64,000 nucleotides of DNA from Candidatus Nanopelagicus hibericus (GTDB taxonomy: Bacteria > Actinomycetota > Actinomycetes > Nanopelagicales > Nanopelagicaceae), in assembly GCF_002288005.1 (NCBI RefSeq), contig NZ_CP016771.1:186001-250000 (forward strand). The letters run 5' to 3'. Of this stretch, positions 1 to 64,000 are shown one piece after another. The position numbers were made by a program, and so were the translations under genes. The notes below the pieces were generated by a model. That model saw nothing but the letters and a program-made list of their open reading frames with translations. It had not been told where the DNA came from and searched no databases. The stretch's first letter is position 1. Every line of letters begins with the position of its first letter.

Positions 1-126
1 TGTGGCCGATGTCGACAACTACTTTTTGAACATGGCGGAAATGAAATGTTATTCATGACTCCAGAGGGTCCAAAACCGATGTCGTACTTACTTCCATGGG
101 GGTTTGGTCCAGAGGATCTTAAATGA
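1..126 (+). CDS. cdd: cytidine deaminase, C-terminal end (partial)
   Basis: The window opens inside a reading frame starting CGRCRQLLFE and ending at a TGA at 124-126. The CGxCRQ stretch matches the second zinc-binding motif of cytidine deaminases (PCGxCRQ), which deaminate cytidine and deoxycytidine to uridine and deoxyuridine. About 41 residues are visible; the catalytic HAE motif lies upstream of the window. The stop overlaps the deoA start as ATGA, so the two are translationally coupled. The order cdd-deoA-add is the one found in mycobacteria and many other actinobacteria, which supports the call. Confidence 0.85.
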   Translation, partial: CGRCRQLLFEHGGNEMLFMTPEGPKPMSYLLPWGFGPEDLK

Positions 127-1418
127 GTGAAAGATTTGCCGCAGTTGAGATTATCTCAGCAAAGCGAGACAAACTTGAGTTAAGTAATGAGCAAATCGAG
201 TGGACAGTCGATGCCTACACTCGAGGTGTAGTAGCTGATGAACAAATGTCTTCTTTATTAATGGCGATATTGCTAAACGGAATGAATGATCGCGAAATTT
301 CTAAATGGACCGATGCCATGATTGCCAGTGGTGAAAAAATGAATTGGTCGATGCTTGACCGACTAACAGTTGATAAACACTCAACTGGTGGAGTTGGCGA
401 TAAAATCACACTACCACTTGCACCTTTGGTTGCTGCCTGTGGTGCTGCGGTGCCGCAATTATCAGGTAGAGGATTAGGACATACTGGGGGCACTTTAGAC
501 AAGTTGGAATCGATTAAAGGTTGGAAAGCAAATCTCTCCAATACAGAAATGTTAAAAGTAATACAAGAATGTGGCGCAGTTATATGTGCTGCTGGCGCAG
601 GACTGGCACCAGCTGATAAAAAACTTTACGCCCTGCGTGATGTAACTGGAACTGTGGAAGCAATTCCATTGATTGCTTCATCAATTATGAGTAAGAAAAT
701 TGCTGAGGGAACAAGTGCATTGGTGCTTGATGTAAAAACTGGTTCCGGGGCGTTTATGAGTGACCCGAAGAATTCAGCCCTACTTGCAAGAACAATGGTT
801 AATTTGGGTAATGCAGCAGGTGTTAAAACTCGGGCACTTGTTACCGCCATGGATGTCCCCCTTGGTTTGACGGTAGGAAACGCATTAGAAATAAGAGAAA
901 CCCTCGAAGTTTTAGCAGGTGGTGGGCCCAGTGATGTTGTGGAGCTAACACTTTTACTTGCAAATGAGATGCTTGACGCAGTTGGAATTAAGCCAAAGGT
1001 TTCACCAGCAGATGCACTTAAAAATGGAATGGCAATGGATGTTTGGCGCAAGATGATTTCTGCTCAAGGTGGGGACAACGATGCTGCCCTTGCAGTGGCA
1101 AGAGAGAAGACTGAAATTAAAGCCACTGCATCTGGAAAGTTATTGAGTATGGATGCCAAAAAGATTGGCGTTGCAGCATGGCGATTAGGTGCAGGTAGGC
1201 AAAAACAAGGTGAGGCCGTGCAGGCTGGAGCTGGAATTGAAATTCATGCAAAGCCAGGTGATTTAGTAGTTAAGGATCAAACTATTCTTACATTGCATAC
1301 TGATGAATCTAATCGATTTGATCGAGCTGTCGAAGCACTTACCGGTAGTTTTTCTATCGGTGGTAAAGATGAAGTGGTTCAGCGATTACCATTAGTAATT
1401 GAAAGAATTGAGGGGTAA
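123..1418 (+). CDS. deoA: thymidine phosphorylase
   Basis: Thymidine phosphorylase (431 aa) splits thymidine or deoxyuridine with phosphate into base and 2-deoxyribose-1-phosphate. The family signature SGRGLGHTGGTLDKLE is present near residue 115, preceded by KHSTGGVGDK, which contributes to the phosphate site; the glycine-rich VKTGSGAFM segment lies near residue 204. Length is normal for the pyrimidine nucleoside phosphorylase family. It overlaps cdd by four bases and add starts directly after its stop, so the three form one salvage operon. Its product feeds the phosphopentomutase-like enzyme and DeoC encoded on the opposite strand downstream. Confidence 0.95.
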   Translation: MSERFAAVEIISAKRDKLELSNEQIEWTVDAYTRGVVADEQMSSLLMAILLNGMNDREISKWTDAMIASGEKMNWSMLDRLTVDKHSTGGVGDKITLPLAPLVAACGAAVPQLSGRGLGHTGGTLDKLESIKGWKANLSNTEMLKVIQECGAVICAAGAGLAPADKKLYALRDVTGTVEAIPLIASSIMSKKIAEGTSALVLDVKTGSGAFMSDPKNSALLARTMVNLGNAAGVKTRALVTAMDVPLGLTVGNALEIRETLEVLAGGGPSDVVELTLLLANEMLDAVGIKPKVSPADALKNGMAMDVWRKMISAQGGDNDAALAVAREKTEIKATASGKLLSMDAKKIGVAAWRLGAGRQKQGEAVQAGAGIEIHAKPGDLVVKDQTILTLHTDESNRFDRAVEALTGSFSIGGKDEVVQRLPLVIERIEG

Positions 1419-2513
1419 GTGTCTTTAACCAACACACCAACAGTTGATCAAATTAAACGGGTGCCTAAAGCGCTACTTCATGATCATTTAGATGGTGGAT
1501 TGCGTCCAGAAACAATTATTGAAATTGCAAACAAAATTGGCTATAAAAAATTACCAACCGATGATCCTAAAAAGCTAGCAGATTGGTTTGAAGAGTCCTG
1601 TAATTCCCACTCTCTAGTTCGCTATCTTGAGACCTTCGCTCACACTATTGCAGTAATGCAAAGTAAGGATGCGATAATCCAAGTTGCTCGAGAGTGCGCA
1701 ATAGATTTGGCAAGAGATGGTGTGGTTTATGCAGAGGTACGAGGAGCACCGGAGTTATTTACAGAGCAAGGATTGAGCTTAGATCAGGTAATAGATGCAA
1801 CTAATGAGGGATATAAGCAAGGAGTGGCTGAGGCTGCGAAAGAGGGTAACAAAATAAGAGTCGAGTCATTACTTTGTGGCATGCGCCAAAACAATAGATC
1901 ACAAGAGGTTGCGCAGGCTGCCGTTAAATACCGCAACAAAGGAGTGGTTGGTTTTGATATTGCAGGTCCTGAGGATGGGTATCCACCAACTAATCAATTA
2001 GAGACTTTTTCATATTTGCGTAAAGAAAATGCTCACTTCACTATCCATGCGGGTGAGGCTTATGGATTACCTTCAATCTGGGAGGCAATTCAAATTTGTG
2101 GAGCAGAGCGATTAGGGCATGGTGTTCGCATTATTGATGATATTGATTTCTCCAGTGACACACCAAAATTAGGCCCACTCGCTTCATATGTAAGAGATCG
2201 AAGGATTCCACTTGAACTTTGCCCCACCTCAAATCTGCAAACTGGCGCAGCTAAAACTTACGCTGAACATCCAATAGGTAAGTTAGCAAAACTACGTTTT
2301 CGAGTTACCTTAAATACTGATAATCGCCTAATGAGTAATACCTCTATGACTCATGAGATGAGTCAATGTGTGAATTCATTTGAATGGAAATTTGCGGATT
2401 TACAAAGAGTGACAGTTAATGCACTAAAAAGTGCCTTTATTCCATTTGAAGAGCGGTTAGAAATAATTGAAAAGGTTGTTAAGCCAGCCTACACAAAAAT
2501 ATCTGCCGAATAA
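1419..2513 (+). CDS. add: adenosine deaminase
   Basis: Adenosine deaminase (364 aa) converts adenosine and deoxyadenosine to inosine and deoxyinosine, substrates for PunA. Metal and catalytic motifs are visible: HDHLDGG near residue 21 (HxH zinc ligands), HAGE near 211, GHGVR near 234 and NTDN near 300. The start is a GTG directly after the deoA stop, with GAGGGG just upstream as ribosome binding site. It is the last gene of the cdd-deoA-add operon and is convergent with the aldehyde dehydrogenase genes, with only three bases between stops. Confidence 0.94.
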   Translation: MSLTNTPTVDQIKRVPKALLHDHLDGGLRPETIIEIANKIGYKKLPTDDPKKLADWFEESCNSHSLVRYLETFAHTIAVMQSKDAIIQVARECAIDLARDGVVYAEVRGAPELFTEQGLSLDQVIDATNEGYKQGVAEAAKEGNKIRVESLLCGMRQNNRSQEVAQAAVKYRNKGVVGFDIAGPEDGYPPTNQLETFSYLRKENAHFTIHAGEAYGLPSIWEAIQICGAERLGHGVRIIDDIDFSSDTPKLGPLASYVRDRRIPLELCPTSNLQTGAAKTYAEHPIGKLAKLRFRVTLNTDNRLMSNTSMTHEMSQCVNSFEWKFADLQRVTVNALKSAFIPFEERLEIIEKVVKPAYTKISAE

Positions 2514-2516
2514 TAT

Positions 2517-3359
2517 TTAAATTCCAATTGGATGCCAGATAGTTTTGTGCTCCATAAAGCTTAAAATTCTCTCTGGGCTATTTGCAGTAGCAAAGCGGTG
2601 AATTCGCTTTAAGTTATCAGCCCCGACAAGTTTTAATTCTTCCTCTTGCTTCTTGCTTAAACCAGCAACATCGACACCATCAATCTCCATATGAGAGCCG
2701 ACCCAAGGGGCTAGCTCTGAAGATTTGCCAGTCAAGATGTTTACTACACCAGCAGGAAGATCACTGGTTGCTAGCACTTCACCTAGAGTTATTGCAGAAA
2801 GTGGATAACTCTCACTTGCAATTACCACAGCGCTGTTACCAGCAGCTATTACTGGTGCCAAAGTCCTGACAACTCCAAGTAAGGATGGCTTACTTTCGGC
2901 GAAGACTGCTACAACACCTAACGCTTCGGGTGTAGTGAAGTTATAAAACGGACCAGAGACTTGATTTTGTGATCCAGAGATTGAAAATAATTTATCACAC
3001 CAGCCTGAATACCAAACCCAAGTATCTATCGCCTCATCAACTTGCAGCTTGGCAACTTTGTTACTTACTCCCTCCAATAAACAAATCTCATCCGCAAATT
3101 GTTCACTTCGGCCCTGCATAATTTCAGCAATTCGGTAGAGGATTTGACCACGATTGAAAGCAGTTGCATTCGCCCAGCCACTTACTGCAGATTTAGCTGC
3201 AACAACAGCATCTCTAAGATCTTTTCTAGATGCTTGGGCTGGGTTTGCAATAAATTTCTTATTTGCACCCTTTATCTCGTACACCCGCCCAGATTCACTT
3301 CTTGGAAAGGCGCCACCAATAAACAACTTATAGGTTTTATTTACATCGATGCGACTCAT
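2517..3359 (-). CDS. half-length aldehyde dehydrogenase-family protein, probably non-catalytic
   Basis: This 280-aa protein aligns with the N-terminal half of aldehyde dehydrogenases: LFIGGAF near residue 12, the APVIAAGNSAVVIASE cofactor-fold stretch near 167, and LPAGVVNILTG near 196. It then stops matching: there is no ELGGK segment and no catalytic Cys/Glu pair, and it ends in a different tail (FMEHKTIWHPIGI). It overlaps the full-length dehydrogenase by four bases (ATGA) and lies last in the deo operon. I recall similar half-length proteins beside deoC in other actinobacteria, so it may be a conserved non-catalytic partner rather than decay. That role is inference. Confidence 0.75.
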   Translation of the reverse strand: MSRIDVNKTYKLFIGGAFPRSESGRVYEIKGANKKFIANPAQASRKDLRDAVVAAKSAVSGWANATAFNRGQILYRIAEIMQGRSEQFADEICLLEGVSNKVAKLQVDEAIDTWVWYSGWCDKLFSISGSQNQVSGPFYNFTTPEALGVVAVFAESKPSLLGVVRTLAPVIAAGNSAVVIASESYPLSAITLGEVLATSDLPAGVVNILTGKSSELAPWVGSHMEIDGVDVAGLSKKQEEELKLVGADNLKRIHRFATANSPERILSFMEHKTIWHPIGI

Positions 3360-4810
3360 TTACTTGCCTTCACATCAGATTTTAGATAACCGGACAAACC
3401 ATGCCTGCCACCTTCACGGCCCCAGCCAGATTCTTTGTAACCACCAAATGGACTAGCAGGGTCAAATTTATTAAATGTGTTGCTCCAGATAACTCCAGCT
3501 TTCAATTGTTTTGCAGCCCAAAGCACCTTTGCACCTTTATCACTCCAAATACCAGCAGATAAGCCGTACATAGTGTTGTTTGCTTTTTCAATTCCTTCAG
3601 CGGGTGTTCTAAAAGTAAGTACAGATAAAACCGGACCAAAAATTTCCTCTCGAGCAATGCGATGAGATTGTGATACACCAGTAAAAATCGTTGGTGGATA
3701 CCAATATCCCTTACTAGGCAATTTACATTCAGGTGACCACCTGTTTGCCCCCTCTGCATCACCACTCTTTGAAATCTCATGAATTCGCTTCAACTGCTCC
3801 TTTGAATTAATAGCACCCAAGTCAGTGTTCTTATCCATTGGATCCCCAATTCGAATCAAACTCATTCGCGCCTTAAGCTTTTCCAAGATTTCATCAGCAA
3901 CATTTTCCTGCACTAATAATCTAGAGCCAGCGCAGCACACATGGCCTTGATTAAAGAAAATTCCATTAACTATTCCCTCCACCGCCTCATCAATAGCCGC
4001 ATCTTCAAAGATTAGATTTGCTGCTTTGCCACCAAGCTCCAATGTGGCACTTTTATTGGTAGCAGATATGGATCTGGCGATTGCTTTGCCAACCTCGGTT
4101 GAGCCGGTAAATGCAATTTTGTTTATATCTGGGTGATTGACCAGCGCAGCACCAGTAATACCATCGCCAGTGACAATATTTACCACACCATCTGGTAACC
4201 CTGCCTGTTGGCAAACTTGGGCGAACAACAATGCAGTTAGTGGAGTTGTCTCCGCTGGTTTCAGCACAACTGTGTTTCCCGCAGCAAGTGCTGGCGCAAT
4301 CTTCCAAGCGAGCATTAAAAGTGGGAAATTCCACGGAATTATTTGACCAACTACTCCAACTGGTTTTGGCTTGTTGCCAAAGCCTGCGTACTCCAACTTA
4401 TCTGCCCAACCAGCGTGATAAAAAAAGTGCGCAGCTGCGAGTGGGATATCAGTATCTCTAGATTCTCTAATTGGCTTTCCATTATCTAGGGTCTCAACAA
4501 CTGCAAACTCTCTGGCTCGCACTTGCAAGATGCGCGCAATTCGATAAAGATATTTACCACGCTCTTTTGCTGGCGTTTTAGACCAAACTTTTGTAAATGC
4601 CGACCTTGCACTTTTCACAGCCAGGTCAATATCTAATTTATCTGCGTATCCAATCTTGGATAGCACCTCTTCGGTTGCAGGATTTATTGTTTCAAAACTT
4701 TTTCCCTTTCGAGGATCAACAAACTTACCTCCGATAAATAGGCCATACGAATCGCTGATATTTGCGATGGCCTTAGATTCAGGTGCGCTGGCATACTCAA
4801 AATTACTCAT
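3356..4810 (-). CDS. NAD(P)-dependent aldehyde dehydrogenase
   Basis: Full-length aldehyde dehydrogenase of 484 aa from the ATG at 4810. An upstream in-frame TTG at 4825 would overlap the deoC stop; AGGAG just before 4810 favours the ATG. Key motifs are IPWNFPLLM near 158, the GSTEVGKAI nucleotide-binding turn near 236, ELGGK with the general base Glu near 259, and QGHVCCAGSR with the nucleophilic Cys near 292. Coupled to deoC, it plausibly oxidises the acetaldehyde released by the aldolase to acetate. The exact substrate cannot be read from sequence. Confidence 0.88.
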   Translation of the reverse strand: MSNFEYASAPESKAIANISDSYGLFIGGKFVDPRKGKSFETINPATEEVLSKIGYADKLDIDLAVKSARSAFTKVWSKTPAKERGKYLYRIARILQVRAREFAVVETLDNGKPIRESRDTDIPLAAAHFFYHAGWADKLEYAGFGNKPKPVGVVGQIIPWNFPLLMLAWKIAPALAAGNTVVLKPAETTPLTALLFAQVCQQAGLPDGVVNIVTGDGITGAALVNHPDINKIAFTGSTEVGKAIARSISATNKSATLELGGKAANLIFEDAAIDEAVEGIVNGIFFNQGHVCCAGSRLLVQENVADEILEKLKARMSLIRIGDPMDKNTDLGAINSKEQLKRIHEISKSGDAEGANRWSPECKLPSKGYWYPPTIFTGVSQSHRIAREEIFGPVLSVLTFRTPAEGIEKANNTMYGLSAGIWSDKGAKVLWAAKQLKAGVIWSNTFNKFDPASPFGGYKESGWGREGGRHGLSGYLKSDVKASK

Positions 4811-4817
4811 AGCGCTC

Positions 4818-5753
4818 CTAATCAACAGTTACGTAGTTGGCACCAGCGTAGTACCCCGTACGCAACTTCATCCGCTGCATAAGTAAATCATTTAACAATG
4901 CACTCGCACCAATTCGAAAAAGTGATGGTTTAAGCCACTCAGATCCTGCAGTTTCATTTACGAGGACAAGCTGCTTGATTGCATCCTTTGTGGTTCGAAT
5001 TCCACCCGCTGGTTTCACACCAATTCTGGTGCCAGTTAAGGCAAAGTAATCTCGCACCGCCTCTAACATCACCAGCACAACAGGAGCGGTAGCGGCAGGT
5101 GCAACCTTTCCAGTGCTAGTTTTGATGAAATCGGCTCCAGCCAACATCGCAAGGTAGGAGGCCTTTCTTACATTGTCATAAGTAACTAATTCACCAGTTT
5201 CTAAAATCACTTTTAAATGTGCCTTATTTCCACAAATTTGCTTAATGTTTTTAATCTCTTCAAAAACCTCACCCAATTTTCCTGAAAGAAATGCGCCTCT
5301 ATCAATCACCATATCAATTTCATTTGCACCTGCAGCTAATGCATCTTGAGTATCAATCTTTTTTACCGCAATAGATGCTCTGCCTGATGGAAATGCAGTA
5401 GCAACAGCAGCTACTGGTATATCTCTACCGCCAATTGCATCTAATTCAGCACGAGCGATTTTTACCATATCGTTGTAAACACAAATTGCACCAACTGATG
5501 GCACTGTCAAATCACTTGGATCTGGTCTTACCGCTTTAGCGCAGAGTGCTTTCACCTTTCCAGGAGAATCTGCTCCTTCTAAGGTTGTTAAATCAACCAT
5601 GCTAATTGCAGTATCTATTGCCCAAGCTTTACTGGTGGTTTTAATACTTCTGGTGGCCAACATTCCCGCACGTGCTTCTGCTCCGACCTGATCGACGGGT
5701 GGCAAATCTGCTAAAAACTTTTTTAATGAGCTTTCACTACCGTCAATAATCAT
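4818..5753 (-). CDS. deoC: deoxyribose-phosphate aldolase
   Basis: DeoC (311 aa) cleaves 2-deoxyribose-5-phosphate to glyceraldehyde-3-phosphate and acetaldehyde. The Schiff-base lysine is K211 in DFIKTSTGK, and the second active-site lysine is K247 in GVKPAGGIRT; the central EIDMVIDRG segment is also typical. It is longer than the E. coli enzyme because of an N-terminal extension of about 40 residues, as in actinobacterial homologues. Its ATG overlaps the stop of the upstream phosphomutase as ATGA, and the aldehyde dehydrogenase follows after seven bases. Confidence 0.94.
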   Translation of the reverse strand: MIIDGSESSLKKFLADLPPVDQVGAEARAGMLATRSIKTTSKAWAIDTAISMVDLTTLEGADSPGKVKALCAKAVRPDPSDLTVPSVGAICVYNDMVKIARAELDAIGGRDIPVAAVATAFPSGRASIAVKKIDTQDALAAGANEIDMVIDRGAFLSGKLGEVFEEIKNIKQICGNKAHLKVILETGELVTYDNVRKASYLAMLAGADFIKTSTGKVAPAATAPVVLVMLEAVRDYFALTGTRIGVKPAGGIRTTKDAIKQLVLVNETAGSEWLKPSLFRIGASALLNDLLMQRMKLRTGYYAGANYVTVD

Positions 5754-7363
5754 ATGAGAACTTTAGTCAAAGCTGCCTTGATTTGCGAGATCAATAAATT
5801 TGCCTCATTTTTGCTCCTACACACAACCTCTATGTAGCACTTTAATTTAGGTTCAGTGCCACTAGGTCGAATGATTACCCTAATTTGATCTTTATAACTC
5901 AACCTAATACCTATTGATGGCATGGTTTTCGAACTACTTAAATCTTCACTTTTTTCAAGTGGGTATCCAGAAAGTTCTGCGGGTGGATTATTTTTTACTT
6001 TAGTAAGTAAATTATCAATTTCTTTTAAGTCAGTAAATCGTATTGATATCTGATCAGTTAAATGAAATCCGTACTCCTCACCAATTTTATCAAGGTAATC
6101 TGTTAAGGAGACTCCCTTTTCTTTTAACTCTCCAACTAATTGAGCAATTATCACTGCAGCGCTAATTCCATCCTTGTCATTTACAACTTTTGGATCAACA
6201 CAGTAACCCAGAGCTTCTTCATATCCGAACAAAAGTTCATCGATCTTTGAGATCCATTTGAAGCCTGTCAGAGTTTCTGCAAAAACTAATTTATGTTTGC
6301 TAGCAATTTTTCCGAGCAATGATGAAGAAACCAAAGAGTTTGCAATTGCTGAGTTTGGTAATTTATTTCTCTGGATTAAGTAATTGCCTAAAATAACCCC
6401 CACCTCATCACCTCTGAGCATTCGCCAACCAGTTTCGCCATCATTTATCGCGATTGCACACCGATCAGCATCAGGATCATTTGCAATGACTAGATCTGCA
6501 TCCAGTTTTCTTGCATACTCTAGAGAAAGATCTATAGCGCCTGGCTCCTCTGGATTTGGGAATGGGGTAGTAGGAAAATCTGCATCTGGTTCTGCTTGCT
6601 CTTTAACAATTGTCGGAGTAGCAAACTTTGCCTCATTAAATACCTTTAAGAAGATCTCTGCACCAACACCATGCAAAGGTGTATAGATAATTTTTAAGTT
6701 ATTTGGTTTGCTAATCAGCTTTGCAACTGATTGCACATAATCATTAATTAAAGTTTCATTTACAATTTCATAGTTCTTGGATCTTTTTGGTGAAAGATCT
6801 GCATCTGTTATGTAATTTGAAATTTCTCGGTCAACCGGTGAGATTATTTGTGAACCATTGTATTTAACCCCTTTTAATTGGCCGCCGAGGTAAACCTTGT
6901 AGCCATTATCAGTTGCTGGATTGTGACTAGCAGTGACCATAATGCCCACACCTACTTGCAGTTTATTAACTGCAAATGCAAGTACAGGAGTGGGAAATGC
7001 TCTTGGTAGAACATAGGTTTTAAAACCTGCACCGGCAAATATCTCAGCACTGTCTTGGGCAAAATCATTAGATCCATGACGGGCATCTCGCCCAATTACA
7101 ATCGAAGATAGATTGTTGGCTTTCATAAAACTAACAATTCCGGCTGCAGTTCTACTTACTACTGCTCGATTCATACAAGAGGGGCCGATCCCAATCCTTC
7201 CGCGCAAGCCAGCAGTTCCAAATTGTAGGAATCCGTTAAATGAGCGGGCTATTTCAACTTCATTATTTTCTGCTAGCCATTTACTTAGTTGATTTGCTGT
7301 TTTTTTATCTGGGTCATGATCGATCCACTCTTGAACTTCAATGCGCAACTTATCTGAGATCAC
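5750..7363 (-). CDS. phosphopentomutase-like phosphohexomutase (PGM2/PmmB type)
   Basis: A 537-aa alpha-D-phosphohexomutase superfamily protein with the phosphoserine loop TASHNPATDNGYKVY near residue 143, the metal loop NDPDADRC near 295 and the phosphate-binding loop RPSGTEPKLK near 498. TASHNP followed by NGYKVY marks the PGM2 branch, which includes phosphopentomutases; M. tuberculosis pmmB sits beside deoD in the same way. It therefore most likely isomerises (deoxy)ribose-1-phosphate to the 5-phosphate, linking PunA and DeoA to DeoC. GTG start overlaps the punA stop (GTGA). Glucose or mannose phosphomutase activity is the alternative. Confidence 0.85.
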   Translation of the reverse strand: MISDKLRIEVQEWIDHDPDKKTANQLSKWLAENNEVEIARSFNGFLQFGTAGLRGRIGIGPSCMNRAVVSRTAAGIVSFMKANNLSSIVIGRDARHGSNDFAQDSAEIFAGAGFKTYVLPRAFPTPVLAFAVNKLQVGVGIMVTASHNPATDNGYKVYLGGQLKGVKYNGSQIISPVDREISNYITDADLSPKRSKNYEIVNETLINDYVQSVAKLISKPNNLKIIYTPLHGVGAEIFLKVFNEAKFATPTIVKEQAEPDADFPTTPFPNPEEPGAIDLSLEYARKLDADLVIANDPDADRCAIAINDGETGWRMLRGDEVGVILGNYLIQRNKLPNSAIANSLVSSSLLGKIASKHKLVFAETLTGFKWISKIDELLFGYEEALGYCVDPKVVNDKDGISAAVIIAQLVGELKEKGVSLTDYLDKIGEEYGFHLTDQISIRFTDLKEIDNLLTKVKNNPPAELSGYPLEKSEDLSSSKTMPSIGIRLSYKDQIRVIIRPSGTEPKLKCYIEVVCRSKNEANLLISQIKAALTKVLI

Positions 7364-8169
7364 AACTTAGGCAGGACCTTTGCCAAAAGATTTCCCATGC
7401 GATCTGCAGCAGCTTTTCCAGCAGCAATTACCTCAGCATGATTGAGTTTCTCACCAGTCACACCAGCTGCAGCATTTGTCACTAATGAGATGGCAAGTAT
7501 TTGCGCACCCAGTGCATGAGCTGCAATTGCTTCTGGAACAGTTGACATACCAACTAGATCTGCGCCCATTGTGCGCATCATGCGAATCTCTGCAGGTGTT
7601 TCATAGGATGGGCCACGCCAATGTACATAAACGCCTTCAGCTAGTGAAGGATCCTCAGCCTTAACTATTTCCCGTAATTTCTTGCTATAAAGATCTGTCA
7701 GATCAACAAAGTCTGCACCAATCAAAGGTGATGCTGCGGTTAGTGAAATATGATCCTTTATTAAAACTGGCTGGCCCACTTTGTAATCTAAGTTAATCCC
7801 ACCACAGGCATTTGTTAGGACAATGGTTCGACATCCTGCCTTTACTGCAGTTCTTACTGCATGCGCTACTGGCTCCATTCCTAAACCTTCGTAGAAGTGA
7901 GTTCTACCTAAGAAAACTAGAGCATTAATTTTATTTTCTAATTTATAGGAACGAACTTTGCCACCATGTCCTGCAACAGTAGGAGCTGGAAAGCCGGGTA
8001 ACTCCGTTACCGCGAATTCATGTGTTGGTTTTCCAAGTGCATCGGCAGCTGAAATCCACCCTGAACCCATAACAAGTGCAACATCATGTTTGTCTTTCCC
8101 TGTTATTTTGGCGATCGCTTTGGCGGCTTTTTGCGCTGTGCCGATAGGATCTTTATAAAGCTTGCCCAT
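7360..8169 (-). CDS. punA: purine nucleoside phosphorylase
   Basis: Trimeric-type purine nucleoside phosphorylase (269 aa), splitting (deoxy)inosine and (deoxy)guanosine into base and (deoxy)ribose-1-phosphate. Motifs seen are VMGSGWISAA near 34 (phosphate site), GRTHFYEGL near 88, NACGGIN near 119 and GMSTVPEA with the base-site region near 207. It heads the punA-phosphomutase-deoC-aldehyde dehydrogenase operon, with its own predicted leaderless promoter at 8170-8181, so it need not depend on maf 22 bases upstream. Together with deoA and add this makes a complete route from deoxynucleosides to central carbon. Confidence 0.94.
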   Translation of the reverse strand: MGKLYKDPIGTAQKAAKAIAKITGKDKHDVALVMGSGWISAADALGKPTHEFAVTELPGFPAPTVAGHGGKVRSYKLENKINALVFLGRTHFYEGLGMEPVAHAVRTAVKAGCRTIVLTNACGGINLDYKVGQPVLIKDHISLTAASPLIGADFVDLTDLYSKKLREIVKAEDPSLAEGVYVHWRGPSYETPAEIRMMRTMGADLVGMSTVPEAIAAHALGAQILAISLVTNAAAGVTGEKLNHAEVIAAGKAAADRMGNLLAKVLPKL

Positions 8170-8181
8170 GAGGCAAACTTA
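8170..8181 (-). promoter_or_regulatory. predicted leaderless promoter of punA
   Basis: On the minus strand TAAGTT (8181-8176) is followed by TGCCTC and then the punA ATG at 8169. No Shine-Dalgarno is seen, so transcription probably starts at the ATG. Confidence 0.55.
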
Positions 8182-8191
8182 TCCTAAATAA

Positions 8192-8791
8192 TTACTTATG
8201 TTTTAACTCAGGCCAGCTATAACCCAGGGAGATAATCATTTTCCTTAGTAGCGGCAGTGATAAACCAATAATTCCACTTGGATCACCCTCAATTTTTGTG
8301 ATGAATGCTGAACTTAGTCCATCGAGCGTGAAGCCACCTGCAACTTGTAATGGTTCACCAGAATTAACATAATCTACAATTTCCTCATCACTCATCTGCG
8401 CAAACGTCACTTTGGATGTTGATTTCTCACTTAGCTCAACTCCTTGTTTTAAATCGATTAGGCAATGGCCAGTATGAAGATATCCAGATTGACCACTTAA
8501 CTGTTTGCATCTTTGAATTGCATTCTCTTTAGTTTCTGGTTTACCAAGTGATTTACCCTCAAACTCAAAGGTAGAGTCGCAACCGATAATTAATGAGTTT
8601 GCCGGCGCTATATCTTTCACCGTATGTGCTTTAAGGATTGCTAGCGCAATAACTAATTCAGCAGGGGTCAGTGAAGCAAATTCAGCAGCCTCTTCATTAA
8701 CTCCACTAACAATTACCTTGGGTGTAATTCCAACACTTTCTAGCAGCCTGAGTCTTGATGGTGAGGCGGAGGCAAGAATTAGTTCAATCAT
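8192..8791 (-). CDS. maf: Maf-family nucleotide pyrophosphatase
   Basis: Maf protein (199 aa) hydrolyses non-canonical or methylated NTPs to monophosphates (house-cleaning). The N-terminal LASASPSRLRLL motif holds the conserved substrate-binding SxSxxR, GCDSTFE near 69 holds the active-site Asp, and SLGKP follows at 77. Length is normal. It is divergent from the PurK-like gene with only 20 bases between start codons and lies 22 bases upstream of punA on the same strand. Whether it is the UTP/dTTP or CTP/m7GTP subtype cannot be told by eye. Confidence 0.92.
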   Translation of the reverse strand: MIELILASASPSRLRLLESVGITPKVIVSGVNEEAAEFASLTPAELVIALAILKAHTVKDIAPANSLIIGCDSTFEFEGKSLGKPETKENAIQRCKQLSGQSGYLHTGHCLIDLKQGVELSEKSTSKVTFAQMSDEEIVDYVNSGEPLQVAGGFTLDGLSSAFITKIEGDPSGIIGLSLPLLRKMIISLGYSWPELKHK

Positions 8792-8799
8792 TATGCGGG

Positions 8800-8811
8800 T
8801 AACCTTATTAC
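8800..8811 (+). promoter_or_regulatory. predicted leaderless promoter of the PurK-like gene
   Basis: TAACCT (8800-8805), six bases, then the ATG at 8812. The whole promoter sits within the 20 bases separating this gene from maf. Confidence 0.55.
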
Positions 8812-9633
8812 ATGAAGTTACCCCTTGTTGGAGTAGTAGCTGACGAATCGAGCCAATTCAACTATCTGAATGAGGGGAGAAAACTTGGAATTAATCTTAA
8901 ATTTGAAAGCCAGGCTTTAGCAGTTGAGGATTTAATCAGATTTGCAGAAGATTGTGACTTTTTACTTATAGATCCGAAGTTAATTTCTACTGCCTCAGTA
9001 AAAACCGCTGAACGGGCAGGAGTGCGGATCTATCCCTCCGCAAAAACTCTTGAGCAACTAGACCAGATAAATACTGTTCAAATTTCTGGTGAGCACTTAT
9101 CAATTCTAGTTACTAGATCTGCCCATGCTCAGGTTGCTAGTTGGCCAATAACTCTTATCACCAGTAATTTAACAATCACCCCATTGCCAGGAATAAGTGA
9201 TGAGTTATCGCAAGAAATTCAACTTTCGGTATTAAAGCTTGCTGGTGAGGTGGGGTTGATTGGCGGTTTTGAATTATTAGTTGATGCGACGGATTACAAG
9301 CAATTAATAAGTATCAATTGGATTACCCCTTATGCAAAATTCTGGAGCCAGATCGGTTGCGTTACCAATTTTTATGAGCAAAATTTGCGGGCAGCTTTGG
9401 ACTTACCCCTTGGTAGCACAGATTTATTGGATAAATATGTGATTACTGGAAATCTTAAGACTGATCCCGCAAGTGATGATTACCGGCCATACCTACATTT
9501 AATGGCTCGAAATCCAAAGCTAAAGTTTGATCAATCAATTAAGCAAGTGGCTATCACCAGTGATGATTTGGAAAGTGCGCTGACTGAAATCATTCATGCC
9601 CAGCAGTACTACAGTGGTGAGATAGAGGAGTAG
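8812..9633 (+). CDS. degenerate PurK-like protein lacking the ATP-binding subdomain
   Basis: A 273-aa protein recognisable as a shortened N5-carboxyaminoimidazole ribonucleotide synthetase. The start (MKLPLVGVVADESS) matches the PurK pre-ATP-grasp fold. From about residue 96 (LSILVTRSAHAQVASWP) it follows the second half of PurK, including the TNFYEQNLRAALDLPLG segment near 185 and a C-terminal YRPYLHLMARNP. The central stretch of roughly 100 residues that binds ATP is missing, and the metal-binding NExxxRPHNSGH motif has become NWITPYAKFWSQ. It should not be a functional synthetase. No purE follows, although purK-purE is the usual pair. The frame is open and has its own promoter, so a new role is possible. 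Confidence 0.72.
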   Translation: MKLPLVGVVADESSQFNYLNEGRKLGINLKFESQALAVEDLIRFAEDCDFLLIDPKLISTASVKTAERAGVRIYPSAKTLEQLDQINTVQISGEHLSILVTRSAHAQVASWPITLITSNLTITPLPGISDELSQEIQLSVLKLAGEVGLIGGFELLVDATDYKQLISINWITPYAKFWSQIGCVTNFYEQNLRAALDLPLGSTDLLDKYVITGNLKTDPASDDYRPYLHLMARNPKLKFDQSIKQVAITSDDLESALTEIIHAQQYYSGEIEE

Positions 9634-10026
9634 TCAGACTCGCTTTTTATACTCAATCGCAGGGCAACGATTCATTACTGCAATTAATCCGGAAGCGCTT
9701 GCTCGAGAAACTGCTTGCTCGTCAATTACATCAAGTTGTAGCCAAACTCCCTTAGATTTGATGGCAATTGCTTCGTCAACTACTGCGCCTGCAAGCTCTG
9801 AGTTTACAAAAATATCTACCACATCTATTGATACTGGAATATCGGCAAGTTTTGCATAACCTTTTTGCCCATGAACACTCTCAGCTTTTGGGTGTACTGG
9901 AATGACTGTATGACCACGATCCATTAGAACTTTTGCAACACCATATGCTGCTCGTTCAGAGTTATTACTCAAACCAACTATCGCCCAAGTTTTTAAGGCT
10001 AGCAATTGATCAATCTGATCACTCAT
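9634..10026 (-). CDS. CoA-binding domain protein (YccU type)
   Basis: A 130-aa single-domain protein of the CoA_binding_2 family. It has a Rossmann-like start AIVGLSNNSERAAYGVAKVL near residue 15, then VIPVHPKA near 40 and the late VMNRCPAIEYKK motif with the conserved Cys near 121. Family members bind CoA, and their cellular job is not established. It overlaps the end of the UDP-glucose dehydrogenase gene by eight bases and lies downstream of it in the same operon. It is convergent with the PurK-like gene with no spacer. Confidence 0.85.
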   Translation of the reverse strand: MSDQIDQLLALKTWAIVGLSNNSERAAYGVAKVLMDRGHTVIPVHPKAESVHGQKGYAKLADIPVSIDVVDIFVNSELAGAVVDEAIAIKSKGVWLQLDVIDEQAVSRASASGLIAVMNRCPAIEYKKRV

Positions 10027-11335
10027 GATTTGTGCGACCTAGCGCTCTAAATTTCCATCCCGCAGCACGCCATGCTTCGCGATCCAATGCATTTCTACCA
10101 TCGATGATTATTGGAGTTTTCACTAGTGATTTAATCTGTACTGGATTTAGCTCTCGATAGATCTTCCACTCAGTAAGGTGTAGAACTAGCTCTGCATCCT
10201 TTAAAGTCTCATTTATCTCCTGTGCATAATTTAATCCAGGAAAGCGCTTTTGTGCATTAGCAATTGCTTTTGGATCATGAACTGTCACGAGCGCACCGGC
10301 TGCTTGTATTTGAGCTGATATATCCAACGCTGGTGAGTCGCGCACATCATCACTATCTGGTTTAAAAGCTGCGCCTAGCACTGCAATCTTCTTTCCAGAT
10401 AGATCATTTGATAAATCTTTACGAACTAATTCAATAATTCGCTGCCTTGCACGTAAATTAATGGCGTCAATCTCCTTGAGAAACTCAACCGCCTGTTTTG
10501 CCCCCAACTCCTCAGCACGTGCCATGAAGGCGCGAATATCTTTTGGCAGGCAACCGCCACCAAAACCAATTCCTGCCTGTAAAAAACGACTACCAATTCT
10601 TGGGTCATATCCAATAGCTTTTGCTAAAACTGTTATGTCGCCACCAGATGCCTCACAGACCTCTGCCATGGCATTAATAAATGAAATCTTTGTAGCCAAA
10701 AATGAGTTGGCGGCAACTTTTACTAACTCTGCAGTTGGTAAATCTGCCCTTACCCACGGGGTATTTTCTTTCAAGTTAGCCGCATAGACCTCTTTTAAAA
10801 TTCGCTCTGCCTCATCACTCATCACACCAACTACTAATCGGTTTGGTTTCAAAGTATCTTCAACTGCAAATCCTTCCCGTAAAAATTCAGGATTCCATGC
10901 CAGATCAGCTTTGGGATTTAATGCAATTAATCTATCTCGAAGTTTGCTGGCGGTACCAACTGGAACGGTTGACTTACCAACCACGAGGCCGCCCGGCTTA
11001 ACAATTTTGGCAATACCCTCTAGCGCTGAATTCACATAGCTTAAATCTGCTGCATTACCACCCTTTACTTGTGGGGTTCCAACACAGATAAAGTGGATAT
11101 CTGCGGTAGCCAAATCGTTAATGTTTTTAGTAAAGGTCAGTCGACCAGATTTTATTTGCTCTGCCAGCAATTCTTCCAAATCTGGTTCATAAAATGGAAC
11201 CTTTGCTTTACTTAGTAGATCAATCTTGCTGGCATCGGTGTCATATCCAATTACCTCAAACCCCAAGCTAGCCATACATGCGGCGTGCGTGGCTCCTAAG
11301 TAGCCGGTGCCAATTACCGAAAGTTTTAACGCCAT
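10019..11335 (-). CDS. ugd: UDP-glucose 6-dehydrogenase
   Basis: This 438-aa enzyme oxidises UDP-glucose to UDP-glucuronate with two NAD+. It shows the N-terminal NAD-binding GTGYLGATHAA at 9-19, CVGTPQ near 87, the central AANSFLATKISFINAMAEV helix near 207, the catalytic Cys in GFGGGCLPKD near 257, and the C-terminal UDP-binding domain (GAAFKPDSDDVRDSPAL near 322). It is a full-length single-copy type enzyme. Lying beside an LCP ligase and an ExoA-like glycosyltransferase, it probably supplies uronic acid (or a derived sugar) for a cell-surface polysaccharide. Confidence 0.93.
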   Translation of the reverse strand: MALKLSVIGTGYLGATHAACMASLGFEVIGYDTDASKIDLLSKAKVPFYEPDLEELLAEQIKSGRLTFTKNINDLATADIHFICVGTPQVKGGNAADLSYVNSALEGIAKIVKPGGLVVGKSTVPVGTASKLRDRLIALNPKADLAWNPEFLREGFAVEDTLKPNRLVVGVMSDEAERILKEVYAANLKENTPWVRADLPTAELVKVAANSFLATKISFINAMAEVCEASGGDITVLAKAIGYDPRIGSRFLQAGIGFGGGCLPKDIRAFMARAEELGAKQAVEFLKEIDAINLRARQRIIELVRKDLSNDLSGKKIAVLGAAFKPDSDDVRDSPALDISAQIQAAGALVTVHDPKAIANAQKRFPGLNYAQEINETLKDAELVLHLTEWKIYRELNPVQIKSLVKTPIIIDGRNALDREAWRAAGWKFRALGRTNHE

Positions 11336-11347
11336 ATGTAGAGCCTA
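11336..11347 (-). promoter_or_regulatory. predicted leaderless promoter of ugd
   Basis: On the minus strand TAGGCT (11347-11342), then CTACAT, then the ugd ATG at 11335. The promoter lies inside the 28-base gap after the LCP gene, so ugd can be transcribed separately from it. Confidence 0.55.
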
Positions 11348-11363
11348 CCTATAAATTACTTGT

Positions 11364-12464
11364 TTACCGACAGATATTATCTTCAGCGGTACGGGTTTTA
11401 AACTTATCGATAACCTCTACTTTTGCCGCCTTTGTAGATGATGGCGAGGCAGAAGGAAGAACTTCATCAACTACCGCCCTATCTTCACGCAAGCGATTCC
11501 ATAGCTCTGGCGCTAGAACTGGATCCCAAAGTACCGACGCAGTCACACCATTTGCATAATAATTTAGATCTGAAAGCGGAACAGTGAGAGTTCGAATATT
11601 TGAGGTAGCAAGTGATTTCATTCCCTTTGCTAATGAAATTAACTCTGCACTTTGTAATCCCTCATCAGTTGTTACTGCATCAAGGGATGAATTTATAAAG
11701 CTAGTCATAGTAATTGGATTGAGCAAGACCCCAGCACTAGTAGCCTTTTTAAGTACCGAGGACATAAATGCTTGTTGGCGTTGCATCCTGCCAATATCTC
11801 CCATGCCATCAAACTCCCTTGTCCTTACATACTTAAGTGATTCAATTCCGTTTAACGTGTGAACCCCAGCCGCTAGTACTAGGTGGCTTTTTGGATCATC
11901 AATATCTTTTTTGGTGCAAACTTCAATTCCACCCAGTGCGTCTACCACTTGTGCGAAACCAGCAAAATTAACCTCAACATAATGATCAATTTTTAGTTGG
12001 GTCATCTCTTCAATGGTTTGGATTAAAAGTGGTGCACCACCCCAATTAAATGCTGAGTTTATTTTGGAATGTCTGGCAGGAATAACTCTTCCTGCCTTAG
12101 TGGTATAAGACGGTATTAATGCAAAACTATCTCGCGGTATTGAGATCAAGACCGCCTTATCTCTAGCTTTAGAAATGTGCACCAGCAGCATTGTGTCTGA
12201 TCGTTTACCAGCAGCAGTTGCCACAGATCCAACTCTTAACTCTTTTAGTTCAGCCTTAGAAAGACCTTCTCGAGTATCTGATCCCACCAGTAAGTAATTT
12301 ACTGCTGAGGAGATTTTTTCAGGGCGTTTTTCAATTCCAGCAAAGGCATCAATCTTGTTAATTGATGCCGTAACTGTGGTAAAAGCCAAAGAACTAATTG
12401 CTGAAATTGCCAAAGTCGCGAGCGAAATACCAGTAAATATCTTGATACTTCGAGAGGATTTCAT
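11364..12464 (-). CDS. LytR-CpsA-Psr (LCP) family cell-wall glycopolymer ligase
   Basis: This 366-aa protein has one N-terminal membrane segment (about residues 10-32) and an extracytoplasmic LCP domain. The domain carries the conserved LLVGSDTREG near 58, RSDTMLLVHI near 88, SIPRDSF near 107 and KINSAFNWGG near 129. These Arg/Asp residues bind polyprenyl-pyrophosphate-linked glycans and metal. LCP enzymes attach teichoic acid, capsule or arabinogalactan-type polymers to peptidoglycan. The tail beyond residue 330 is low-complexity. Context with ugd and a glycosyltransferase supports a role in surface polysaccharide attachment. Confidence 0.9.
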   Translation of the reverse strand: MKSSRSIKIFTGISLATLAISAISSLAFTTVTASINKIDAFAGIEKRPEKISSAVNYLLVGSDTREGLSKAELKELRVGSVATAAGKRSDTMLLVHISKARDKAVLISIPRDSFALIPSYTTKAGRVIPARHSKINSAFNWGGAPLLIQTIEEMTQLKIDHYVEVNFAGFAQVVDALGGIEVCTKKDIDDPKSHLVLAAGVHTLNGIESLKYVRTREFDGMGDIGRMQRQQAFMSSVLKKATSAGVLLNPITMTSFINSSLDAVTTDEGLQSAELISLAKGMKSLATSNIRTLTVPLSDLNYYANGVTASVLWDPVLAPELWNRLREDRAVVDEVLPSASPSSTKAAKVEVIDKFKTRTAEDNICR

Positions 12465-12476
12465 CTTCTTATCCTA
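12465..12476 (-). promoter_or_regulatory. predicted leaderless promoter of the LCP gene
   Basis: On the minus strand TAGGAT (12476-12471), then AAGAAG, then the ATG at 12464. Confidence 0.5.
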
Positions 12477-12523
12477 GATTATGGGCAGGGAATAGTTGAG
12501 CACAAATAATGATCGGAGGGTAG

Positions 12524-13498
12524 GTGAATCAGATTTCACAACCATCCGTATCGTTTATCTTGCCTATTCTTAATGAAGAACGTGATTTGGAAAATTGTGT
12601 CTCAGCAATTCTTCAGCAAGATTACCTTGGAAGTATTGAAATAATTTTGGCCCTTGGGCCATCAATAGATAAAACTACGCAAATTGCTAACACCATAGCT
12701 GCTGGTGACACCCGAATTAAGTTGGTTGATAATCCAACTGGACAGACCGCACGGGGATTAAATTTAGCTATTAAATCTAGCTCTTATGAAATTATCTGTC
12801 GGATTGATGGGCATTCAGAGATAGACAGAGCTTATATAAAAACTGCAGTTTTGATTATGCAAGAGACGGGTGCGGTAAATGTGGGTGGATTGATGTACGC
12901 CAATAGTGAGTTTGGCTTGCAAAGAACCATCGCACAAGCAATGCGATCTAAATTAGGTGTTGGACCATCCAAATTTCACACAGGCGGTAAAGCTGGTGCT
13001 TCCGACACTGTTTATCTTGGAGTATTTAAGAAATCTGCGATTATTGCAGCCGGTGGTTTTGATGAGCGTTATATCAGGGCACAAGATTGGGAATTAAACC
13101 ATCGAATGCGAAAGCAGGGCGGTTTAATTTGGTTTGATCCACGATTAATTGTTACCTACCGACCACGTAACTCATTTAGTAAATTAGCTAAACAGTATTT
13201 CCAATACGGTCGCTGGCGCAGAGTTATTGCTCGTCAGCATCCACAGACGGTTAATTATCGATACCTTGCTCCACCGATTGCAGTTGTCATAACTCTAGTA
13301 TCTATATTTACCGGATTATTTATAAACCGAATTCTAATATTGCCCAGCCTTGCTTACATTTTTCTATTACTTATCGGCGGATTTCTAATCGGAAAGAAAT
13401 TAGTTGATAGATTGATCATGCCATTTGTACTGGCAACTATGCATTTTTCATGGGGAGTGGGTTTTCTTACCTCGCCTAAAAAACTATTTAAAGATTAA
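12524..13498 (+). CDS. ExoA-like family 2 glycosyltransferase
   Basis: A 324-aa protein with an N-terminal GT-A fold: SFILPILNEERDLENCV near residue 10, the nucleotide-metal region ICRIDGHSEID near 91 (in place of a strict DxD), and the QDWELNHR acceptor motif near 187. Two hydrophobic segments follow between about 250 and 310. This arrangement resembles succinoglycan-type ExoA enzymes that add sugars to lipid-linked precursors at the membrane. The GTG start is preceded by GGAGGG. Donor and acceptor cannot be inferred. Confidence 0.85.
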   Translation: MNQISQPSVSFILPILNEERDLENCVSAILQQDYLGSIEIILALGPSIDKTTQIANTIAAGDTRIKLVDNPTGQTARGLNLAIKSSSYEIICRIDGHSEIDRAYIKTAVLIMQETGAVNVGGLMYANSEFGLQRTIAQAMRSKLGVGPSKFHTGGKAGASDTVYLGVFKKSAIIAAGGFDERYIRAQDWELNHRMRKQGGLIWFDPRLIVTYRPRNSFSKLAKQYFQYGRWRRVIARQHPQTVNYRYLAPPIAVVITLVSIFTGLFINRILILPSLAYIFLLLIGGFLIGKKLVDRLIMPFVLATMHFSWGVGFLTSPKKLFKD

Positions 13499-14427
13499 TT
13501 TTTGTGCAGTACTGAATTTAAGCCACCCCAGCTACCAGTTTTTGGCAGCACTTCAAGTGATCCAGTTTGCGAATTGCGCCGAAACAACAAGTTATTGGCG
13601 CCACTTAACTCTTTAGCCTTAACTATTTTTCCATCTGGTAACGTTATTTTTGATCCAGCAGTGACATAATTTCCCGCCTCAACTACACAATCATTACCTA
13701 GCGAAATTCCAACCCCAGAGTTTGCCCCCAGTAAAGTTCTTTCGCCAATAGAAATAATCTCTTTGCCACCGCCACTTAAGGTGCCCATAATCGAGGCACC
13801 GCCACCAATATCACTGCCATCGCCAACTACTACTCCGGCACTAATCCTTCCCTCCACCATAGATTTACCTAAGGTGCCAGCGTTAAAATTTACAAAGCCT
13901 TCATGCATGACAGTTGTGCCAGCAGATAAGTAAGCACCTAGTCGGACCCGGTCACCATCTGCAATTCTCACGCCCGCTGGAATTACATAATCAACCATTC
14001 TTGGGAATTTATCTACACCGTAAATGGTGAGGTTTTGAAACTTGCTCTGTAATTGTGGCCTTACTTTCTCAAAGCCCTCAACTTCACAAGCCCCAGCTGA
14101 TGTCCAAACCACATTTGAAAGTAAGGAGAAAATTCCGTCTAAATTAATACTATTTGGTTTAACTAACCGATGAGAGAGTAGATGCAATCTTAAGTAGACA
14201 TCTGCAGCATCTTTTGGCTTATCGTTGAGATTACTCTTTACCTCAATTGCAACCCGTTTAACCTTACGGATTGGATCTTCACCAATTAAGGATTTGAAAT
14301 TACTATCCATGTTATTTGTTGGTGGATTGCCAAGACCTAATTGATAGAAGGAACACTCAAGGGTTGAAGCTGAAAGGTTTTGGGTGGCAATACCAAAGCC
14401 ATATGCGGTGCTTTGGCTAGCGTTCAT
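13495..14427 (-). CDS. dapD: tetrahydrodipicolinate N-succinyltransferase (actinobacterial type)
   Basis: DapD (310 aa) succinylates tetrahydrodipicolinate in the succinylase branch of diaminopimelate and lysine synthesis. The left-handed beta-helix is visible from about residue 165: GAYLSAGTTVMHEGFVNF, then GKSMVEGRISAGVVVGDGSDIGG in two parts, then TLLGANSGVGISLG. The long N-terminal domain before it is the actinobacterial form (as Rv1201c), not the short E. coli form. The later aminotransferase step (DapC) is encoded at 28382. Its stop overlaps the glycosyltransferase end by four bases. Confidence 0.92.
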   Translation of the reverse strand: MNASQSTAYGFGIATQNLSASTLECSFYQLGLGNPPTNNMDSNFKSLIGEDPIRKVKRVAIEVKSNLNDKPKDAADVYLRLHLLSHRLVKPNSINLDGIFSLLSNVVWTSAGACEVEGFEKVRPQLQSKFQNLTIYGVDKFPRMVDYVIPAGVRIADGDRVRLGAYLSAGTTVMHEGFVNFNAGTLGKSMVEGRISAGVVVGDGSDIGGGASIMGTLSGGGKEIISIGERTLLGANSGVGISLGNDCVVEAGNYVTAGSKITLPDGKIVKAKELSGANNLLFRRNSQTGSLEVLPKTGSWGGLNSVLHKN

Positions 14428-14439
14428 TAGCCAACGGTA
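14428..14439 (-). promoter_or_regulatory. predicted leaderless promoter of dapD
   Basis: On the minus strand TACCGT (14439-14434), then TGGCTA, then the dapD ATG at 14427. It lies back to back with the promoter of the LOG gene. Confidence 0.5.
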
Positions 14440-14459
14440 TCAAAGTGCATGGAAGGCAA

Positions 14460-14471
14460 TAGACTAATTTC
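14460..14471 (+). promoter_or_regulatory. predicted leaderless promoter of the LOG-family gene
   Basis: TAGACT (14460-14465), then AATTTC, then the ATG at 14472. There is no Shine-Dalgarno. Confidence 0.55.
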
Positions 14472-15008
14472 ATGCGCGTATCAGTATTCTGCTCATCTGC
14501 TCCCAATATTCCACAAACTTCACTGGAATTGGCATTTAATATTGGAAAAGCAATTGGCGATCAAGGTTGGGATCTAGTTTGGGGTGGTGGCAAAGCCTCA
14601 ATGATGGGAGAGGTTGCAAAAGGTGCAAGATCTACCGGAGCAGCGACAATTGGTGTGATTCCAGAAGGGTTGAAGAAGGTTGAGTTTGAAGATACAGATG
14701 CTACAAATATGCATGTGGTTACAAATATGCGCACCAGAAAAGCAAAAATTGAGGATTTAGCAGAGGCATTTATTATTTTGCCTGGTGGTATCGGCACATT
14801 GGAGGAGTTTTTTGAAATTTGGGTCGGTAGATATTTAAAGTTTCACCACAAACCTATCGCAGTATGTGATCCCACTGGAGTTTATGCACCATTACAGGTT
14901 GCTATCGACCATCTTGCAGCCCAAAATTTTATGAAAGCAGGCCAAGCTGAACTGGTTAGTTGGTGCAGCGATATTCCAACAACAATTGAGGCGATCAGAA
15001 TAAAATGA
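14472..15008 (+). CDS. LOG family protein (cytokinin riboside 5'-monophosphate phosphoribohydrolase-like)
   Basis: A 178-aa LONELY GUY family protein (TIGR00730). The nucleotide-binding signature PGGIGTLEEFFEIW is at about 104-117, with GGGKASMMGEVAKGA near 39 and the MRTRKA motif near 86. Characterised members hydrolyse nucleoside 5'-monophosphates to free base and ribose-5-phosphate. It is divergent from dapD, as the homologue is near dapD/dapE in mycobacteria. The following SRPBCC gene overlaps its end by four bases. Confidence 0.9.
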   Translation: MRVSVFCSSAPNIPQTSLELAFNIGKAIGDQGWDLVWGGGKASMMGEVAKGARSTGAATIGVIPEGLKKVEFEDTDATNMHVVTNMRTRKAKIEDLAEAFIILPGGIGTLEEFFEIWVGRYLKFHHKPIAVCDPTGVYAPLQVAIDHLAAQNFMKAGQAELVSWCSDIPTTIEAIRIK

Positions 15009-15466
15009 ATAAACTTTCAAATCTCTCGCTGACAATTAAGATTAATAAGCCAATCAAAACTGTCTGGGGTGCATTGGTTGACTGGCAAGGTCAAAGTAAT
15101 TGGATGCTTCAAACTAAGGTCTGGTCAGAGTTAGATCAAGATAGAACTGTTAAGAATGGCAAAGGAGTTTTGATATTTGCCTTTACTGGATTATTTCCAA
15201 AGCTATATCCAAATTTAAAATTAGGGATTTTAGACACTATGGAGATAACTAAGTGGAAACCACCAGTAATTTGCGAGGTGGTTCATATTGGCAGAGTAAT
15301 TAGAGGCACTGGAAAATTTGAATTGAAACCAGTACGTGGTGGAACAGTGTTTTACTGGCAGGAGGAGATTTTGGCTCCAGCAATAGTTTTGTTGTTTATT
15401 AAGCCGATGTTGCTAATCGGAGTCTGGCTCTCACTGCGGCGATTTAGTCGACAAGTTTCGGCTTAG
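15005..15466 (+). CDS. SRPBCC (START/Bet v1-like) family protein
   Basis: A 153-aa protein with the opening typical of polyketide-cyclase/dehydrase-like SRPBCC domains (LTIKINKPIKTVWGALVDWQG), and strands alternating with a long C-terminal helix ending RRFSRQVSA. These domains form a hydrophobic pocket that binds lipids or aromatic ligands. Several actinobacterial homologues lie beside the LOG gene. It is translationally coupled to that gene by an ATGA overlap. The ligand is unknown. Confidence 0.75.
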   Translation: MNKLSNLSLTIKINKPIKTVWGALVDWQGQSNWMLQTKVWSELDQDRTVKNGKGVLIFAFTGLFPKLYPNLKLGILDTMEITKWKPPVICEVVHIGRVIRGTGKFELKPVRGGTVFYWQEEILAPAIVLLFIKPMLLIGVWLSLRRFSRQVSA

Positions 15467-15490
15467 GTCGAAAGTATTGGCCCTGCCGAG

Positions 15491-15502
15491 TAATCTTTAT
15501 AC
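15491..15502 (+). promoter_or_regulatory. predicted leaderless promoter of the 65-aa HTH gene
   Basis: TAATCT (15491-15496), then TTATAC, then the ATG at 15503. Confidence 0.5.
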
Positions 15503-15700
15503 ATGGCATCTGAGGGCAACAGTAAGACGATCGCTGAACTGATTGCCACATTGCCAGAAGAGGAACGGCTGATTTTGACATTGCACTTTGTAAATATGAT
15601 CAGTACATCTGAGATTGCGGCAAAACTTGAAGTGCCCGAACGGGCGGTTATTTCAGTTATCACATCAGGCAGATCCCGCCTAATTGGCTTGATTTCTTAA
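15503..15700 (+). CDS. 65-aa sigma-70 region 4-like helix-turn-helix protein
   Basis: This short protein reads like an isolated sigma factor region 4: LATLPEEERLILTLHFV (here LIATLPEEERLILTLHFV) near 12-29, then the HTH TSEIAAKLEVPERAVISVIT near 34-53, then a basic turn SGRSRL. There is no region 2, so it cannot be a complete sigma factor. The frame has its own predicted leaderless start. It lies in the block where mycobacteria carry sigE a few genes further on. It may be a free-standing DNA-binding or sigma-mimic protein; function unknown. Confidence 0.65.
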   Translation: MASEGNSKTIAELIATLPEEERLILTLHFVNMISTSEIAAKLEVPERAVISVITSGRSRLIGLIS

Positions 15701-15799
15701 GGTTATTTATAAGGATTTCCCACCCGCAGGTATATAGGGGATAATTGCCCCTCTACTAAGAATGATCTGGAATTAATAATTTTGGCAGGGGAGAGTTAA

Positions 15800-15979
15800 A
15801 TGGCAGCGATGAAACCAAGAACTGGTGATGGTCCAATGGAGGTCACCAAAGAGGCTCGTTCCATGGTGATGCGAATTCCACTTGAGGGTGGCGGCAGATT
15901 AGTCGTTGAGTTAAATGTGGAAGAGGCAACCAATCTTGGAAATGTATTACAAGCTGCTGTTGCATTAGTAAAAAAGTAA
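15800..15979 (+). CDS. DUF3117 small protein
   Basis: A 59-aa protein from the ATG at 15800, with ribosome binding site GGGGAGAG at 15788-15795. It begins MAAMKPRTGDGPMEVTKE and continues IPLEGGGRLVVELNVEEA, the conserved actinobacterial DUF3117 pattern (as Rv1211). Function is unknown. It is predicted to be a compact beta-rich cytoplasmic protein. The gene lies alone between the HTH gene and pepA. Confidence 0.88.
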   Translation: MAAMKPRTGDGPMEVTKEARSMVMRIPLEGGGRLVVELNVEEATNLGNVLQAAVALVKK

Positions 15980-16006
15980 CCGACTGAACTAATTTAACTC
16001 AGGGTT

Positions 16007-17500
16007 ATGGCTCAAAAACTCCCAGATCTATATCCAAAACTTTCTTACCTTCCAGAAGATGATTTGGAGTTCACTCGTTTTACAGCTGTGGCACTGCCAG
16101 TGCTTGCTGGTGAAAAAATACAAATCAGCAAGAGTAGGTTTTTAACGGCACTTACAAATTTCACCAAATTAGATTTAAACATAGAGTTAGGTAATTGGCC
16201 TGATTTTGCGGCAAAAGCTGGGGAAATTATTGAGGTCCCATTATCAGCAGGCTCACTAAAGCGCATATATTTAGTTGGAGTTGGTGAAGAAAATCAAAAT
16301 GATGTCCGCAAAGCCGCCGCCGCTCTAGGTAGGCGGGTTAAATCAAGTAATGCTTTACTGCTTTCTGCGCTGGTAAGCGATAAGAAGCTAGTAACTACAG
16401 CGGCAGTGGCATTTACGTTATCTAATTATCAGTACTCACTAAAGAGTGATCAAAAAGATAAGAAGCCCGAGTTTGTAATTTATGGTGATTTTGAAGCCGA
16501 GATTGAGCGTGCTGATGTTTTGGCATCAGCTGTATGGCAGGCGCGAGATCTTATCCACACGCCATCAAATATTAAGAATCCAGAGTGGCTAGCAAAACAA
16601 GCAACTGCCATGGTTTCTAAGGCAAAAAGTTCCAGTCTTTCGCTAAGCATTAAATCTGGTCGGGCAATAAAGGATTTTGGTGGCTTAGTAGCAGTTGGAA
16701 ACTCATCTCCCAATCCAGGTCCAAGATTAATTGAACTTACCTATGCACCAAAAGGTTCATCTGCTTGGCCTCATGTTGTATTGGTTGGCAAGGGAATTAC
16801 CTTTGATACTGGTGGCGTTTCATTGAAGCGCCCCTACGACACCATGGTTGGTATGAAGAGTGATATGGCAGGGGCTGCAGCTGTTTTGTGCGCAACTGTT
16901 GCACTTGCAAGAATTAAACCAAAAGTTAAGGTGACTACATTATTAATGGTCGCAGAGAACGCTTTATCTGCGACGGCCCAGCGCCCATCTGATGTAATTA
17001 AACATTATGGCGGTACTACTGTTGAGGTGTTAAATACTGATGCTGAAGGCAGATTAGTTTTAGCAGATGGACTTGCTTATGCAGATTTAACACTTGATCC
17101 AGATTATTTAATAGATGTAGCAACTCTTACCGGTGCTGCAACATTAGGCCTTGGCCGCCAATATGCTGCGATGTACACCAGAAAAAACAGTTTAGCTAAG
17201 CGATTATTTGAAGTTGGCAACAACGTTGGTGAAAAAGTATGGCATATGCCATTAGTTGATGATTATGCACAAGCTTTGCAAAGTGAGGTGGCAGATTTAA
17301 ATCATTTAGCAGACAAAATGGGCTTCTCAGCTGGTTCAATCACCGCTGCTTTATTTTTAGAAAAGTTTGTCGGTGAACGCAACTGGGTCCATCTTGATAT
17401 TGCTGGCACAGGTAGATCAGAGGTTGATGCGGGTGAAAACATTAAAGGTGGAACAGGTTTTGGTGTTAGGTTGTTAATTGAGTGGCTGGCAACATTTTGA
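16007..17500 (+). CDS. pepA: cytosol (leucyl) aminopeptidase, M17 family
   Basis: A 497-aa M17 aminopeptidase that removes N-terminal residues from peptides using two metal ions. The C-terminal catalytic domain shows VGKGITFDTGGVSLK near 260 (metal Asp and catalytic Lys), KSDMAGAAAVL near 283, and NTDAEGRLVLADGLAYA near 344 (metal Asp/Glu and catalytic Arg). The N-terminal 160 residues form the usual non-catalytic domain. TAACTC lies six bases before the ATG, a weak version of the leaderless promoter seen elsewhere. Its end overlaps the methyltransferase frame. Confidence 0.94.
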   Translation: MAQKLPDLYPKLSYLPEDDLEFTRFTAVALPVLAGEKIQISKSRFLTALTNFTKLDLNIELGNWPDFAAKAGEIIEVPLSAGSLKRIYLVGVGEENQNDVRKAAAALGRRVKSSNALLLSALVSDKKLVTTAAVAFTLSNYQYSLKSDQKDKKPEFVIYGDFEAEIERADVLASAVWQARDLIHTPSNIKNPEWLAKQATAMVSKAKSSSLSLSIKSGRAIKDFGGLVAVGNSSPNPGPRLIELTYAPKGSSAWPHVVLVGKGITFDTGGVSLKRPYDTMVGMKSDMAGAAAVLCATVALARIKPKVKVTTLLMVAENALSATAQRPSDVIKHYGGTTVEVLNTDAEGRLVLADGLAYADLTLDPDYLIDVATLTGAATLGLGRQYAAMYTRKNSLAKRLFEVGNNVGEKVWHMPLVDDYAQALQSEVADLNHLADKMGFSAGSITAALFLEKFVGERNWVHLDIAGTGRSEVDAGENIKGGTGFGVRLLIEWLATF

Positions 17501-18138
17501 AAGATTCAACTTCACTACGCACAGATATGAACGCATATGCGGAGAGTTTTGCACATGAAGATTATTTCAAGCAACAAGCAAGGGCTAATGGTCAAGAGGT
17601 AGGAGCAACTGATCCAACTGCTGCGGTAGGAAATTTTCTAAAGTTTACAGCTCAACTATTAAAAGCTAAATCTGTTGTAGAAATTGGAACCGGATCAGGA
17701 GTTGGTGGGCTTTGGCTTTTAAGTGGGATGTCTGATGATGCGGTGTTGACCACAATTGATTCTGAACGAGAACACTCAAAAATTGCTCGCACAGTATTTG
17801 AAGATGCTGATATCTCATCTACAAAGTATCGAATCATTACTGGGAAATTAATCGAGGTAATCGGAAAATTAGCTGATAACTCCTATGATTTAATTATCAT
17901 TCGACCAGCTTTAGATCTATTTGATATGGTGCAAGAGTCTCATCGATTGTTAAAAACTGGTGGATTACTAATTATTGACCAGGTGTTAAGCGGCGGTAAA
18001 GTGGTGGATCCAACTCAACGAGATCCTGAGAGTATTGCAAGGCGTGATGTGATTAAGGTCGTAAAAGAGGATGAACGATGGACAGCCACAGTGATTCCAA
18101 TTGGCGCCGGCATATTAGTTGCCAATAAACTTCCTTAA
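17482..18138 (+). CDS. O-methyltransferase (Rv1220c-like)
   Basis: A 218-aa class I SAM-dependent methyltransferase. The SAM-binding loop VVEIGTGSGVGGLWLLSGM is near 60-78, followed by the acidic LTTIDSE at about 90. The overall pattern closely recalls Rv1220c of M. tuberculosis. The first GTG (17482) overlaps pepA; TTG 17497 or ATG 17527 are possible later starts. In mycobacteria this gene adjoins sigE, rseA, htrA and tatB; here htrA follows directly with no base between, so sigE and rseA are absent. Substrate unknown. Confidence 0.85.
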   Translation: MAGNILKDSTSLRTDMNAYAESFAHEDYFKQQARANGQEVGATDPTAAVGNFLKFTAQLLKAKSVVEIGTGSGVGGLWLLSGMSDDAVLTTIDSEREHSKIARTVFEDADISSTKYRIITGKLIEVIGKLADNSYDLIIIRPALDLFDMVQESHRLLKTGGLLIIDQVLSGGKVVDPTQRDPESIARRDVIKVVKEDERWTATVIPIGAGILVANKLP

Positions 18139-19263
18139 ATGAAGCCACCATCAGATACTCCATGGTGGCAGAGCAGTGCACAGACAAAGCCTGCACAATT
18201 AGTAAGGGTGAGAAGTAACTCCAATTTTTTTGTGCTCGCAATAGTAATAGCGATTATTGCCGGCGGTATTGGAGCAGTAGTTGGTCGCAACAGTTCTACC
18301 AACTTGGGTGCAAACTTAGTCCAGACAAATAATTCAGTAGAGCGGGCGCCAGATTCGATAGCAGCCCTTGCTGCTCGAGTGATTCCGGCGGTGGTTTCGA
18401 TTTCAGTCAAAGGTGTAAATGGCTCAGGTACTGGATCTGGTTTCTTTTTTGATAGTGATGGATTTATTTTGACTAATAACCATGTGATTGATGCGGCTGC
18501 CAGGGGTGGGAGTATCAATGTGAAACTATCTGATGGTAAAAAATATCCAGCAAAATTGATTGGGCGAGATAGTTCATATGATTTAGCAATACTAAAAATA
18601 GAGGTGATATCAGCACCAACTTTGCAGCTAGGAAACAGTGATCAAGTGCAAGTAGGGGATGCGGTGATTGCAATTGGTTCACCACTTGGCTTATCAGGAA
18701 CTGTCACTTCAGGAATTATCAGTTCTAAAAATCGAGCTGTTACTACTGGAAGTGGTAGTGGTGAGAGCTCCTTCATTAATGCACTTCAAACTGATGCGGC
18801 TATTAATCCAGGAAATTCAGGAGGTCCGCTAGTTGATGCCACAGGTGCGGTAGTTGGCGTAAATTCAGCGATTGCAACACTTGGTTTTACTAGCCAAGCA
18901 GGTTCAATCGGACTGGGTTTTGCAATTCCGATTAACCAAGCAAAGAAAACCGCGGAGCAGTTGATCGCAACAGGATCTGCCACCTATCCAATTATGGGAA
19001 TTTCAGTAGATTCTAGATTTACCGGCACTGGTGCGCTAATAAGCAGTGAAGGAGCTGGCGTCACACCTGGTGGACCAGCAGATAAAGCTGGCTTAAAAGA
19101 AGGGGATGTAATCATTGAGTTTGGTGGAGTTGAGGTCGAAAACTCAGATGAATTAATTGTGATGATTCGCAGCAAAAGTGTGGGCGATAAAGTAACTATT
19201 CAATACCAACGAAATAATATTACCCGTCAAACAACCGTTACGCTTGCTGCATCAAAGGGGTAG
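18139..19263 (+). CDS. htrA: HtrA/DegP-like membrane-anchored serine protease with PDZ domain
   Basis: A 374-aa envelope quality-control protease. One membrane anchor lies at about 29-47 and a trypsin-like domain follows, with the catalytic triad His115 (TNNHVID), Asp148 (SYDLAIL) and Ser227 (NPGNSGGP). A PDZ domain from about 285 (GVTPGGPADKAGLKEGDVI) binds exposed C-termini. The active site should face outside. It is the second gene of the methyltransferase-htrA-tatB-mrp run. Mycobacterial HtrA is tied to SigE control; here the sigma and anti-sigma genes that normally precede it are missing. Confidence 0.93.
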   Translation: MKPPSDTPWWQSSAQTKPAQLVRVRSNSNFFVLAIVIAIIAGGIGAVVGRNSSTNLGANLVQTNNSVERAPDSIAALAARVIPAVVSISVKGVNGSGTGSGFFFDSDGFILTNNHVIDAAARGGSINVKLSDGKKYPAKLIGRDSSYDLAILKIEVISAPTLQLGNSDQVQVGDAVIAIGSPLGLSGTVTSGIISSKNRAVTTGSGSGESSFINALQTDAAINPGNSGGPLVDATGAVVGVNSAIATLGFTSQAGSIGLGFAIPINQAKKTAEQLIATGSATYPIMGISVDSRFTGTGALISSEGAGVTPGGPADKAGLKEGDVIIEFGGVEVENSDELIVMIRSKSVGDKVTIQYQRNNITRQTTVTLAASKG

Positions 19264-19268
19264 GAAAT

Positions 19269-19565
19269 ATGTTTAACATTGGTGGCGGTGAAATCCTTGC
19301 ACTTATTGTGGTGGGCATGATTTTAATTGGTCCAGACAGAATGCCAACTGTGGCAGCTGATGCGGCTAGATTATTAATTAAAATTAAAAAAATGGCACAA
19401 AAAGTGACAAATGAAATAAAGGATAACCTTGGGCCTGGCTATGAGGATTTACAGGTTCAGGACCTGCATCCAAAAGCTTTAATCAAAAAACATATCTCTG
19501 ATGTAATCGATAAGTCAGATTTTGATGCTAAGCCAAAACCTAGAATAGATCCAGATATTTTATGA
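19269..19565 (+). CDS. tatB: Sec-independent translocase protein TatB
   Basis: A 98-aa TatA/TatB-family protein. An N-terminal membrane helix (GGGEILALIVVGMILIG, about 4-20) is followed by the family hinge GPDRMP and an amphipathic helix rich in Lys. The MFNIGGGE start resembles TatB (MFDIGxGE) rather than TatA. TatB receives folded twin-arginine precursors together with TatC. The tail (DAKPKPRIDPDIL) is short compared with many TatB proteins. Position after htrA matches the mycobacterial htrA-tatB order. Confidence 0.85.
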   Translation: MFNIGGGEILALIVVGMILIGPDRMPTVAADAARLLIKIKKMAQKVTNEIKDNLGPGYEDLQVQDLHPKALIKKHISDVIDKSDFDAKPKPRIDPDIL

Positions 19566-20677
19566 GTACCACTGATTTAATCAGAGAAGCACTAGGGAAT
19601 GTGATCGACCCAGAGCTTCATAAGCCACTACCTGAGCTAGGAATGGTGGAGTCGGTAGATTTTTCATCCGGGGCAGCAAAGATCGGCATTTTATTAACAA
19701 TAGTTGGTTGCCCAATGAAGGATCGATTAAAAGCAGATATCACCAAGGCACTTAGTGATATCAAAGAAGTTACTTCAATTGAGGTTATTTTTGGTGTAAT
19801 GAGTGAAGAACAACGAAATAATGTAAAGAAAATAATCAGGGGCGGACGTGAAAAGTTTATTCCATTTGCCCAACCTGATTCCTTAACTAGAGTTTTAGGT
19901 ATTGCGTCAGGTAAAGGTGGTGTAGGCAAATCATCTGTGACTGTTAATTTGGCGGTGGCAGCAGCAAAGCGTGGCCTTAAGGTAGGAATTTTAGATGCAG
20001 ATGTTTATGGCCATTCAATTCCAAGACTTATGGGAATTTTAGATAAAAGACCCACTGCAATTGATCAAACCTTTATTCCAGTTGAAAATTACGGTGTAAA
20101 GGTTGTTTCAATGGAGATGTTTAAACCAGAAAGATCAGACCCAGTTGCATATCGTGGTCCGCTCCTGCACCGAGTACTTGAGCAATTATTAAGTGATGCT
20201 TATTGGGGGGACTTAGATTTACTTCTTCTTGACTTACCACCCGGCACCGGTGATATCGCAATTTCACTCGGTCAATTAATCCCTGGATCTGAAATTATTG
20301 TTGTCACCACACCACAAATTGCGGCGGCAGAGGTCGCCGAACGAGCTGGCCGCATCGCACACCAAATAAAACAGCCAGTAATTGGTGTAATTGAAAATAT
20401 GTCTGACACCACTTGTGCAAAGTGTGGTGAAAAGATTTCAATATTTGGTTCAGGTGGAGGGGAAGAAACTGCTAAAAGATTGAGTGAATTAGTTGGCGCA
20501 GATGTGCCACTGCTAGCAAAAGTGCCATTTAATGCTGAGCTGCGTGAGGGCGGGGATCAGGGAAAGCCAATAGTGTTGGCAGATCAAAAAGTGATGGATA
20601 TTTTTGACGGGATTCTAGATAGAATAATTATTAGACCTAAATCCTTAGTTGGAGTTAGGCTTAATGTAAATACTTAA
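19562..20677 (+). CDS. mrp: Mrp/ApbC family iron-sulfur cluster carrier ATPase
   Basis: A 371-aa protein with an N-terminal MIP18/DUF59 domain (VIDPELHKPLPELGMVESV near 14, CPMKDRLK near 50) and a C-terminal P-loop ATPase of the Mrp/NBP35 type (SGKGGVGKSSVTVNLA near 119). It also has a DTTCAKCGE CxxC pair near 283 that can hold a bridging Fe-S cluster. It loads and transfers Fe-S clusters to apo-proteins. Its ATG overlaps the tatB stop, and its end overlaps the convergent DUF1003 gene by four bases. Confidence 0.93.
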   Translation: MSTTDLIREALGNVIDPELHKPLPELGMVESVDFSSGAAKIGILLTIVGCPMKDRLKADITKALSDIKEVTSIEVIFGVMSEEQRNNVKKIIRGGREKFIPFAQPDSLTRVLGIASGKGGVGKSSVTVNLAVAAAKRGLKVGILDADVYGHSIPRLMGILDKRPTAIDQTFIPVENYGVKVVSMEMFKPERSDPVAYRGPLLHRVLEQLLSDAYWGDLDLLLLDLPPGTGDIAISLGQLIPGSEIIVVTTPQIAAAEVAERAGRIAHQIKQPVIGVIENMSDTTCAKCGEKISIFGSGGGEETAKRLSELVGADVPLLAKVPFNAELREGGDQGKPIVLADQKVMDIFDGILDRIIIRPKSLVGVRLNVNT

Positions 20678-21168
20678 GGCTTTTTGTTTATTTTTTGAAC
20701 AATTTCCTCAATCGCATCAGCTATTTCACCATGCAAATACTCTCGAGTTGTTACCTCACCAATTGCAGTTCGTAGACTGGCCAATTCACGTGTTAAGTAC
20801 TCAGTATCTGCCAAGTTTTGTTCATTTCGCTCCCGATCCTCTTTGTTCTGCACACGATCTCGATCAGTTTGACGATTTTGCGCAAGCAAAATCAACGGCG
20901 CAGCGTAGGATGCTTGCAGCGAGAGAATTAATGTTAAGAATATAAATGGATAATTATCAAACTTTAAATTATCAGGCGCGAGTGAATTCCAGGTGACCCA
21001 AAATAGTACAAAAGTAGTCATATATACCAAGAATCTAGATGTTCCCAAGAATCTTGCAAATCGCTCCGACCATCGACCAAAGGTCTCTGGATCGTAAGAT
21101 GGTTTTAGGGTTCTACGAGATTCACGTGGAAACTCCAGTGAATTCTTGTTAATTTTTGCTTTTGCCAT
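20674..21168 (-). CDS. DUF1003 membrane protein
   Basis: A 164-aa protein with two closely spaced membrane segments (about 45-62 and 73-95) around the FDNYPFIFLTLILSLQASYAAP motif, the signature of DUF1003. A charged coiled-coil-like region follows (RQTDRDRVQNKEDRERNEQ). Function is not established. The start is supported by GGAGGAG before the ATG at 21168. The MgtE-N/CBS gene is two bases upstream, the same neighbour as in mycobacteria (Rv1231c/Rv1232c), suggesting a shared, possibly magnesium-related, membrane role. Confidence 0.85.
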   Translation of the reverse strand: MAKAKINKNSLEFPRESRRTLKPSYDPETFGRWSERFARFLGTSRFLVYMTTFVLFWVTWNSLAPDNLKFDNYPFIFLTLILSLQASYAAPLILLAQNRQTDRDRVQNKEDRERNEQNLADTEYLTRELASLRTAIGEVTTREYLHGEIADAIEEIVQKINKKP

Positions 21169-21170
21169 GA

Positions 21171-22445
21171 TTACTCCTCCATGGTTTCTGCTTTAACTAA
21201 ATCTTTATGACGCCAGTTTTCTGGCAATAAGTGATCTAGTACGTCATCGACTGTTACTGCGCCCAGTAACCGCTCATTTGTGTCCACGATTGGCGCAGCT
21301 AAGAGGTTATAACTTGCTAGGTGTGATGCAACCTCATTTAATGCAGTCTCAGGTGCAAGTGGAGTGATATCTGAATCTAATATTCCACCCAACAAAGTTG
21401 CTGGTGGCTCGCGTAGTAAGCGTTGAAAATGCACCACACCCATTAATCTGCCAGTTGGTGTTTCAACTGGTGGCCGGCAAACAAAAACTTGAGAAGCAAG
21501 CCCAGGTGCAACTTCAGATAATCTAACTCGAGATAATGCTTCAGCAACTGTTGCATCAGCTGTTAAAACAATTGGCTCGGTCGTCATCATTCCACCAGCT
21601 GTGTAATCCTCATAATCCATTAAACGTGCAACATCTTCTGCATCCTCTGGCTCCATCAGCGCTAAAAGCTTTTGTGCTTTCTCTTTTCCAATCTCACGCA
21701 GCAAATCTGCAGCATCATCTGGATCCATCTCCTCCAAAACATCAGCGGCTCGTTCTCCTTCAAGCTCTGCAAGTAAAGCAACTCTGGAAGTTTCATCCAT
21801 CTCCTCCAGAACATCCGCCAGCCGCTCATCATCTAACGCGCGAGCAATCTCTACTCTGCGCTTGGTATTTAATTCAAGAATCACGGAGGCTAAATCAGCT
21901 GGTCGTAAATTTGCCAGCGTTCCAAGTAGGTTGTTAACGCCCTGATTACTTTCAGTAGTAGTAATCCCTGAAATCTCTGACCACAAGAGGGTTGAGTAAT
22001 TTCCACGCTTTCTGAATCCAGTTCCACGGTGCATTATGTGAATATGCTCAATAAACCAATCCCCAGTTTTAGATAGCTCCATTGCAATATCTTCAACAGT
22101 AACTTTTTCTTCACTATCATTTAATGTAACCGTTCGATCAAGCATCTCTGAGAGCACAGTTATCTCATTGGCACGTGGTTCAAATCTACGCATATTTAAT
22201 AACCCAGTGATTATTACGTGACCATTATTAATCGAGGTTACTCGAGTGATAGGAATAAAGATTCGCTTGCGTGGAGGAACTTCGATAATCAAACCAAGAA
22301 TTCTTGGTGGTTGATTGTTGCTACGCAAAGTTGCGACCGCATCCCTAACCTTGCCAAGTTGATCACCATTTGGGTCAAAGACCCCAGTACCAGCTAATCG
22401 GGCTAGGAATACACGATTTAGGATTGAACCTTTACTTGTATTCAT
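21171..22445 (-). CDS. PRC-barrel / MgtE N-domain / CBS-domain protein without transport domain
   Basis: A 424-aa soluble protein. An N-terminal PRC-barrel-like part covers about residues 1-100 (LGKVRDAVATLR), followed by MgtE intracellular N-domain repeats (LEEMDETSRVALLAELEGER and LEEMDPDDAADLL, about 210-265), and two CBS domains from about 285 (MTTEPIVLTADATVAEAL). The membrane channel domain of MgtE is missing. Rv1232c has the same architecture. It may sense Mg2+ or nucleotides for a partner. The ATG at 22445 is chosen because a leaderless promoter lies directly upstream; the longer frame begins with a TTG at 22472. Confidence 0.83.
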   Translation of the reverse strand: MNTSKGSILNRVFLARLAGTGVFDPNGDQLGKVRDAVATLRSNNQPPRILGLIIEVPPRKRIFIPITRVTSINNGHVIITGLLNMRRFEPRANEITVLSEMLDRTVTLNDSEEKVTVEDIAMELSKTGDWFIEHIHIMHRGTGFRKRGNYSTLLWSEISGITTTESNQGVNNLLGTLANLRPADLASVILELNTKRRVEIARALDDERLADVLEEMDETSRVALLAELEGERAADVLEEMDPDDAADLLREIGKEKAQKLLALMEPEDAEDVARLMDYEDYTAGGMMTTEPIVLTADATVAEALSRVRLSEVAPGLASQVFVCRPPVETPTGRLMGVVHFQRLLREPPATLLGGILDSDITPLAPETALNEVASHLASYNLLAAPIVDTNERLLGAVTVDDVLDHLLPENWRHKDLVKAETMEE

Positions 22446-22457
22446 GGGATAAGGGTA
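22446..22457 (-). promoter_or_regulatory. predicted leaderless promoter of the MgtE-N/CBS gene
   Basis: On the minus strand TACCCT (22457-22452), then TATCCC, then the ATG at 22445. It fixes the start codon of that gene. Confidence 0.5.
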
Positions 22458-22497
22458 TCGTCTAGATACCAATTCATAATAATAATTAATTTGCAGA

Positions 22498-22509
22498 TAG
22501 GTTTTACCT
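22498..22509 (+). promoter_or_regulatory. predicted leaderless promoter of the EamA gene
   Basis: TAGGTT (22498-22503), then TTACCT, then the ATG at 22510. Confidence 0.5.
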
Positions 22510-23418
22510 ATGAAAGATCAAGACCACACCAAATTACCAACTGGGCGTGATATCCCATTTCTGTTTCTTGGCGTGATCGGAATCGGCTCCTCAGGTCCAA
22601 TAATCGCGAAAAGCACCATGCCAATTCCTACCTTAATTTTCTGGCGAAACTTAGTGGGTGCATTAGTAATGCTGCCCTTCGCACTTGCTAGGGGTGAGTG
22701 GAAAACTGCTACCCAACGAAATGCAATACGTTGGTCGGTATTGGCCGGGGTTTTACTTGCCACACATTTTATTTGTTTCTTTTGGGCCATGAAGTTGACT
22801 AGTGTGGCAACTGGCACTGCACTGACTGCCACTCAACCAATATTTGCGGCATTATTTATAAAACTTACAGGTGGGCACATTCCAAACAAATCAATCGGTG
22901 GCATGGTGATTGCATTTTTCTCGGTAGTTTTGATCACCGGCGTAGATTTAAATCTTTCAGTACGCGCCTTTCAAGGAGACATGTTGGCGGTCTTTGGTGG
23001 CGCAGTAGGGGCGGCTTACATGATGATTGGGGCTAGAGTTCAAAGAGAGATCTCTACCTCAACCTTTACAACAATCTGTTTCGCCACCTGTGCGGTTTTA
23101 ATTTTTCCGGTGGCTATATTAAGTAATTCGGCACTCACTGGGTTTTCCACAGCTGAGTGGATCTTGCTGGCAGGATTAATATTGGGCGCCCAATTTTTGG
23201 GGCATACATTATTTAATTTCACCTTAAAAAGAGTTTCCCCTGCAGTTGTTTCCCTAGTTGTATTTTTTGAAGTTCCCGTGAGCGCTATCTTGGCTTATAT
23301 TTGGTTAGGACAACAACCACCATCGGGCACAATTCCTGGAATCATCGGGCTGCTTTTTGGCTGCACCTTATTCGTATTACGTTCTAATAAATCAAGTAGT
23401 GTAAATGAAATTAAATAG
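22510..23418 (+). CDS. EamA/DMT-family transporter
   Basis: A 302-aa protein with about ten hydrophobic helices in two EamA repeats. The repeat signatures are visible: FWRNLVGALVMLPF in the first half and GGAVGAAYMMIGARV plus SPAVVSLVVFFEVPVSAILAYIWLGQ in the second. Family members export amino acids or other metabolites. The substrate cannot be predicted. The PHP phosphatase gene begins on the base after its stop, so they form a two-gene operon. Confidence 0.87.
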   Translation: MKDQDHTKLPTGRDIPFLFLGVIGIGSSGPIIAKSTMPIPTLIFWRNLVGALVMLPFALARGEWKTATQRNAIRWSVLAGVLLATHFICFFWAMKLTSVATGTALTATQPIFAALFIKLTGGHIPNKSIGGMVIAFFSVVLITGVDLNLSVRAFQGDMLAVFGGAVGAAYMMIGARVQREISTSTFTTICFATCAVLIFPVAILSNSALTGFSTAEWILLAGLILGAQFLGHTLFNFTLKRVSPAVVSLVVFFEVPVSAILAYIWLGQQPPSGTIPGIIGLLFGCTLFVLRSNKSSSVNEIK

Positions 23419-24264
23419 ATGATTGATTTACATACCCACACCAATTGCAGTGATGGTACTGATACACCTACTGAACTTGTCAACAAAGCACTAGCGGCTG
23501 GAATTTCAATTTTGGGATTAACTGACCATGATTCAACTGCCGGCTGGCAAGAGGCGGTGGCAGCACTTCGTCCCGGCATCTCACTTGCACCTGGTGCTGA
23601 AATATCCTGCCAAACCTCTGATGGTATTAGCGTTCACATTTTAGGACTGCTGTTTGATCCAGAAAATCAAGAGCTCACTAATGTAATGGAGCAGACTAGA
23701 GAAAACAGATATGGCAGAATGGAAAAAATTATTGCCCGAATTAATGCGGCAGGAATAGATATCACAATGGCAGAGGTGTTGGCGCAATTATCAGATGGGG
23801 CAACTCTGGGTAGACCACATCTTGCTGATGCACTAATTATAAAGGGAGTCTTTAATAATCGTGAAGAAGTTTTCGCACAGATGCTGCATAACAAATCAAA
23901 ATATTACGTATCCCACCACTCGCCATCACCTGAAGCGGTAATTAAGTTGATCAAGGCTGCCGGTGGAGTATCAGTGATTGCCCATCCGATGGCATCTCAT
24001 CGTGGTCGAACCATCTCAATTCAAACCTTTGGTTCTCTAATAACAGCTGGCTTGGATGGGGTTGAGGTGGACCACCGAGATCACTCACCTGATGAAAAAA
24101 AGGCGTTGATTGAACTTGCGCAAGAGTTTAATTTAGTTATGACTGGCGCCAGCGATTATCACGGTAACGGCAAGCTCAATACTTTGGCTGAGTACACCAC
24201 CAACCCGGAGCAATGGGAAAAACTTGAATCAAGGGCAAACGCCCGTAGGGTAGTTAAGGTTTAA
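23419..24264 (+). CDS. PHP-domain phosphoesterase (RNase AM / nucleoside 3',5'-bisphosphatase-like)
   Basis: A 281-aa PHP-domain protein. The metal ligands appear as HTHTNCSDGT at 4-13, LTDHDST near 34-40, the Glu in GAEISC near 60, VIAHPMA near 190, and the DYHG Asp/His pair near 252-255. Members of this length hydrolyse nucleoside 3',5'-bisphosphates or trim short RNA 5' ends. Mycobacteria have a homologue near the same genes. It is coupled to the EamA gene and convergent with DUF3107 across three bases. Confidence 0.85.
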   Translation: MIDLHTHTNCSDGTDTPTELVNKALAAGISILGLTDHDSTAGWQEAVAALRPGISLAPGAEISCQTSDGISVHILGLLFDPENQELTNVMEQTRENRYGRMEKIIARINAAGIDITMAEVLAQLSDGATLGRPHLADALIIKGVFNNREEVFAQMLHNKSKYYVSHHSPSPEAVIKLIKAAGGVSVIAHPMASHRGRTISIQTFGSLITAGLDGVEVDHRDHSPDEKKALIELAQEFNLVMTGASDYHGNGKLNTLAEYTTNPEQWEKLESRANARRVVKV

Positions 24265-24267
24265 GTA

Positions 24268-24522
24268 TTAGTTGGCAAAGCCAACGCGACGGTCTGCTGA
24301 TTCGCCGACTTCAACAAAACTTATCTTGCTATGCGGAACAAGAATTTCTCGACCTTTGGTGTCACTTAGCGATAAGAGTGTTGCAGACTTAATTGCTTCA
24401 TTAACTTTTGCGATTACCTCAGCTTGAGTACTGGCACACTCAAAATTTATCTCTTGAGTGGTATCAGAAATGCCAATCTTTACATCAGTTTTTGTTGCAC
24501 TTTTTACCTTTGCTGTAGCCAT
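24268..24522 (-). CDS. DUF3107 small protein
   Basis: An 84-aa protein of the actinobacterial DUF3107 family. An initial Lys/Thr-rich stretch precedes KIGISDTTQEINFE near 15, and the family ending SKISFVEVGESADRRVGF is present. Function is unknown. In mycobacteria a DUF3107 protein sits beside a TetR regulator in the same way. It has its own predicted leaderless promoter, despite lying only 37 bases downstream of the TetR gene on the same strand. Confidence 0.87.
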   Translation of the reverse strand: MATAKVKSATKTDVKIGISDTTQEINFECASTQAEVIAKVNEAIKSATLLSLSDTKGREILVPHSKISFVEVGESADRRVGFAN

Positions 24523-24534
24523 TGCTTAACCTTA
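24523..24534 (-). promoter_or_regulatory. predicted leaderless promoter of the DUF3107 gene
   Basis: On the minus strand TAAGGT (24534-24529), then TAAGCA, then the ATG at 24522. Confidence 0.5.
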
Positions 24535-24559
24535 TCTATTGGGAGATTACTTTGCGAAT

Positions 24560-25168
24560 TTAAGATTGTGACTTAGGGAACCCAGAAATACCTCGCCAAA
24601 TCAAATTCATTACTAGTTCAGTAGCGCGCTGGCGATCAATCTTTCCATCCCTATCCAACCAATGCCTGGCAGTGGTTTGGACGGTGCCAATAATGCCGAC
24701 TGCAAGCATCATCGATTCTTCTTTACCCAAACCGGTATCTATTGAAATCACCGCACTCACCGCAGCGGCGCAATCATAGGTCATGCGATTTAAGCGTTCC
24801 CTGACCTGAGGCTCTAAATTCATATCACTTTCAAAAAGTAATCTAAATGCCTCACCTTCAGAGTTAATAAAGCCAAAGTAGGCTTCAACAGTTGCTGAAA
24901 CTCTCGCAGAGTTTTCTCGATTTGATGCGATTGCTTTTTGAATTGCAAAAACTAATGAATCAATATGAAGATCTAATACCGCTAGATAAAGCTCTAACTT
25001 TGAGGGAAAGTGCTGGTATAAAACTGGTTTACTAACCTTAGCTCGATCTGCAATCTCATCCATCGCAGCTGAGTGGTAGCCAGCGGCTGTGAAAACCTCA
25101 AGGGCGGCAACTAGAAGTTGCGCACGTCTTTCATCGCGAGGTAACCGTGCAACTTTATCCTCCAGCAT
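24560..25168 (-). CDS. TetR-family transcriptional regulator
   Basis: A 202-aa TetR-type repressor. The N-terminal DNA-binding domain is clear (RRAQLLVAALEVFTAAGYHS near 15, then MDEIADRAKVSKPVLYQHFPSK near 36-57), with a helical ligand domain after it. The closest recalled relative is Rv3208 of M. tuberculosis, also beside DUF3107. An inverted repeat lies just upstream of its own promoter and between it and the divergent mshB, which suggests autoregulation and possibly control of mshB. Ligand unknown. Confidence 0.9.
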   Translation of the reverse strand: MLEDKVARLPRDERRAQLLVAALEVFTAAGYHSAAMDEIADRAKVSKPVLYQHFPSKLELYLAVLDLHIDSLVFAIQKAIASNRENSARVSATVEAYFGFINSEGEAFRLLFESDMNLEPQVRERLNRMTYDCAAAVSAVISIDTGLGKEESMMLAVGIIGTVQTTARHWLDRDGKIDRQRATELVMNLIWRGISGFPKSQS

Positions 25169-25180
25169 TTCTCAATTCTA
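25169..25180 (-). promoter_or_regulatory. predicted leaderless promoter of the tetR gene
   Basis: On the minus strand TAGAAT (25180-25175), then TGAGAA, then the ATG at 25168. The inverted repeat at 25181-25194 abuts its upstream edge. Confidence 0.55.
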
Positions 25181-25194
25181 ATCTGTAATCAGAT
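25181..25194. promoter_or_regulatory. candidate TetR operator
   Basis: ATCTG-TAAT-CAGAT is a perfect inverted repeat with five-base arms. It sits directly upstream of the tetR -10 box, in the -35 to -10 spacer position, and about 30 bases before the mshB -10 box. TetR repressors often bind such sites over their own promoter. That this TetR binds here is inference. Confidence 0.5.
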
Positions 25195-25223
25195 AAATTG
25201 TCAGGTTTTATTACTTTTATAGT

Positions 25224-25235
25224 TATATTGTGCGG
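25224..25235 (+). promoter_or_regulatory. predicted leaderless promoter of mshB
   Basis: TATATT (25224-25229), then GTGCGG, then the GTG at 25236. This makes the second in-frame GTG, not the one at 25230, the likely start. Confidence 0.55.
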
Positions 25236-26099
25236 GTGAAAACAGATAAAAGATTGTTATTAGTACACGCCCATCCAGATGATGAGACCATCAACAATGG
25301 TGTGACGATGGCTAAATATGCAGCTGAAGGAGTGCATGTCACCTTGGTTACCTGCACCAGAGGCGAAGAGGGTGAGGTGCTGGTAGAAAGTTTAAAAAAT
25401 TTAGCAAGTGATAGAGATGACAAACTCGGACCTCATCGCGAGATTGAGCTGCATGATGCGATGGTTGAACTTGGAATTAGTGATTTTCGGTTCTTAGGAG
25501 CGCCAAATAAAAAATGGCGAGATAGTGGAATGATGGGCGCCCCACAAAATGATCGTGATGACGTTTTTTGGCAATCTGATTTAGATGAGGCTGCAAATGA
25601 GTTGGTTAAGATAATTCTGGAGATAAAGCCACAGGTATTGATTACTTACGATGAGTTTGGTGGGTATGGACACCCTGATCACATAAAAGCGCATCGGGTA
25701 GCGATGCGGGCTGCTGAACTTTCAGCAACTCAAGGCTGGCAAATTGCAAAAATTTATTGGAACACAATGCCAAGATCTGTTTTGCAAGATGGCATAGATA
25801 AGATGAAAGCGGTGGGTTCAGATTTCTTTGGCGCTGAGAGTGCTGATGATCTGCCATTTGCAAAAGCTGATGAGTTAGTGACCTCAGTCGTTAACGCTCA
25901 GGAGTATGTGCCACAAAAATTAGCCGCGATGAAGGCACATGCCACTCAGATATCGGTTGATGGACCATTTTTTGCGCTGTCAAATAACCTGGGCTTATCT
26001 GTCTGGGCAGATGAGTACTACACCTTGGTTAAGGGGGAGATATCTGCACCATTTGATGAAAATGGCCGAGAGTTAGATATCTTTGCTGGAGTGAAATAA
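25236..26099 (+). CDS. mshB: N-acetylglucosaminyl-inositol deacetylase of mycothiol synthesis
   Basis: A 287-aa LmbE/PIG-L zinc deacetylase. The zinc motif [12 protein letters not shown] is at about residues 12-23, with [12 protein letters not shown] near 46 and the GHPDH metal His region near 146. The HPDDE context and EEGEV agree with MshB, which deacetylates GlcNAc-inositol in the second enzymatic phase of mycothiol synthesis. The paralogue Mca (mycothiol conjugate amidase) is the alternative. A longer frame begins at GTG 25230, but the promoter spacing favours 25236. Its stop overlaps the next membrane gene as TAATG. Confidence 0.85.
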
Positions 26100-26422
26100 T
26101 GAAGATCATAAAGTCAGTGCTTTTTGGTGCACTAATCGCATTTAGCGCAACCTTGTTGCACAATTACCTGCCACCCTTCGGATTTGTTGCATCATTATTG
26201 CTTACCTACTTAGGTATAAGAGTTGTTGGCCAAAATTTGTATTATCTGCGCTATCAAGTTTTAGCAGGTGCAACTTGGCTGGCAGTAGTAATCAGAGCTG
26301 GCACGCCAGGTGATGGTGATGAGCTATTAATTTATGGAAATACTTATGGAAACCTTTTTTTAATTAGTGGTTTTGCAGTAGTTGTTTTCAGCCTAGTCTT
26401 ATCAAGGTCCAACTCCCGCTAG
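26099..26422 (+). CDS. small integral membrane protein
   Basis: A 107-aa protein with about four hydrophobic stretches (residues 5-20, 27-45, 55-70 and 85-103) and no cytoplasmic domain. It is coupled to mshB by overlap. A small membrane protein follows mshB in mycobacteria (Rv1171) as well, so it is a conserved neighbour. There is no recognised functional motif. It converges with cysS with a four-base overlap of ends. Confidence 0.7.
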   Translation: MKIIKSVLFGALIAFSATLLHNYLPPFGFVASLLLTYLGIRVVGQNLYYLRYQVLAGATWLAVVIRAGTPGDGDELLIYGNTYGNLFLISGFAVVVFSLVLSRSNSR

Positions 26423-27816
26423 ATTAACCAGTCCCAACTTTGTCCCTCTTTACTATCCCTTACCACCACTTTATTTTCTGCAAGAAGATCTCGCAGGCGA
26501 TCACTTTCAGCAAAATTTCCGGAGGCTCGTGCTTGCACTCGCTTTTCTAGCAAATCAGCAAGTTCTACCGGTAACTCACTCTTATAAGGCTGCCTAGCTA
26601 AATCTAGACCAAAGACCTTATCGGCTGCGATAAAAATTTCGTACTTACTTGCAGCAGAGATAATTTCAGATTTTTCAATCCCTCGCAATTTTTGTAATGC
26701 TCTTGGGGTATCAAGGTCTTGTCGCAAATCCGCCATAATCTCATCGGTAAACCTTTGCACCGCAGCTTGATCTACCTGCTGATCACCCTTCCAGGATTGA
26801 ACTCGTTGCCGCCACCTTTGCAGCAATAAGTGCGCAGCCTTCAAACTATCCCAACTTAAATCCATTTGACTTCGGTATCGATTCTCCAAAAAACAAAGTC
26901 GAAGTGATAGCGGATCAATATGCCTCACCGTTAAATCAGAGACTAGAACAACATTGCCGGTGCTCTTAGCCATTTTCCTCCCCTCAAATAACAGGTGCTC
27001 ACCATGCACCCAAAGTGCAACTGCTTCCTGATTTATTGCTGCATTTGATTGCGCTCGCTCATTTTCATGGTGAGGAAAGCGCAAATCAATTCCACCAAGA
27101 TGTAAATCTACAAATTTATCTAGGTAGTGCAATGACATAGCAGAGCACTCAATGTGCCAACCCGGAAAACCTTTGCCCCAAGGTGAATCCCAAATCATTT
27201 CACTGCGGCCAGCAGCCGCTTTCCAAAGCGCCCAATCTGCGTGAAATCTCTTTGCACCATCCTCGGTGTATTCAAAGCGATGGCCCGGCTTAAGTGAGTC
27301 CAATCTATTTCCACTGATTGCGCCATACCCAGCAAAGGATTGTGCATCAAAATAGACACAATCATCACTGCCGACATAAGCATTATTAGATTTAATTAAT
27401 TGTGCAATCAAATCATGCATCAAATCAATACACTCACTTGCTTTGGGATATGAATCAGCTGGGCTGATATTTAGGGTTTTTAGATCGGTATGAAATCTTT
27501 TTTCGTAGGTGCGAGCAATTTCAAATGGATCTTTAGATTCAGCTTTTGCCTGAGCTAGTATCTTGTCCTCCACAAAATCCTCCGACATATGTCCAACATC
27601 GGTAATGTTTTGGATAAATTCAACAGAGTAATTGAGAAATTTTGCAAGGCGGGTAATCAAATCTCCCAGCAAAAATGTGCGCATATTGCCCACATGGGCA
27701 TCTCGGTAAACAGTAGGTCCACAGCTATAGATTCTTAAATTTTTGCCGTTGCTACTTACCAGTGGTTGTAACTTTCGGCTTTTGGTATCAAATAATAAGA
27801 TCTCTTTATTGCTCAT
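26419..27816 (-). CDS. cysS: cysteinyl-tRNA synthetase
   Basis: A 465-aa class I synthetase charging tRNA-Cys. The zinc and catalytic elements are present: Cys32 in YSCGPTVY, the HIGH-like HVGN at about 41-44, GWHIECSAM near 223, FPHHENERAQS near 249, and the KMSKS-like KMAKSTGN near 279. The C-terminus ends QSWDWLI, typical of CysS rather than of its mycothiol paralogue MshC. It looks rather divergent from textbook CysS (for example VYRDAHVGNMRTFL). The gene is inserted between mshB and ferredoxin, which are close together in relatives. Confidence 0.88.
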   Translation of the reverse strand: MSNKEILLFDTKSRKLQPLVSSNGKNLRIYSCGPTVYRDAHVGNMRTFLLGDLITRLAKFLNYSVEFIQNITDVGHMSEDFVEDKILAQAKAESKDPFEIARTYEKRFHTDLKTLNISPADSYPKASECIDLMHDLIAQLIKSNNAYVGSDDCVYFDAQSFAGYGAISGNRLDSLKPGHRFEYTEDGAKRFHADWALWKAAAGRSEMIWDSPWGKGFPGWHIECSAMSLHYLDKFVDLHLGGIDLRFPHHENERAQSNAAINQEAVALWVHGEHLLFEGRKMAKSTGNVVLVSDLTVRHIDPLSLRLCFLENRYRSQMDLSWDSLKAAHLLLQRWRQRVQSWKGDQQVDQAAVQRFTDEIMADLRQDLDTPRALQKLRGIEKSEIISAASKYEIFIAADKVFGLDLARQPYKSELPVELADLLEKRVQARASGNFAESDRLRDLLAENKVVVRDSKEGQSWDWLI

Positions 27817-27995
27817 TTATTGGGCACAATCTTCCATACTGCGATCTTGCTTGGGTCAAAGGTAATCAAAGTGCCATCTTTCTTTTTCACCGTGTTTTCA
27901 CTCACTAAAATACCCAGTAAGTCCCGGTAGCCACCTGCAGGATCATGTAATCGAATGCTTACCCGCTCACCAACCTGAGCCGCTGATGGCTGCAT
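27813..27995 (-). CDS. orphan SH3-like N-terminal domain of an actinobacterial GNAT protein
   Basis: A 60-aa protein, GERVSIRLHDPAGGYRDLLGILVS then ITFDPSKIAVWKIVPNK (in total residues 9-59), resembling the small beta-barrel domain that precedes the acetyltransferase domain in some actinobacterial GNAT proteins (for example Rv0428c). No acetyltransferase domain follows; the frame ends and overlaps cysS by four bases. It has its own ribosome binding site (AGAGAGGG). It may be a conserved free-standing module or a remnant. Function unknown. Confidence 0.6.
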   Translation of the reverse strand: MQPSAAQVGERVSIRLHDPAGGYRDLLGILVSENTVKKKDGTLITFDPSKIAVWKIVPNK

Positions 27996-28089
27996 TTGAC
28001 CCTCTCTACTAAACTTAAGGCTTAATAAACATTAAGAGTAATGGCAGTATTCTCTACCTAATCAGGCAGATCTAGCTGTAAGGAGTGGC

Positions 28090-28410
28090 ATGACCTACAT
28101 AATTGCTCAACCTTGTGTTGATGTTAAAGACAAATCATGTATTGAAGAGTGCCCAGTTGATTGCATCTATGAGGGCGATCGCATGCTCTATATCCAACCC
28201 GATGAGTGTGTGGATTGTGGTGCCTGTGAGCCAGTCTGCCCAGTAGAAGCTATTTACTATGAAGATGATGTGCCATCGCAGTGGAAAGAATATAGCGAGG
28301 TTAACTCTAAATTTTTTATAGAGATCGGCTCTCCCGGGGGCGCAGCAAAACTTGGCCCTACTGGTAAGGACCATCAAGTAGTTGCTGCATTACCGCCACA
28401 AGAGAAATAA
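28090..28410 (+). CDS. fdxA: 7Fe-8S ferredoxin
   Basis: A 106-aa ferredoxin of the FdxA/FdxC type. The first cluster region CVDVKDKSCIEECPVDC and the second CVDCGACEPVCP contain the Cys ligands for one 3Fe-4S and one 4Fe-4S cluster; a glycine-rich tail follows. It is a low-potential electron carrier. AAGGAG precedes the ATG. The dapC frame begins inside its end. The ferredoxin-dapC pair is conserved in actinobacteria (Rv1177-Rv1178). Confidence 0.93.
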   Translation: MTYIIAQPCVDVKDKSCIEECPVDCIYEGDRMLYIQPDECVDCGACEPVCPVEAIYYEDDVPSQWKEYSEVNSKFFIEIGSPGGAAKLGPTGKDHQVVAALPPQEK

Positions 28411-29464
28411 GTTTTTTCTGAAACTGCCAGATTTTCCATGGGATTTGTTGGCACCATATGGTGAAAAGGCAAAAAAATATCCTGGCGGTTTCATAGATCT
28501 ATCTCAAGGCACACCAGTTGATCCCACGCCAAAATTTATTCAAGAGCGGCTCTCCCAAGTTAGTAATTCACCTGGCTATCCAGTAACTGGAGGCACAGAG
28601 GAGTTGCGTCAAGGGATTCGACAGTGGGCGATAAAAAATCTTGGCGTAAGCGGTGAGTTTGATGTACTGCCATCAATTGGTTCAAAAGAATTCATTGCGC
28701 TATTACCAACATTTTTGCAGAGCAAAAAAATTCTTTATCCAAAAGTGGCTTATCCAACCTATCAAGTAAGTGGCATGATGGCATCGGCGCAGGTGCTGCC
28801 AGTTGAAATAGATGCCAACACTTGGCCGACTGCTGATTTAGCTTGGCTTAACTCACCCTCTAATCCAACTGGGCAGGTGCAGAATGAAACTGAATTAGCT
28901 GCTTGCATCAGTTGGGCTCGAAAAAATAATGCAATTGTTGCCAGCGATGAGTGTTATTTAAGCTTTGCTACTGACGCCAAATCAATCTTGGCGATAGCAA
29001 ATGGTGATAACACCGGCCTGCTGGCGATTCATTCACTATCTAAGCGCTCAAATTTGGCGGGTTACCGTGCAGGCTTTGTGGTTGGGGATGTGAAATTAAT
29101 TGATCGGATTAGACAGGTGCGAAAGCATGCGGGCTTAATGACCCCACTTCCAGTGCAGCAAGTCATGGTGACCGCGCTGGCTGATGAGCAGCATGTAAAG
29201 GAGCAGGTAGCGCGGTATGACCGGCGCAGGCAAATACTAAAAGCGGCGTTAATGAGTAAAGGATTTAAGATTGAATACAGCCACGCTGGTTTATATATCT
29301 GGTGTAGCAGAGGTGAGGATGGGTATAAAACCGTGGATTACTTTGCAAATCTAGGCATTTTAGTAACTCCAGGAGCTTTTTATGGCAGCGATCAATTTAT
29401 TCGAATTGCATTAACGGCAACTGATGAAAATATCAGCCAAGCAGCTCAGCGGATAAGTGCATGA
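28382..29464 (+). CDS. dapC: succinyldiaminopimelate aminotransferase
   Basis: A 360-aa class I/II PLP aminotransferase. It starts with LPDFPWDLLAPY, the diagnostic opening of actinobacterial DapC. It also has the LNSPSNPTGQ turn near 158, the DECYLSF region near 191, and the PLP lysine in SLSKRSNLAGYRAGF near 217. It transaminates N-succinyl-2-amino-6-ketopimelate, the step after DapD (13495-14427). The only standard start is the TTG at 28382, inside the ferredoxin gene, with AAGGA upstream; the protein may begin later at a non-standard CTG. Confidence 0.88.
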   Translation: MLHYRHKRNKFFLKLPDFPWDLLAPYGEKAKKYPGGFIDLSQGTPVDPTPKFIQERLSQVSNSPGYPVTGGTEELRQGIRQWAIKNLGVSGEFDVLPSIGSKEFIALLPTFLQSKKILYPKVAYPTYQVSGMMASAQVLPVEIDANTWPTADLAWLNSPSNPTGQVQNETELAACISWARKNNAIVASDECYLSFATDAKSILAIANGDNTGLLAIHSLSKRSNLAGYRAGFVVGDVKLIDRIRQVRKHAGLMTPLPVQQVMVTALADEQHVKEQVARYDRRRQILKAALMSKGFKIEYSHAGLYIWCSRGEDGYKTVDYFANLGILVTPGAFYGSDQFIRIALTATDENISQAAQRISA

Positions 29465-30432
29465 AAACCGGCGCAATTTTATTGGTGGGCGGTATGGGAA
29501 CTCGGCTGTTGCCGTTAACCCTTAAAACTCCAAAGCCAATGCTGCAGGTGGCTGGTGTGCCATTTACAGAACACCAAATTAGAAAAGCAGCTGATGCTGG
29601 AGTATCGGAGATAGTTTTAGCCACCTCTTATAAAGCAGAGTTATTTGAGCCTTACTTTGGCAATGGTGAAAAATTTGGTATCAAGATCAAATACGCTGTA
29701 GAAAAAACCGCATTAGGCACTGGTGGTGGCATCCGTAATGCAGCAGCTGCTTTGGATAAGTGTGATCAGGTAGTGGTATTTAATGGGGATGTTTTAAGTG
29801 GCCATGATTTATCCGCGCAGTTAGATTTTCATCGCAAGAATAAAGCAGAGATAACATTGTATTTAACCAAGGTTCTAGATGCCAGAGCTTTTGGCTGCGT
29901 GGAATTGGCTGCAAATGACCAGGTTAAAACTTTTTTAGAAAAGATGGAAAACCCCGTAAGCAACTTAATTAACGCCGGGTGTTATATATTTAATCGCCAG
30001 GTGATTGAAAAGATTCCAGCAAATCAAGTAGTAAGTGTGGAACGGCAAACCTTTCCAGAGCTATTAGCTGCAGGTATTAGCGTCTTTGGTTATTTGGATA
30101 ACTCATACTGGCTAGACATCGGCACCCCAGCTGCGTTAGTAAAAGCCTCTGCTGATCTAATTACTGGCCAAATAAAATCATCTGCCACCCCAAAACACAG
30201 TGGAGATTATTTAATCTCACCTACTGCATCAGTTGCTAGCAATAGCAGTATTAATAATGGCAGTGTTATTGAGTCTGAGGTATATATTGAGAGTAATTGT
30301 CAGATTAGTGGTTCAATAATTGGTAGCGGCGCAAAAATTGGGTCTAATTGCCGCATAACTGACTCAATAATTGCGCCAAATACCCAAATTGAGGCTGGAA
30401 TGGTAGTTATCGGCAATTATTTAGGGTTTTAA
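29461..30432 (+). CDS. sugar-1-phosphate nucleotidyltransferase (ManB/RmlA-like)
   Basis: A 323-aa NDP-sugar pyrophosphorylase. The nucleotide loop LVGGMGTRLLPLT with KPMLQVAG is at 8-32, VVFNGDVLSG near 97 holds the metal Asp, and the C-terminus is a left-handed hexapeptide helix (SVIESEVYIESNCQISGSII region, 255-320). It makes an NDP-activated sugar, most likely GDP-mannose, because the mycobacterial homologue (Rv3264c) is near whiB2 and pmm as here. It overlaps dapC by four bases (ATGA). Confidence 0.85.
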   Translation: MKTGAILLVGGMGTRLLPLTLKTPKPMLQVAGVPFTEHQIRKAADAGVSEIVLATSYKAELFEPYFGNGEKFGIKIKYAVEKTALGTGGGIRNAAAALDKCDQVVVFNGDVLSGHDLSAQLDFHRKNKAEITLYLTKVLDARAFGCVELAANDQVKTFLEKMENPVSNLINAGCYIFNRQVIEKIPANQVVSVERQTFPELLAAGISVFGYLDNSYWLDIGTPAALVKASADLITGQIKSSATPKHSGDYLISPTASVASNSSINNGSVIESEVYIESNCQISGSIIGSGAKIGSNCRITDSIIAPNTQIEAGMVVIGNYLGF

Positions 30433-30457
30433 TCTCCACAATTTGGATACTACTGAC

Positions 30458-30486
30458 TTGACTTATTTGAATTACAGGCGTGTAAT
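30458..30486 (+). promoter_or_regulatory. promoter of whiB with a palindrome over the -10 box
   Basis: TTGACT (30458-30463), a 17-base spacer, and TGTAAT (30481-30486) form a good vegetative-type promoter. A perfect inverted repeat ATTACA-GGCG-TGTAAT (30471-30486) covers the -10. About 60 bases of leader remain before the whiB ATG at 30555, so unlike its neighbours this gene has a leader and a Shine-Dalgarno. Confidence 0.6.
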
Positions 30487-30554
30487 TACCCCATTAGTGG
30501 GCACACCCTAGCCCTAGGTACTCGCGGAATTAACTTAAGAGTTATTGGAGAGAT

Positions 30555-30821
30555 ATGTCAGATCAACGTGCAGAGCTTGCAGCCCTAGTAGTTTCCTCAG
30601 AACAACTTTCTTGGCAGGAGCGGGCGCTTTGCGCTCAAACCGATCCAGAGGCTTTTTTCCCCGAAAAGGGTGGCTCAACTCGGGAGGCGAAGCGGGTCTG
30701 TCTTTCCTGTGAGGTCCGTGCTGAGTGCCTGGAGTACGCCTTAGCCCATGATGAGCGATTTGGAATTTGGGGCGGATTATCTGAACGTGAGCGTCGTCGC
30801 TTAAAGCGCCGTAGCGCTTAA
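30555..30821 (+). CDS. whiB: WhiB-family iron-sulfur regulator (WhiB/WhiB2/WhmD type)
   Basis: An 88-aa WhiB-like protein with the four cluster cysteines C26, C49, C52 and C58 (C-x2-C-x5-C spacing), the GIWGGLSERER turn near 70, and a basic C-terminus RRRLKRRSA. WhiB-like proteins bind a 4Fe-4S cluster and the primary sigma factor. Position beside a GT2 giant, DUF3499 and pmm matches S. coelicolor whiB and mycobacterial whiB2 (whmD), which control septation. Ribosome binding site GGAGAG. The giant glycosyltransferase gene follows by nine bases. Confidence 0.92.
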   Translation: MSDQRAELAALVVSSEQLSWQERALCAQTDPEAFFPEKGGSTREAKRVCLSCEVRAECLEYALAHDERFGIWGGLSERERRRLKRRSA

Positions 30822-30829
30822 AATTACGG

Positions 30830-33800
30830 GTGGCTGAAAAAGCGATCACCGGGGCAAGTGCCCAAATTGAAGATCAATATGTAACTGCAGTAATTGTTAC
30901 CCATGACGGTGCCACCTGGCTAAGTGAGGTTGTTGCCTCCTTATCTTCGCAAAAGCACCCGGTAGATGAAATTATCGCGGTCGATACCGGTTCGATTGAT
31001 GGCTCAGCTAAATTATTAAGTAACGCTGGAATTCAAGTAATAAAAAAATCTCGTAGTACTGGATTTGGCGCAGCTGTCGCTGCTGCGGTTAGACAACTTC
31101 CAACTATGAAAAAAAATAGCCAAGAACAAGAGTGGTTATGGATTTTGCATGATGATTCTGCGCCGGATCGATATGCACTAGCAAAATTATTAGCAGCCGC
31201 GATTGCAAGACCACAGGTTGCCGTCGCCGGTCCAAAAATATTAGGTTGGTATGACCGCAAACATATTTTAGAGGTTGGCATAAGCATTACTGAGAATGGC
31301 AGTCGCTGGACCGGGTTGGAGGAGCGCGAACATGATCAAGGTCAACATGATGAGATTAATGAGGTGTTGGCGGTAAGCACCGCAGGAATGTTAGTAAAGC
31401 GCTCGCTGTTTGAGACGTTGGGTGGATTTGACCCCAGCTTAGAATTATTTAGAGATGATGTTGATTTTGGCTGGCGCACTCACATAGCTGGTTACTCAGT
31501 AATTTGTGTAGGAGATGCAATTCTTTATCACGCAGAGGCGGCCTCCTCTGAACGGCGCACGGTTGATGTGAAAGATGCGATTTTGCATCGTCCCTTACTG
31601 TTGGATCGGCGCAATGCTGCATTTGTCTTACTCGCCAACTCAAGTTGGTGGATTCTTCCGTGGGTGGTGGTTCAGCTTCTTTTCACCTCATTGGGTAGAT
31701 CGCTAATTTACTTACTTGCAAAACTTCCTGGCTATGCGGCCGATGAAATTGCTGCGGTCGGACTTTTGATTTTCAAGCCAGCAGATTTAATTAAATCTAG
31801 AAGATATCGAAGATCAAATCGAGTATTAACCGCTCGAGTGATCAAACCTTTTATCCCGGCACGGGCAGTTCAGATAAGAAGTATTTTTGAGAGAATTTCT
31901 TCCGCACTAGTTAATGCTTTCAAACCAAACAGAGGTGAAGGTGAGATTACAAGAGCAAAGAGCTACTCTGATATTGGTGTCATCGATGAAAGTTTTGATG
32001 AAATTGATTATGTTCAAACAAAAAGTTTTGGCAAGATTAGAGCCTTAGTAAAGCAGCCCTTATTATTTGGAGTATTACTAACATTATTTATTAGCATTTT
32101 TTACTCACGAAATAGATTAGGTTCACTCTCTGGTGGTGCCCTAGCAGTATCACCTGCCAGTGCTTATGAATTAATTAATTCCTATTTCAACTCTTGGCAT
32201 CAAATAGGGCTGGGCAGCAGTGCCGCTGTTCCATTATGGGTGCCGATAATTGGTCTTGCTTCATTTATTACTGCTGCCAACCCCCAAAGCTTTATTACTG
32301 CGCTGTTTTTTCTAGCTCCAACGCTGCTGTTTATTTTAAGTTATCGCTCCGCTCGAAATTATGCTTTAAGCAAGTACTTCAGTGTATTTCTAGGATTTAT
32401 CTACGCACTCTCACCAGTGGTACTAACCTCAATAAATCAGGGTCGACTTGGCACAATTGTGGTTGCCTTGTTACTGCCAGCCATAATTACTTTATTGGGC
32501 AGATACCAAGGATTATTGAAAATTTCATGGCGCAAGATATTCTCTATTACCCTGTTAGCAGCGGTTGCCGCCGCCTTTTCGCCATTATTCCTACTTGGCT
32601 GGATTTGCTTTCACTTTGCAGTTGGTATCAATCATTACTTTACTTCAACAAATTGGCGGGCGATTCAGTGGCAAGTGATTCTTAAGAATCTAGATACCGA
32701 GGAGTTTAAAAAGCGCCTTGCCCTACTGATAACCCCAGTACTAATTAATGTTCCCCACTCGTTTAATCTAATTATGCATCCTATTAAAGCGCTTAGGGAG
32801 CCAGGATTATCAATTGAATCTGGTAATCAAGTATCAGTCTTATTATTTAATCCAGGCGGCTTGGGATCCCCAGGTTTGTTAATTTTGGCACCATTTATGC
32901 TGTTCTTGCTAGTGGGGGTAATTTCATACGATCAACGAAAAATTGCCTCATTCGCGGTTGTAGTTATTGCTGTTGCTGCAACATTTAGTTCTTATTACAT
33001 TGCAGGCAACAGCAGTGGTGCAGAGAGAATTTGGAGTGGTCCATTAATTGTTTTTGCCCAACTGCTCTGCCTGCTTGCTTTTTTTGCAGTGGTAGAGCGG
33101 TTACTGCCTCAGCTGCGCCGGAGTAATTTTGGTTTCAAACATATAGCCACTGTTTTGACCACCATAATTACCGTGATTTCCATGGCCTCAATATCAGTGT
33201 GGGCCGCCACCGCTGGTGCTAACTCTTTGGTGCGCTCAAATCAAGAGCAGATAGTGCCTGCATTTATAACTGATTTGGCAAGCACAACTGAACAACCAAA
33301 GACGGTTGTAATCAGGAAAACCAGCAATCAACTGCAATATTTCATAACCCGAGGCGGTGATCTGCAACTAGGTGATGCAGATATCGCAAGTGAAACTCCT
33401 GCACTTGTGCACAAAGGGATTGTTGATTTAGTAAATGGTGTGGGCGCTGCTAGCAGCCAAGTGCTGGGAGCTTATGGCGTGCAATACCTGTTTATGAAAA
33501 ACCCAGCCGATCCAGCTTTGGTGCGCACCATTGATGGGATTGGTGGGTATACCCGCAGCTCTGCCACAAAGGATGGAGTGGTGTGGAAAGTTAATGACTC
33601 TAATGCCAGAGTTACTTTCCAAAACCCGCAAGGCAAAAATTTTCCAATCAGCCTCTCGGATGGGAAATCGCTGGGCTATGTCACAGGTCCTGGACAAATT
33701 TTATTGGCTGAAAAATATGACAGAGCTTGGCAGTTAATATTAAATGGGAAAAAGATTCCAGTTGAACAAAATCAGTTTGGTATACCAGTATTTAAAGTCG

Positions 33801-33949
33801 CTGAAGCTGGTGATTTTTCCTTAATCCATAATGGCGAGTATCGAAATGCCTGGATATCAATGCAGATGATTGCGCTGATTGCCACAATAGTTTTGGCACT
33901 ACCTGCTGGGCGAAGGCGCAGTGAAGTTCCCCTTGAGGAGTTGGTATGA
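30830..33949 (+). CDS. large family 2 glycosyltransferase with multi-pass membrane domain
   Basis: A 1039-aa protein. Residues 1-330 form a GT-A domain: VIVTHDGATWLSEVVASL near 17, DTGSIDGS near 48, HDDSAP near 106, and RDDVDFGWR near 208. From about 405 to 790 there are roughly a dozen membrane helices, then an extracytoplasmic C-terminal domain and a final helix near 1010. Actinobacteria carry homologues beside whiB and manB. It probably transfers a sugar to a lipid or wall polymer at the membrane, and the membrane part may be a C-type transferase or a flippase-like scaffold. GTG start. Confidence 0.83.
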   Translation: MAEKAITGASAQIEDQYVTAVIVTHDGATWLSEVVASLSSQKHPVDEIIAVDTGSIDGSAKLLSNAGIQVIKKSRSTGFGAAVAAAVRQLPTMKKNSQEQEWLWILHDDSAPDRYALAKLLAAAIARPQVAVAGPKILGWYDRKHILEVGISITENGSRWTGLEEREHDQGQHDEINEVLAVSTAGMLVKRSLFETLGGFDPSLELFRDDVDFGWRTHIAGYSVICVGDAILYHAEAASSERRTVDVKDAILHRPLLLDRRNAAFVLLANSSWWILPWVVVQLLFTSLGRSLIYLLAKLPGYAADEIAAVGLLIFKPADLIKSRRYRRSNRVLTARVIKPFIPARAVQIRSIFERISSALVNAFKPNRGEGEITRAKSYSDIGVIDESFDEIDYVQTKSFGKIRALVKQPLLFGVLLTLFISIFYSRNRLGSLSGGALAVSPASAYELINSYFNSWHQIGLGSSAAVPLWVPIIGLASFITAANPQSFITALFFLAPTLLFILSYRSARNYALSKYFSVFLGFIYALSPVVLTSINQGRLGTIVVALLLPAIITLLGRYQGLLKISWRKIFSITLLAAVAAAFSPLFLLGWICFHFAVGINHYFTSTNWRAIQWQVILKNLDTEEFKKRLALLITPVLINVPHSFNLIMHPIKALREPGLSIESGNQVSVLLFNPGGLGSPGLLILAPFMLFLLVGVISYDQRKIASFAVVVIAVAATFSSYYIAGNSSGAERIWSGPLIVFAQLLCLLAFFAVVERLLPQLRRSNFGFKHIATVLTTIITVISMASISVWAATAGANSLVRSNQEQIVPAFITDLASTTEQPKTVVIRKTSNQLQYFITRGGDLQLGDADIASETPALVHKGIVDLVNGVGAASSQVLGAYGVQYLFMKNPADPALVRTIDGIGGYTRSSATKDGVVWKVNDSNARVTFQNPQGKNFPISLSDGKSLGYVTGPGQILLAEKYDRAWQLILNGKKIPVEQNQFGIPVFKVAEAGDFSLIHNGEYRNAWISMQMIALIATIVLALPAGRRRSEVPLEELV

Positions 33950-35277
33950 AAATAAGCCAATTTAGATGGAAAATTCTGACAATTCCTTTAGTACTTATCT
34001 GCTTAGCGGGTATTTCCTACTTTGCGCCTTCACAAATTGAGCAGGTGAAATTAACCAGCACCTATCCAGCGACTGTTTGCCCAGCAATTGGCAACAAAGT
34101 ATCTTCAATCGCCGCTCTGGTGAATTCAAAAATTAATCGCAGATTAATTGATGGCAAAAGTAAACGGCTTAATCCTGGTAAAAGTAGTGTGATTCCATTA
34201 GTAAGTGAAGCTGTCTTAGTGGAGGGCAATTCTGGAACTGCGCTAACTTTCGCCAATAGTAGTTGGAAAGCGGTAGTGCCATGTTCAATTAGCAATGGTG
34301 AGCAATGGTTTGCTGGTGGATCTGGCGCACTTACAAGTAAATCATTTTTATATATTACAAATAGTGGCTTCAGTGAATCATCGGTTGATATCGAGATATT
34401 TACTCCAACTGGCCCGATTGAGCCAAAGAGTGTTGTGATTGCTCAGGATTCAACTAAAAAAATATCTGTGGATTCGATGATCCCAGGTGAAGAAGTAATA
34501 ATGATGGCCGTAAAAACTAAATCAGGGCGCGTTAGTTCTTTTTTATTTGATGAAAGAAAAAAAGGGCTTAAATCTTTAGGTGCTGATTTTGTAGCGCCAG
34601 TAGCCGCAGCAAGTAAGCAGGTAAAGATCTCTGCCATCTCTGGCTTTACTGGAAAATTGATTACTTCTAAAAATTTGGTAACTCATACCTTGCGCTTACT
34701 AGTACCCGCCTCAATCGATGCAAATGTTGCAGTCACCATAAATTCAAATGATGGAAACTTTGTACCGCTAGGACTTTCTGAGTTGGATGTAAAGGGGCAA
34801 AAAGTTTTAGATATCCCGTTGACCTTTGCACCAACAAATCAACCATTTTCAGTAATTATCGATTCTGATCAACCCATTTTAGCTTCGGTGTTAAGTACCT
34901 TTACCTATGGCAAGAGTTTTGAAATTGCCTGGGCAACAGCTGCTGATCCGCTAAGTAAGTGGAGCGTAAACCTCACGGGCTCCAAACCCATACTTAGTTT
35001 TGTCGGCGATCAAATAAGTGTCGAAGTATCAGCAACAGGTGTAAATGGAAAGAAAATTCAACAACAATTAACTGGATCAAATTTTTTGACCTGGTCAGCC
35101 CCAGTTGGTCTAAATAGATTGCAAATTACCGCAAAGAGTAAGGGAATTAGCGGGGGTGTCATTTTGTTACCAGCAGATGGCGGTATCGGTAGCAGCTACA
35201 TTCCAATGAATAATGGCGCAAATTTAGAAACAGCAGCCGAGCCAATCGCCGATGCAAAAGTAATAAGTCGGGGCTAA
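33946..35277 (+). CDS. secreted or membrane-anchored protein, DUF5719-like
   Basis: A 443-aa protein with a single N-terminal hydrophobic helix (about 9-26), then a Ser/Thr-rich beta-strand-rich body with no catalytic motif. It probably lies outside the membrane. It overlaps the giant glycosyltransferase by four bases. In Streptomyces and other actinobacteria a DUF5719 protein has this size and position between the GT2 gene and DUF3499, which is the main basis of the name. It may act with the glycosyltransferase. Confidence 0.6.
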   Translation: MKISQFRWKILTIPLVLICLAGISYFAPSQIEQVKLTSTYPATVCPAIGNKVSSIAALVNSKINRRLIDGKSKRLNPGKSSVIPLVSEAVLVEGNSGTALTFANSSWKAVVPCSISNGEQWFAGGSGALTSKSFLYITNSGFSESSVDIEIFTPTGPIEPKSVVIAQDSTKKISVDSMIPGEEVIMMAVKTKSGRVSSFLFDERKKGLKSLGADFVAPVAAASKQVKISAISGFTGKLITSKNLVTHTLRLLVPASIDANVAVTINSNDGNFVPLGLSELDVKGQKVLDIPLTFAPTNQPFSVIIDSDQPILASVLSTFTYGKSFEIAWATAADPLSKWSVNLTGSKPILSFVGDQISVEVSATGVNGKKIQQQLTGSNFLTWSAPVGLNRLQITAKSKGISGGVILLPADGGIGSSYIPMNNGANLETAAEPIADAKVISRG

Positions 35278-35304
35278 ATCCCAACATTTTCACCATACTC
35301 GTAT

Positions 35305-35316
35305 TAACCTGTTCAT
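35305..35316 (+). promoter_or_regulatory. predicted leaderless promoter of the DUF3499 gene
   Basis: TAACCT (35305-35310), then GTTCAT, then the ATG at 35317. Confidence 0.55.
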
Positions 35317-35667
35317 ATGCGAAAGTCGAATTCACGTAGATGCTCACGAGCTAGTTGCACTAATGCTGCAATAAAGACTCTTACTTACATCTACTCTGAC
35401 TCAACTGCAGTATTAGGGCCGCTATCAACCTATGCCGAGCCACACAATTATGATCTTTGCTCACTGCACAGCGAACGGTTAACAGTTCCAGTTGGTTGGA
35501 GTGTAATTAAAGAGGAGATTATTGATCACAACACTGGGCCATCTGAGGAAGATTTAATGGCGATTGCTAACGCAGTTCGTGAAGTAGCAAATACCGAAAC
35601 AGGCGGGAAAACAATGCAGCCAGAGCTAGGTCGTCGAGGCCATCTGCGCGTGCTGCCGTCAAACTAA
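35317..35667 (+). CDS. DUF3499 protein
   Basis: A 116-aa actinobacterial protein. The N-terminus RRCSRASCTNAAIKTLTYIYSD contains a Cys pair, and C-terminal to it YDLCSLHSERLTVPVGW contributes a third Cys and a His, so a zinc site is plausible. This is the conserved DUF3499 pattern. Function unknown. It precedes the phosphomannomutase gene, the same order as in mycobacteria and Streptomyces. Confidence 0.87.
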   Translation: MRKSNSRRCSRASCTNAAIKTLTYIYSDSTAVLGPLSTYAEPHNYDLCSLHSERLTVPVGWSVIKEEIIDHNTGPSEEDLMAIANAVREVANTETGGKTMQPELGRRGHLRVLPSN

Positions 35668-35706
35668 TTTTTAAAATCCTTAATTAACCTCTAAGTTAAG
35701 AGCATT

Positions 35707-37053
35707 ATGTTAGAGAAAATTATCAAGGCCTATGACATTAGAGGCTTGGTAAAAAATGAAATTACACCTGACTTTTCATTCTCACTCGGTGTTGCCTTTG
35801 CTAAATTTCTAGAGATTGAAAGAGAGCCAGCCACAATTGTGGTCGGTGAGGATATGCGCCCTTCATCTGCGCCACTTGCAGCAGCTTTTTCTGATGGTGC
35901 CACCAGTCAAGGCATGGATGTAATTCGAATTGGTTTAGCCTCTACCGACATGTTGTATTTTGCCTCTGGCAAATTAAATTTACCGGGAATTATGTTTACT
36001 GCCAGTCACAACCCTGCAAAATATAACGGCATGAAGCTTTGTAAAAGTGGGGCCAGACCAATTGGACAAGAGTCGGGATTATTGAAGATACGTCAATTCA
36101 TCGAAGATGGTGTGCCAATCTCAAATCGACCAGTCGGCTCAGTGCGAAATCAAGATTTACTAAGTGAGTATGTGGAGTATTTACTCGCCAGATTCCCTAA
36201 AAAAACTTTCAAAAAACGTAAATTAAAAGTTGTCATTGACGCTGGAAATGGCATGGCTGGCTTTACCGCTCCAGCGGTGATGAAGCATCTAAATATTGAT
36301 TTAGTTCCCATGTATTTTGAATTAGATGGTAATTTTCCGAATCACGAAGCAAATCCAATTGAGTCTGACAACCTTAAGGATCTGCAAAAGAAAGTGAAAA
36401 AAGAGAAGGCTGATATTGGGCTGGCTTTTGATGGGGATGCTGACCGATGTTTTTTAATTGATGAAAAAGGAGATTTAGTAAATCCATCTGCTCTAACCGC
36501 TCTAATTGCTGCTCGCGAACTGAAATCAAAGCCCGGTTCCACCATTATCTACAACCTAATCTCCTCAAAAGCGGTGGCTGAGGTTATTGCTGAAAACGGA
36601 GGCGTAGCTCTACGCAGTCGGGTTGGCCACTCATATATCAAAAGTTTAATGGCTGAGTCAGGGGCAATATTTGGTGGCGAACACTCAGGTCACTTTTACT
36701 TTGCAGATTTTTGGCGTGCAGATTCTGGCATGTTAGCCGCGCTTTACGCCTTAGCTGAGTTGATGGAGAGCAGCAAGCCGTTATCTAATTTGCTACAGCC
36801 ATACAACCGATATTTTTCAAGTGGTGAGATCAATAGCAAAGTAAAGGATGTTGCCAAATCTATTAAGGCGGTGCGGGCAGAATATCAAGACAAATATCAA
36901 CTTGATGAGTTAGATGGCCTAACTGTTACCGCCGATACTTGGTGGTTTAATCTTCGACCATCTAATACTGAGCCATTGCTCAGGCTAAATGTTGAGGCTA
37001 ATACCGAAAAAGAGATGGCAAGCATCACAGATACTGTTTTAGCATTGCTTTAA
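35707..37053 (+). CDS. manB: phosphomannomutase/phosphoglucomutase
   Basis: A 448-aa phosphohexomutase. The phosphoserine loop is TASHNPAKYNGMKLC near 98, the metal loop AFDGDADRCF near 237, the sugar-specificity loop GGEHSGHFYF near 319, and the phosphate loop RPSNTEPLLRL near 417. The GEHSGH loop is the mannose/glucose type. It makes mannose-1-phosphate, which the nucleotidyltransferase at 29461 would activate. M. tuberculosis has the orthologue (Rv3257c) in the same block; ManA and the SIS-domain gene usually near it are absent here. Confidence 0.9.
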   Translation: MLEKIIKAYDIRGLVKNEITPDFSFSLGVAFAKFLEIEREPATIVVGEDMRPSSAPLAAAFSDGATSQGMDVIRIGLASTDMLYFASGKLNLPGIMFTASHNPAKYNGMKLCKSGARPIGQESGLLKIRQFIEDGVPISNRPVGSVRNQDLLSEYVEYLLARFPKKTFKKRKLKVVIDAGNGMAGFTAPAVMKHLNIDLVPMYFELDGNFPNHEANPIESDNLKDLQKKVKKEKADIGLAFDGDADRCFLIDEKGDLVNPSALTALIAARELKSKPGSTIIYNLISSKAVAEVIAENGGVALRSRVGHSYIKSLMAESGAIFGGEHSGHFYFADFWRADSGMLAALYALAELMESSKPLSNLLQPYNRYFSSGEINSKVKDVAKSIKAVRAEYQDKYQLDELDGLTVTADTWWFNLRPSNTEPLLRLNVEANTEKEMASITDTVLALL

Positions 37054-37145
37054 AGGTGATAAAACAACCGCTCTCAGGGTATCTTTATCCCCTAACGCCA
37101 ATGTAAAAGCCAACATTTTATTAGTTCGAATCCATAGGAGAGTAA

Positions 37146-38423
37146 ATGAGCACCACCACTGCGATTAAAAACGATATTGCTAATCCTGCCTTAGCTGGCG
37201 AAGGCAAAAAGCGAATTGAATGGGCTGCGAGAAACATGCCGGTGTTGGCACAAATTAAAGAGCGTTTTGCAAAAGAGAAACCTTTTTCAGGGATTCGTAT
37301 TGCTGCCTGTATGCATGTTACGACTGAGACCGCAAACTTAATGTTGGCGTTAAAGGCCGGTGGAGCAGACCTAGCACTCTGTGCATCAAATCCACTTTCA
37401 ACTCAGGATGACACTGCAGCAGCTTTGGTGCATGAGTATGGAATTTCTGTCTTTGCACGAAATGCAGTTGATCGAGATGGTTACTATCAGCATTTAAACT
37501 CTGCATTAGATATAAAACCACAATTAGTATTTGATGATGGCTGTGATTTAGTAAATGTTTTACACACCACCCGAACCGAATTAATCGACGGTGTTATGGC
37601 TGGATGTGAAGAGACCACTACTGGTGTTATTCGATTAAGTCAGATGGCGAAAGACGGCGCCCTTAAATTTCCTATGATTGCCGTAAATGACACTGATACT
37701 AAGCACATGTTTGATAATAGATACGGCACTGGCCAATCAACCCTTGATGCAATATTCCGTGCTACAAACACATTAGTTGCTGGAAAAATAGTGGTAGTTG
37801 CTGGTTTTGGTTATTGCGGTAAAGGAGTTGCCGAACGTGCTAAAGGAATGGGCGCTGAGGTGATTGTGACTGAGATTGATCCCACCAAAGCATTGGATGC
37901 GCTGATGCAAGGATTTAGGGTAATGCCGATGACAAAAGCTGCTGCGATTGGCGATATTTTCATTACCGTAACTGGAAATCGTGATGTTTTACGTGATGAG
38001 CATTTCAAGCAAATGAAAGATGGTGCAATTCTCGCCAACTCTGGCCACTTTGATATTGAAATTGATGTGGCGTGGTTAGAGAAGAATGCACAGAGTAAAA
38101 ACTCGAAGATGCGCCATCAGACTGATGAGTTTGTAATGGCAGATGGCCGCCGGATACTACTTATTGCCGAAGGCAGACTTGCCAACTTAGGCGCAGCTGA
38201 AGGGCACCCTGCCTCAGTTATGGATATGTCATTTTCTGATCAAGCATTAACCGCTGAATGGTTATTGAAATCTGGCAAAGGTTTAGCAGCCGGATTGCAT
38301 AATGTGCCGGTTTCTATTGATAAGGATGTAGCACGACTTAAGTTAGAGAGTATGGGTTCAGCACTTGATGTTCTTACGCCAGCCCAAGAGCTCTACTTAA
38401 ACTCCTGGGAACACGGCTCTTAA
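37146..38423 (+). CDS. ahcY: adenosylhomocysteinase
   Basis: A 425-aa NAD-dependent S-adenosylhomocysteine hydrolase that breaks SAH into adenosine and homocysteine. Visible features are HVTTETANLMLALKAGGAD near 57, DDGCDLV near 132, the KFPMIAVNDTDTKHMFDNRYGTGQS region in two parts near 174-198, and the NAD-binding GFGYCGKGVAERAKGMGAEV near 222. TAGGAGAG before the ATG is the ribosome binding site. The adenosine could be consumed by Add (1419-2513). mtrA starts on the base after its stop. Confidence 0.95.
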   Translation: MSTTTAIKNDIANPALAGEGKKRIEWAARNMPVLAQIKERFAKEKPFSGIRIAACMHVTTETANLMLALKAGGADLALCASNPLSTQDDTAAALVHEYGISVFARNAVDRDGYYQHLNSALDIKPQLVFDDGCDLVNVLHTTRTELIDGVMAGCEETTTGVIRLSQMAKDGALKFPMIAVNDTDTKHMFDNRYGTGQSTLDAIFRATNTLVAGKIVVVAGFGYCGKGVAERAKGMGAEVIVTEIDPTKALDALMQGFRVMPMTKAAAIGDIFITVTGNRDVLRDEHFKQMKDGAILANSGHFDIEIDVAWLEKNAQSKNSKMRHQTDEFVMADGRRILLIAEGRLANLGAAEGHPASVMDMSFSDQALTAEWLLKSGKGLAAGLHNVPVSIDKDVARLKLESMGSALDVLTPAQELYLNSWEHGS

Positions 38424-39098
38424 ATGCCATTAGTCATGGTCGTTGATGACGACCAAGACTTAGCAGAGATGCTTAGCATCGTCTTAACCTCTGCAGGTAT
38501 GGAGGTTGATTTAGTAAATCGCGGGGATCAAGTGATGGATTTATTTAATTCAAATCCACCTGATTTAGTTTTATTAGATCTTATGTTACCTGGAATTGAT
38601 GGCATACAGGTATGCAAAATTATTAGAGAAACTTCGATGGTGCCAATAGTAATGCTTACCGCAAAAGATGATACCCATGATGTGGTTCTTGGACTTGAAG
38701 CTGGCGCCGATGATTACATCGTTAAACCATTTAAACAGCAAGAGTTGGTAGCACGAATTAACACCAGACTCAGAAGAGTTACCAAGATTGGCACACTTGC
38801 AATTGGTGATCTAGTAATTGATCAAATGGAACACAAGGTATTAAAAAGTGGCAGAGAAATTCCGCTTACACGGTTGGAGTTTGATTTACTAGCCACATTA
38901 GCCAAAGAACCAGGCAGAGTCTTTACCCGCGAAGCATTATTGAGTGAGGTTTGGGGCTATCAGCACGCAGCTGATACTCGTTTGGTTAACGTGCATGTCC
39001 AGCGATTGCGCTCTAAAATTGAATCAGATGCTGATAATCCTGAGTATGTATTAACTGTTCGGGGTGTTGGCTATAAGGCGGGGGCGGCTAGAGTTTAG
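38424..39098 (+). CDS. mtrA: MtrA response regulator
   Basis: A 224-aa OmpR/PhoB-type regulator. The receiver domain has acidic residues in VVDDDQD (7-12), the phospho-acceptor Asp52 in LLDLMLPG, and Lys about 102 in YIVKPF. A winged helix follows from about 130 (LTRLEFDLLATLAKEPGRVF). The neighbours and sequence match MtrA, an essential regulator of cell division and envelope genes in mycobacteria. It is encoded directly after ahcY and two bases before mtrB. Confidence 0.94.
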   Translation: MPLVMVVDDDQDLAEMLSIVLTSAGMEVDLVNRGDQVMDLFNSNPPDLVLLDLMLPGIDGIQVCKIIRETSMVPIVMLTAKDDTHDVVLGLEAGADDYIVKPFKQQELVARINTRLRRVTKIGTLAIGDLVIDQMEHKVLKSGREIPLTRLEFDLLATLAKEPGRVFTREALLSEVWGYQHAADTRLVNVHVQRLRSKIESDADNPEYVLTVRGVGYKAGAARV

Positions 39099-39100
39099 CC

Positions 39101-40657
39101 ATGTTCAGCACCAAAATTAAGATTAGGAAATCCCTAAGCCTTAAGGTGCTGCTGACAAGTATTGCTTTTTCGATATTGATTGCAACAGTTATTGGTGTAT
39201 CAATACATAACCGAGTGGCAACAACGATTATTAATGAGAAGATCTCTATTTCAAAGATAGAAACTGCAAACGCGCTTTATTTGGCGCAAGGACATTTCAA
39301 TCTTGCAAGATTTCAAAATGATGCAGGCCTAAAAAAGGTAGTTCAAGAGTTCATCACCTCTTCTCGAGAGGATGGCTCACTGTCTGGCCGGGAAACGGTA
39401 ATTTTGCCGGTGGTTAAGGGCAATAGTAAGCAAAATATTTATCAAACAGTTCCAACATTATTGGTGCTTGATTCAATTCCAGAAAGCTTCCGTGAGCAGG
39501 TTAAGAAAGCTGACGAGGTCTTGGAAAAGCGGGTGATGATTCGCTACTCAGATGGAAAAGAGTTTCCAGGATTTTTAATTGGAGGCAAATTAAATATTCC
39601 CCGTACTGGAGTTTATGAAATTTATTACCTCTTCAAATTAGATGCGCAGTATCAGAGCATTTCTAGCATCACCTGGAATTTACTAGGTGCAGGCTTATTA
39701 CTGGTGATACTTATCGGACTCAGTACTCAGTTTGTAATCCGGCAAGTTGTTTCACCGGTGCAGCAAGCCGCAGCAGTGGCTGCGAAATTCACTCACGGTG
39801 ATCTGACTAGTCGAATGAGTGTTTCTAGTGATGATGAGTTAGCGACTTTAGGTAAATCCTTTAATGAAATGGCAGTGTCAATTCAACAACAAATTATTCG
39901 ACTAGAGAATTTATCCATGTTACAACAGCGATTTGTCTCTGATGTGTCACATGAGCTGCGTACACCACTAACAACTTTACGGATGGCGGCTGAAGTAATA
40001 TTTGAACAAAAAGGAAGTTTTGATCCAAATATTGCTAGAAGTAGTGAGTTATTAATTAACCAAATTGATCGGTTTGAATTACTACTTTCAGATTTACTGG
40101 AGGTGAGCAGATTTGATGCCGAGGCGGCAGCGCTAGGTGTTGTAACTTTTGATATTTGTGCATTAACCAAACAGACAGTGGATTTCCTGCATCCAAGTAA
40201 AGCAGCACTTTTCCAGGTAATCGCACCAGTTGGGCCAATTCAAATTGAGGCAGATCCGCGACGAATTGAAAGAATTCTTCGTAACCTTGTAACCAATGCA
40301 GTTGATCATGGCGAGGGCCGCAGGGTTAAGGTAACAATTGCAGAAAGTGATAAAGAGGTGGCGATAGGTGTAAGAGATTATGGATTAGGTTTTAATGAGG
40401 AGGATGCACCTTATCTATTTGATCGGTTTTGGCGGGCAGATCCATCTAGAGCTCGAACAAGTGGTGGAACTGGATTAGGTTTATCAATCGCGCTTGAAGA
40501 TGCCAAATTACACCAGGGACAGTTACTTGCCTGGGGAAAGCCAAATCAAGGTGCTCACTTTGTGTTGACTATTCCTAAACGCCATGGTGATTCAGTGCAA
40601 TCTTTCCCAATCACACTCACGCCAGATGATTTACTATTAACAGATAATAGAGTTTAG
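39101..40657 (+). CDS. mtrB: MtrB sensor histidine kinase
   Basis: A 518-aa membrane kinase. Two membrane segments (about 13-35 and 192-213) bracket an extracellular sensor region of about 155 residues. A HAMP domain follows, then the phospho-acceptor His284 (SHELRTPLTTLR), the N-box NLVTNAVDHGEG near 401, and the GTGLGLSIA G2 box near 455. It phosphorylates MtrA. In relatives the lipoprotein LpqB gene lies next and modulates this kinase; here comF follows directly. Confidence 0.93.
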   Translation: MFSTKIKIRKSLSLKVLLTSIAFSILIATVIGVSIHNRVATTIINEKISISKIETANALYLAQGHFNLARFQNDAGLKKVVQEFITSSREDGSLSGRETVILPVVKGNSKQNIYQTVPTLLVLDSIPESFREQVKKADEVLEKRVMIRYSDGKEFPGFLIGGKLNIPRTGVYEIYYLFKLDAQYQSISSITWNLLGAGLLLVILIGLSTQFVIRQVVSPVQQAAAVAAKFTHGDLTSRMSVSSDDELATLGKSFNEMAVSIQQQIIRLENLSMLQQRFVSDVSHELRTPLTTLRMAAEVIFEQKGSFDPNIARSSELLINQIDRFELLLSDLLEVSRFDAEAAALGVVTFDICALTKQTVDFLHPSKAALFQVIAPVGPIQIEADPRRIERILRNLVTNAVDHGEGRRVKVTIAESDKEVAIGVRDYGLGFNEEDAPYLFDRFWRADPSRARTSGGTGLGLSIALEDAKLHQGQLLAWGKPNQGAHFVLTIPKRHGDSVQSFPITLTPDDLLLTDNRV

Positions 40658-40680
40658 AGAATAAATCAAACCTATCCTGT

Positions 40681-40692
40681 TATAACAGGGCA
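40681..40692 (+). promoter_or_regulatory. predicted leaderless promoter of comF
   Basis: TATAAC (40681-40686), then AGGGCA, then the GTG at 40693; a TG lies at the extended -10 position. The last base departs from TANNNT but the fit to TATAAT is good. Confidence 0.5.
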
Positions 40693-41364
40693 GTGATAAA
40701 AACTTTAGCTGCGTTAAAAGAACTTGTATATCCCACTACCTGCGCAGGCTGTAATTTACTTGGCACTCAGTTATGTAACAGTTGTAGTGAAACCTGGTTT
40801 ACACCCCCTAAATTAAATTACTTGGGTGAGAGTAAACTTTATTTTGTTGCCAACTACAATCCACAATCTGCCAGGATTATTTTAGCTGCCAAAGAAGATG
40901 GTAATGTATTTTGCATAAATCTACTGGCACGCTGTATAGCCAGATCAATAATTTTTGCGCTATCAGAATCTTTTATTGCCCAGCCAGTAGCAATTATTAC
41001 TATTCCATCCTCACCTGCAGCAATTCGAAGGCGGGGCAGAGATCACATAAGTCAGGTGGCTAAGCAGGTTGTAAAGAATCTTGCAGTAGAAAATATCCCC
41101 GCCACTTATTCACCTGTTATTTATCTTTCTAAAAACATAAAAGATCAAAGTAAATTAAATAGCCGCCAACGCACCCAAAATCTAAGTGGTGCTTTCAGCG
41201 TTAAAAACTGCGAGATTCCGAGCGGTGATCTCTTCTTGATTGATGACCTTGTAACCACAGGCGCATCCATCCAAGAGGGGGCTAGGGCCTTGGCCAATGC
41301 GAAAATCGGTATCACCGCCGTTATTACCGCGTGTGCGGTGGGGCGTAATTCTCTAATACGATAA
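40693..41364 (+). CDS. comF: ComF-family phosphoribosyltransferase-like protein
   Basis: A 223-aa protein. An N-terminal double zinc-ribbon half (CAGCNLLGTQLCNSC, about 17-31) is followed by a type I phosphoribosyltransferase fold with the PRPP loop LIDDLVTTGASIQEGARAL near 183. ComF proteins act in DNA uptake or replication restart in some bacteria; the substrate is unknown. In mycobacteria the homologue (Rv3242c) precedes the ribosome hibernation factor and secA. That hibernation gene is absent here. Confidence 0.9.
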   Translation: MIKTLAALKELVYPTTCAGCNLLGTQLCNSCSETWFTPPKLNYLGESKLYFVANYNPQSARIILAAKEDGNVFCINLLARCIARSIIFALSESFIAQPVAIITIPSSPAAIRRRGRDHISQVAKQVVKNLAVENIPATYSPVIYLSKNIKDQSKLNSRQRTQNLSGAFSVKNCEIPSGDLFLIDDLVTTGASIQEGARALANAKIGITAVITACAVGRNSLIR

Positions 41365-41415
41365 GCCACTACCGAATTTCACCAATAATATTTAAGAGGC
41401 CAGCGGAGGATCTTT

Positions 41416-44076
41416 GTGGGTTTATTAGACAAGGTTTTACGAGCTGGTGAGGGTAAGGCGGTTAAGCGCCTAGTAAAGATTTCGCAAGAGGTAAATAAAT
41501 TTGAGAGTGAAATCTCTGCTTTAGATGATCAATCGTTAAGAAGTAAAACTGATAAATTCAAAGAGCGCTATAACAATGGTGAAAGTTTGGATTCCATACT
41601 GCCTGAGGCGTTTGCAGTTGTCAGGGAGGCGGCAAAACGTACTCTTGGTCAACGTCATTACGACGTTCAATTAATGGGTGGCGCCGCACTTCATCGAGGA
41701 AATATCGCTGAGATGCGCACTGGCGAAGGTAAAACTCTGGTTTCAACCTTGCCAGCATACTTAAACGCATTGACTGGTAAAGGTGTGCACATTGTTACTG
41801 TTAATGATTATTTAGCAGAGCGTGATAGTGAATGGATGGGTCGAGTACATCGTTTTCTTGGACTTAAAGTTGGTGTAATTCTGGCAAGCATGTCCCCAAC
41901 TGAAAGACGTGAAGCCTATGCAGCAGATATCACCTATGGAACAAATAATGAATTTGGTTTTGATTATCTCCGTGACAACATGGCATGGTCACTATCCGAT
42001 TGTGTGCAACGAGACCACAACTTTGCGATCGTAGATGAGGTTGACTCTATTTTGATTGACGAGGCAAGAACACCATTAATTATCTCTGGCCCGGCAGATA
42101 AGGCAACTAAGTGGTATGTGGAGTTTGCAAATATTGTTTCAAAACTAACCCTGGATCAGCATTATGAAGTTGATGTTAAAAAGCGCACTGTTGGCATTTT
42201 AGAGGAGGGTGTAACCAGGGTTGAAGAGGCGTTAAAGATTGAAAATCTCTATGAAGCAGCCAATACGCCAATGATTGGTTACTTAAATAATGCAATTCGA
42301 GCAAAAGAATTATTTAAGCGAGATAAAGATTATGTAGTTATGAATGGCGATTTATTGATTGTTGATGAGCACACTGGCCGGATGTTGGCCGGGCGTAGGT
42401 ATAGCGAGGGTCTACACCAAGCTTTGGAGGCAAAAGAGCGAATTGAGATCCAGGACGAGAATCAAACCCTGGCAACAATCACCCTGCAGAATTACTTCCG
42501 CCTCTATAAAAAGCTCAGCGGCATGACTGGTACTGCGATGACTGAAGCATCTGAATTTATGCAGATCTATAAGCTAGGTGTTATCCCGATTCCAACCAAT
42601 AAAAATATGGTCAGAATTGATCAATCAGATCTTATTTACAAATCAGAGGCTGGAAAATTTGCCGCTGTTGCAAACGACATCGTGGATAGAAATAAGAAAG
42701 GTCAACCAGTATTGGTTGGCACAGTAAGTGTTGAAAAATCTGAGGAGTTATCCGCGGTATTAAAGAAGAATGGCATCGCGCATGAAGTTCTTAACGCCAA
42801 ACAACATGAGCGCGAGGCGGCGATTATTGCTAGAGCTGGCACCATTGGCGCAGTCACGGTTGCTACCAATATGGCCGGTCGTGGAACTGACATCATGCTG
42901 GGTGGTAATCCAGAGTTCATGGCAGATTTTGAATTACAACGCAAAGGATTAAATCCAGTTGATTCACCTGAGGAGTATGAAAAAGCTTGGCCAAGTGAGA
43001 TTGAAAAACAAAAAGCTGCTGTGGCAAAAGAGCATGAAACTGTGGTCGCTCTAGGTGGACTTTATGTGCTTGGTACTGAGCGCCACGAATCAAGGCGAAT
43101 TGATAATCAGCTAAGAGGTCGCTCCGGTCGGCAAGGTGATCCAGGTGAATCAAGATTTTATCTATCTCTACAAGATGATTTGATGCGCAGGTTTAATTCT
43201 GGCTTAGTCGAAAGATTTTTAGGTGCAGCAGGTATGCCGGAGGAGACACCGCTTGAGTCAAAGATAGTAAGCAATGCAATTAAATCAGCGCAAACTCAGG
43301 TTGAATCTTTAAACTTTGAAATGCGTAAAAATGTATTGAAGTATGACGATGTTATGAACAAACAACGTGAGGTTGTCTACTCCGAGCGTCGTGAGGTGCT
43401 TGAGGGTGTTGATATTAAGGAGCTAGTTGAGGTTTCGCTAGAGGAGACAATTACTGCATATGTTAACTCGGCGACGGCAAATGGAGTGGCAGAGGAGTGG
43501 GATTTAAATACTTTATGGAGTGCGCTTAAAGTTCTTTATCCAATCTCCTTCACCGCCGAGGAATTACTGGCAGAGATCGGTGGTGCAGTAGCACTTGATA
43601 GTGAGTTCTTATTGGAAAGAATTTTGCAAGACTCCAGGGTTGCTTATGAAAAGCGGGAGAGTGAATTAACTCCAGTTGTCATGCGAGAATTAGAGCGAAA
43701 AATCTTGCTTTCCGTCTTAGATCGCAAATGGCGCGAGCACCTTTATGAGATGGATTATTTGCAAGAAGGTATTGGCTTACGTGCCATGGCACAACGTGAT
43801 CCATTAGTTGAGTATCAAAAAGAGGGATTTGACCTATTCACCGCGATGATGGATGCAATAAAGGAAGAATTAGTTAGTTTTGTATTTCATGTTGAGGTAC
43901 AGGTAGAAGGTAGTGAGGTTGGCGCTAAAGGTTTAACCCCGGCACCAGCACCTGCTGCAGCATTGCAATATTCAGCCGCAGATGTGGAGCCAACAAACTC
44001 TGGTGGAACATCTAAAAATGCGCCTTGTCCATGTGGCTCTGGAAAGAAATACAAACGATGCCATGGAGCTGCTTAA
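41416..44076 (+). CDS. secA: SecA preprotein translocase ATPase
   Basis: An 886-aa motor of the Sec export pathway. The nucleotide loop [19 protein letters not shown] begins near 96, with VNDYLAERD near 126, the [16 protein letters not shown]-like motif near 209, the [15 protein letters not shown] motif near 484, and the [15 protein letters not shown] motif near 562. The C-terminal zinc module [14 protein letters not shown] ends the protein. Full length; this is the housekeeping SecA1. The GTG start is preceded by GGAGG. It converges with the Rv3235-like gene. Confidence 0.97.
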
Positions 44077-44513
44077 AGTAAGTTTAGATCAGTACAAATC
44101 CAACGCTTATCAACACCTTCAAATCTTAAGGTCAATGAGCGAACTCGGTCTTGAACTCGTAAGGTCACCACTACCTCTATCACACCTTCAATTGGCTGAT
44201 TTGTGTAAAGCTTTCTAATTTGGCATTTTTGGTTTAAATGCTTACCTTCTTCGATAATTTTATTTATAACAGAGCGATGGCAGTTTCGTGATAGTTGGAG
44301 TGCAGATCTGCGGCCAGACCAAACTTCAATAACTGCAATTACAAAATTCTCACTCCATTGGAATAAATCTGGTAGTTCTGCCAAGGATGAGGGGATTGGT
44401 GAGAACTTCGGGTGGGAGAGCTCGTTGCCAAACTCTTTATCAGTTGTTGGTACTAGGTATAACTTCTTCGTTTGATTAGGTACCTCCTGTGGCAGTGATT
44501 GAGTAATTGTCAT
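44073..44513 (-). CDS. Rv3235-family protein
   Basis: A 146-aa protein from the ATG at 44513 (a TTG at 44528 would extend it by five residues). The mid-region [20 protein letters not shown] and the C-terminal [21 protein letters not shown] match an actinobacterial family named after Rv3235, found next to secA1. The fold resembles an NTF2- or SH3-like small domain, but this is a guess. Function unknown. Its end overlaps the secA stop by four bases. Confidence 0.75.
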
Positions 44514-44597
44514 ACTGCAACTCTGCAAGGATTGATTGATCAGCAGATCATCCGAAGGGATGAGTTATTCCATGCCCAACTTTGCTAAATAGTACTT

Positions 44598-45191
44598 ATG
44601 CAAATGGCTAAGTTAGATTTCCTAAAAAATTCAAGATTGGCGATGGGGCTGGCACTATTAATAATTGCTTTGTCTGCAGCCAGTTTGATATCAAAAGAAG
44701 CAAATAGAACCGTTTTGGTCTGGGCTAGTGTTGGCGAACTTGCGCCAGGTCAGATAATTACCCCAACAGACATCATCCCGGCTTCGGTGTTACTCGCTCA
44801 ATCTGCAAAAAACTACTTTTCATCAGCTGCACAAATTGTTGGTGCAACTGTAATTTCAAGGATTTCCACCGGAGATTTAATTCCAGTGGCCGCGATCAGT
44901 AATGAGGTTGATTCAACAGATAAGCGGCTGGTGCCACTATCGGTTGAAATCACCGATCTACCAATTGCATTAGTACGTGGTGATGTCATTGATATTTATG
45001 CAATCCCAAAAAGAGACTCTAAATCTATAATTACCCCAGAATTATTAGCTGCTGGTGTATCAGTTGAACAGGTGTTGGAGCGCAGCAATTCAGGTTCGGT
45101 GAGTGTATTAGTAATCTTAAATAGCGACCAGGTCATATCAGCCTTAAATCTAATTACCGATAGCAGGTTGATTATTGTCCGAAGCTTCTAA
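44598..45191 (+). CDS. CpaB-like SAF-domain Tad pilus protein
   Basis: A 197-aa protein with one N-terminal membrane helix (about 15-31), then a SAF domain: VLVWASVGELAPGQIITPTDI near 39, and IVGATVISRISTGDLIPVAAIS around 86 in two parts. This is the pattern of CpaB/RcpC, the periplasmic or external assembly factor of Tad pili. The C-terminal part is short for CpaB. A CpaE-like ATPase gene overlaps its end by 17 bases. TAAATA six bases before the ATG is a weak promoter candidate. Confidence 0.7.
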   Translation: MQMAKLDFLKNSRLAMGLALLIIALSAASLISKEANRTVLVWASVGELAPGQIITPTDIIPASVLLAQSAKNYFSSAAQIVGATVISRISTGDLIPVAAISNEVDSTDKRLVPLSVEITDLPIALVRGDVIDIYAIPKRDSKSIITPELLAAGVSVEQVLERSNSGSVSVLVILNSDQVISALNLITDSRLIIVRSF

Positions 45192-46113
45192 AGTAAATCT
45201 CAACCTAGTAACTGCAATCAGCAGCAGTGACCAGGAGGAAAAAGTTGCCGCCTTACTTTTTTCCCAAGGCTGCAACATTATTTATCGCGCCTTAAATCTG
45301 TCGCTGCTATCAAAATTTCTCCCCACATCCCAGTTAAATCTAACAATTGTATATAGTAAAGATTTTTGTGAAGTCGGTGAGTTAAATTCTATAATCAGTA
45401 AGTATAAACAGCACAGGTTTATCGCACTTGACGAAAAAAATGAACAAACAGAATTAATGAATGCCTTATCTCAAATTAATCGACCACCTCTTATTCATGC
45501 GATAGAAAAACTTGTAAATCTCACCACAGTGATTGGATCACCTGGCGCACCAGGTGTATCCACAATCGCAAATCAAATTGCGGCCCAAGTATCTGCCACA
45601 ATAATTTCTGCCAGTCATCAAAATTTGCGGCCGCCGGCAAAATCTAAGGTGGTAGGTATCCAGGCACCAGAGTTGAGTAGACACCTTTCCACTGTGAAAG
45701 AGGGTGCGATAGTAATTGATGGTGGCGCCGTACTTTTCTTGACCCAAACTCTGGCAGATCGGCGAATGAATTCCCACTGGTTAAGTGAAAGTGTTGCTTG
45801 TGCCAGTAAATTAATTTACGTAACAAAGGCCGATGAGAATGGGATTTTATACTTAGCGCAGTTTTTGAAGGATTTTCAAAAGGTAATTAACCCACCGCCA
45901 ATTATATTTCTACTAAATCAACAAAGGTTTGATCGAATAGGTAGGGTAATTCAAGGTAAGTTTCTAGAGTTAGTTAGCAGTTGGCCAAATATCCAAATCC
46001 CATTTGATCACGCAGCACAGCTTTCGGTAGGTTCAACAGTGAGCAAATACTCATTTTGGCGCAGTACCGCCTTTAGTAAGCAGATAGATAAAATTGGTAA
46101 ACAACTTATATGA
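45175..46113 (+). CDS. CpaE-like P-loop protein with altered Walker A motif
   Basis: A 312-aa protein similar to actinobacterial CpaE / septum-site (MinD-like) proteins. The N-terminal 110 residues resemble a receiver-like domain. Residues 121-130 read GSPGAPGVST, the deviant P-loop position, where the invariant Lys is Val; related proteins often have Arg there. A late AIVIDGGA strand follows. It probably localises or regulates pilus assembly without normal ATP hydrolysis. The TTG start overlaps the CpaB-like gene by 17 bases. No TadA, TadB or TadC gene follows; pdtaS starts 21 bases later. Confidence 0.65.
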   Translation: MSEASKVNLNLVTAISSSDQEEKVAALLFSQGCNIIYRALNLSLLSKFLPTSQLNLTIVYSKDFCEVGELNSIISKYKQHRFIALDEKNEQTELMNALSQINRPPLIHAIEKLVNLTTVIGSPGAPGVSTIANQIAAQVSATIISASHQNLRPPAKSKVVGIQAPELSRHLSTVKEGAIVIDGGAVLFLTQTLADRRMNSHWLSESVACASKLIYVTKADENGILYLAQFLKDFQKVINPPPIIFLLNQQRFDRIGRVIQGKFLELVSSWPNIQIPFDHAAQLSVGSTVSKYSFWRSTAFSKQIDKIGKQLI

Positions 46114-46122
46114 CAGGGGCTC

Positions 46123-46134
46123 TACCATTGACCT
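46123..46134 (+). promoter_or_regulatory. predicted leaderless promoter of pdtaS
   Basis: TACCAT (46123-46128), then TGACCT, then the ATG at 46135. Confidence 0.5.
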
Positions 46135-47601
46135 ATGGCAACCCTTGCAGAGTTGATCACTGAGAACTCTAAATTAAGCGATGTTGAAGCAGAACATCTG
46201 TCGCAACTAGTTGCTGAGTGGCGTTTACTAGCTGACTTATCCTTTGCCGATCTAATACTTTGGTTGCCAATTCGCAGGGATGAAAAATCATGGCCTGAGG
46301 GCTTTGTGGCGATTGCTCAAATCAGACCAACTACCGCTGCAACCGTCTTTAGCAACGATTTAATTGGCACCCAAATTAATTGGGGGGATAGGCCACGAAT
46401 TGATCAAGCCTTATCAGATGGTGAAATTATTCGAGATGCAGAGCCAGAGTTACTTGGTGAAGTACTAATTAAAGACGAGAGCATTCCAGTAATTTTTGGT
46501 GGGAAAAGTTTGGCAGTGATATCAAGGCATCGCAATTTTAATCTAATGCGGTCGCCTTCAAAGCTTGAATTAAATTATCGCGAAATTGCTCGCAAAATGT
46601 TTCAGATGGTAGTAGATGGTAATTTTCCGATTCGTAATAGCATTTACAGCTCTGAATCTGCGCCCAGAGTTGGTGATGGATTAATTCGATTAGATACAAA
46701 TGGTGTGGTGTTTTTTGCGTCGCCAAATGCAAGATCTGCTTTAAGTAGAGTTGGTTTTGAAAATGAGCTTGAGGGTAAAAACCTAGGTGAAGTTTTTAGT
46801 AACTTGAGCAAGGCAGGTAATCAACCAACAGATGAGTCTTGGCAAACTTCACTTAGCGGGAAGTTTTTGCGCAGAGTTGAGTATGAAAGTGCAGCAGCGG
46901 TAATTGATTTATTAGTGATTCCGTTGACTCAAAAAGGGGATCGAATTGGTGCGATAGTTTTACTTCACAATGTAACTGAACTGCGTAATCGTGATCGAGC
47001 ATTAGTAACAAAAGATGCCACCATTAAAGAGATTCACCATCGGGTTAAGAACAACTTACAAACTGTCTCCGCGCTGCTTCGATTGCAATCACGCCGCGTC
47101 AGCGACCCGATGGCAAGTGCGGCATTAGATGAGGCGGTCAGGCGAGTTGCCTCAATCGCACTTGTCCATGAATCTTTATCCAATCAATCATCAGAGCTGC
47201 TGGAGTTCGATCAGGTTTTTGAGCAAATTGTGAAGAACGCGTTAGATCTAAATCCGCGAAAGATTAAATATAAAAAAATCGGAGATTTTGGATCTTTTGA
47301 TTCCAAAACTGCCACTGCCTTATCCCTTGTAGTTACCGAGTTAATTCATAACGCAATTGAGCATGGTTTATCAAAATCTGGAGATTTGTTAACTGTTGAG
47401 ATCATAAAAAATGGAAATGATTACAAAGTTTCGGTATCTGATAATGGTGTTGGCCTTCCTGATGATTTCAATATTGAAAAATCAGCAAATTTAGGATTAC
47501 AAATTGCCAACACACTTACTAAAAATGAATTAAGTGGGAGTATCAGATTGGTACGTATTGATAACCTCACCAAAGGTGAGATAATTTTTAAGGTAAACTA
47601 A
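46135..47601 (+). CDS. pdtaS: PdtaS-type cytosolic sensor histidine kinase
   Basis: A 488-aa soluble kinase without membrane segments. An N-terminal GAF-like sensor domain (about 1-140) and a PAS-like domain (about 180-285) precede the HisKA_2 phosphotransfer helix with His302 (EIHHRVKNNLQTVSALLRLQ) and the ATPase domain (ELIHNAIEHGL near 404). This is the M. tuberculosis PdtaS (Rv3220c) architecture; its partner PdtaR is an RNA-binding ANTAR regulator, not in this window. The convergent whiB1 neighbour is conserved too. Confidence 0.9.
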   Translation: MATLAELITENSKLSDVEAEHLSQLVAEWRLLADLSFADLILWLPIRRDEKSWPEGFVAIAQIRPTTAATVFSNDLIGTQINWGDRPRIDQALSDGEIIRDAEPELLGEVLIKDESIPVIFGGKSLAVISRHRNFNLMRSPSKLELNYREIARKMFQMVVDGNFPIRNSIYSSESAPRVGDGLIRLDTNGVVFFASPNARSALSRVGFENELEGKNLGEVFSNLSKAGNQPTDESWQTSLSGKFLRRVEYESAAAVIDLLVIPLTQKGDRIGAIVLLHNVTELRNRDRALVTKDATIKEIHHRVKNNLQTVSALLRLQSRRVSDPMASAALDEAVRRVASIALVHESLSNQSSELLEFDQVFEQIVKNALDLNPRKIKYKKIGDFGSFDSKTATALSLVVTELIHNAIEHGLSKSGDLLTVEIIKNGNDYKVSVSDNGVGLPDDFNIEKSANLGLQIANTLTKNELSGSIRLVRIDNLTKGEIIFKVN

Positions 47602-47867
47602 AAAGGGTTTTGATTCTCCATTTGTCGAGCACGGTTACGCGCCGCCCGACGTTTCATCGCACGTCTTTCATCCTCAGATAACCCACCCCAAACTCCGGCA
47701 TCTTGTCCGCTTTCAAGTGCCCAAGCTAAACATGGCTCCTTGACTGGGCATCTGGCACAAATCTTTTTCGCTTCCTCAATTTGAGCTAATGCGGGACCGG
47801 TATTGCCGACGGGAAAGAAAACCTCTGGATCCTCATCGCGACAAATAGCTTGATGTCGCCAATCCAT
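47598..47867 (-). CDS. whiB1: WhiB1 iron-sulfur regulator
   Basis: An 89-aa WhiB-like protein. The four cysteines C9, C37, C40 and C46 are at the same positions as in M. tuberculosis WhiB1, followed by GVWGGLSEDERR near 59 and a basic C-terminus. WhiB1 is a nitric-oxide-sensitive 4Fe-4S protein that binds the principal sigma factor. AAGGAG lies upstream. Its end overlaps pdtaS by four bases, and the upstream gap holds a GTGAAA/TTTCAC dyad (see 47976). Confidence 0.93.
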   Translation of the reverse strand: MDWRHQAICRDEDPEVFFPVGNTGPALAQIEEAKKICARCPVKEPCLAWALESGQDAGVWGGLSEDERRAMKRRAARNRARQMENQNPF

Positions 47868-47975
47868 AGGGCAGCAACTCCTTCAGTGAAATAGATGGTA
47901 ATAAAAGTTAACGAAAACTTAACTCCCCTATTCTCTCCTTAATCTAATTAATAAACAAGGATATTTTGCTATGAA

Positions 47976-47990
47976 GTGAAAATATTTCAC
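47976..47990. promoter_or_regulatory. inverted repeat upstream of whiB1
   Basis: GTGAAA-ATA-TTTCAC is a perfect dyad with six-base arms, 109 bases upstream of the whiB1 start and 31 bases from the tRNA 3' end. It resembles a CRP half-site pair (GTGA...TCAC), but with seven rather than six bases between the halves. It could alternatively help end tRNA-Arg transcription. No assignment is certain. Confidence 0.35.
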
Positions 47991-48021
47991 AGATATTCAT
48001 CACTTTATTTGATTATCTATG

Positions 48022-48093
48022 TGCCCTCGGCAGGAATCGAACCTGCGCACCCGCCTCCGGAGGGCGGTTCTCTATCCCCTGAGCTACGAGGGC
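48022..48093 (-). tRNA. tRNA-Arg (anticodon CCG)
   Basis: On the minus strand the gene begins GCCCTCGTAGCTCAGGGGAT and folds into a full cloverleaf. Acceptor arms are GCCCTCG and CGAGGGC with A as discriminator, the anticodon stem is CCGCC/GGCGG, and the loop CTCCGGA carries the anticodon CCG. The T-arm GCAGGTTCGATTCCTGC is canonical. CCA is not encoded. It reads CGG arginine codons. Confidence 0.95.
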
Positions 48094-48202
48094 GTTAATT
48101 ACAAATAAGCGCAAAGGTTATCACTCTCACATTTACCCCATTTTTTATCCCTTGAAATATTTAAAGATTGCGAAGTAATTGTGATTAGGAGAGAATTAGC
48201 AG

Positions 48203-48727
48203 ATGAGTCACACCGCATACTTTGCTACTGGTTGCTTTTGGGGAGCAGAGCGCAGATTTTGGCAATTGGCAGGAGTAATTCAAACCTCAGTTGGTTATAT
48301 GGGTGGAAATAAACCAGATCCAACCTATAAAGAAGTTTGCACTGGAACAACAAATCATGCTGAGATGGTGGAAATTATTTTTGATCCAGAGGTAATTACT
48401 TATCAGAGATTACTTGCGGAATTTTGGGAGATGCATGATCCCACCTCATTAAATCAACAAGGCGGTGATATTGGCACCCAGTATCGATCTGCCATCTACA
48501 CCACCTCTGATGACCAGCTAAAGCAAGCTATTGCCAGTAAGGGTATTTATCAAGCAGAGTTAGACAAAAATGGCATCGGTAAAATTGTTACCCAAATACT
48601 GCCAGCATCAGGGGTTACCTACTGGTTAGCGGAGGAGTACCACCAAAAATACTTAGCTAAGAATCCAAATGGCTATGACTGCCATTCATCAACTGGAATC
48701 AATTATCCAATGGCTGCACTTTCTTAA
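48203..48727 (+). CDS. msrA: peptide methionine sulfoxide reductase A
   Basis: A 174-aa MsrA that reduces methionine S-sulfoxide in proteins. The catalytic motif TGCFWGAERRF is at 9-19, with YMGGNKPDPTYKEVC near 33 and GTQYRSAIYT near 93. Only the catalytic Cys is obvious near the N-terminus; CHSS near 167 may supply a resolving Cys. TTAGGAGAG is a candidate ribosome binding site ten bases before the ATG. msrB follows after one base. Confidence 0.95.
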   Translation: MSHTAYFATGCFWGAERRFWQLAGVIQTSVGYMGGNKPDPTYKEVCTGTTNHAEMVEIIFDPEVITYQRLLAEFWEMHDPTSLNQQGGDIGTQYRSAIYTTSDDQLKQAIASKGIYQAELDKNGIGKIVTQILPASGVTYWLAEEYHQKYLAKNPNGYDCHSSTGINYPMAALS

Positions 48728-48728
48728 C

Positions 48729-49181
48729 ATGAATGAGATTACGCCAATTGATTCAAGTATCAACTCAAAGGGTGAGCCGTATAAGATCAAAATTGATGAG
48801 AGTGAATTAAAACAGCGAGTTGACTCCTTATCTTTTAATGTTTTGCGCAAGGCTGATACGGAAATGGCATTCACCGGTGAGTACACCGATACTGAAACAA
48901 TTGGTGTTTACAAGTGCAAAGCCTGTGCTGCTGAACTATTTAGATCAGAGACTAAGTTTCACTCAGGTTGTGGCTGGCCATCTTTTTACGCACCAACGCA
49001 AAAAGATGCGGTCGAATTAATTGAGGATCGTTCGCTTTTTCCCCGAATTCGTACCGAGGTTAGGTGTGCAGCTTGTGGCTCACACCTTGGTCATGTTTTC
49101 ACCGGTGAAGGTTATTCAGTTCCAACTGATGAAAGATGGTGTATTAATTCAGTAGCACTGGTGTTGGAAGCAAAACCATAA
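48729..49181 (+). CDS. msrB: peptide methionine (R)-sulfoxide reductase B
   Basis: MsrB (150 aa from the ATG at 48729, one base after the msrA stop; a longer frame starting at 48669 runs inside msrA and is unlikely). It reduces methionine R-sulfoxide. Zinc-binding pairs CKAC near 62 and CAAC near 111 are present, and the catalytic Cys is in RWCINSVAL near 138. Together with MsrA the operon covers both sulfoxide epimers. Confidence 0.94.
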   Translation: MNEITPIDSSINSKGEPYKIKIDESELKQRVDSLSFNVLRKADTEMAFTGEYTDTETIGVYKCKACAAELFRSETKFHSGCGWPSFYAPTQKDAVELIEDRSLFPRIRTEVRCAACGSHLGHVFTGEGYSVPTDERWCINSVALVLEAKP

Positions 49182-49186
49182 AAGAC

Positions 49187-49198
49187 TAGAGTCGTCCT
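49187..49198 (+). promoter_or_regulatory. predicted leaderless promoter of the cystathionine enzyme gene
   Basis: TAGAGT (49187-49192), then CGTCCT, then the ATG at 49199. Confidence 0.55.
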
Positions 49199-50332
49199 AT
49201 GGGTCAAAAACATGAGTGGAGCAAGCTATCCACCGAATCCAAGGTAGTTGCAGCTGGCCGACCAGAAAAGAAGGCAGATGGTGAACTCAATCCACCAATC
49301 GCCTTAAACTCCACATTTCATGTTGGTGGACCAATTGGATATGCCAGATCTGGAAATCAAACTTGGAGCGCATTAGAGGAGGCAATTGAACTCCTTGAGG
49401 GTGGGAAGACATTAATTTTTGCATCTGGCATGGCGGCAATTAACGCCATTCTCTCATTACTGCCACCAGCTGGTGTAATAGTTGCGGCAAAAAATGGCTA
49501 TCAAGGCACAACTACCTACTTAAAGAATTTGCATGAAAGCGGAAAATTAACCGTCAGATTTGTAGATCTAACAAATGCCGAAGAATCTATGGCAGCTATT
49601 GATGGCGCCCAAATAGTTCATTTAGAGTCACCGGTAAACCCACTACTTGATGTGGTTGATCTACCAAAGCTCATAACCTATGCCAAAGCCAAAGGATGTG
49701 GAGTGTCTGTAGACAATACTTTTGCCACACCATTGAATCAAAACCCATTAGCGATGGGGGCAGATATTGTCATTCATTCAGTTACTAAATTCTTATCTGG
49801 ACACAGCGATATTTTACTCGGCTCACTAAGTACCAATGACCTAGCACTTTATAATCGTCTAGAACAATCACGAAAGTATGGCGGTGCTATTGCTGGACCA
49901 TTTGAAACCTGGCTAGCACTTCGAGGCTTGCGAACATTTGCAGTAAGAATGCAGCGCTCGCAAGAAAATGCCATGATATTGGCAGAGCGATTATCAAAGG
50001 ATTCAAGAATTAGCAGAGTTCGCTATCCAGGATTGCCTAGCGACCCAAACCACCTACTTGCTAAATCATTTATGAAGGGATTTGGCGCAGTGGTTTCATT
50101 TGAACCAAGAGGCAGCGCAGCACAGGTAGATTTGATGTGCGATAGCGCTAAATTGATAACTAATGCCACCTCTTTGGGCGGAGTTGAATCTATTTGGGAG
50201 CGCAGACGAAGATGGGATACAGAAAGTCATACCGTGCCAGAGAGTTTAATTCGATTCTCAGTTGGTATTGAAAATGTGGATGATATTTGGTCAGATATTG
50301 ACCAGGCAATGCTTCTAGCAAAAATTAAATAA
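49199..50332 (+). CDS. cystathionine gamma-lyase/synthase family PLP enzyme
   Basis: A 377-aa Cys/Met-metabolism PLP enzyme. It has the FASGMAAINAILSLL helix near 76, the SVDNTFATP motif near 178, and the PLP lysine in HSVTKFLSGHSDI near 200. Such enzymes make or break cystathionine or release H2S or methanethiol; the exact reaction cannot be settled by eye. The GNAT gene overlaps its stop by one base. The neighbourhood with Msr enzymes suggests sulfur amino acid metabolism. Confidence 0.87.
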   Translation: MGQKHEWSKLSTESKVVAAGRPEKKADGELNPPIALNSTFHVGGPIGYARSGNQTWSALEEAIELLEGGKTLIFASGMAAINAILSLLPPAGVIVAAKNGYQGTTTYLKNLHESGKLTVRFVDLTNAEESMAAIDGAQIVHLESPVNPLLDVVDLPKLITYAKAKGCGVSVDNTFATPLNQNPLAMGADIVIHSVTKFLSGHSDILLGSLSTNDLALYNRLEQSRKYGGAIAGPFETWLALRGLRTFAVRMQRSQENAMILAERLSKDSRISRVRYPGLPSDPNHLLAKSFMKGFGAVVSFEPRGSAAQVDLMCDSAKLITNATSLGGVESIWERRRRWDTESHTVPESLIRFSVGIENVDDIWSDIDQAMLLAKIK

Positions 50333-50817
50333 TGGCAGTAATTGTTCGCGCTGCAACCACAAAAGACCTACCCGATATTTTTCGCTTCATTCATGCTTTG
50401 GCTGAGTATGAGAAAGCACCAAATGAGGTCCGCCTTTCGGTCGCAGATTTAGAGAGCTCCTTATTTGGCCAAGTGCCCGCGGTTTTTTGTCTAATTTCAG
50501 AGCAGGCAGGGCAGGTAAGTGGCTTTGCAGTTTGGCATCTAAATTACTCAACCTGGTTAGGTAAACATGGGGTGTACCTAGAGGATCTTTATGTCGATCC
50601 TAGGTTTCGAGGCGCCGGCCATGGAAAGGCGTTGCTCAGAAAACTTGCTCAGATTTGTATTGAAAAAGGGTACTCAAGGTTGCAATGGTGGGTGCTTGAT
50701 TGGAATAAGAGCGCAATAGATTTTTATAAATCTATCGGGGCAGAGCCGATGGATGAGTGGACCGTCTTTAGAGTTTCTGGGAGTTCACTGGCAAAACTTG
50801 CAGAGGAAGGTAATTAG
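50332..50817 (+). CDS. GNAT acetyltransferase (SSAT-like)
   Basis: A 161-aa GCN5-family acetyltransferase. It opens IVRAATTKDLPDIFRFIHAL, and the acetyl-CoA loop YVDPRFRGAGHGKALL is near 85-100, with WWVLDWNKSAIDFYKSIGA at 117-135. This order (the ...EKAPNEV... start region and the long LQWWVLDWN segment) is typical of the spermidine/spermine N-acetyltransferase (SSAT) group. Polyamine or thialysine acetylation is therefore plausible but untested. Confidence 0.83.
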   Translation: MAVIVRAATTKDLPDIFRFIHALAEYEKAPNEVRLSVADLESSLFGQVPAVFCLISEQAGQVSGFAVWHLNYSTWLGKHGVYLEDLYVDPRFRGAGHGKALLRKLAQICIEKGYSRLQWWVLDWNKSAIDFYKSIGAEPMDEWTVFRVSGSSLAKLAEEGN

Positions 50818-50841
50818 TCTTACCTTGATATAAAAAGAGTG

Positions 50842-50853
50842 TAGATTTATCCC
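50842..50853 (+). promoter_or_regulatory. predicted leaderless promoter of the 49-aa gene
   Basis: TAGATT (50842-50847), then TATCCC, then the ATG at 50854. Confidence 0.5.
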
Positions 50854-51003
50854 ATGATCAAAGCCTTTAAAAGATTATTCGCACTCCTTGCCGGAGTACT
50901 GGTGATATTTGGTGCGATTAAGACTGCCTTTAATTGGCTAGCTCGTTCTGAAAATGATGAGTATGAGGTGTGGAGTGACGACGAAGAGCGAGAAGACGCG
51001 TAG
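50854..51003 (+). CDS. 49-aa single-pass membrane protein
   Basis: A short open frame (ATG 50854, TAG 51001) encoding a basic N-terminus (MIKAFKRLF), one membrane helix (about 9-30) and an acidic tail (SDDEEREDA). The precise leaderless spacing upstream and direct abutment with the next gene suggest that it is real. No family recognised. Confidence 0.55.
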   Translation: MIKAFKRLFALLAGVLVIFGAIKTAFNWLARSENDEYEVWSDDEEREDA

Positions 51004-51384
51004 TTGAGCACTGAATATCTGCCAGGTAGTTGCAATATCGGTCCACAGGAAATCAGAAGTAGACAGATGGTTGCCCTCTTTGGCGCTGTAATTACCGTCA
51101 TTACCGCCTTAACTTTGATATCAACTGATCAAAGTAAATCAGCACGGTTGTCTATTTTTCTACCTGCTGCAATTTTTTCAATTGGTTTCATCCAATCTCG
51201 AAGTAAATTCTGCCTTGCTTATGGACTGGCTGGAACATTTAACCTAGGCAAATTGGGCCAGGTTTCTAAAGTAGCGTCGTTACAGGATCGCAAAGCTGAT
51301 CGCAAAACCGCAGTACTTATTTTATTGAAATCACTTGCTCTGGCCGCTGTAATTACTGCCGTTTTTTATGCTTTGCCGCTATAA
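51004..51384 (+). CDS. YgaP-like (DUF2892-type) small membrane protein
   Basis: A 126-aa protein starting at the TTG directly after the 49-aa gene. CNIGPQEIRSR near 10 and KFCLAYGLAGTFNLG near 68 flank two membrane helices (about 23-40 and 46-62), and a third helix ends the protein. The NIGP...R / C-x-YG-x-x-G pattern resembles YgaP-type small membrane domains. Function unknown. Its end overlaps the convergent ABC ATPase gene by six bases. Confidence 0.6.
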   Translation: MSTEYLPGSCNIGPQEIRSRQMVALFGAVITVITALTLISTDQSKSARLSIFLPAAIFSIGFIQSRSKFCLAYGLAGTFNLGKLGQVSKVASLQDRKADRKTAVLILLKSLALAAVITAVFYALPL

Positions 51385-52194
51385 ATCTTCATAACTTGAG
51401 GGCAGTTCACCAACATTTAAGAACTTAAGGTATTGATCAGTAATCTCCTCTGGCTTACCAGATGCCAGCATCTTGCCTTTATGCATCCAAATTGCATGAT
51501 CACATAACTCATTCAACGAAGATAATGCGTGGGAAACTATTAATATAGTTCTGGCCTCATCGCACAATTGGCGCATACGGTTAAAAGATTTTTCTTTAAA
51601 GGCAGCATCTCCAGCGGAAAGTGCCTCATCAAGAAGCAAAATATCTGGCGTCATATTTACTGCAACTGCAAAAGCCACCCTGCTATACATTCCATTGCTA
51701 TAGGTCCGCACCGGCATATCGATAAAACCTTCCGGCAAATCAGCAAATTCAGCAATTGCATCAGCTTGGCCTTCGATTTCGGCTTTACTCATCCCAGCTG
51801 CAAGTCCGCCCAAAATAATATTATCTCGGCCAGATAATGCTTTATTAAAACCTACTCCAAGTGCTAGCAAGGTTGAGATCCGACCATTAACAGTTATTTG
51901 TCCAGAAGTTGGTGGCAAGATGCCAGCAATTGAACGCATCAACGTTGATTTTCCAGCGCCATTTGCTCCCACAATTCCCAGCACAGAGCCGTGTGGAATA
52001 TCTAAACTTAAGTTTTTCACAGCTTCAACGGTTCTAGTTCTAACCCGTTCACCCCTGCTGGCACGCATAATCGCATTTTTTAAAGTTTTTTTCGACTCTA
52101 CATTTATCTTATAACTTATAGATAAATCTTTAATTCGAATTGCCAAATCTTTTGGCAGTGAAATATCAGTACTAGATGCGGACAGCAAATTCAC
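51379..52194 (-). CDS. ABC transporter ATP-binding protein, polysaccharide export type
   Basis: A 271-aa ABC ATPase. The Walker A motif GANGAGKST is near 76-84, the signature NGMYSRVAFAVAV near 167, and Walker B DILLLDEAL near 184. The N-terminal stretch KTLKNAIMRASRG between strands is characteristic of the TagH/Wzt/RfbE group that exports teichoic acids, O-antigens or capsules. There is no C-terminal carbohydrate-binding domain. It overlaps the permease gene by 23 bases and forms an exporter with it. Confidence 0.88.
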   Translation of the reverse strand: MNLLSASSTDISLPKDLAIRIKDLSISYKINVESKKTLKNAIMRASRGERVRTRTVEAVKNLSLDIPHGSVLGIVGANGAGKSTLMRSIAGILPPTSGQITVNGRISTLLALGVGFNKALSGRDNIILGGLAAGMSKAEIEGQADAIAEFADLPEGFIDMPVRTYSNGMYSRVAFAVAVNMTPDILLLDEALSAGDAAFKEKSFNRMRQLCDEARTILIVSHALSSLNELCDHAIWMHKGKMLASGKPEEITDQYLKFLNVGELPSSYEDL

Positions 52195-53044
52195 GCTCCC
52201 TTGAAATAAAGAAATAACTTCCCATTAAAAATGCAAATACTGCCCAAAATATGCAGCCAAGTAATTGAAAGGGGGTTGGAGGCAGCCCATCAATCCAAAT
52301 TCTTGAATTAGCGGAAAGTATGGGACCAAGTGGGTTGATATAAAGAATTACTCGATACCAGCCATTTAACATATCTGGTTGCCATAATACTGGGGAGGCG
52401 TAGAGCCAGATTCGCATGATGTATGAGAGCAGCTTTGTGGTATCTCGGAAGTAAACATTCATTGTGGCAAACAATAAGGAGAGCCCAAAACTGGTTATTA
52501 CCAACAATACAAACAAAAATGGCAGTAGTAGGTAATTCCAATTAAGTCCTGGCAACTGAGTATTATCAAGGAGTAACTTCCCAACCAATACAATTAAAAT
52601 ATAAATTGGAATTGTTGGTAGAAATTGCCTCGCCGCACTGATCGCACTGGAAAGTGGCAATAGTGACCTTGGAAATGCTTGATTTAAAATAAGACTGCCA
52701 CCTGAGGTGATAGATGCAGCTCCGAGCAGAATGCAATTTTGGGCAAAGTAGAAAGTAAATAATCCGATTAAAATATGGCACAAAGTAATGAAGCCATTTC
52801 CTTGGCCCCGACCCCCTTGAATGATTGTCACCAACAAGTAGTAAATAACCGCCAAAAATAACGGATTTAAAACTAACCAAACCTTGCCTAGCTTTGATTC
52901 CAGATATTCAGCTTTATCAGAGAATTTTGATAGCTCAGTTGCAAACTCTCGCCTGCGCCAAAACTCTTTAAAGTAGGGCTTTAATGGTGGCAAAGCTGAG
53001 TGGTAAGGCTTAAATACTTGGATCTTATTAATACCCTCGATCAT
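52172..53044 (-). CDS. ABC-2 type permease, polysaccharide export (TagG/RfbA-like)
   Basis: A 290-aa permease with six membrane helices after a cytoplasmic N-terminus (about 60-285). FFRDTTKLLSYIMRIWLYASPVLW-like wording appears here as VYFRDTTKLLSYIMRIWLYA near 202, a signature of the ABC-2 polysaccharide group. It pairs with the overlapping ATPase gene. Five bases separate it from the terC gene upstream on the same strand. The exported polymer may be made by the ugd/LCP cluster, but no glycosyltransferases are nearby. Confidence 0.86.
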   Translation of the reverse strand: MIEGINKIQVFKPYHSALPPLKPYFKEFWRRREFATELSKFSDKAEYLESKLGKVWLVLNPLFLAVIYYLLVTIIQGGRGQGNGFITLCHILIGLFTFYFAQNCILLGAASITSGGSLILNQAFPRSLLPLSSAISAARQFLPTIPIYILIVLVGKLLLDNTQLPGLNWNYLLLPFLFVLLVITSFGLSLLFATMNVYFRDTTKLLSYIMRIWLYASPVLWQPDMLNGWYRVILYINPLGPILSANSRIWIDGLPPTPFQLLGCIFWAVFAFLMGSYFFISREREFAVRI

Positions 53045-53049
53045 GAGGG

Positions 53050-53949
53050 TTATTCTGCCACCTTTGATTTAGAACTGACGAAAAGACTTGCAATAGTTGT
53101 TATAAGTAAAGTTCCAATGATGACTAGCAGCGAGAATTGTGTGGAAATTTCTGGAATTTCAACACCAAATATTTTATGGATATCTCCACCATGTAGGGCT
53201 TCAACAATTAGCTTTACCCCGATGAAGCCCAAAATAACTGCTAGGCCTTTGGTTAAGTAAATCAATTTATCCATCAAGCCACCCAATAAAAAGTAGAGCT
53301 GACGAAGACCCATCAGTGCAAAAGCATTGGCGGTAAAGACAATATAAGGATCTTTAGTTAAGCCAAATATTGCAGGAATAGAATCAAGGGCAAAAACCAG
53401 ATCAGTAAATGCAATTGCCACCAGTACAATCATCATCGGTGAGGCACCTTTGTTTCTAAACCAAGTAATTAGTTTTCCCTCTTTCCACTCTTTTTCACCA
53501 GATTCACTTACCAACTTATAAGCGGTGTAGAGCAAGAAAGCGCCAAATATGTAAAAAACCCAGGAGTATCTTGAGATTGCAGCGCTGCCTAGAGCAATAA
53601 ATATGCCGCGAAGCACCAATGCCATAATGATTCCAATCAGAAGCACCAATTGCTGCTTTGTCTTATCAATCTTAAATCTTGCTAAAATCAAAATAAAAAT
53701 AAACAAGTTATCAACTGAGAGTGAGTACTCAGTAATCCAACCGGCGAAAAACTCACCACGCGCCTGGGTGGTGCTCCATTCACCCAACGAGTAACCAAAA
53801 ATAATTGCTGCGCTTACATAAAAAATAGTCCAGGCTGCTGCCTCTTTCATAGAGGTTTCCTTATTTCGCCTGATGATGGCTAAGGCGAGGTCAAAGAGTA
53901 GAACTGCTAAAAGTCCAGCGATTGTTACTTGCCAGACAGTTGCACTCAT
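53050..53949 (-). CDS. TerC-family integral membrane protein
   Basis: A 299-aa protein with about eight membrane helices. Characteristic TerC motifs are EYSLSVDNLFIFILI near 73 and FALDSIPAIFGLT near 186, each with an acidic residue inside the membrane. TerC/Alx proteins are linked to tellurite resistance and to manganese export during protein secretion in some bacteria. Its start lies on the base before the glcD-like gene's stop end, so they are tightly coupled. Confidence 0.9.
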   Translation of the reverse strand: MSATVWQVTIAGLLAVLLFDLALAIIRRNKETSMKEAAAWTIFYVSAAIIFGYSLGEWSTTQARGEFFAGWITEYSLSVDNLFIFILILARFKIDKTKQQLVLLIGIIMALVLRGIFIALGSAAISRYSWVFYIFGAFLLYTAYKLVSESGEKEWKEGKLITWFRNKGASPMMIVLVAIAFTDLVFALDSIPAIFGLTKDPYIVFTANAFALMGLRQLYFLLGGLMDKLIYLTKGLAVILGFIGVKLIVEALHGGDIHKIFGVEIPEISTQFSLLVIIGTLLITTIASLFVSSKSKVAE

Positions 53950-55338
53950 TTAATTAAAGACCTTCCCTGGATTTAAAATATTATTTGGATCTAAGGTTTT
54001 CTTGATTGAACGCATAATACTAACCGCTTCAGCACCAGTTTCTGCGACTAATGCCGATATCTTTCCTGAGCCAATGCCATGTTCACCAGTGCAGGTGCCA
54101 CCCATAGCAATCATCTTCATAGTTAGCTCATGGGTAATGTGACGAACATCCTCTAACTCCTCAGGTTTTTCTGGGTCAGTAACGATAAAACAATGAAAGT
54201 TTGCATCTGCCACATGTCCTAATATTGAAAATGGATAAGGGTGTTTACTAAGTACCTGTTCGGCAACTGTTACCGCCTGCGCAAGTTTAGAAAGTGGTAC
54301 AGCCGCATCAGTGCTTACCGCTCGTTTACCAGGATTTGCTGCGATTCCCGCCCAGTATGCGTTATGTCGTGCTTGCCATAATTTCCGTCTTGCGCCCTCA
54401 TCTGTACTCCACGCAAACTCAGAGCCACCAAACTCCTCCACAATATTTTTCACAGATTGCGCATCCTCTGCTACTCCTTGCGGTGAGCCATGAAATTCAA
54501 AGAATAAGGTTGGCACCTCTGCTAATGACAAGCCATCATGTGAGTTAACATTTTTAATGCACTTGGCATCTAAAAACTCACATCTTGCAATTGAGATCCC
54601 AGATCTGACAATTGCAGTAGCCGCAGTTACTCCATCTGAAAGGGTTTTAAACTGTACTGTGGCAGCGGCCATCTTCTCTGGAATACCAAAGACTCGAAGA
54701 GTTAACTCAGTTATTACCGCCAAGGTTCCCTCGGAGCCAACAAGTAATCTGGTTAAGTCATAGCCAGCTGATAATTTTCTAGTTTCGCGGCCAGTTTTAA
54801 TTATGGTGCCATCTGCCATTACCGCAGTCAGAGCCAATACGTTATCTCGCATCGAGCCATATCTAACAGTTGTGGTACCGGCAGCCCCAGTTGCTGCCAT
54901 GCCCCCGAGGGTTGCATCGGCTCCTGGATCAACTGAGAAAAATAGGCCAAAGTTGGCTAGCTTTTCATTTAACGCAACCCTATGAACACCTGGTTGAACC
55001 CTTACCAACAAATCATCTGCCCGAACATCAATAATCTTGTTCATCTGAGTTAGATCAAGTGAAATACCACCAAATAGGGGGAGCACATGGCCTTCCAGCG
55101 ATGAGCCAGCACCGAAGGCAACTACTGGAATCTTTTGTTGATTGCAGTAAGCCAAAACCTTAGAAACTTCCTCTGTGCTTTGTGGCATCACTACAGCTGA
55201 TGGATTAACTGGTGGAATAGCAGATTCATCTCTGCCATGTTGTGCCAACACAGTTTCATTTGTTGAAACTAAACCAGTTACTAAACTTTTTAAATGCTCA
55301 ATTTGATCTGCGGATAGATCAACTCGCTTATTAAACAT
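53950..55338 (-). CDS. glcD: FAD-linked oxidase, D-lactate/glycolate dehydrogenase type
   Basis: A 462-aa flavoprotein of the GlcD/DLD family. The FAD-binding domain has VAFGAGSSLEGHVLPL near 74, DPGADATLGGMAATGAAG near 137, and YDLTRLLVGSEGTLAVIT near 193. The C-terminal oxidase domain ends with GTCTGEHGIGSGK near 424. It oxidises D-2-hydroxy acids (D-lactate, glycolate or similar); by eye the substrate cannot be fixed. It heads the glcD-terC-ABC exporter operon from its own leaderless promoter. Confidence 0.87.
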   Translation of the reverse strand: MFNKRVDLSADQIEHLKSLVTGLVSTNETVLAQHGRDESAIPPVNPSAVVMPQSTEEVSKVLAYCNQQKIPVVAFGAGSSLEGHVLPLFGGISLDLTQMNKIIDVRADDLLVRVQPGVHRVALNEKLANFGLFFSVDPGADATLGGMAATGAAGTTTVRYGSMRDNVLALTAVMADGTIIKTGRETRKLSAGYDLTRLLVGSEGTLAVITELTLRVFGIPEKMAAATVQFKTLSDGVTAATAIVRSGISIARCEFLDAKCIKNVNSHDGLSLAEVPTLFFEFHGSPQGVAEDAQSVKNIVEEFGGSEFAWSTDEGARRKLWQARHNAYWAGIAANPGKRAVSTDAAVPLSKLAQAVTVAEQVLSKHPYPFSILGHVADANFHCFIVTDPEKPEELEDVRHITHELTMKMIAMGGTCTGEHGIGSGKISALVAETGAEAVSIMRSIKKTLDPNNILNPGKVFN

Positions 55339-55350
55339 ATGCAGATAATA
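55339..55350 (-). promoter_or_regulatory. predicted leaderless promoter of glcD
   Basis: On the minus strand TATTAT (55350-55345), then CTGCAT, then the ATG at 55338. Confidence 0.55.
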
Positions 55351-55505
55351 CTTGATTTCATAAACTTATTTAATCTCTTTAAAATCACATATTTTTACTA
55401 TTTAAAGGTAAAAAACAATGTAAAACTCGCATGACTTTACGCATAAATTGCATATTGTTTTAATCCTGCTAAAGTGTACTTGTAAGAGCAGTTCTGATTA
55501 GGAGA

Positions 55506-55529
55506 GTGCACTACAAACTTTGGTCTTAA
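55506..55529 (+). other. possible 7-codon leader ORF upstream of the aminotransferase
   Basis: GTG at 55506 with AGGAG just upstream starts a frame of seven codons (VHYKLWS) ending TAA at 55527-55529, 27 bases before the aminotransferase ATG. It could be a leader peptide or chance. It is also in frame with the aminotransferase, so the strong ribosome binding site serves no longer protein. Confidence 0.3.
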
Positions 55530-55556
55530 CCTAGACCCGTTGCCAGTTCAAAAAGT

Positions 55557-56951
55557 ATGAAAACCCAAACGCACCACCCCCAAACCTTTAGAGCCCTACC
55601 AACACATTCAAAACCACTTGATACCAATAGGTTGGCGGTTTTGTTTGAACAACAGATTGCTTTGTATAAATCAAACCTGCGCAGCTCCAGTGCTGAGTAT
55701 GAGACCGCACTTAAATCAATTCCATTAGGTGCTCATTCAACCTTCCAATCATTTGATCCTTATCCCATCTCAATCGCCTCCGCTAAAGGTGCTTGGATGA
55801 CTGATGTTGATGGTCGAAAGATGTTGGATCTTTCCATGGGCTTTGGCTCCATGTTGGCAGGGCACTTAAATCCAGAGGTAATTGCAGAGTTGAAAGCCAC
55901 CTTAGATGTAGGCACTTTGTATACCGCACCATCTCCAGATTCAAGAGATGCGGCTGAACGGCTCTGTCGTCGATTCGGAATTGATCAAATTAGATTTACC
56001 AACTCTGGAACTGAGTCAACGATGTATGCAATCCGTACCGCTCGTGCCTACACCGGCAAAGAGGGGGTAGTAAAAGTTGAGGGTGGTTACCACGGAAGTG
56101 GTGATGCGGTGATGGTTTCAACTAAACCGCCACTTGATAAGGCAGGACCTGCTGATTCACCAAACTCGGTGATCGGAAATGCATCAGTACCAGGTGAGTC
56201 ATATGTCGTGCCATTTAATAATATTCAAGCCCTTGAAAATGTCTTTGAAAAACATTACTCAACTATTGCTTGCTTTATTGTGGAGCCAGTCTTAGAAAAT
56301 ATCGGCATTGTTCTACCCGATGAAGGATATTTAGAGGCGGTTCGACAACTTTGTGATCAATACAAAATCATTTTGATTTTTGATGAGGTAAAGACTGGCT
56401 TGACTGCAGGCCCACAAGGAGCGGCGCAGCGATTGGGAATTACACCAGATTTAATTTGTATGGCTAAATCAATTGGTGGTGGCATTCCACTTGCAGCATT
56501 TGGTGGCAAAGAAGAGTTTATGCGACCAGTAACCGATGGCAGAATGCCACACCTTGGCACATTTAATGGCCATATTTTGGCGATGGCAGCAGTTAGAGCG
56601 GTTGATAAAATATTTACACCCACAGCACTGGCAAAGGCAGAGTCTTTAAATATTCAAGCACTCACACGGATTCAAGAGATGATCGATATTTATGAATTAC
56701 CGGCACACACCGTTGGTTTTGGTGTTAAAGGGTGTGTTACTTGGTCTGATACACCAGTGCGTAACTATCGAGATTACAAAGCGACAAACTTTCAGGTGGC
56801 AGAGCTTTCATTTATTTGGTCACTAAATCATGGAATTATGACACCACCTGGATTAGATGAGCAGTGGCTAATTAGCTTGGCCCATGATCAAGCCGAAATT
56901 GATTTTATGGTTAATGATTTTAAAGAGTTAGCAAAAACCCTTCGCGGCTAA
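55557..56951 (+). CDS. class III aminotransferase (glutamate-1-semialdehyde aminomutase-like)
   Basis: A 464-aa PLP aminotransferase. Its N-terminus (SIPLGAHSTFQSFDPYPISI) and MLDLSMGFGSMLAGHLNP near 92 resemble the aspartate-aminotransferase-family proteins related to glutamate-1-semialdehyde aminomutase. FTNSGTESTMYAIRTARAYT is near 146, DEVKTGL near 277, and the PLP lysine is in MAKSIGGGIPLAAFGG near 303. Neither active-site detail nor context fixes the substrate. It lies convergent with mmsA and may deaminate a beta- or omega-amino acid. The 55353-55556 region upstream is AT-rich. Confidence 0.83.
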   Translation: MKTQTHHPQTFRALPTHSKPLDTNRLAVLFEQQIALYKSNLRSSSAEYETALKSIPLGAHSTFQSFDPYPISIASAKGAWMTDVDGRKMLDLSMGFGSMLAGHLNPEVIAELKATLDVGTLYTAPSPDSRDAAERLCRRFGIDQIRFTNSGTESTMYAIRTARAYTGKEGVVKVEGGYHGSGDAVMVSTKPPLDKAGPADSPNSVIGNASVPGESYVVPFNNIQALENVFEKHYSTIACFIVEPVLENIGIVLPDEGYLEAVRQLCDQYKIILIFDEVKTGLTAGPQGAAQRLGITPDLICMAKSIGGGIPLAAFGGKEEFMRPVTDGRMPHLGTFNGHILAMAAVRAVDKIFTPTALAKAESLNIQALTRIQEMIDIYELPAHTVGFGVKGCVTWSDTPVRNYRDYKATNFQVAELSFIWSLNHGIMTPPGLDEQWLISLAHDQAEIDFMVNDFKELAKTLRG

Positions 56952-56952
56952 C

Positions 56953-58437
56953 TTAGGTATTTTGCGGGAAACCTAAATTAATTCCACCATGGCTTGGGTC
57001 TAACCAACGACTGGTAACGACCTTGCCCCGGGTGAAGAAGTGAACACCCTCAGTTCCATGCGCATGTGAATCGCCAAATAAGGAGTTCTTCCAACCACCA
57101 AATGAGAAGTAAGCCATTGGCACTGGAATAGGCACATTGATACCAACCATTCCCACCTCAACCTCATTTTGGAATCGACGTGCTGCGCCACCATCGTTGG
57201 TAAAAATGGCTGTGCCATTTCCGTATTGATGATCATTTACCAACTTGAGTGCTTCGTCATAACTTTTTACCCGAATTACACTTAGCACTGGACCAAAAAT
57301 TTCTTCTAGATAAATACTCATATTTGGCTTTACCTGATCAAACAGGGTTGGCCCTAACCAGAAGCCCTCAGAATCAACCTTTACATCTCTGCCATCAAAA
57401 ACAATCTTGGCGCCTTCTTTTTCACCAGCTGCAATATAAGAAGCAACCTTGTCTCGATGTACTTTGGTAACAAGTGGTCCCATATCGGCACCTTTGGTGC
57501 CATCACCAGTCTTAATCTTTAAAGCTCGCTCTTTTATTTTTTCAATCAATTTATCGGCGATTGGCTCAACTGCCACAATTGCTGAAATTGCCATACATCG
57601 CTCACCGGCAGATCCAAAGCCAGCATTTATAGCAGCATCTGCTGCCAAATTAAGATCAGCATCAGGCAATACGATCATGTGGTTTTTCGCCCCACCTAAA
57701 GCTTGAACACGCTTGCCCGCTTTCGTCCCACTCTCATAAACATATTTTGCAATTGGGGTTGATCCCACAAATGAAACAGCCTTGATTCCTGGGTGAGTTA
57801 AAAGTGCATCAACCGCCACTTTATCGCCGTGAACAACATTAAATACCCCATCTGGTAATCCTGCCTGTTTGAGTAGTTGTGCAACCAACATAATTGCACT
57901 TGGATCTTTTTCAGATGGTTTAACAATTACGGTATTTCCGCAAGCAATTGCAATTGGGAAAAACCACATCGGCACCATTGCTGGAAAATTAAATGGGGAT
58001 ATGATCGCAACTGGTCCTAATGGCTGCCGGATTGAATAAACATCTACGCCGGTTGATACCTCCTCAGAGAATCCGCCTTTAAGTAGATGTGGAATTCCAC
58101 AAGCAAACTCAACTACCTCAAGCCCACGTGTTACTTCACCAGAGGCATCACTTAATACTTTGCCATGCTCATTGGTAATTAGGGCAGCTAACTTTTCCTT
58201 ATTTTGATTGACCAATTCTCTAAATGCAAATAAAACTTGAGTACGTTTTGTTAGGGAGCTATGTCGCCACTCGGTAAAGGCTTTGGTGGCCACCGTCACC
58301 GCTTGATCCACAGTTTGGTTGGTTGCAAAATTTACTTTGGCAGAGATCTCACCTGTTGCCGGGTTATAAACATCACCGGTGCGATCAGATTTCTCAGTTG
58401 AAACTGAGCCGTTAATCCAATGTGAGATTGATTCCAT
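56953..58437 (-). CDS. mmsA: methylmalonate/malonate-semialdehyde dehydrogenase (CoA-acylating)
   Basis: A 494-aa aldehyde dehydrogenase of the MmsA type, which converts malonate or methylmalonate semialdehyde with CoA and NAD+ to acetyl- or propionyl-CoA. SPFNFPAMVPMWFFPIAIACGN near 142 and GERCMAIS with the nucleophilic Cys near 281 are diagnostic: MmsA has GERCMA instead of the usual GQxC. The usual ELGGK is QALGGAKNH here, the MmsA form. It lies between two class III aminotransferase genes, so degradation of beta-alanine, beta-aminoisobutyrate or taurine-like compounds is likely. Confidence 0.93.
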   Translation of the reverse strand: MESISHWINGSVSTEKSDRTGDVYNPATGEISAKVNFATNQTVDQAVTVATKAFTEWRHSSLTKRTQVLFAFRELVNQNKEKLAALITNEHGKVLSDASGEVTRGLEVVEFACGIPHLLKGGFSEEVSTGVDVYSIRQPLGPVAIISPFNFPAMVPMWFFPIAIACGNTVIVKPSEKDPSAIMLVAQLLKQAGLPDGVFNVVHGDKVAVDALLTHPGIKAVSFVGSTPIAKYVYESGTKAGKRVQALGGAKNHMIVLPDADLNLAADAAINAGFGSAGERCMAISAIVAVEPIADKLIEKIKERALKIKTGDGTKGADMGPLVTKVHRDKVASYIAAGEKEGAKIVFDGRDVKVDSEGFWLGPTLFDQVKPNMSIYLEEIFGPVLSVIRVKSYDEALKLVNDHQYGNGTAIFTNDGGAARRFQNEVEVGMVGINVPIPVPMAYFSFGGWKNSLFGDSHAHGTEGVHFFTRGKVVTSRWLDPSHGGINLGFPQNT

Positions 58438-58449
58438 CTGCCCACAATA
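58438..58449 (-). promoter_or_regulatory. predicted leaderless promoter of mmsA
   Basis: On the minus strand TATTGT (58449-58444), then GGGCAG, then the ATG at 58437. Confidence 0.55.
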
Positions 58450-58536
58450 CCCGAAGGATATTGGCCGGTGAAATCACTGATTCCTACCAAAATCAGAGCA
58501 TAAGTGATTAGATTGGCTCATTAGTTGATTAGGAGT

Positions 58537-59877
58537 ATGGTGAGTAATCTAGAAAACAATCCAGATAAGCAGGCGAAGGTATTTGCTGATGATCGTGCAA
58601 ATGTATTTCACTCCTGGTCGGCGCAAGCTCAGATTTCACCAATGGTTGTTGCTGGTGGCGCCGGTTCCTATTTTTGGGATTTCACCGGCAAAAAATATCT
58701 AGATTTTTCCTGCCAATTAGTTTTCACCAATATTGGTCATCAACATCCAAAGGTAATCTCTGCGATTAAAGCGCAGGCTGATGTTTTGGCAACTGTGGCG
58801 CCACAACATGCAAATGAGGCAAGAAATCAAGCGGCAAAAGCAATTATTGAAGTAGCAAATGGAAATTTTCAGAAAGTTTTCTTTACCAATGCCGGCGCAG
58901 ATGGTGTGGAAAATGCGGTCAGAATGGCAAGGCTGCATACAAATAAACATAAAATTTTATCTACCTATCGTTCCTATCACGGCAACACCGGCTCTGCGAT
59001 TAATGCAACTGGGGATCCCAGAAGGTTTCCAAATGAGTTTGCATTTGGCCATGTGCACTTTTGGGGTCCATATCTTTATCGAAGTGCTTTTTGGGCAACC
59101 AATGAGGCTGAAGAGTGTCAGCGAGCATTAGAACATCTAGAGCAGACAATTATTTTTGAGGGACCAAAGACAATTGCAGCGGTACTGATCGAATCAGTTC
59201 CTGGAACCGCTGGTGTATTAGTACCACCTGCTGGATATCTAGATGGCTTGCGTGCATTATGCGATAAGTATGAAATCCTATGGATCGCAGATGAGGTTAT
59301 GTCTGGCTTTGGTAGAACTGGTAAGTGGTTTGGCTTTCAGCACTCAAAATCAACTCCAGATTTAATTGTTTTTGCAAAAGGTGTTACCTCTGGATATGTG
59401 CCACTTGGTGGGGTAGTAATTCCAGAGAAAATAGCTAAAACATTTGATGAGCGAGTTTTTCCAGGCGGTCTTACCTACTCTGGCCATCCACTGGCTTGCG
59501 CAGCTGCAGTTGCCACAATTGAAACAATGAAGAGTGAGAAAATGGTTGAAAATGCAGCAAGTATTGGCGAGAAAATTCTGGGACCTGGATTAGATAATTT
59601 GGCTAAAAAACATCAAGTTATGGGAGATATTCGCGGTGCTGGAGTTTTCTGGGGGATAGATATGGTTTCAGATCAAAAGAGTCGCCAACCACTTGCACCA
59701 TACGGTGCATCTAGTCCAAAGATGAATGAGATCGTGGCAACTTGTAAGAAGAATGGCTTGATGCCATTTAATAACTTCAACCGTATTCACATGGTGCCAC
59801 CTTGCAATATCTCAGAAAGTGATGCAAAACTTGGCTTAGAGTTACTCTCGAAATCACTAACAGAGGTTGGTTTGTAG
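58537..59877 (+). CDS. class III omega-amino acid aminotransferase
   Basis: A 446-aa PLP aminotransferase. VFFTNAGADGVENAVRMAR is near 110, ADEVMSGFGRTGKWFG near 249, the PLP lysine in VFAKGVTSGYVPLGGVVI near 280, and PGGLTYSGHPLACAAA near 307. The order fits beta-alanine, taurine or diamine transaminases. With mmsA next door it would supply malonate semialdehyde. AGGAG at 58531-58535 lies too close to the ATG at 58537 and fits the GTG at 58540 better; either start is possible, and a TTG at 58525 is unlikely. Confidence 0.85.
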   Translation: MVSNLENNPDKQAKVFADDRANVFHSWSAQAQISPMVVAGGAGSYFWDFTGKKYLDFSCQLVFTNIGHQHPKVISAIKAQADVLATVAPQHANEARNQAAKAIIEVANGNFQKVFFTNAGADGVENAVRMARLHTNKHKILSTYRSYHGNTGSAINATGDPRRFPNEFAFGHVHFWGPYLYRSAFWATNEAEECQRALEHLEQTIIFEGPKTIAAVLIESVPGTAGVLVPPAGYLDGLRALCDKYEILWIADEVMSGFGRTGKWFGFQHSKSTPDLIVFAKGVTSGYVPLGGVVIPEKIAKTFDERVFPGGLTYSGHPLACAAAVATIETMKSEKMVENAASIGEKILGPGLDNLAKKHQVMGDIRGAGVFWGIDMVSDQKSRQPLAPYGASSPKMNEIVATCKKNGLMPFNNFNRIHMVPPCNISESDAKLGLELLSKSLTEVGL

Positions 59878-59981
59878 CCTTAAGTAAGTATTTCTACTAG
59901 TAATCCACAATTTAAGTTTCTGCAGTTTTTTAGTATGCATTTTTCTTTATAGTTCCCAAACGCAAAGAAATTTGGAGCTAT

Positions 59982-60194
59982 ATGAATATAACCATGCAGG
60001 TGATACGGGTGAATCTCTTTTTAAAATCAAAGCTGGCAAAGCTGATTAAAGGTCAGAGCCGAGCAGATGTACCAGGGTGGGTATTAGTAGTACTTATGAC
60101 AACAGCTTTAGTTACCGGCATCTGGTCAATTGCCGCACCAAAACTGACCACAATCTTGCGCAACTCATTAGATGCAATGGGCGGTATCAGGTAG
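59982..60194 (+). CDS. Flp/Tad-type small pilin-like membrane protein
   Basis: A 70-aa protein with a basic N-terminus (KSKLAKLIKGQSRAD) and one membrane helix (VPGWVLVVLMTTALVTGIWS, about 41-60 region), then an amphipathic tail. The GQSRADVPGWVL entrance resembles small proteins found in actinobacterial Tad pilus loci; it lacks the usual Glu-Tyr of Flp pilins. The ATG is preceded by TTGGAG. First of four consecutive genes with the same layout. Confidence 0.55.
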   Translation: MNITMQVIRVNLFLKSKLAKLIKGQSRADVPGWVLVVLMTTALVTGIWSIAAPKLTTILRNSLDAMGGIR

Positions 60195-60518
60195 TTGCGC
60201 AAGCACTTATTCGCCCAAAGCAGGGGATCAGTTGAGTCATTTCTAACCATAATTCCACAGGTTTTTGTTTTTTTGGTGATGTTTCAACTGGTCTTTATGC
60301 AATTTAACCTGATGTCAGATACCCATTTGTCACAAGGTGAGGTTTCAAAGATCGCTATCTCTGGTGGAAATAATCAGTATGAACGATATCCACTGCTAGG
60401 TGGGGGTTCAGTTTTAGTAAGAAGTAAGGTGGTAAGTATTAGAAAGTTTTTAGATTTTAACCACTTATCATTTAAGAAAGTTACCTCAATTGCAGTTGAT
60501 GAAGATGAAAGTAATTAA
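60195..60518 (+). CDS. TadE/TadG-like pseudopilin, first
   Basis: A 107-aa protein directly abutting the previous gene. It begins with a short basic region and QSRGSVESFLTIIPQVFVFLVMFQLVF, a Gly-x-x-Glu entrance to an N-terminal helix typical of TadE-like minor pilins (here G-S-V-E). The rest (about 70 residues) is short and soluble. It overlaps the following gene. Alternative: unrelated small secreted membrane protein. Confidence 0.5.
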   Translation: MRKHLFAQSRGSVESFLTIIPQVFVFLVMFQLVFMQFNLMSDTHLSQGEVSKIAISGGNNQYERYPLLGGGSVLVRSKVVSIRKFLDFNHLSFKKVTSIAVDEDESN

Positions 60519-60903
60519 ATACCTCAACTCAAGCTCAAGTGGATCAGCGGTGGCAGAGTTCTTAATTTTCACCTTGCCATTTTTTACTGCATTTCTATTA
60601 TTGATCACCAGTATTCAATTCAAATCTATGGCTATGGCTGAGAGCAGTAATTTGGCTCGGCAGGTGATCAGGGCGTTTATTACCAGCCCCAATGAGCAGT
60701 TGGCTCAGCAGCGCGCATTCCAAGTGGTTGAGATTTACAAATCAAAGCAATCGGATTCAGCCCAATTAGCCCGGCCAATTACAGTTGAGATTACCTGCAG
60801 TGACCATCCATGTTTTAAGGCTGGGAATTTAGTTACTGCCACTATCACTATTGGTAGAGATCAAAAATCTTCAGCAACTGAGTATGTAGATCTATGGCGA
60901 TAA
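60505..60903 (+). CDS. TadE-like pseudopilin
   Basis: A protein of about 132 aa (ATG 60505; a TTG-less longer frame from 60490 would add five residues). It contains SGSAVAEFLIFTLPFFTAFLLLITSIQF near its start, in which G-S-A-V-A-E-F leads into one membrane helix: the classic TadE entrance with its conserved Glu. A Cys pair appears near residue 100 (CSDHPC), possibly a disulfide outside the cell. It overlaps the neighbouring genes on both sides, so the module is one operon. Confidence 0.62.
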   Translation: MKVIKYLNSSSSGSAVAEFLIFTLPFFTAFLLLITSIQFKSMAMAESSNLARQVIRAFITSPNEQLAQQRAFQVVEIYKSKQSDSAQLARPITVEITCSDHPCFKAGNLVTATITIGRDQKSSATEYVDLWR

Positions 60904-61379
60904 ACTCTAAAATAATTAAGGGAATTGTACTTGGCCAAAGCCGTGGTTCATTAATGGCATTATCTTTTGGCTTCTACTTATTAGCAATGACATTGGCATT
61001 TATTTCAATCAATGTTGCATCGGCATACAATATAAAGAAAGAGTTGACTAATATTGCAGAGGGTGCGATAAATAAATCTGCACAATCAATCAATATCTTG
61101 GCTTACTACGCAGAGCTAAATAGATTTAACTCCAACAAACAAGTACCAATAGATTGTGTAGTTGCAAATATTAAGTTTCATAATTTGATTGCCAACGCAC
61201 GCTTATCTGACAAGCAAATACTGGTAGAAGATTTTAATTGCTCACTATATGAAGTTTGGGCGCAGGTTTCCATTACTGGCAAATTGCCAGTTGATCTCAC
61301 CTTTCTTCATCTTGATCAGTTAAATACTCTGACAATTCGAAGTAAGGTTGGCGCGAGTTCGGTATACATGCCTAATTAG
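60894..61379 (+). CDS. TadG/Flp-associated membrane protein
   Basis: A 161-aa protein, N-terminal helix [22 protein letters not shown] (about 13-35), then a long extracytoplasmic domain with three Cys. The GQSRGS entrance matches the previous two proteins, so it is probably a fourth minor pilin or TadG-like protein without the acidic residue. It overlaps the preceding frame by ten bases. prfB follows after 14 bases from its own promoter. Confidence 0.55.
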
Positions 61380-61381
61380 AT

Positions 61382-61393
61382 TACCCTTGCCCC
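61382..61393 (+). promoter_or_regulatory. predicted leaderless promoter of prfB
   Basis: TACCCT (61382-61387), then TGCCCC, then the ATG at 61394. It falls in the 14-base gap after the pilin-like genes. Confidence 0.5.
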
Positions 61394-62500
61394 ATGGCGG
61401 TGCGAGATTATCAAGGTGAGATAAGCAAAATTGATCTCACCCTTAAATCAATTGAACAGGTATTAAACCTGCCCAAATTGGTGGCAACTGCTGCAGATTT
61501 AGAGCACCAAGCCTCTGTGCCAAATCTTTGGGATGACCCACAAGCTGCGCAGGTAATCACCAGTAAATTATCCAGGGCGCAATCAACGATAAATAAAATC
61601 AGTGGAATTAGATCTAGATTAGATGATCTGCCAGTGATGGTTGAGTTAGCAAATAGTGAGGGTGATAAAGCAGCTGCCTTTAAAGATATTGATAAAGAGC
61701 TAGATAATCTCATTCAAGTTATTAATGATTTAGAGGTGCAAACATTATTAAGTGGTGAGTATGACGAGCGGGATGCGTTGATGACTATCAGATCTGAGGC
61801 TGGTGGAGTTGAGGCGGCTGATTGGGCGCAGATGTTAATGCGGATGTACTTAAGGTTTTGCGAACGAAACAATTACAAGGTTGAGGTGCTAGAAACCTCC
61901 TACGCTGAAGAGGCAGGGATTAAATCAACCACATTTCGTATTTCATCCCCTTACGCTTACGGCAGATTATCGGTAGAGCAGGGAACCCATCGCTTGGTTC
62001 GAATATCTCCATTTGATTCTCAATCACGTCGGCACACATCATTTGCTGGCGTGGAGGTAGTACCTGTGGTGGAGCAAAGTGATCATATTGAGATTGATGA
62101 AAAAGATTTAAGGGTTGATGTCTATCGTTCATCAGGTCCTGGTGGCCAAGGTGTTAATACCACCGACTCTGCTGTGCGTATTACCCACACTCCATCTGGG
62201 ATTGTGGTCTCCTGCCAAAATGAAAGATCTCAAATTCAAAATCGGGCAACTGCAATGGCGGTATTGCAATCAAAATTATTGGAGCGACGAAGGTTGGCAG
62301 AACGGGCCAAGATGGATGCACTCAAAGGTGACAACACTGGCTCTTGGGGAAATCAAATGCGCTCTTATGTATTGGCGCCATACCAAATGGTAAAAGATTT
62401 GCGCACAGATTATGAGGTTGGTAATCCATCAGCTGTGCTAGATGGTGATTTAGATGGATTTATTGAGGCGGGTATTAAATGGCGCAAGGGGCGGGAGTAA
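61394..62500 (+). CDS. prfB: peptide chain release factor 2
   Basis: RF2 (368 aa) ends translation at UGA and UAA. The catalytic GGQ lies at 250-252 ([16 protein letters not shown]) and the stop-codon-reading SPF tripeptide at 205-207 (ISPFDS). The frame is continuous from the ATG, so the programmed +1 frameshift known in E. coli prfB is absent, as usual in actinobacteria. It is followed by ftsE and ftsX as in mycobacteria. Confidence 0.96.
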
Positions 62501-62626
62501 TCTCACATATAAGCGTTGATTCTCAGTATTAATTGTGGAAAATTACCGCTAAATCACCAAAGATCTCTGATTACTTATCTAAACTAGGATCAGATTAGGT
62601 TGATTTACTAATGAGAGGTTTTGATT

Positions 62627-63316
62627 TTGATTCGTTTTGAGAATGTAACCAAACTCTATCCCAAACAGGAAAAGCCAGCCTTAAATGCGGTAAACCTTGA
62701 AATAAATAAGGGCGAGTTTGTTTTCTTGGTTGGTCTATCTGGCTCTGGAAAATCAACCTTTCTAAGATTAGTTTTGCGGGAGGAACGTCCAACAGCTGGG
62801 GTAATTCATGTGGCTGGTAAGGAGTTAAACACTCTGGCCAACCATAAAGTGCCAGAGTTACGACGTCAGGTGGGAACTGTATTTCAAGATTTCAGGTTAC
62901 TGCCAAATAAAACCGTTTCTGAAAATGTCGCTTTCACCTTGCATGTCCTTGGCTATCCAAATAAACAAATTAGCCGAGAGGTGCCAGAGGTATTGGAGTT
63001 GGTTGGGCTTGAGGAAAAAGGTGATCGCAAACCAAGTGAATTATCAGGTGGTGAGCAGCAACGAGTGGCGATTGCTAGGGCCTATGTTTCTCGGCCAACA
63101 ATTTTGATTGCAGATGAACCAACTGGAAATCTAGATCCTGCCACCTCGGTTGGGATTATGAAATTACTAGATCGGATCAACCGTGAGGGAACCACGGTAG
63201 TGATGGCAACCCATGATGCTGGAATTGTTGATCAAATGCGAAAGCGAGTAATTGAGTTGGAGGGTGGCTCGGTAATTCGAGACCAAGTCCGTGGTGTCTA
63301 TGGCTATACCGGTTAA
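62627..63316 (+). CDS. ftsE: cell division ATP-binding protein FtsE
   Basis: A 229-aa ABC ATPase starting at the second in-frame TTG (62627; [12 protein letters not shown], the canonical FtsE start), with GAGAGG at 62614-62619. A TTG at 62621 would leave no room for the ribosome binding site. The Walker [10 protein letters not shown] is near 36-44, the signature [14 protein letters not shown] near 137, and Walker [14 protein letters not shown] near 157. With FtsX it regulates peptidoglycan hydrolases at the division site. Confidence 0.94.
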
Positions 63317-63333
63317 TTTCAAGATGGGAAAGA

Positions 63334-63345
63334 TAGGGTTAGAAA
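63334..63345 (+). promoter_or_regulatory. predicted leaderless promoter of ftsX
   Basis: TAGGGT (63334-63339), then TAGAAA, then the ATG at 63346. It suggests that ftsX has a start of its own within the ftsE-ftsX pair. Confidence 0.5.
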
Positions 63346-64000
63346 ATGCGCGCTAAATTCGTAATGAGTGAGGTGGGCATTGGCCTGCGCCGAAATCTAA
63401 CTATGACCTTTGCAGTGGTAATTACGGTAGCAATCTCATTGTCATTACTTGGTGTTGGCTTACTTGCCAACTCGCAGGTACGGGTAATGAAGGATTACTG
63501 GTATGACAAGATAGAGGTTTCAATATTTCTATGTGGCTCACTCTCTGAAGGTTCATCTTGCGCCAAGGGAGTAATTACCCAAGAGCAAAAAATAGGAATT
63601 CAACGAGATCTCCAAGCACTTCCTGTCGTGCAAGAAGTTTTCTATGAATCACAATCTGAAGCATTTAAACGTTTTCAAGAGAGATTTGAAGGATCAGCGA
63701 TTGCGCAAAATGTCACACCTGATCAGCTACCAGAATCTTTTAGGGTAAAACTTAAAGATCCCACAAAGTTTGCGGTAATAGAAAGCGCCTTTGCCGGCCG
63801 TCCTGGTGTTGATATTGTGCAGGACCAACAAGCGATCTTAGAAAAATTCTTTAGATTACTTGGAGTACTAAGAAATGGTGCCTTGGCAATTGGCGCCGCA
63901 TCAGTACTTACCGCAGCTTTATTGATTAGTAACACCCTGCGCCTAGCCGCCTTTAACCGCAGAAGGGAGACTGGGGTAATGAAATTAGTAGGTGCCTCTA
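63346..64000 (+). CDS. ftsX: cell division protein FtsX (partial)
   Basis: The N-terminal 218 residues are visible; the gene runs off the window. A short cytoplasmic start MRAKFVMSEVGIGLRRNLTM leads into a first membrane helix (about 20-43), then an extracytoplasmic domain of about 120 residues with two Cys (FLCGSLSEGSSCAKG). A second helix (GALAIGAASVLTAALLISN) is followed by the cytoplasmic FNRRRETGVMKLVGAS, the characteristic FtsX loop. It forms a membrane complex with FtsE. Confidence 0.93.
   Translation, partial: MRAKFVMSEVGIGLRRNLTMTFAVVITVAISLSLLGVGLLANSQVRVMKDYWYDKIEVSIFLCGSLSEGSSCAKGVITQEQKIGIQRDLQALPVVQEVFYESQSEAFKRFQERFEGSAIAQNVTPDQLPESFRVKLKDPTKFAVIESAFAGRPGVDIVQDQQAILEKFFRLLGVLRNGALAIGAASVLTAALLISNTLRLAAFNRRRETGVMKLVGAS

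Follow-up and report, generated by a model that had tools for sequence, protein, structure and literature searches.

A PurK-derived pseudoenzyme without ATP-grasp domain B in Candidatus Nanopelagicus hibericus and truncated PurKs in related genera

The closest described system to a 273-residue open reading frame of Candidatus Nanopelagicus hibericus, here termed mini-PurK, is PurK (N5-CAIR synthase; models TIGR01161 and NF004680). The residues of E. coli PurK that contact ATP and AIR have been named (PMC3261824), those for AIR being Gln11, Glu49, Lys307, Arg313 and Lys314. Mini-PurK resembles PurK in its homologous domains A and C, in occupying the purK locus of relatives and in its predicted fold, but it is devoid of domain B, its ATP, metal and AIR residues are lost or replaced, and its genome lacks both PurE and the pathway. 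Full-length PurKs of the Nanopelagicaceae, such as that of Ca. Planktophila versatilis (L209), share with it a similar locus and the RSxHxQ..W, EQxLRAxLDLPLG and RPYLHLMAR motifs; unlike mini-PurK, they possess a complete ATP-grasp core and, in the loci read, an adjoining purE.

Domains A and C of mini-PurK also superpose on those of biotin carboxylase and PurT, ATP-grasp proteins of the biotin carboxylase type (Z about 20-24), in which domain B is present and catalytic and to which sequence identity is 11-17%. Biotin carboxylases form a homodimer away from domain B. A conserved dimer that is ordered even where domain B is not has been described (PMC5407890). Organisms without PurK that have class I-like or class II PurE (methanogens, Archaeoglobus; PMC3261824) offer another parallel, since PurK catalysis is dispensable in them, as it apparently is in genus g3 of the family described here; no purK-derived gene has been reported from them, whereas here one is retained in truncated form.

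The mini-PurK gene and its locus

The window, 64,000 nucleotides in length (G000:C1:186001-250000), contains mini-PurK between a salvage gene and maf on one side and two further genes on the other, as follows.

7360..8169, minus strand: purine-nucleoside phosphorylase (PNP; salvage), identified from sequence and a neighbour in relatives too
8192..8791, minus strand: maf, divergent neighbour 20 bp from mini-PurK; locus order kept in relatives
8798..8811, no strand assigned: 14-bp element GGTAACCTTATTAC, ending at the mini-PurK start codon; putative promoter
8812..9633, plus strand: mini-PurK, a PurK derivative of 273 aa that lacks ATP-grasp domain B; found intact in 23 loci of the genus
8812..9066, plus strand: remaining N-terminal (A) domain, residues 1-85; GAGQLARM motif of PurK lost (alignments)
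9064..9069, plus strand: domain B junction after residue 85; missing residues include K120 and D127 of E. coli PurK (alignments)
9115..9144, plus strand: RSAHAQVASW, residues 102-111 (alignment)
9310..9345, plus strand: residues 167-178, site of the former metal/phosphate motif NELAMRPHNSGHW, now SINWITP-YAKFW (alignments)
9376..9414, plus strand: EQNLRAALDLPLG, residues 189-201, conserved helix and loop of the C domain (alignments)
9484..9528, plus strand: RPYLHLMARNPKLKF, residues 225-239, kept in full and mini forms (alignments)
9568..9630, plus strand: C-terminal helix and tail; HAxDYxxGxI(D/N)E in most lineages (alignment, predicted model)
9634..10026, minus strand: CoA-binding-domain protein, convergent neighbour
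10019..11335, minus strand: UDP-glucose dehydrogenase-like gene (ugd), which served for a neighbour-gene tree

Residues 95-240 match positions 202-357 of the NCBIfam PurK profiles (E 7e-20) at scores far below the curated cut-offs (71 bits against 327 for NF004680 and 38 against 318 for TIGR01161), the best match to a PurK sequence in the PDB has an E value of 4.6e-7, and a Pfam search with the frame returned no family match. A sequence-only reading of this DNA had described an in-frame loss of roughly 100 residues that bind ATP. The ATP-binding part is indeed missing in frame, but the supposed single gap proves to be the sum of three in-frame deletions relative to full-length relatives of the family. 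The first removes a loop of about 17 residues behind residue 36 (near 8919/8920), the second takes out domain B, about 70 residues, behind residue 85, and the third, behind residue 245, eliminates about 9 residues that include the AIR-binding RPGRK stretch.

Alignment with full-length PurKs confirms that the ATP-grasp core is gone: domain B, with GGYDGRG, K120 and D127, is absent from all 16 aligned mini-PurKs of genus g1, which is Nanopelagicus, and present in 31 of 31 full-length relatives. Nearly all of the ATP- and AIR-contacting residues are lost or replaced. All 16 Nanopelagicus sequences lack a counterpart of K120, D127, R80, R313 and K314, and most have W, L or I at the Gln11 position. 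The metal-binding NE...RPHNSGH motif had been read as changed, which holds, since N237 and E238 are replaced and H244 is absent in g1. The Lys307 position is still Lys and the Glu49 position D or E, the alignment being uncertain at both and Lys307 lying beside a deletion. In the 31 full-length relatives the contact residues are intact wherever aligned (R80 as Lys; Glu49 as Glu or Asp). Judged by these residues, mini-PurK cannot act as PurK.

What remains is partly conserved. R102, S103, H105, Q107 and W111 show no variation across 47 aligned sequences of PurK and mini-PurK, and ten positions fixed in Nanopelagicus differ from full-length PurK; several of the conserved residues may belong to the fold core instead of a functional surface. 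An AlphaFold model (pLDDT 94.2, pTM 0.90) has the PurK fold without domain B, and is a prediction of that fold, not independent proof, the underlying alignment having included full-length PurKs. Its best structural match is PurK 3ax6 (chain C; Z 27.5, 261 of 273 residues, rmsd 2.9), followed by PurT and biotin carboxylase.

Mini-PurK had been credited with a promoter of its own. Scans for sigma-70 promoters and terminators found none at the locus, but upstream there is the 14-bp element, which is almost invariant in 22 Nanopelagicus loci (GGTAACCTTA(T/A)TAC, with one position T or A). The element contains TANNNT on either strand, at distances of six and ten bases from the start codons of the two genes, a spacing that matches expectation for leaderless or nearly leaderless divergent promoters. 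The element is therefore probably such a promoter for mini-PurK and maf, from which mini-PurK would be expressed. A regulon was considered for the element and rejected, because it is single-copy in the genome.

Purine pathway and selection on mini-PurK

De novo purine synthesis is impossible in the window genome, a single contig of 1.22 Mb that is 99.9% complete. Family searches found neither purE, which had been noted only as not adjacent, nor a full-length purK, nor purH anywhere in this genome, and tblastn queries with E. coli PurF, D, N, L, M, C and H found no counterpart. As a positive control, the identical PurF and PurM queries recovered the purF and purM loci of three relatives that make purines, with matches at about 1e-82 or better. 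Because PurM is absent, AIR is not made in this organism. The genes left are purA, guaB, a weak purB-like match and salvage genes, and mini-PurK is the only remnant of the pathway found. A second PurK-like match, at 772406-772927, was not taken as PurK because it aligns over profile positions 98-263 only, like other ATP-grasp proteins. For guaA, the E. coli query gave no full-length match, just partial matches of glutamine-amidotransferase type.

AICAR arises in histidine synthesis and is recycled by purH. Whole or partial purH was observed without a recognisable purM in genomes G204, G222, G192, G252, G221, G008, G023, G035, G017 and G030, where it probably performs this recycling. Since purH is kept in several purM-less genomes, the PurK derivative is not the sole pathway remnant in those.

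Of the genus's 25 genomes, 23 have the gene and the remaining two are incomplete assemblies; the check for a broken or missing gene in sister genomes thus did not refute its retention. Its frame is exactly 273 codons in all 23 loci, and the protein alignment is gapless at identities down to 49%. Over these loci pN/pS is 0.10-0.15 (Fisher p 1e-8 to 1e-40), and dN/dS for the closest species is 0.08-0.14, with neighbour genes at 0.02-0.2. Divergence is fast in the N-terminal parts, and mini-PurK diverges fastest of the compared neighbours, with 50-66% identity to most of the genus. Mini-PurK is a pseudoenzyme under purifying selection, not a gene in decay, and the earlier suggestion of retention for a purpose other than catalysis is upheld by the gapless frame, by this selection and by the presence of the gene in 23 of 25 genomes.

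Truncated PurKs in other genera

A profile search of 296 genomes of the order for PurKs without domain B found mini forms in genera g1, g3, g8, g13, g16 and g17, at the PurK position wherever flanks were readable. Most occur in genomes without purM. In g16, which appears to be the Planktophila group, nine genomes have frames of 297-344 residues that retain differing amounts of domain B; none of the nine has purM, which is present in a g16 genome with full PurK. The forms of g13, g8 and g17 are more divergent, and purM is absent where looked for. Domain C is common to all lineages, the N-terminus in g17 being little more than the first helix: the 219-residue remnant there, found in seven genomes plus one contig-end fragment, consists of helix 1 and domain C in a predicted model (pLDDT 93.8). 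In 16 of 24 g17 genomes, one of them 99% complete, a PurK remnant was undetected (among them G017, G029, G041, G052, G062 and G068), and its role is thus dispensable in the g17 genomes that have lost it. Among about 90 other Actinomycetes genomes beyond the family, no truncated PurK was recognised and a few had no purK. Mapped onto a tree of the neighbouring ugd gene, the mini state requires 10-11 changes, of which well-supported branches force at least 5. Several MAG records with loci of Nanopelagicaceae type (L154, L156, L170, L172, L178 and L208) are titled 'Bifidobacterium breve' or 'Streptomycetaceae' and are probably mislabelled.

Genus g3 is distinct in that its thirteen genomes with mini forms have purM in all but two drafts, and in that the mini gene overlaps an intact purE in most loci read (G286 is an exception, with no purE seen next door). 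The active-site motif HLPGM of PurE (E. coli 75-79) is found in 79 of 79 full-PurK loci with a readable motif, some genomes being counted twice. It is HLPGV, ALPGV, ALPGM or HLPGI in 12 distinct g3 genomes that have mini-PurK or no PurK (loci L103-L106, L243-L245 and L247-L251). One of these, G076 (L106), has purM and a purE with the same kind of motif change, and a PurK derivative was undetected in it. These sequence changes suggest that the PurE of g3 has become independent of PurK. The literature searched provided no listing of marker residues for class II PurE.

Role of mini-PurK and alternative explanations

We propose, with modest confidence, that mini-PurK is a PurK pseudoenzyme acting as a non-catalytic scaffold or partner protein, in a role that full-length PurK probably already had. 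As compact A and C domains stripped of domain B and of the catalytic and substrate-binding residues, it would most likely work without catalysis. A non-catalytic role is indicated because residues and pathway exclude both catalysis and AIR binding; it is probably ancestral because several lineages that lost domain B separately all retained the same part; and a dimeric scaffold is favoured because the homodimer of biotin carboxylases lies away from domain B. By analogy with those enzymes, the retained helix 1 of domain A and the whole of domain C would be the homodimer-forming parts, and we infer a mini-PurK homodimer formed through domains A and C. The non-catalytic role would have been present in the ancestral full-length PurK, and would have become its sole role once the enzyme was superfluous. 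Only tentatively, with the balance slightly against it, do we extend this to a general statement that acI PurK has a second, non-catalytic function in its C-terminal half and that domain B was repeatedly removed after purine synthesis was lost.

The main rival is that mini-PurK has gained a function new to the lineage, as a small-molecule sensor or an enzyme, for instance for a salvage purine nucleoside or nucleotide. The ten positions fixed differently in Nanopelagicus could reflect such a role instead of an ancestral one, and the salvage gene for PNP lies two genes away; but the neighbourhood is uninformative, since loci in which PurK is still an enzyme have much the same order of genes, the known nucleotide- and AIR-contacting residues are gone, and the same part was retained in several separate events. 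We consider this rival unlikely, and we give little credence to a single origin of mini-PurK followed by spread through gene transfer in the family. The minis of g1 and g3 do have two deletions in common, and the Planktophila minis of G204 and G222 fall beside g1 in a C-domain tree; however, that grouping is unsafe, long branches affecting the placement of g1, g13 and g17, and the other Planktophila minis sit at the native locus. Several of these are interspersed among full-length PurKs of their genus, and they differ in their remainder of domain B (7 to 30 of 73 residues).

That the gene is a slowly decaying relic, open by chance, might be argued from its rate of divergence and its loss from many g17 genomes, but for Nanopelagicus this is already contradicted by 23 loci without indel or stop, by pN/pS and by the conserved upstream element, and it is very improbable overall. 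No more probable is that the g3 mini-PurK overlapping purE became a helper or subunit of PurE. Overlapping pairs, most of them in genomes with purM, and PurE motif changes that accompany PurK truncation speak for such a partnership; against it, PurE is missing from the window genome and from each of the nine g1 genomes searched, the PurE of G076 is similarly changed where no PurK derivative was detected, and no association of PurE with PurK is reported in vitro (PMC3261824). Hardly credible is the sequence-only reading's proposal that the protein, whose predicted fold is kept, still binds AIR or regulates purine synthesis: the organism lacks this synthesis, which leaves nothing to be regulated, as well as the PurM that would supply AIR, and Gln11, Arg313 and Lys314 are among the contact residues lost. 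What that reading had observed is confirmed, and its interpretation was half right.

Neither recurrent domain loss in PurK nor a linked change in PurE was found described in the open literature, most subscription journals lying outside the scope of the search. The linked changes in g3 PurE suggest how bacteria may come to do without PurK. In Nanopelagicales, which rank among the most abundant bacteria of fresh water and whose genomes are streamlined, retention of a defunct enzyme from a pathway they have lost would not be expected. If acI PurK does have a second, non-catalytic function in its C-terminal half, purine-auxotrophic members of the genus, along with several relatives, would carry a dedicated PurK pseudoenzyme. 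Repeated and separate loss of the ATP-binding domain alone serves as a natural experiment: it hints that PurK, a textbook enzyme, has a hidden second role, and it shows which part would carry that role.
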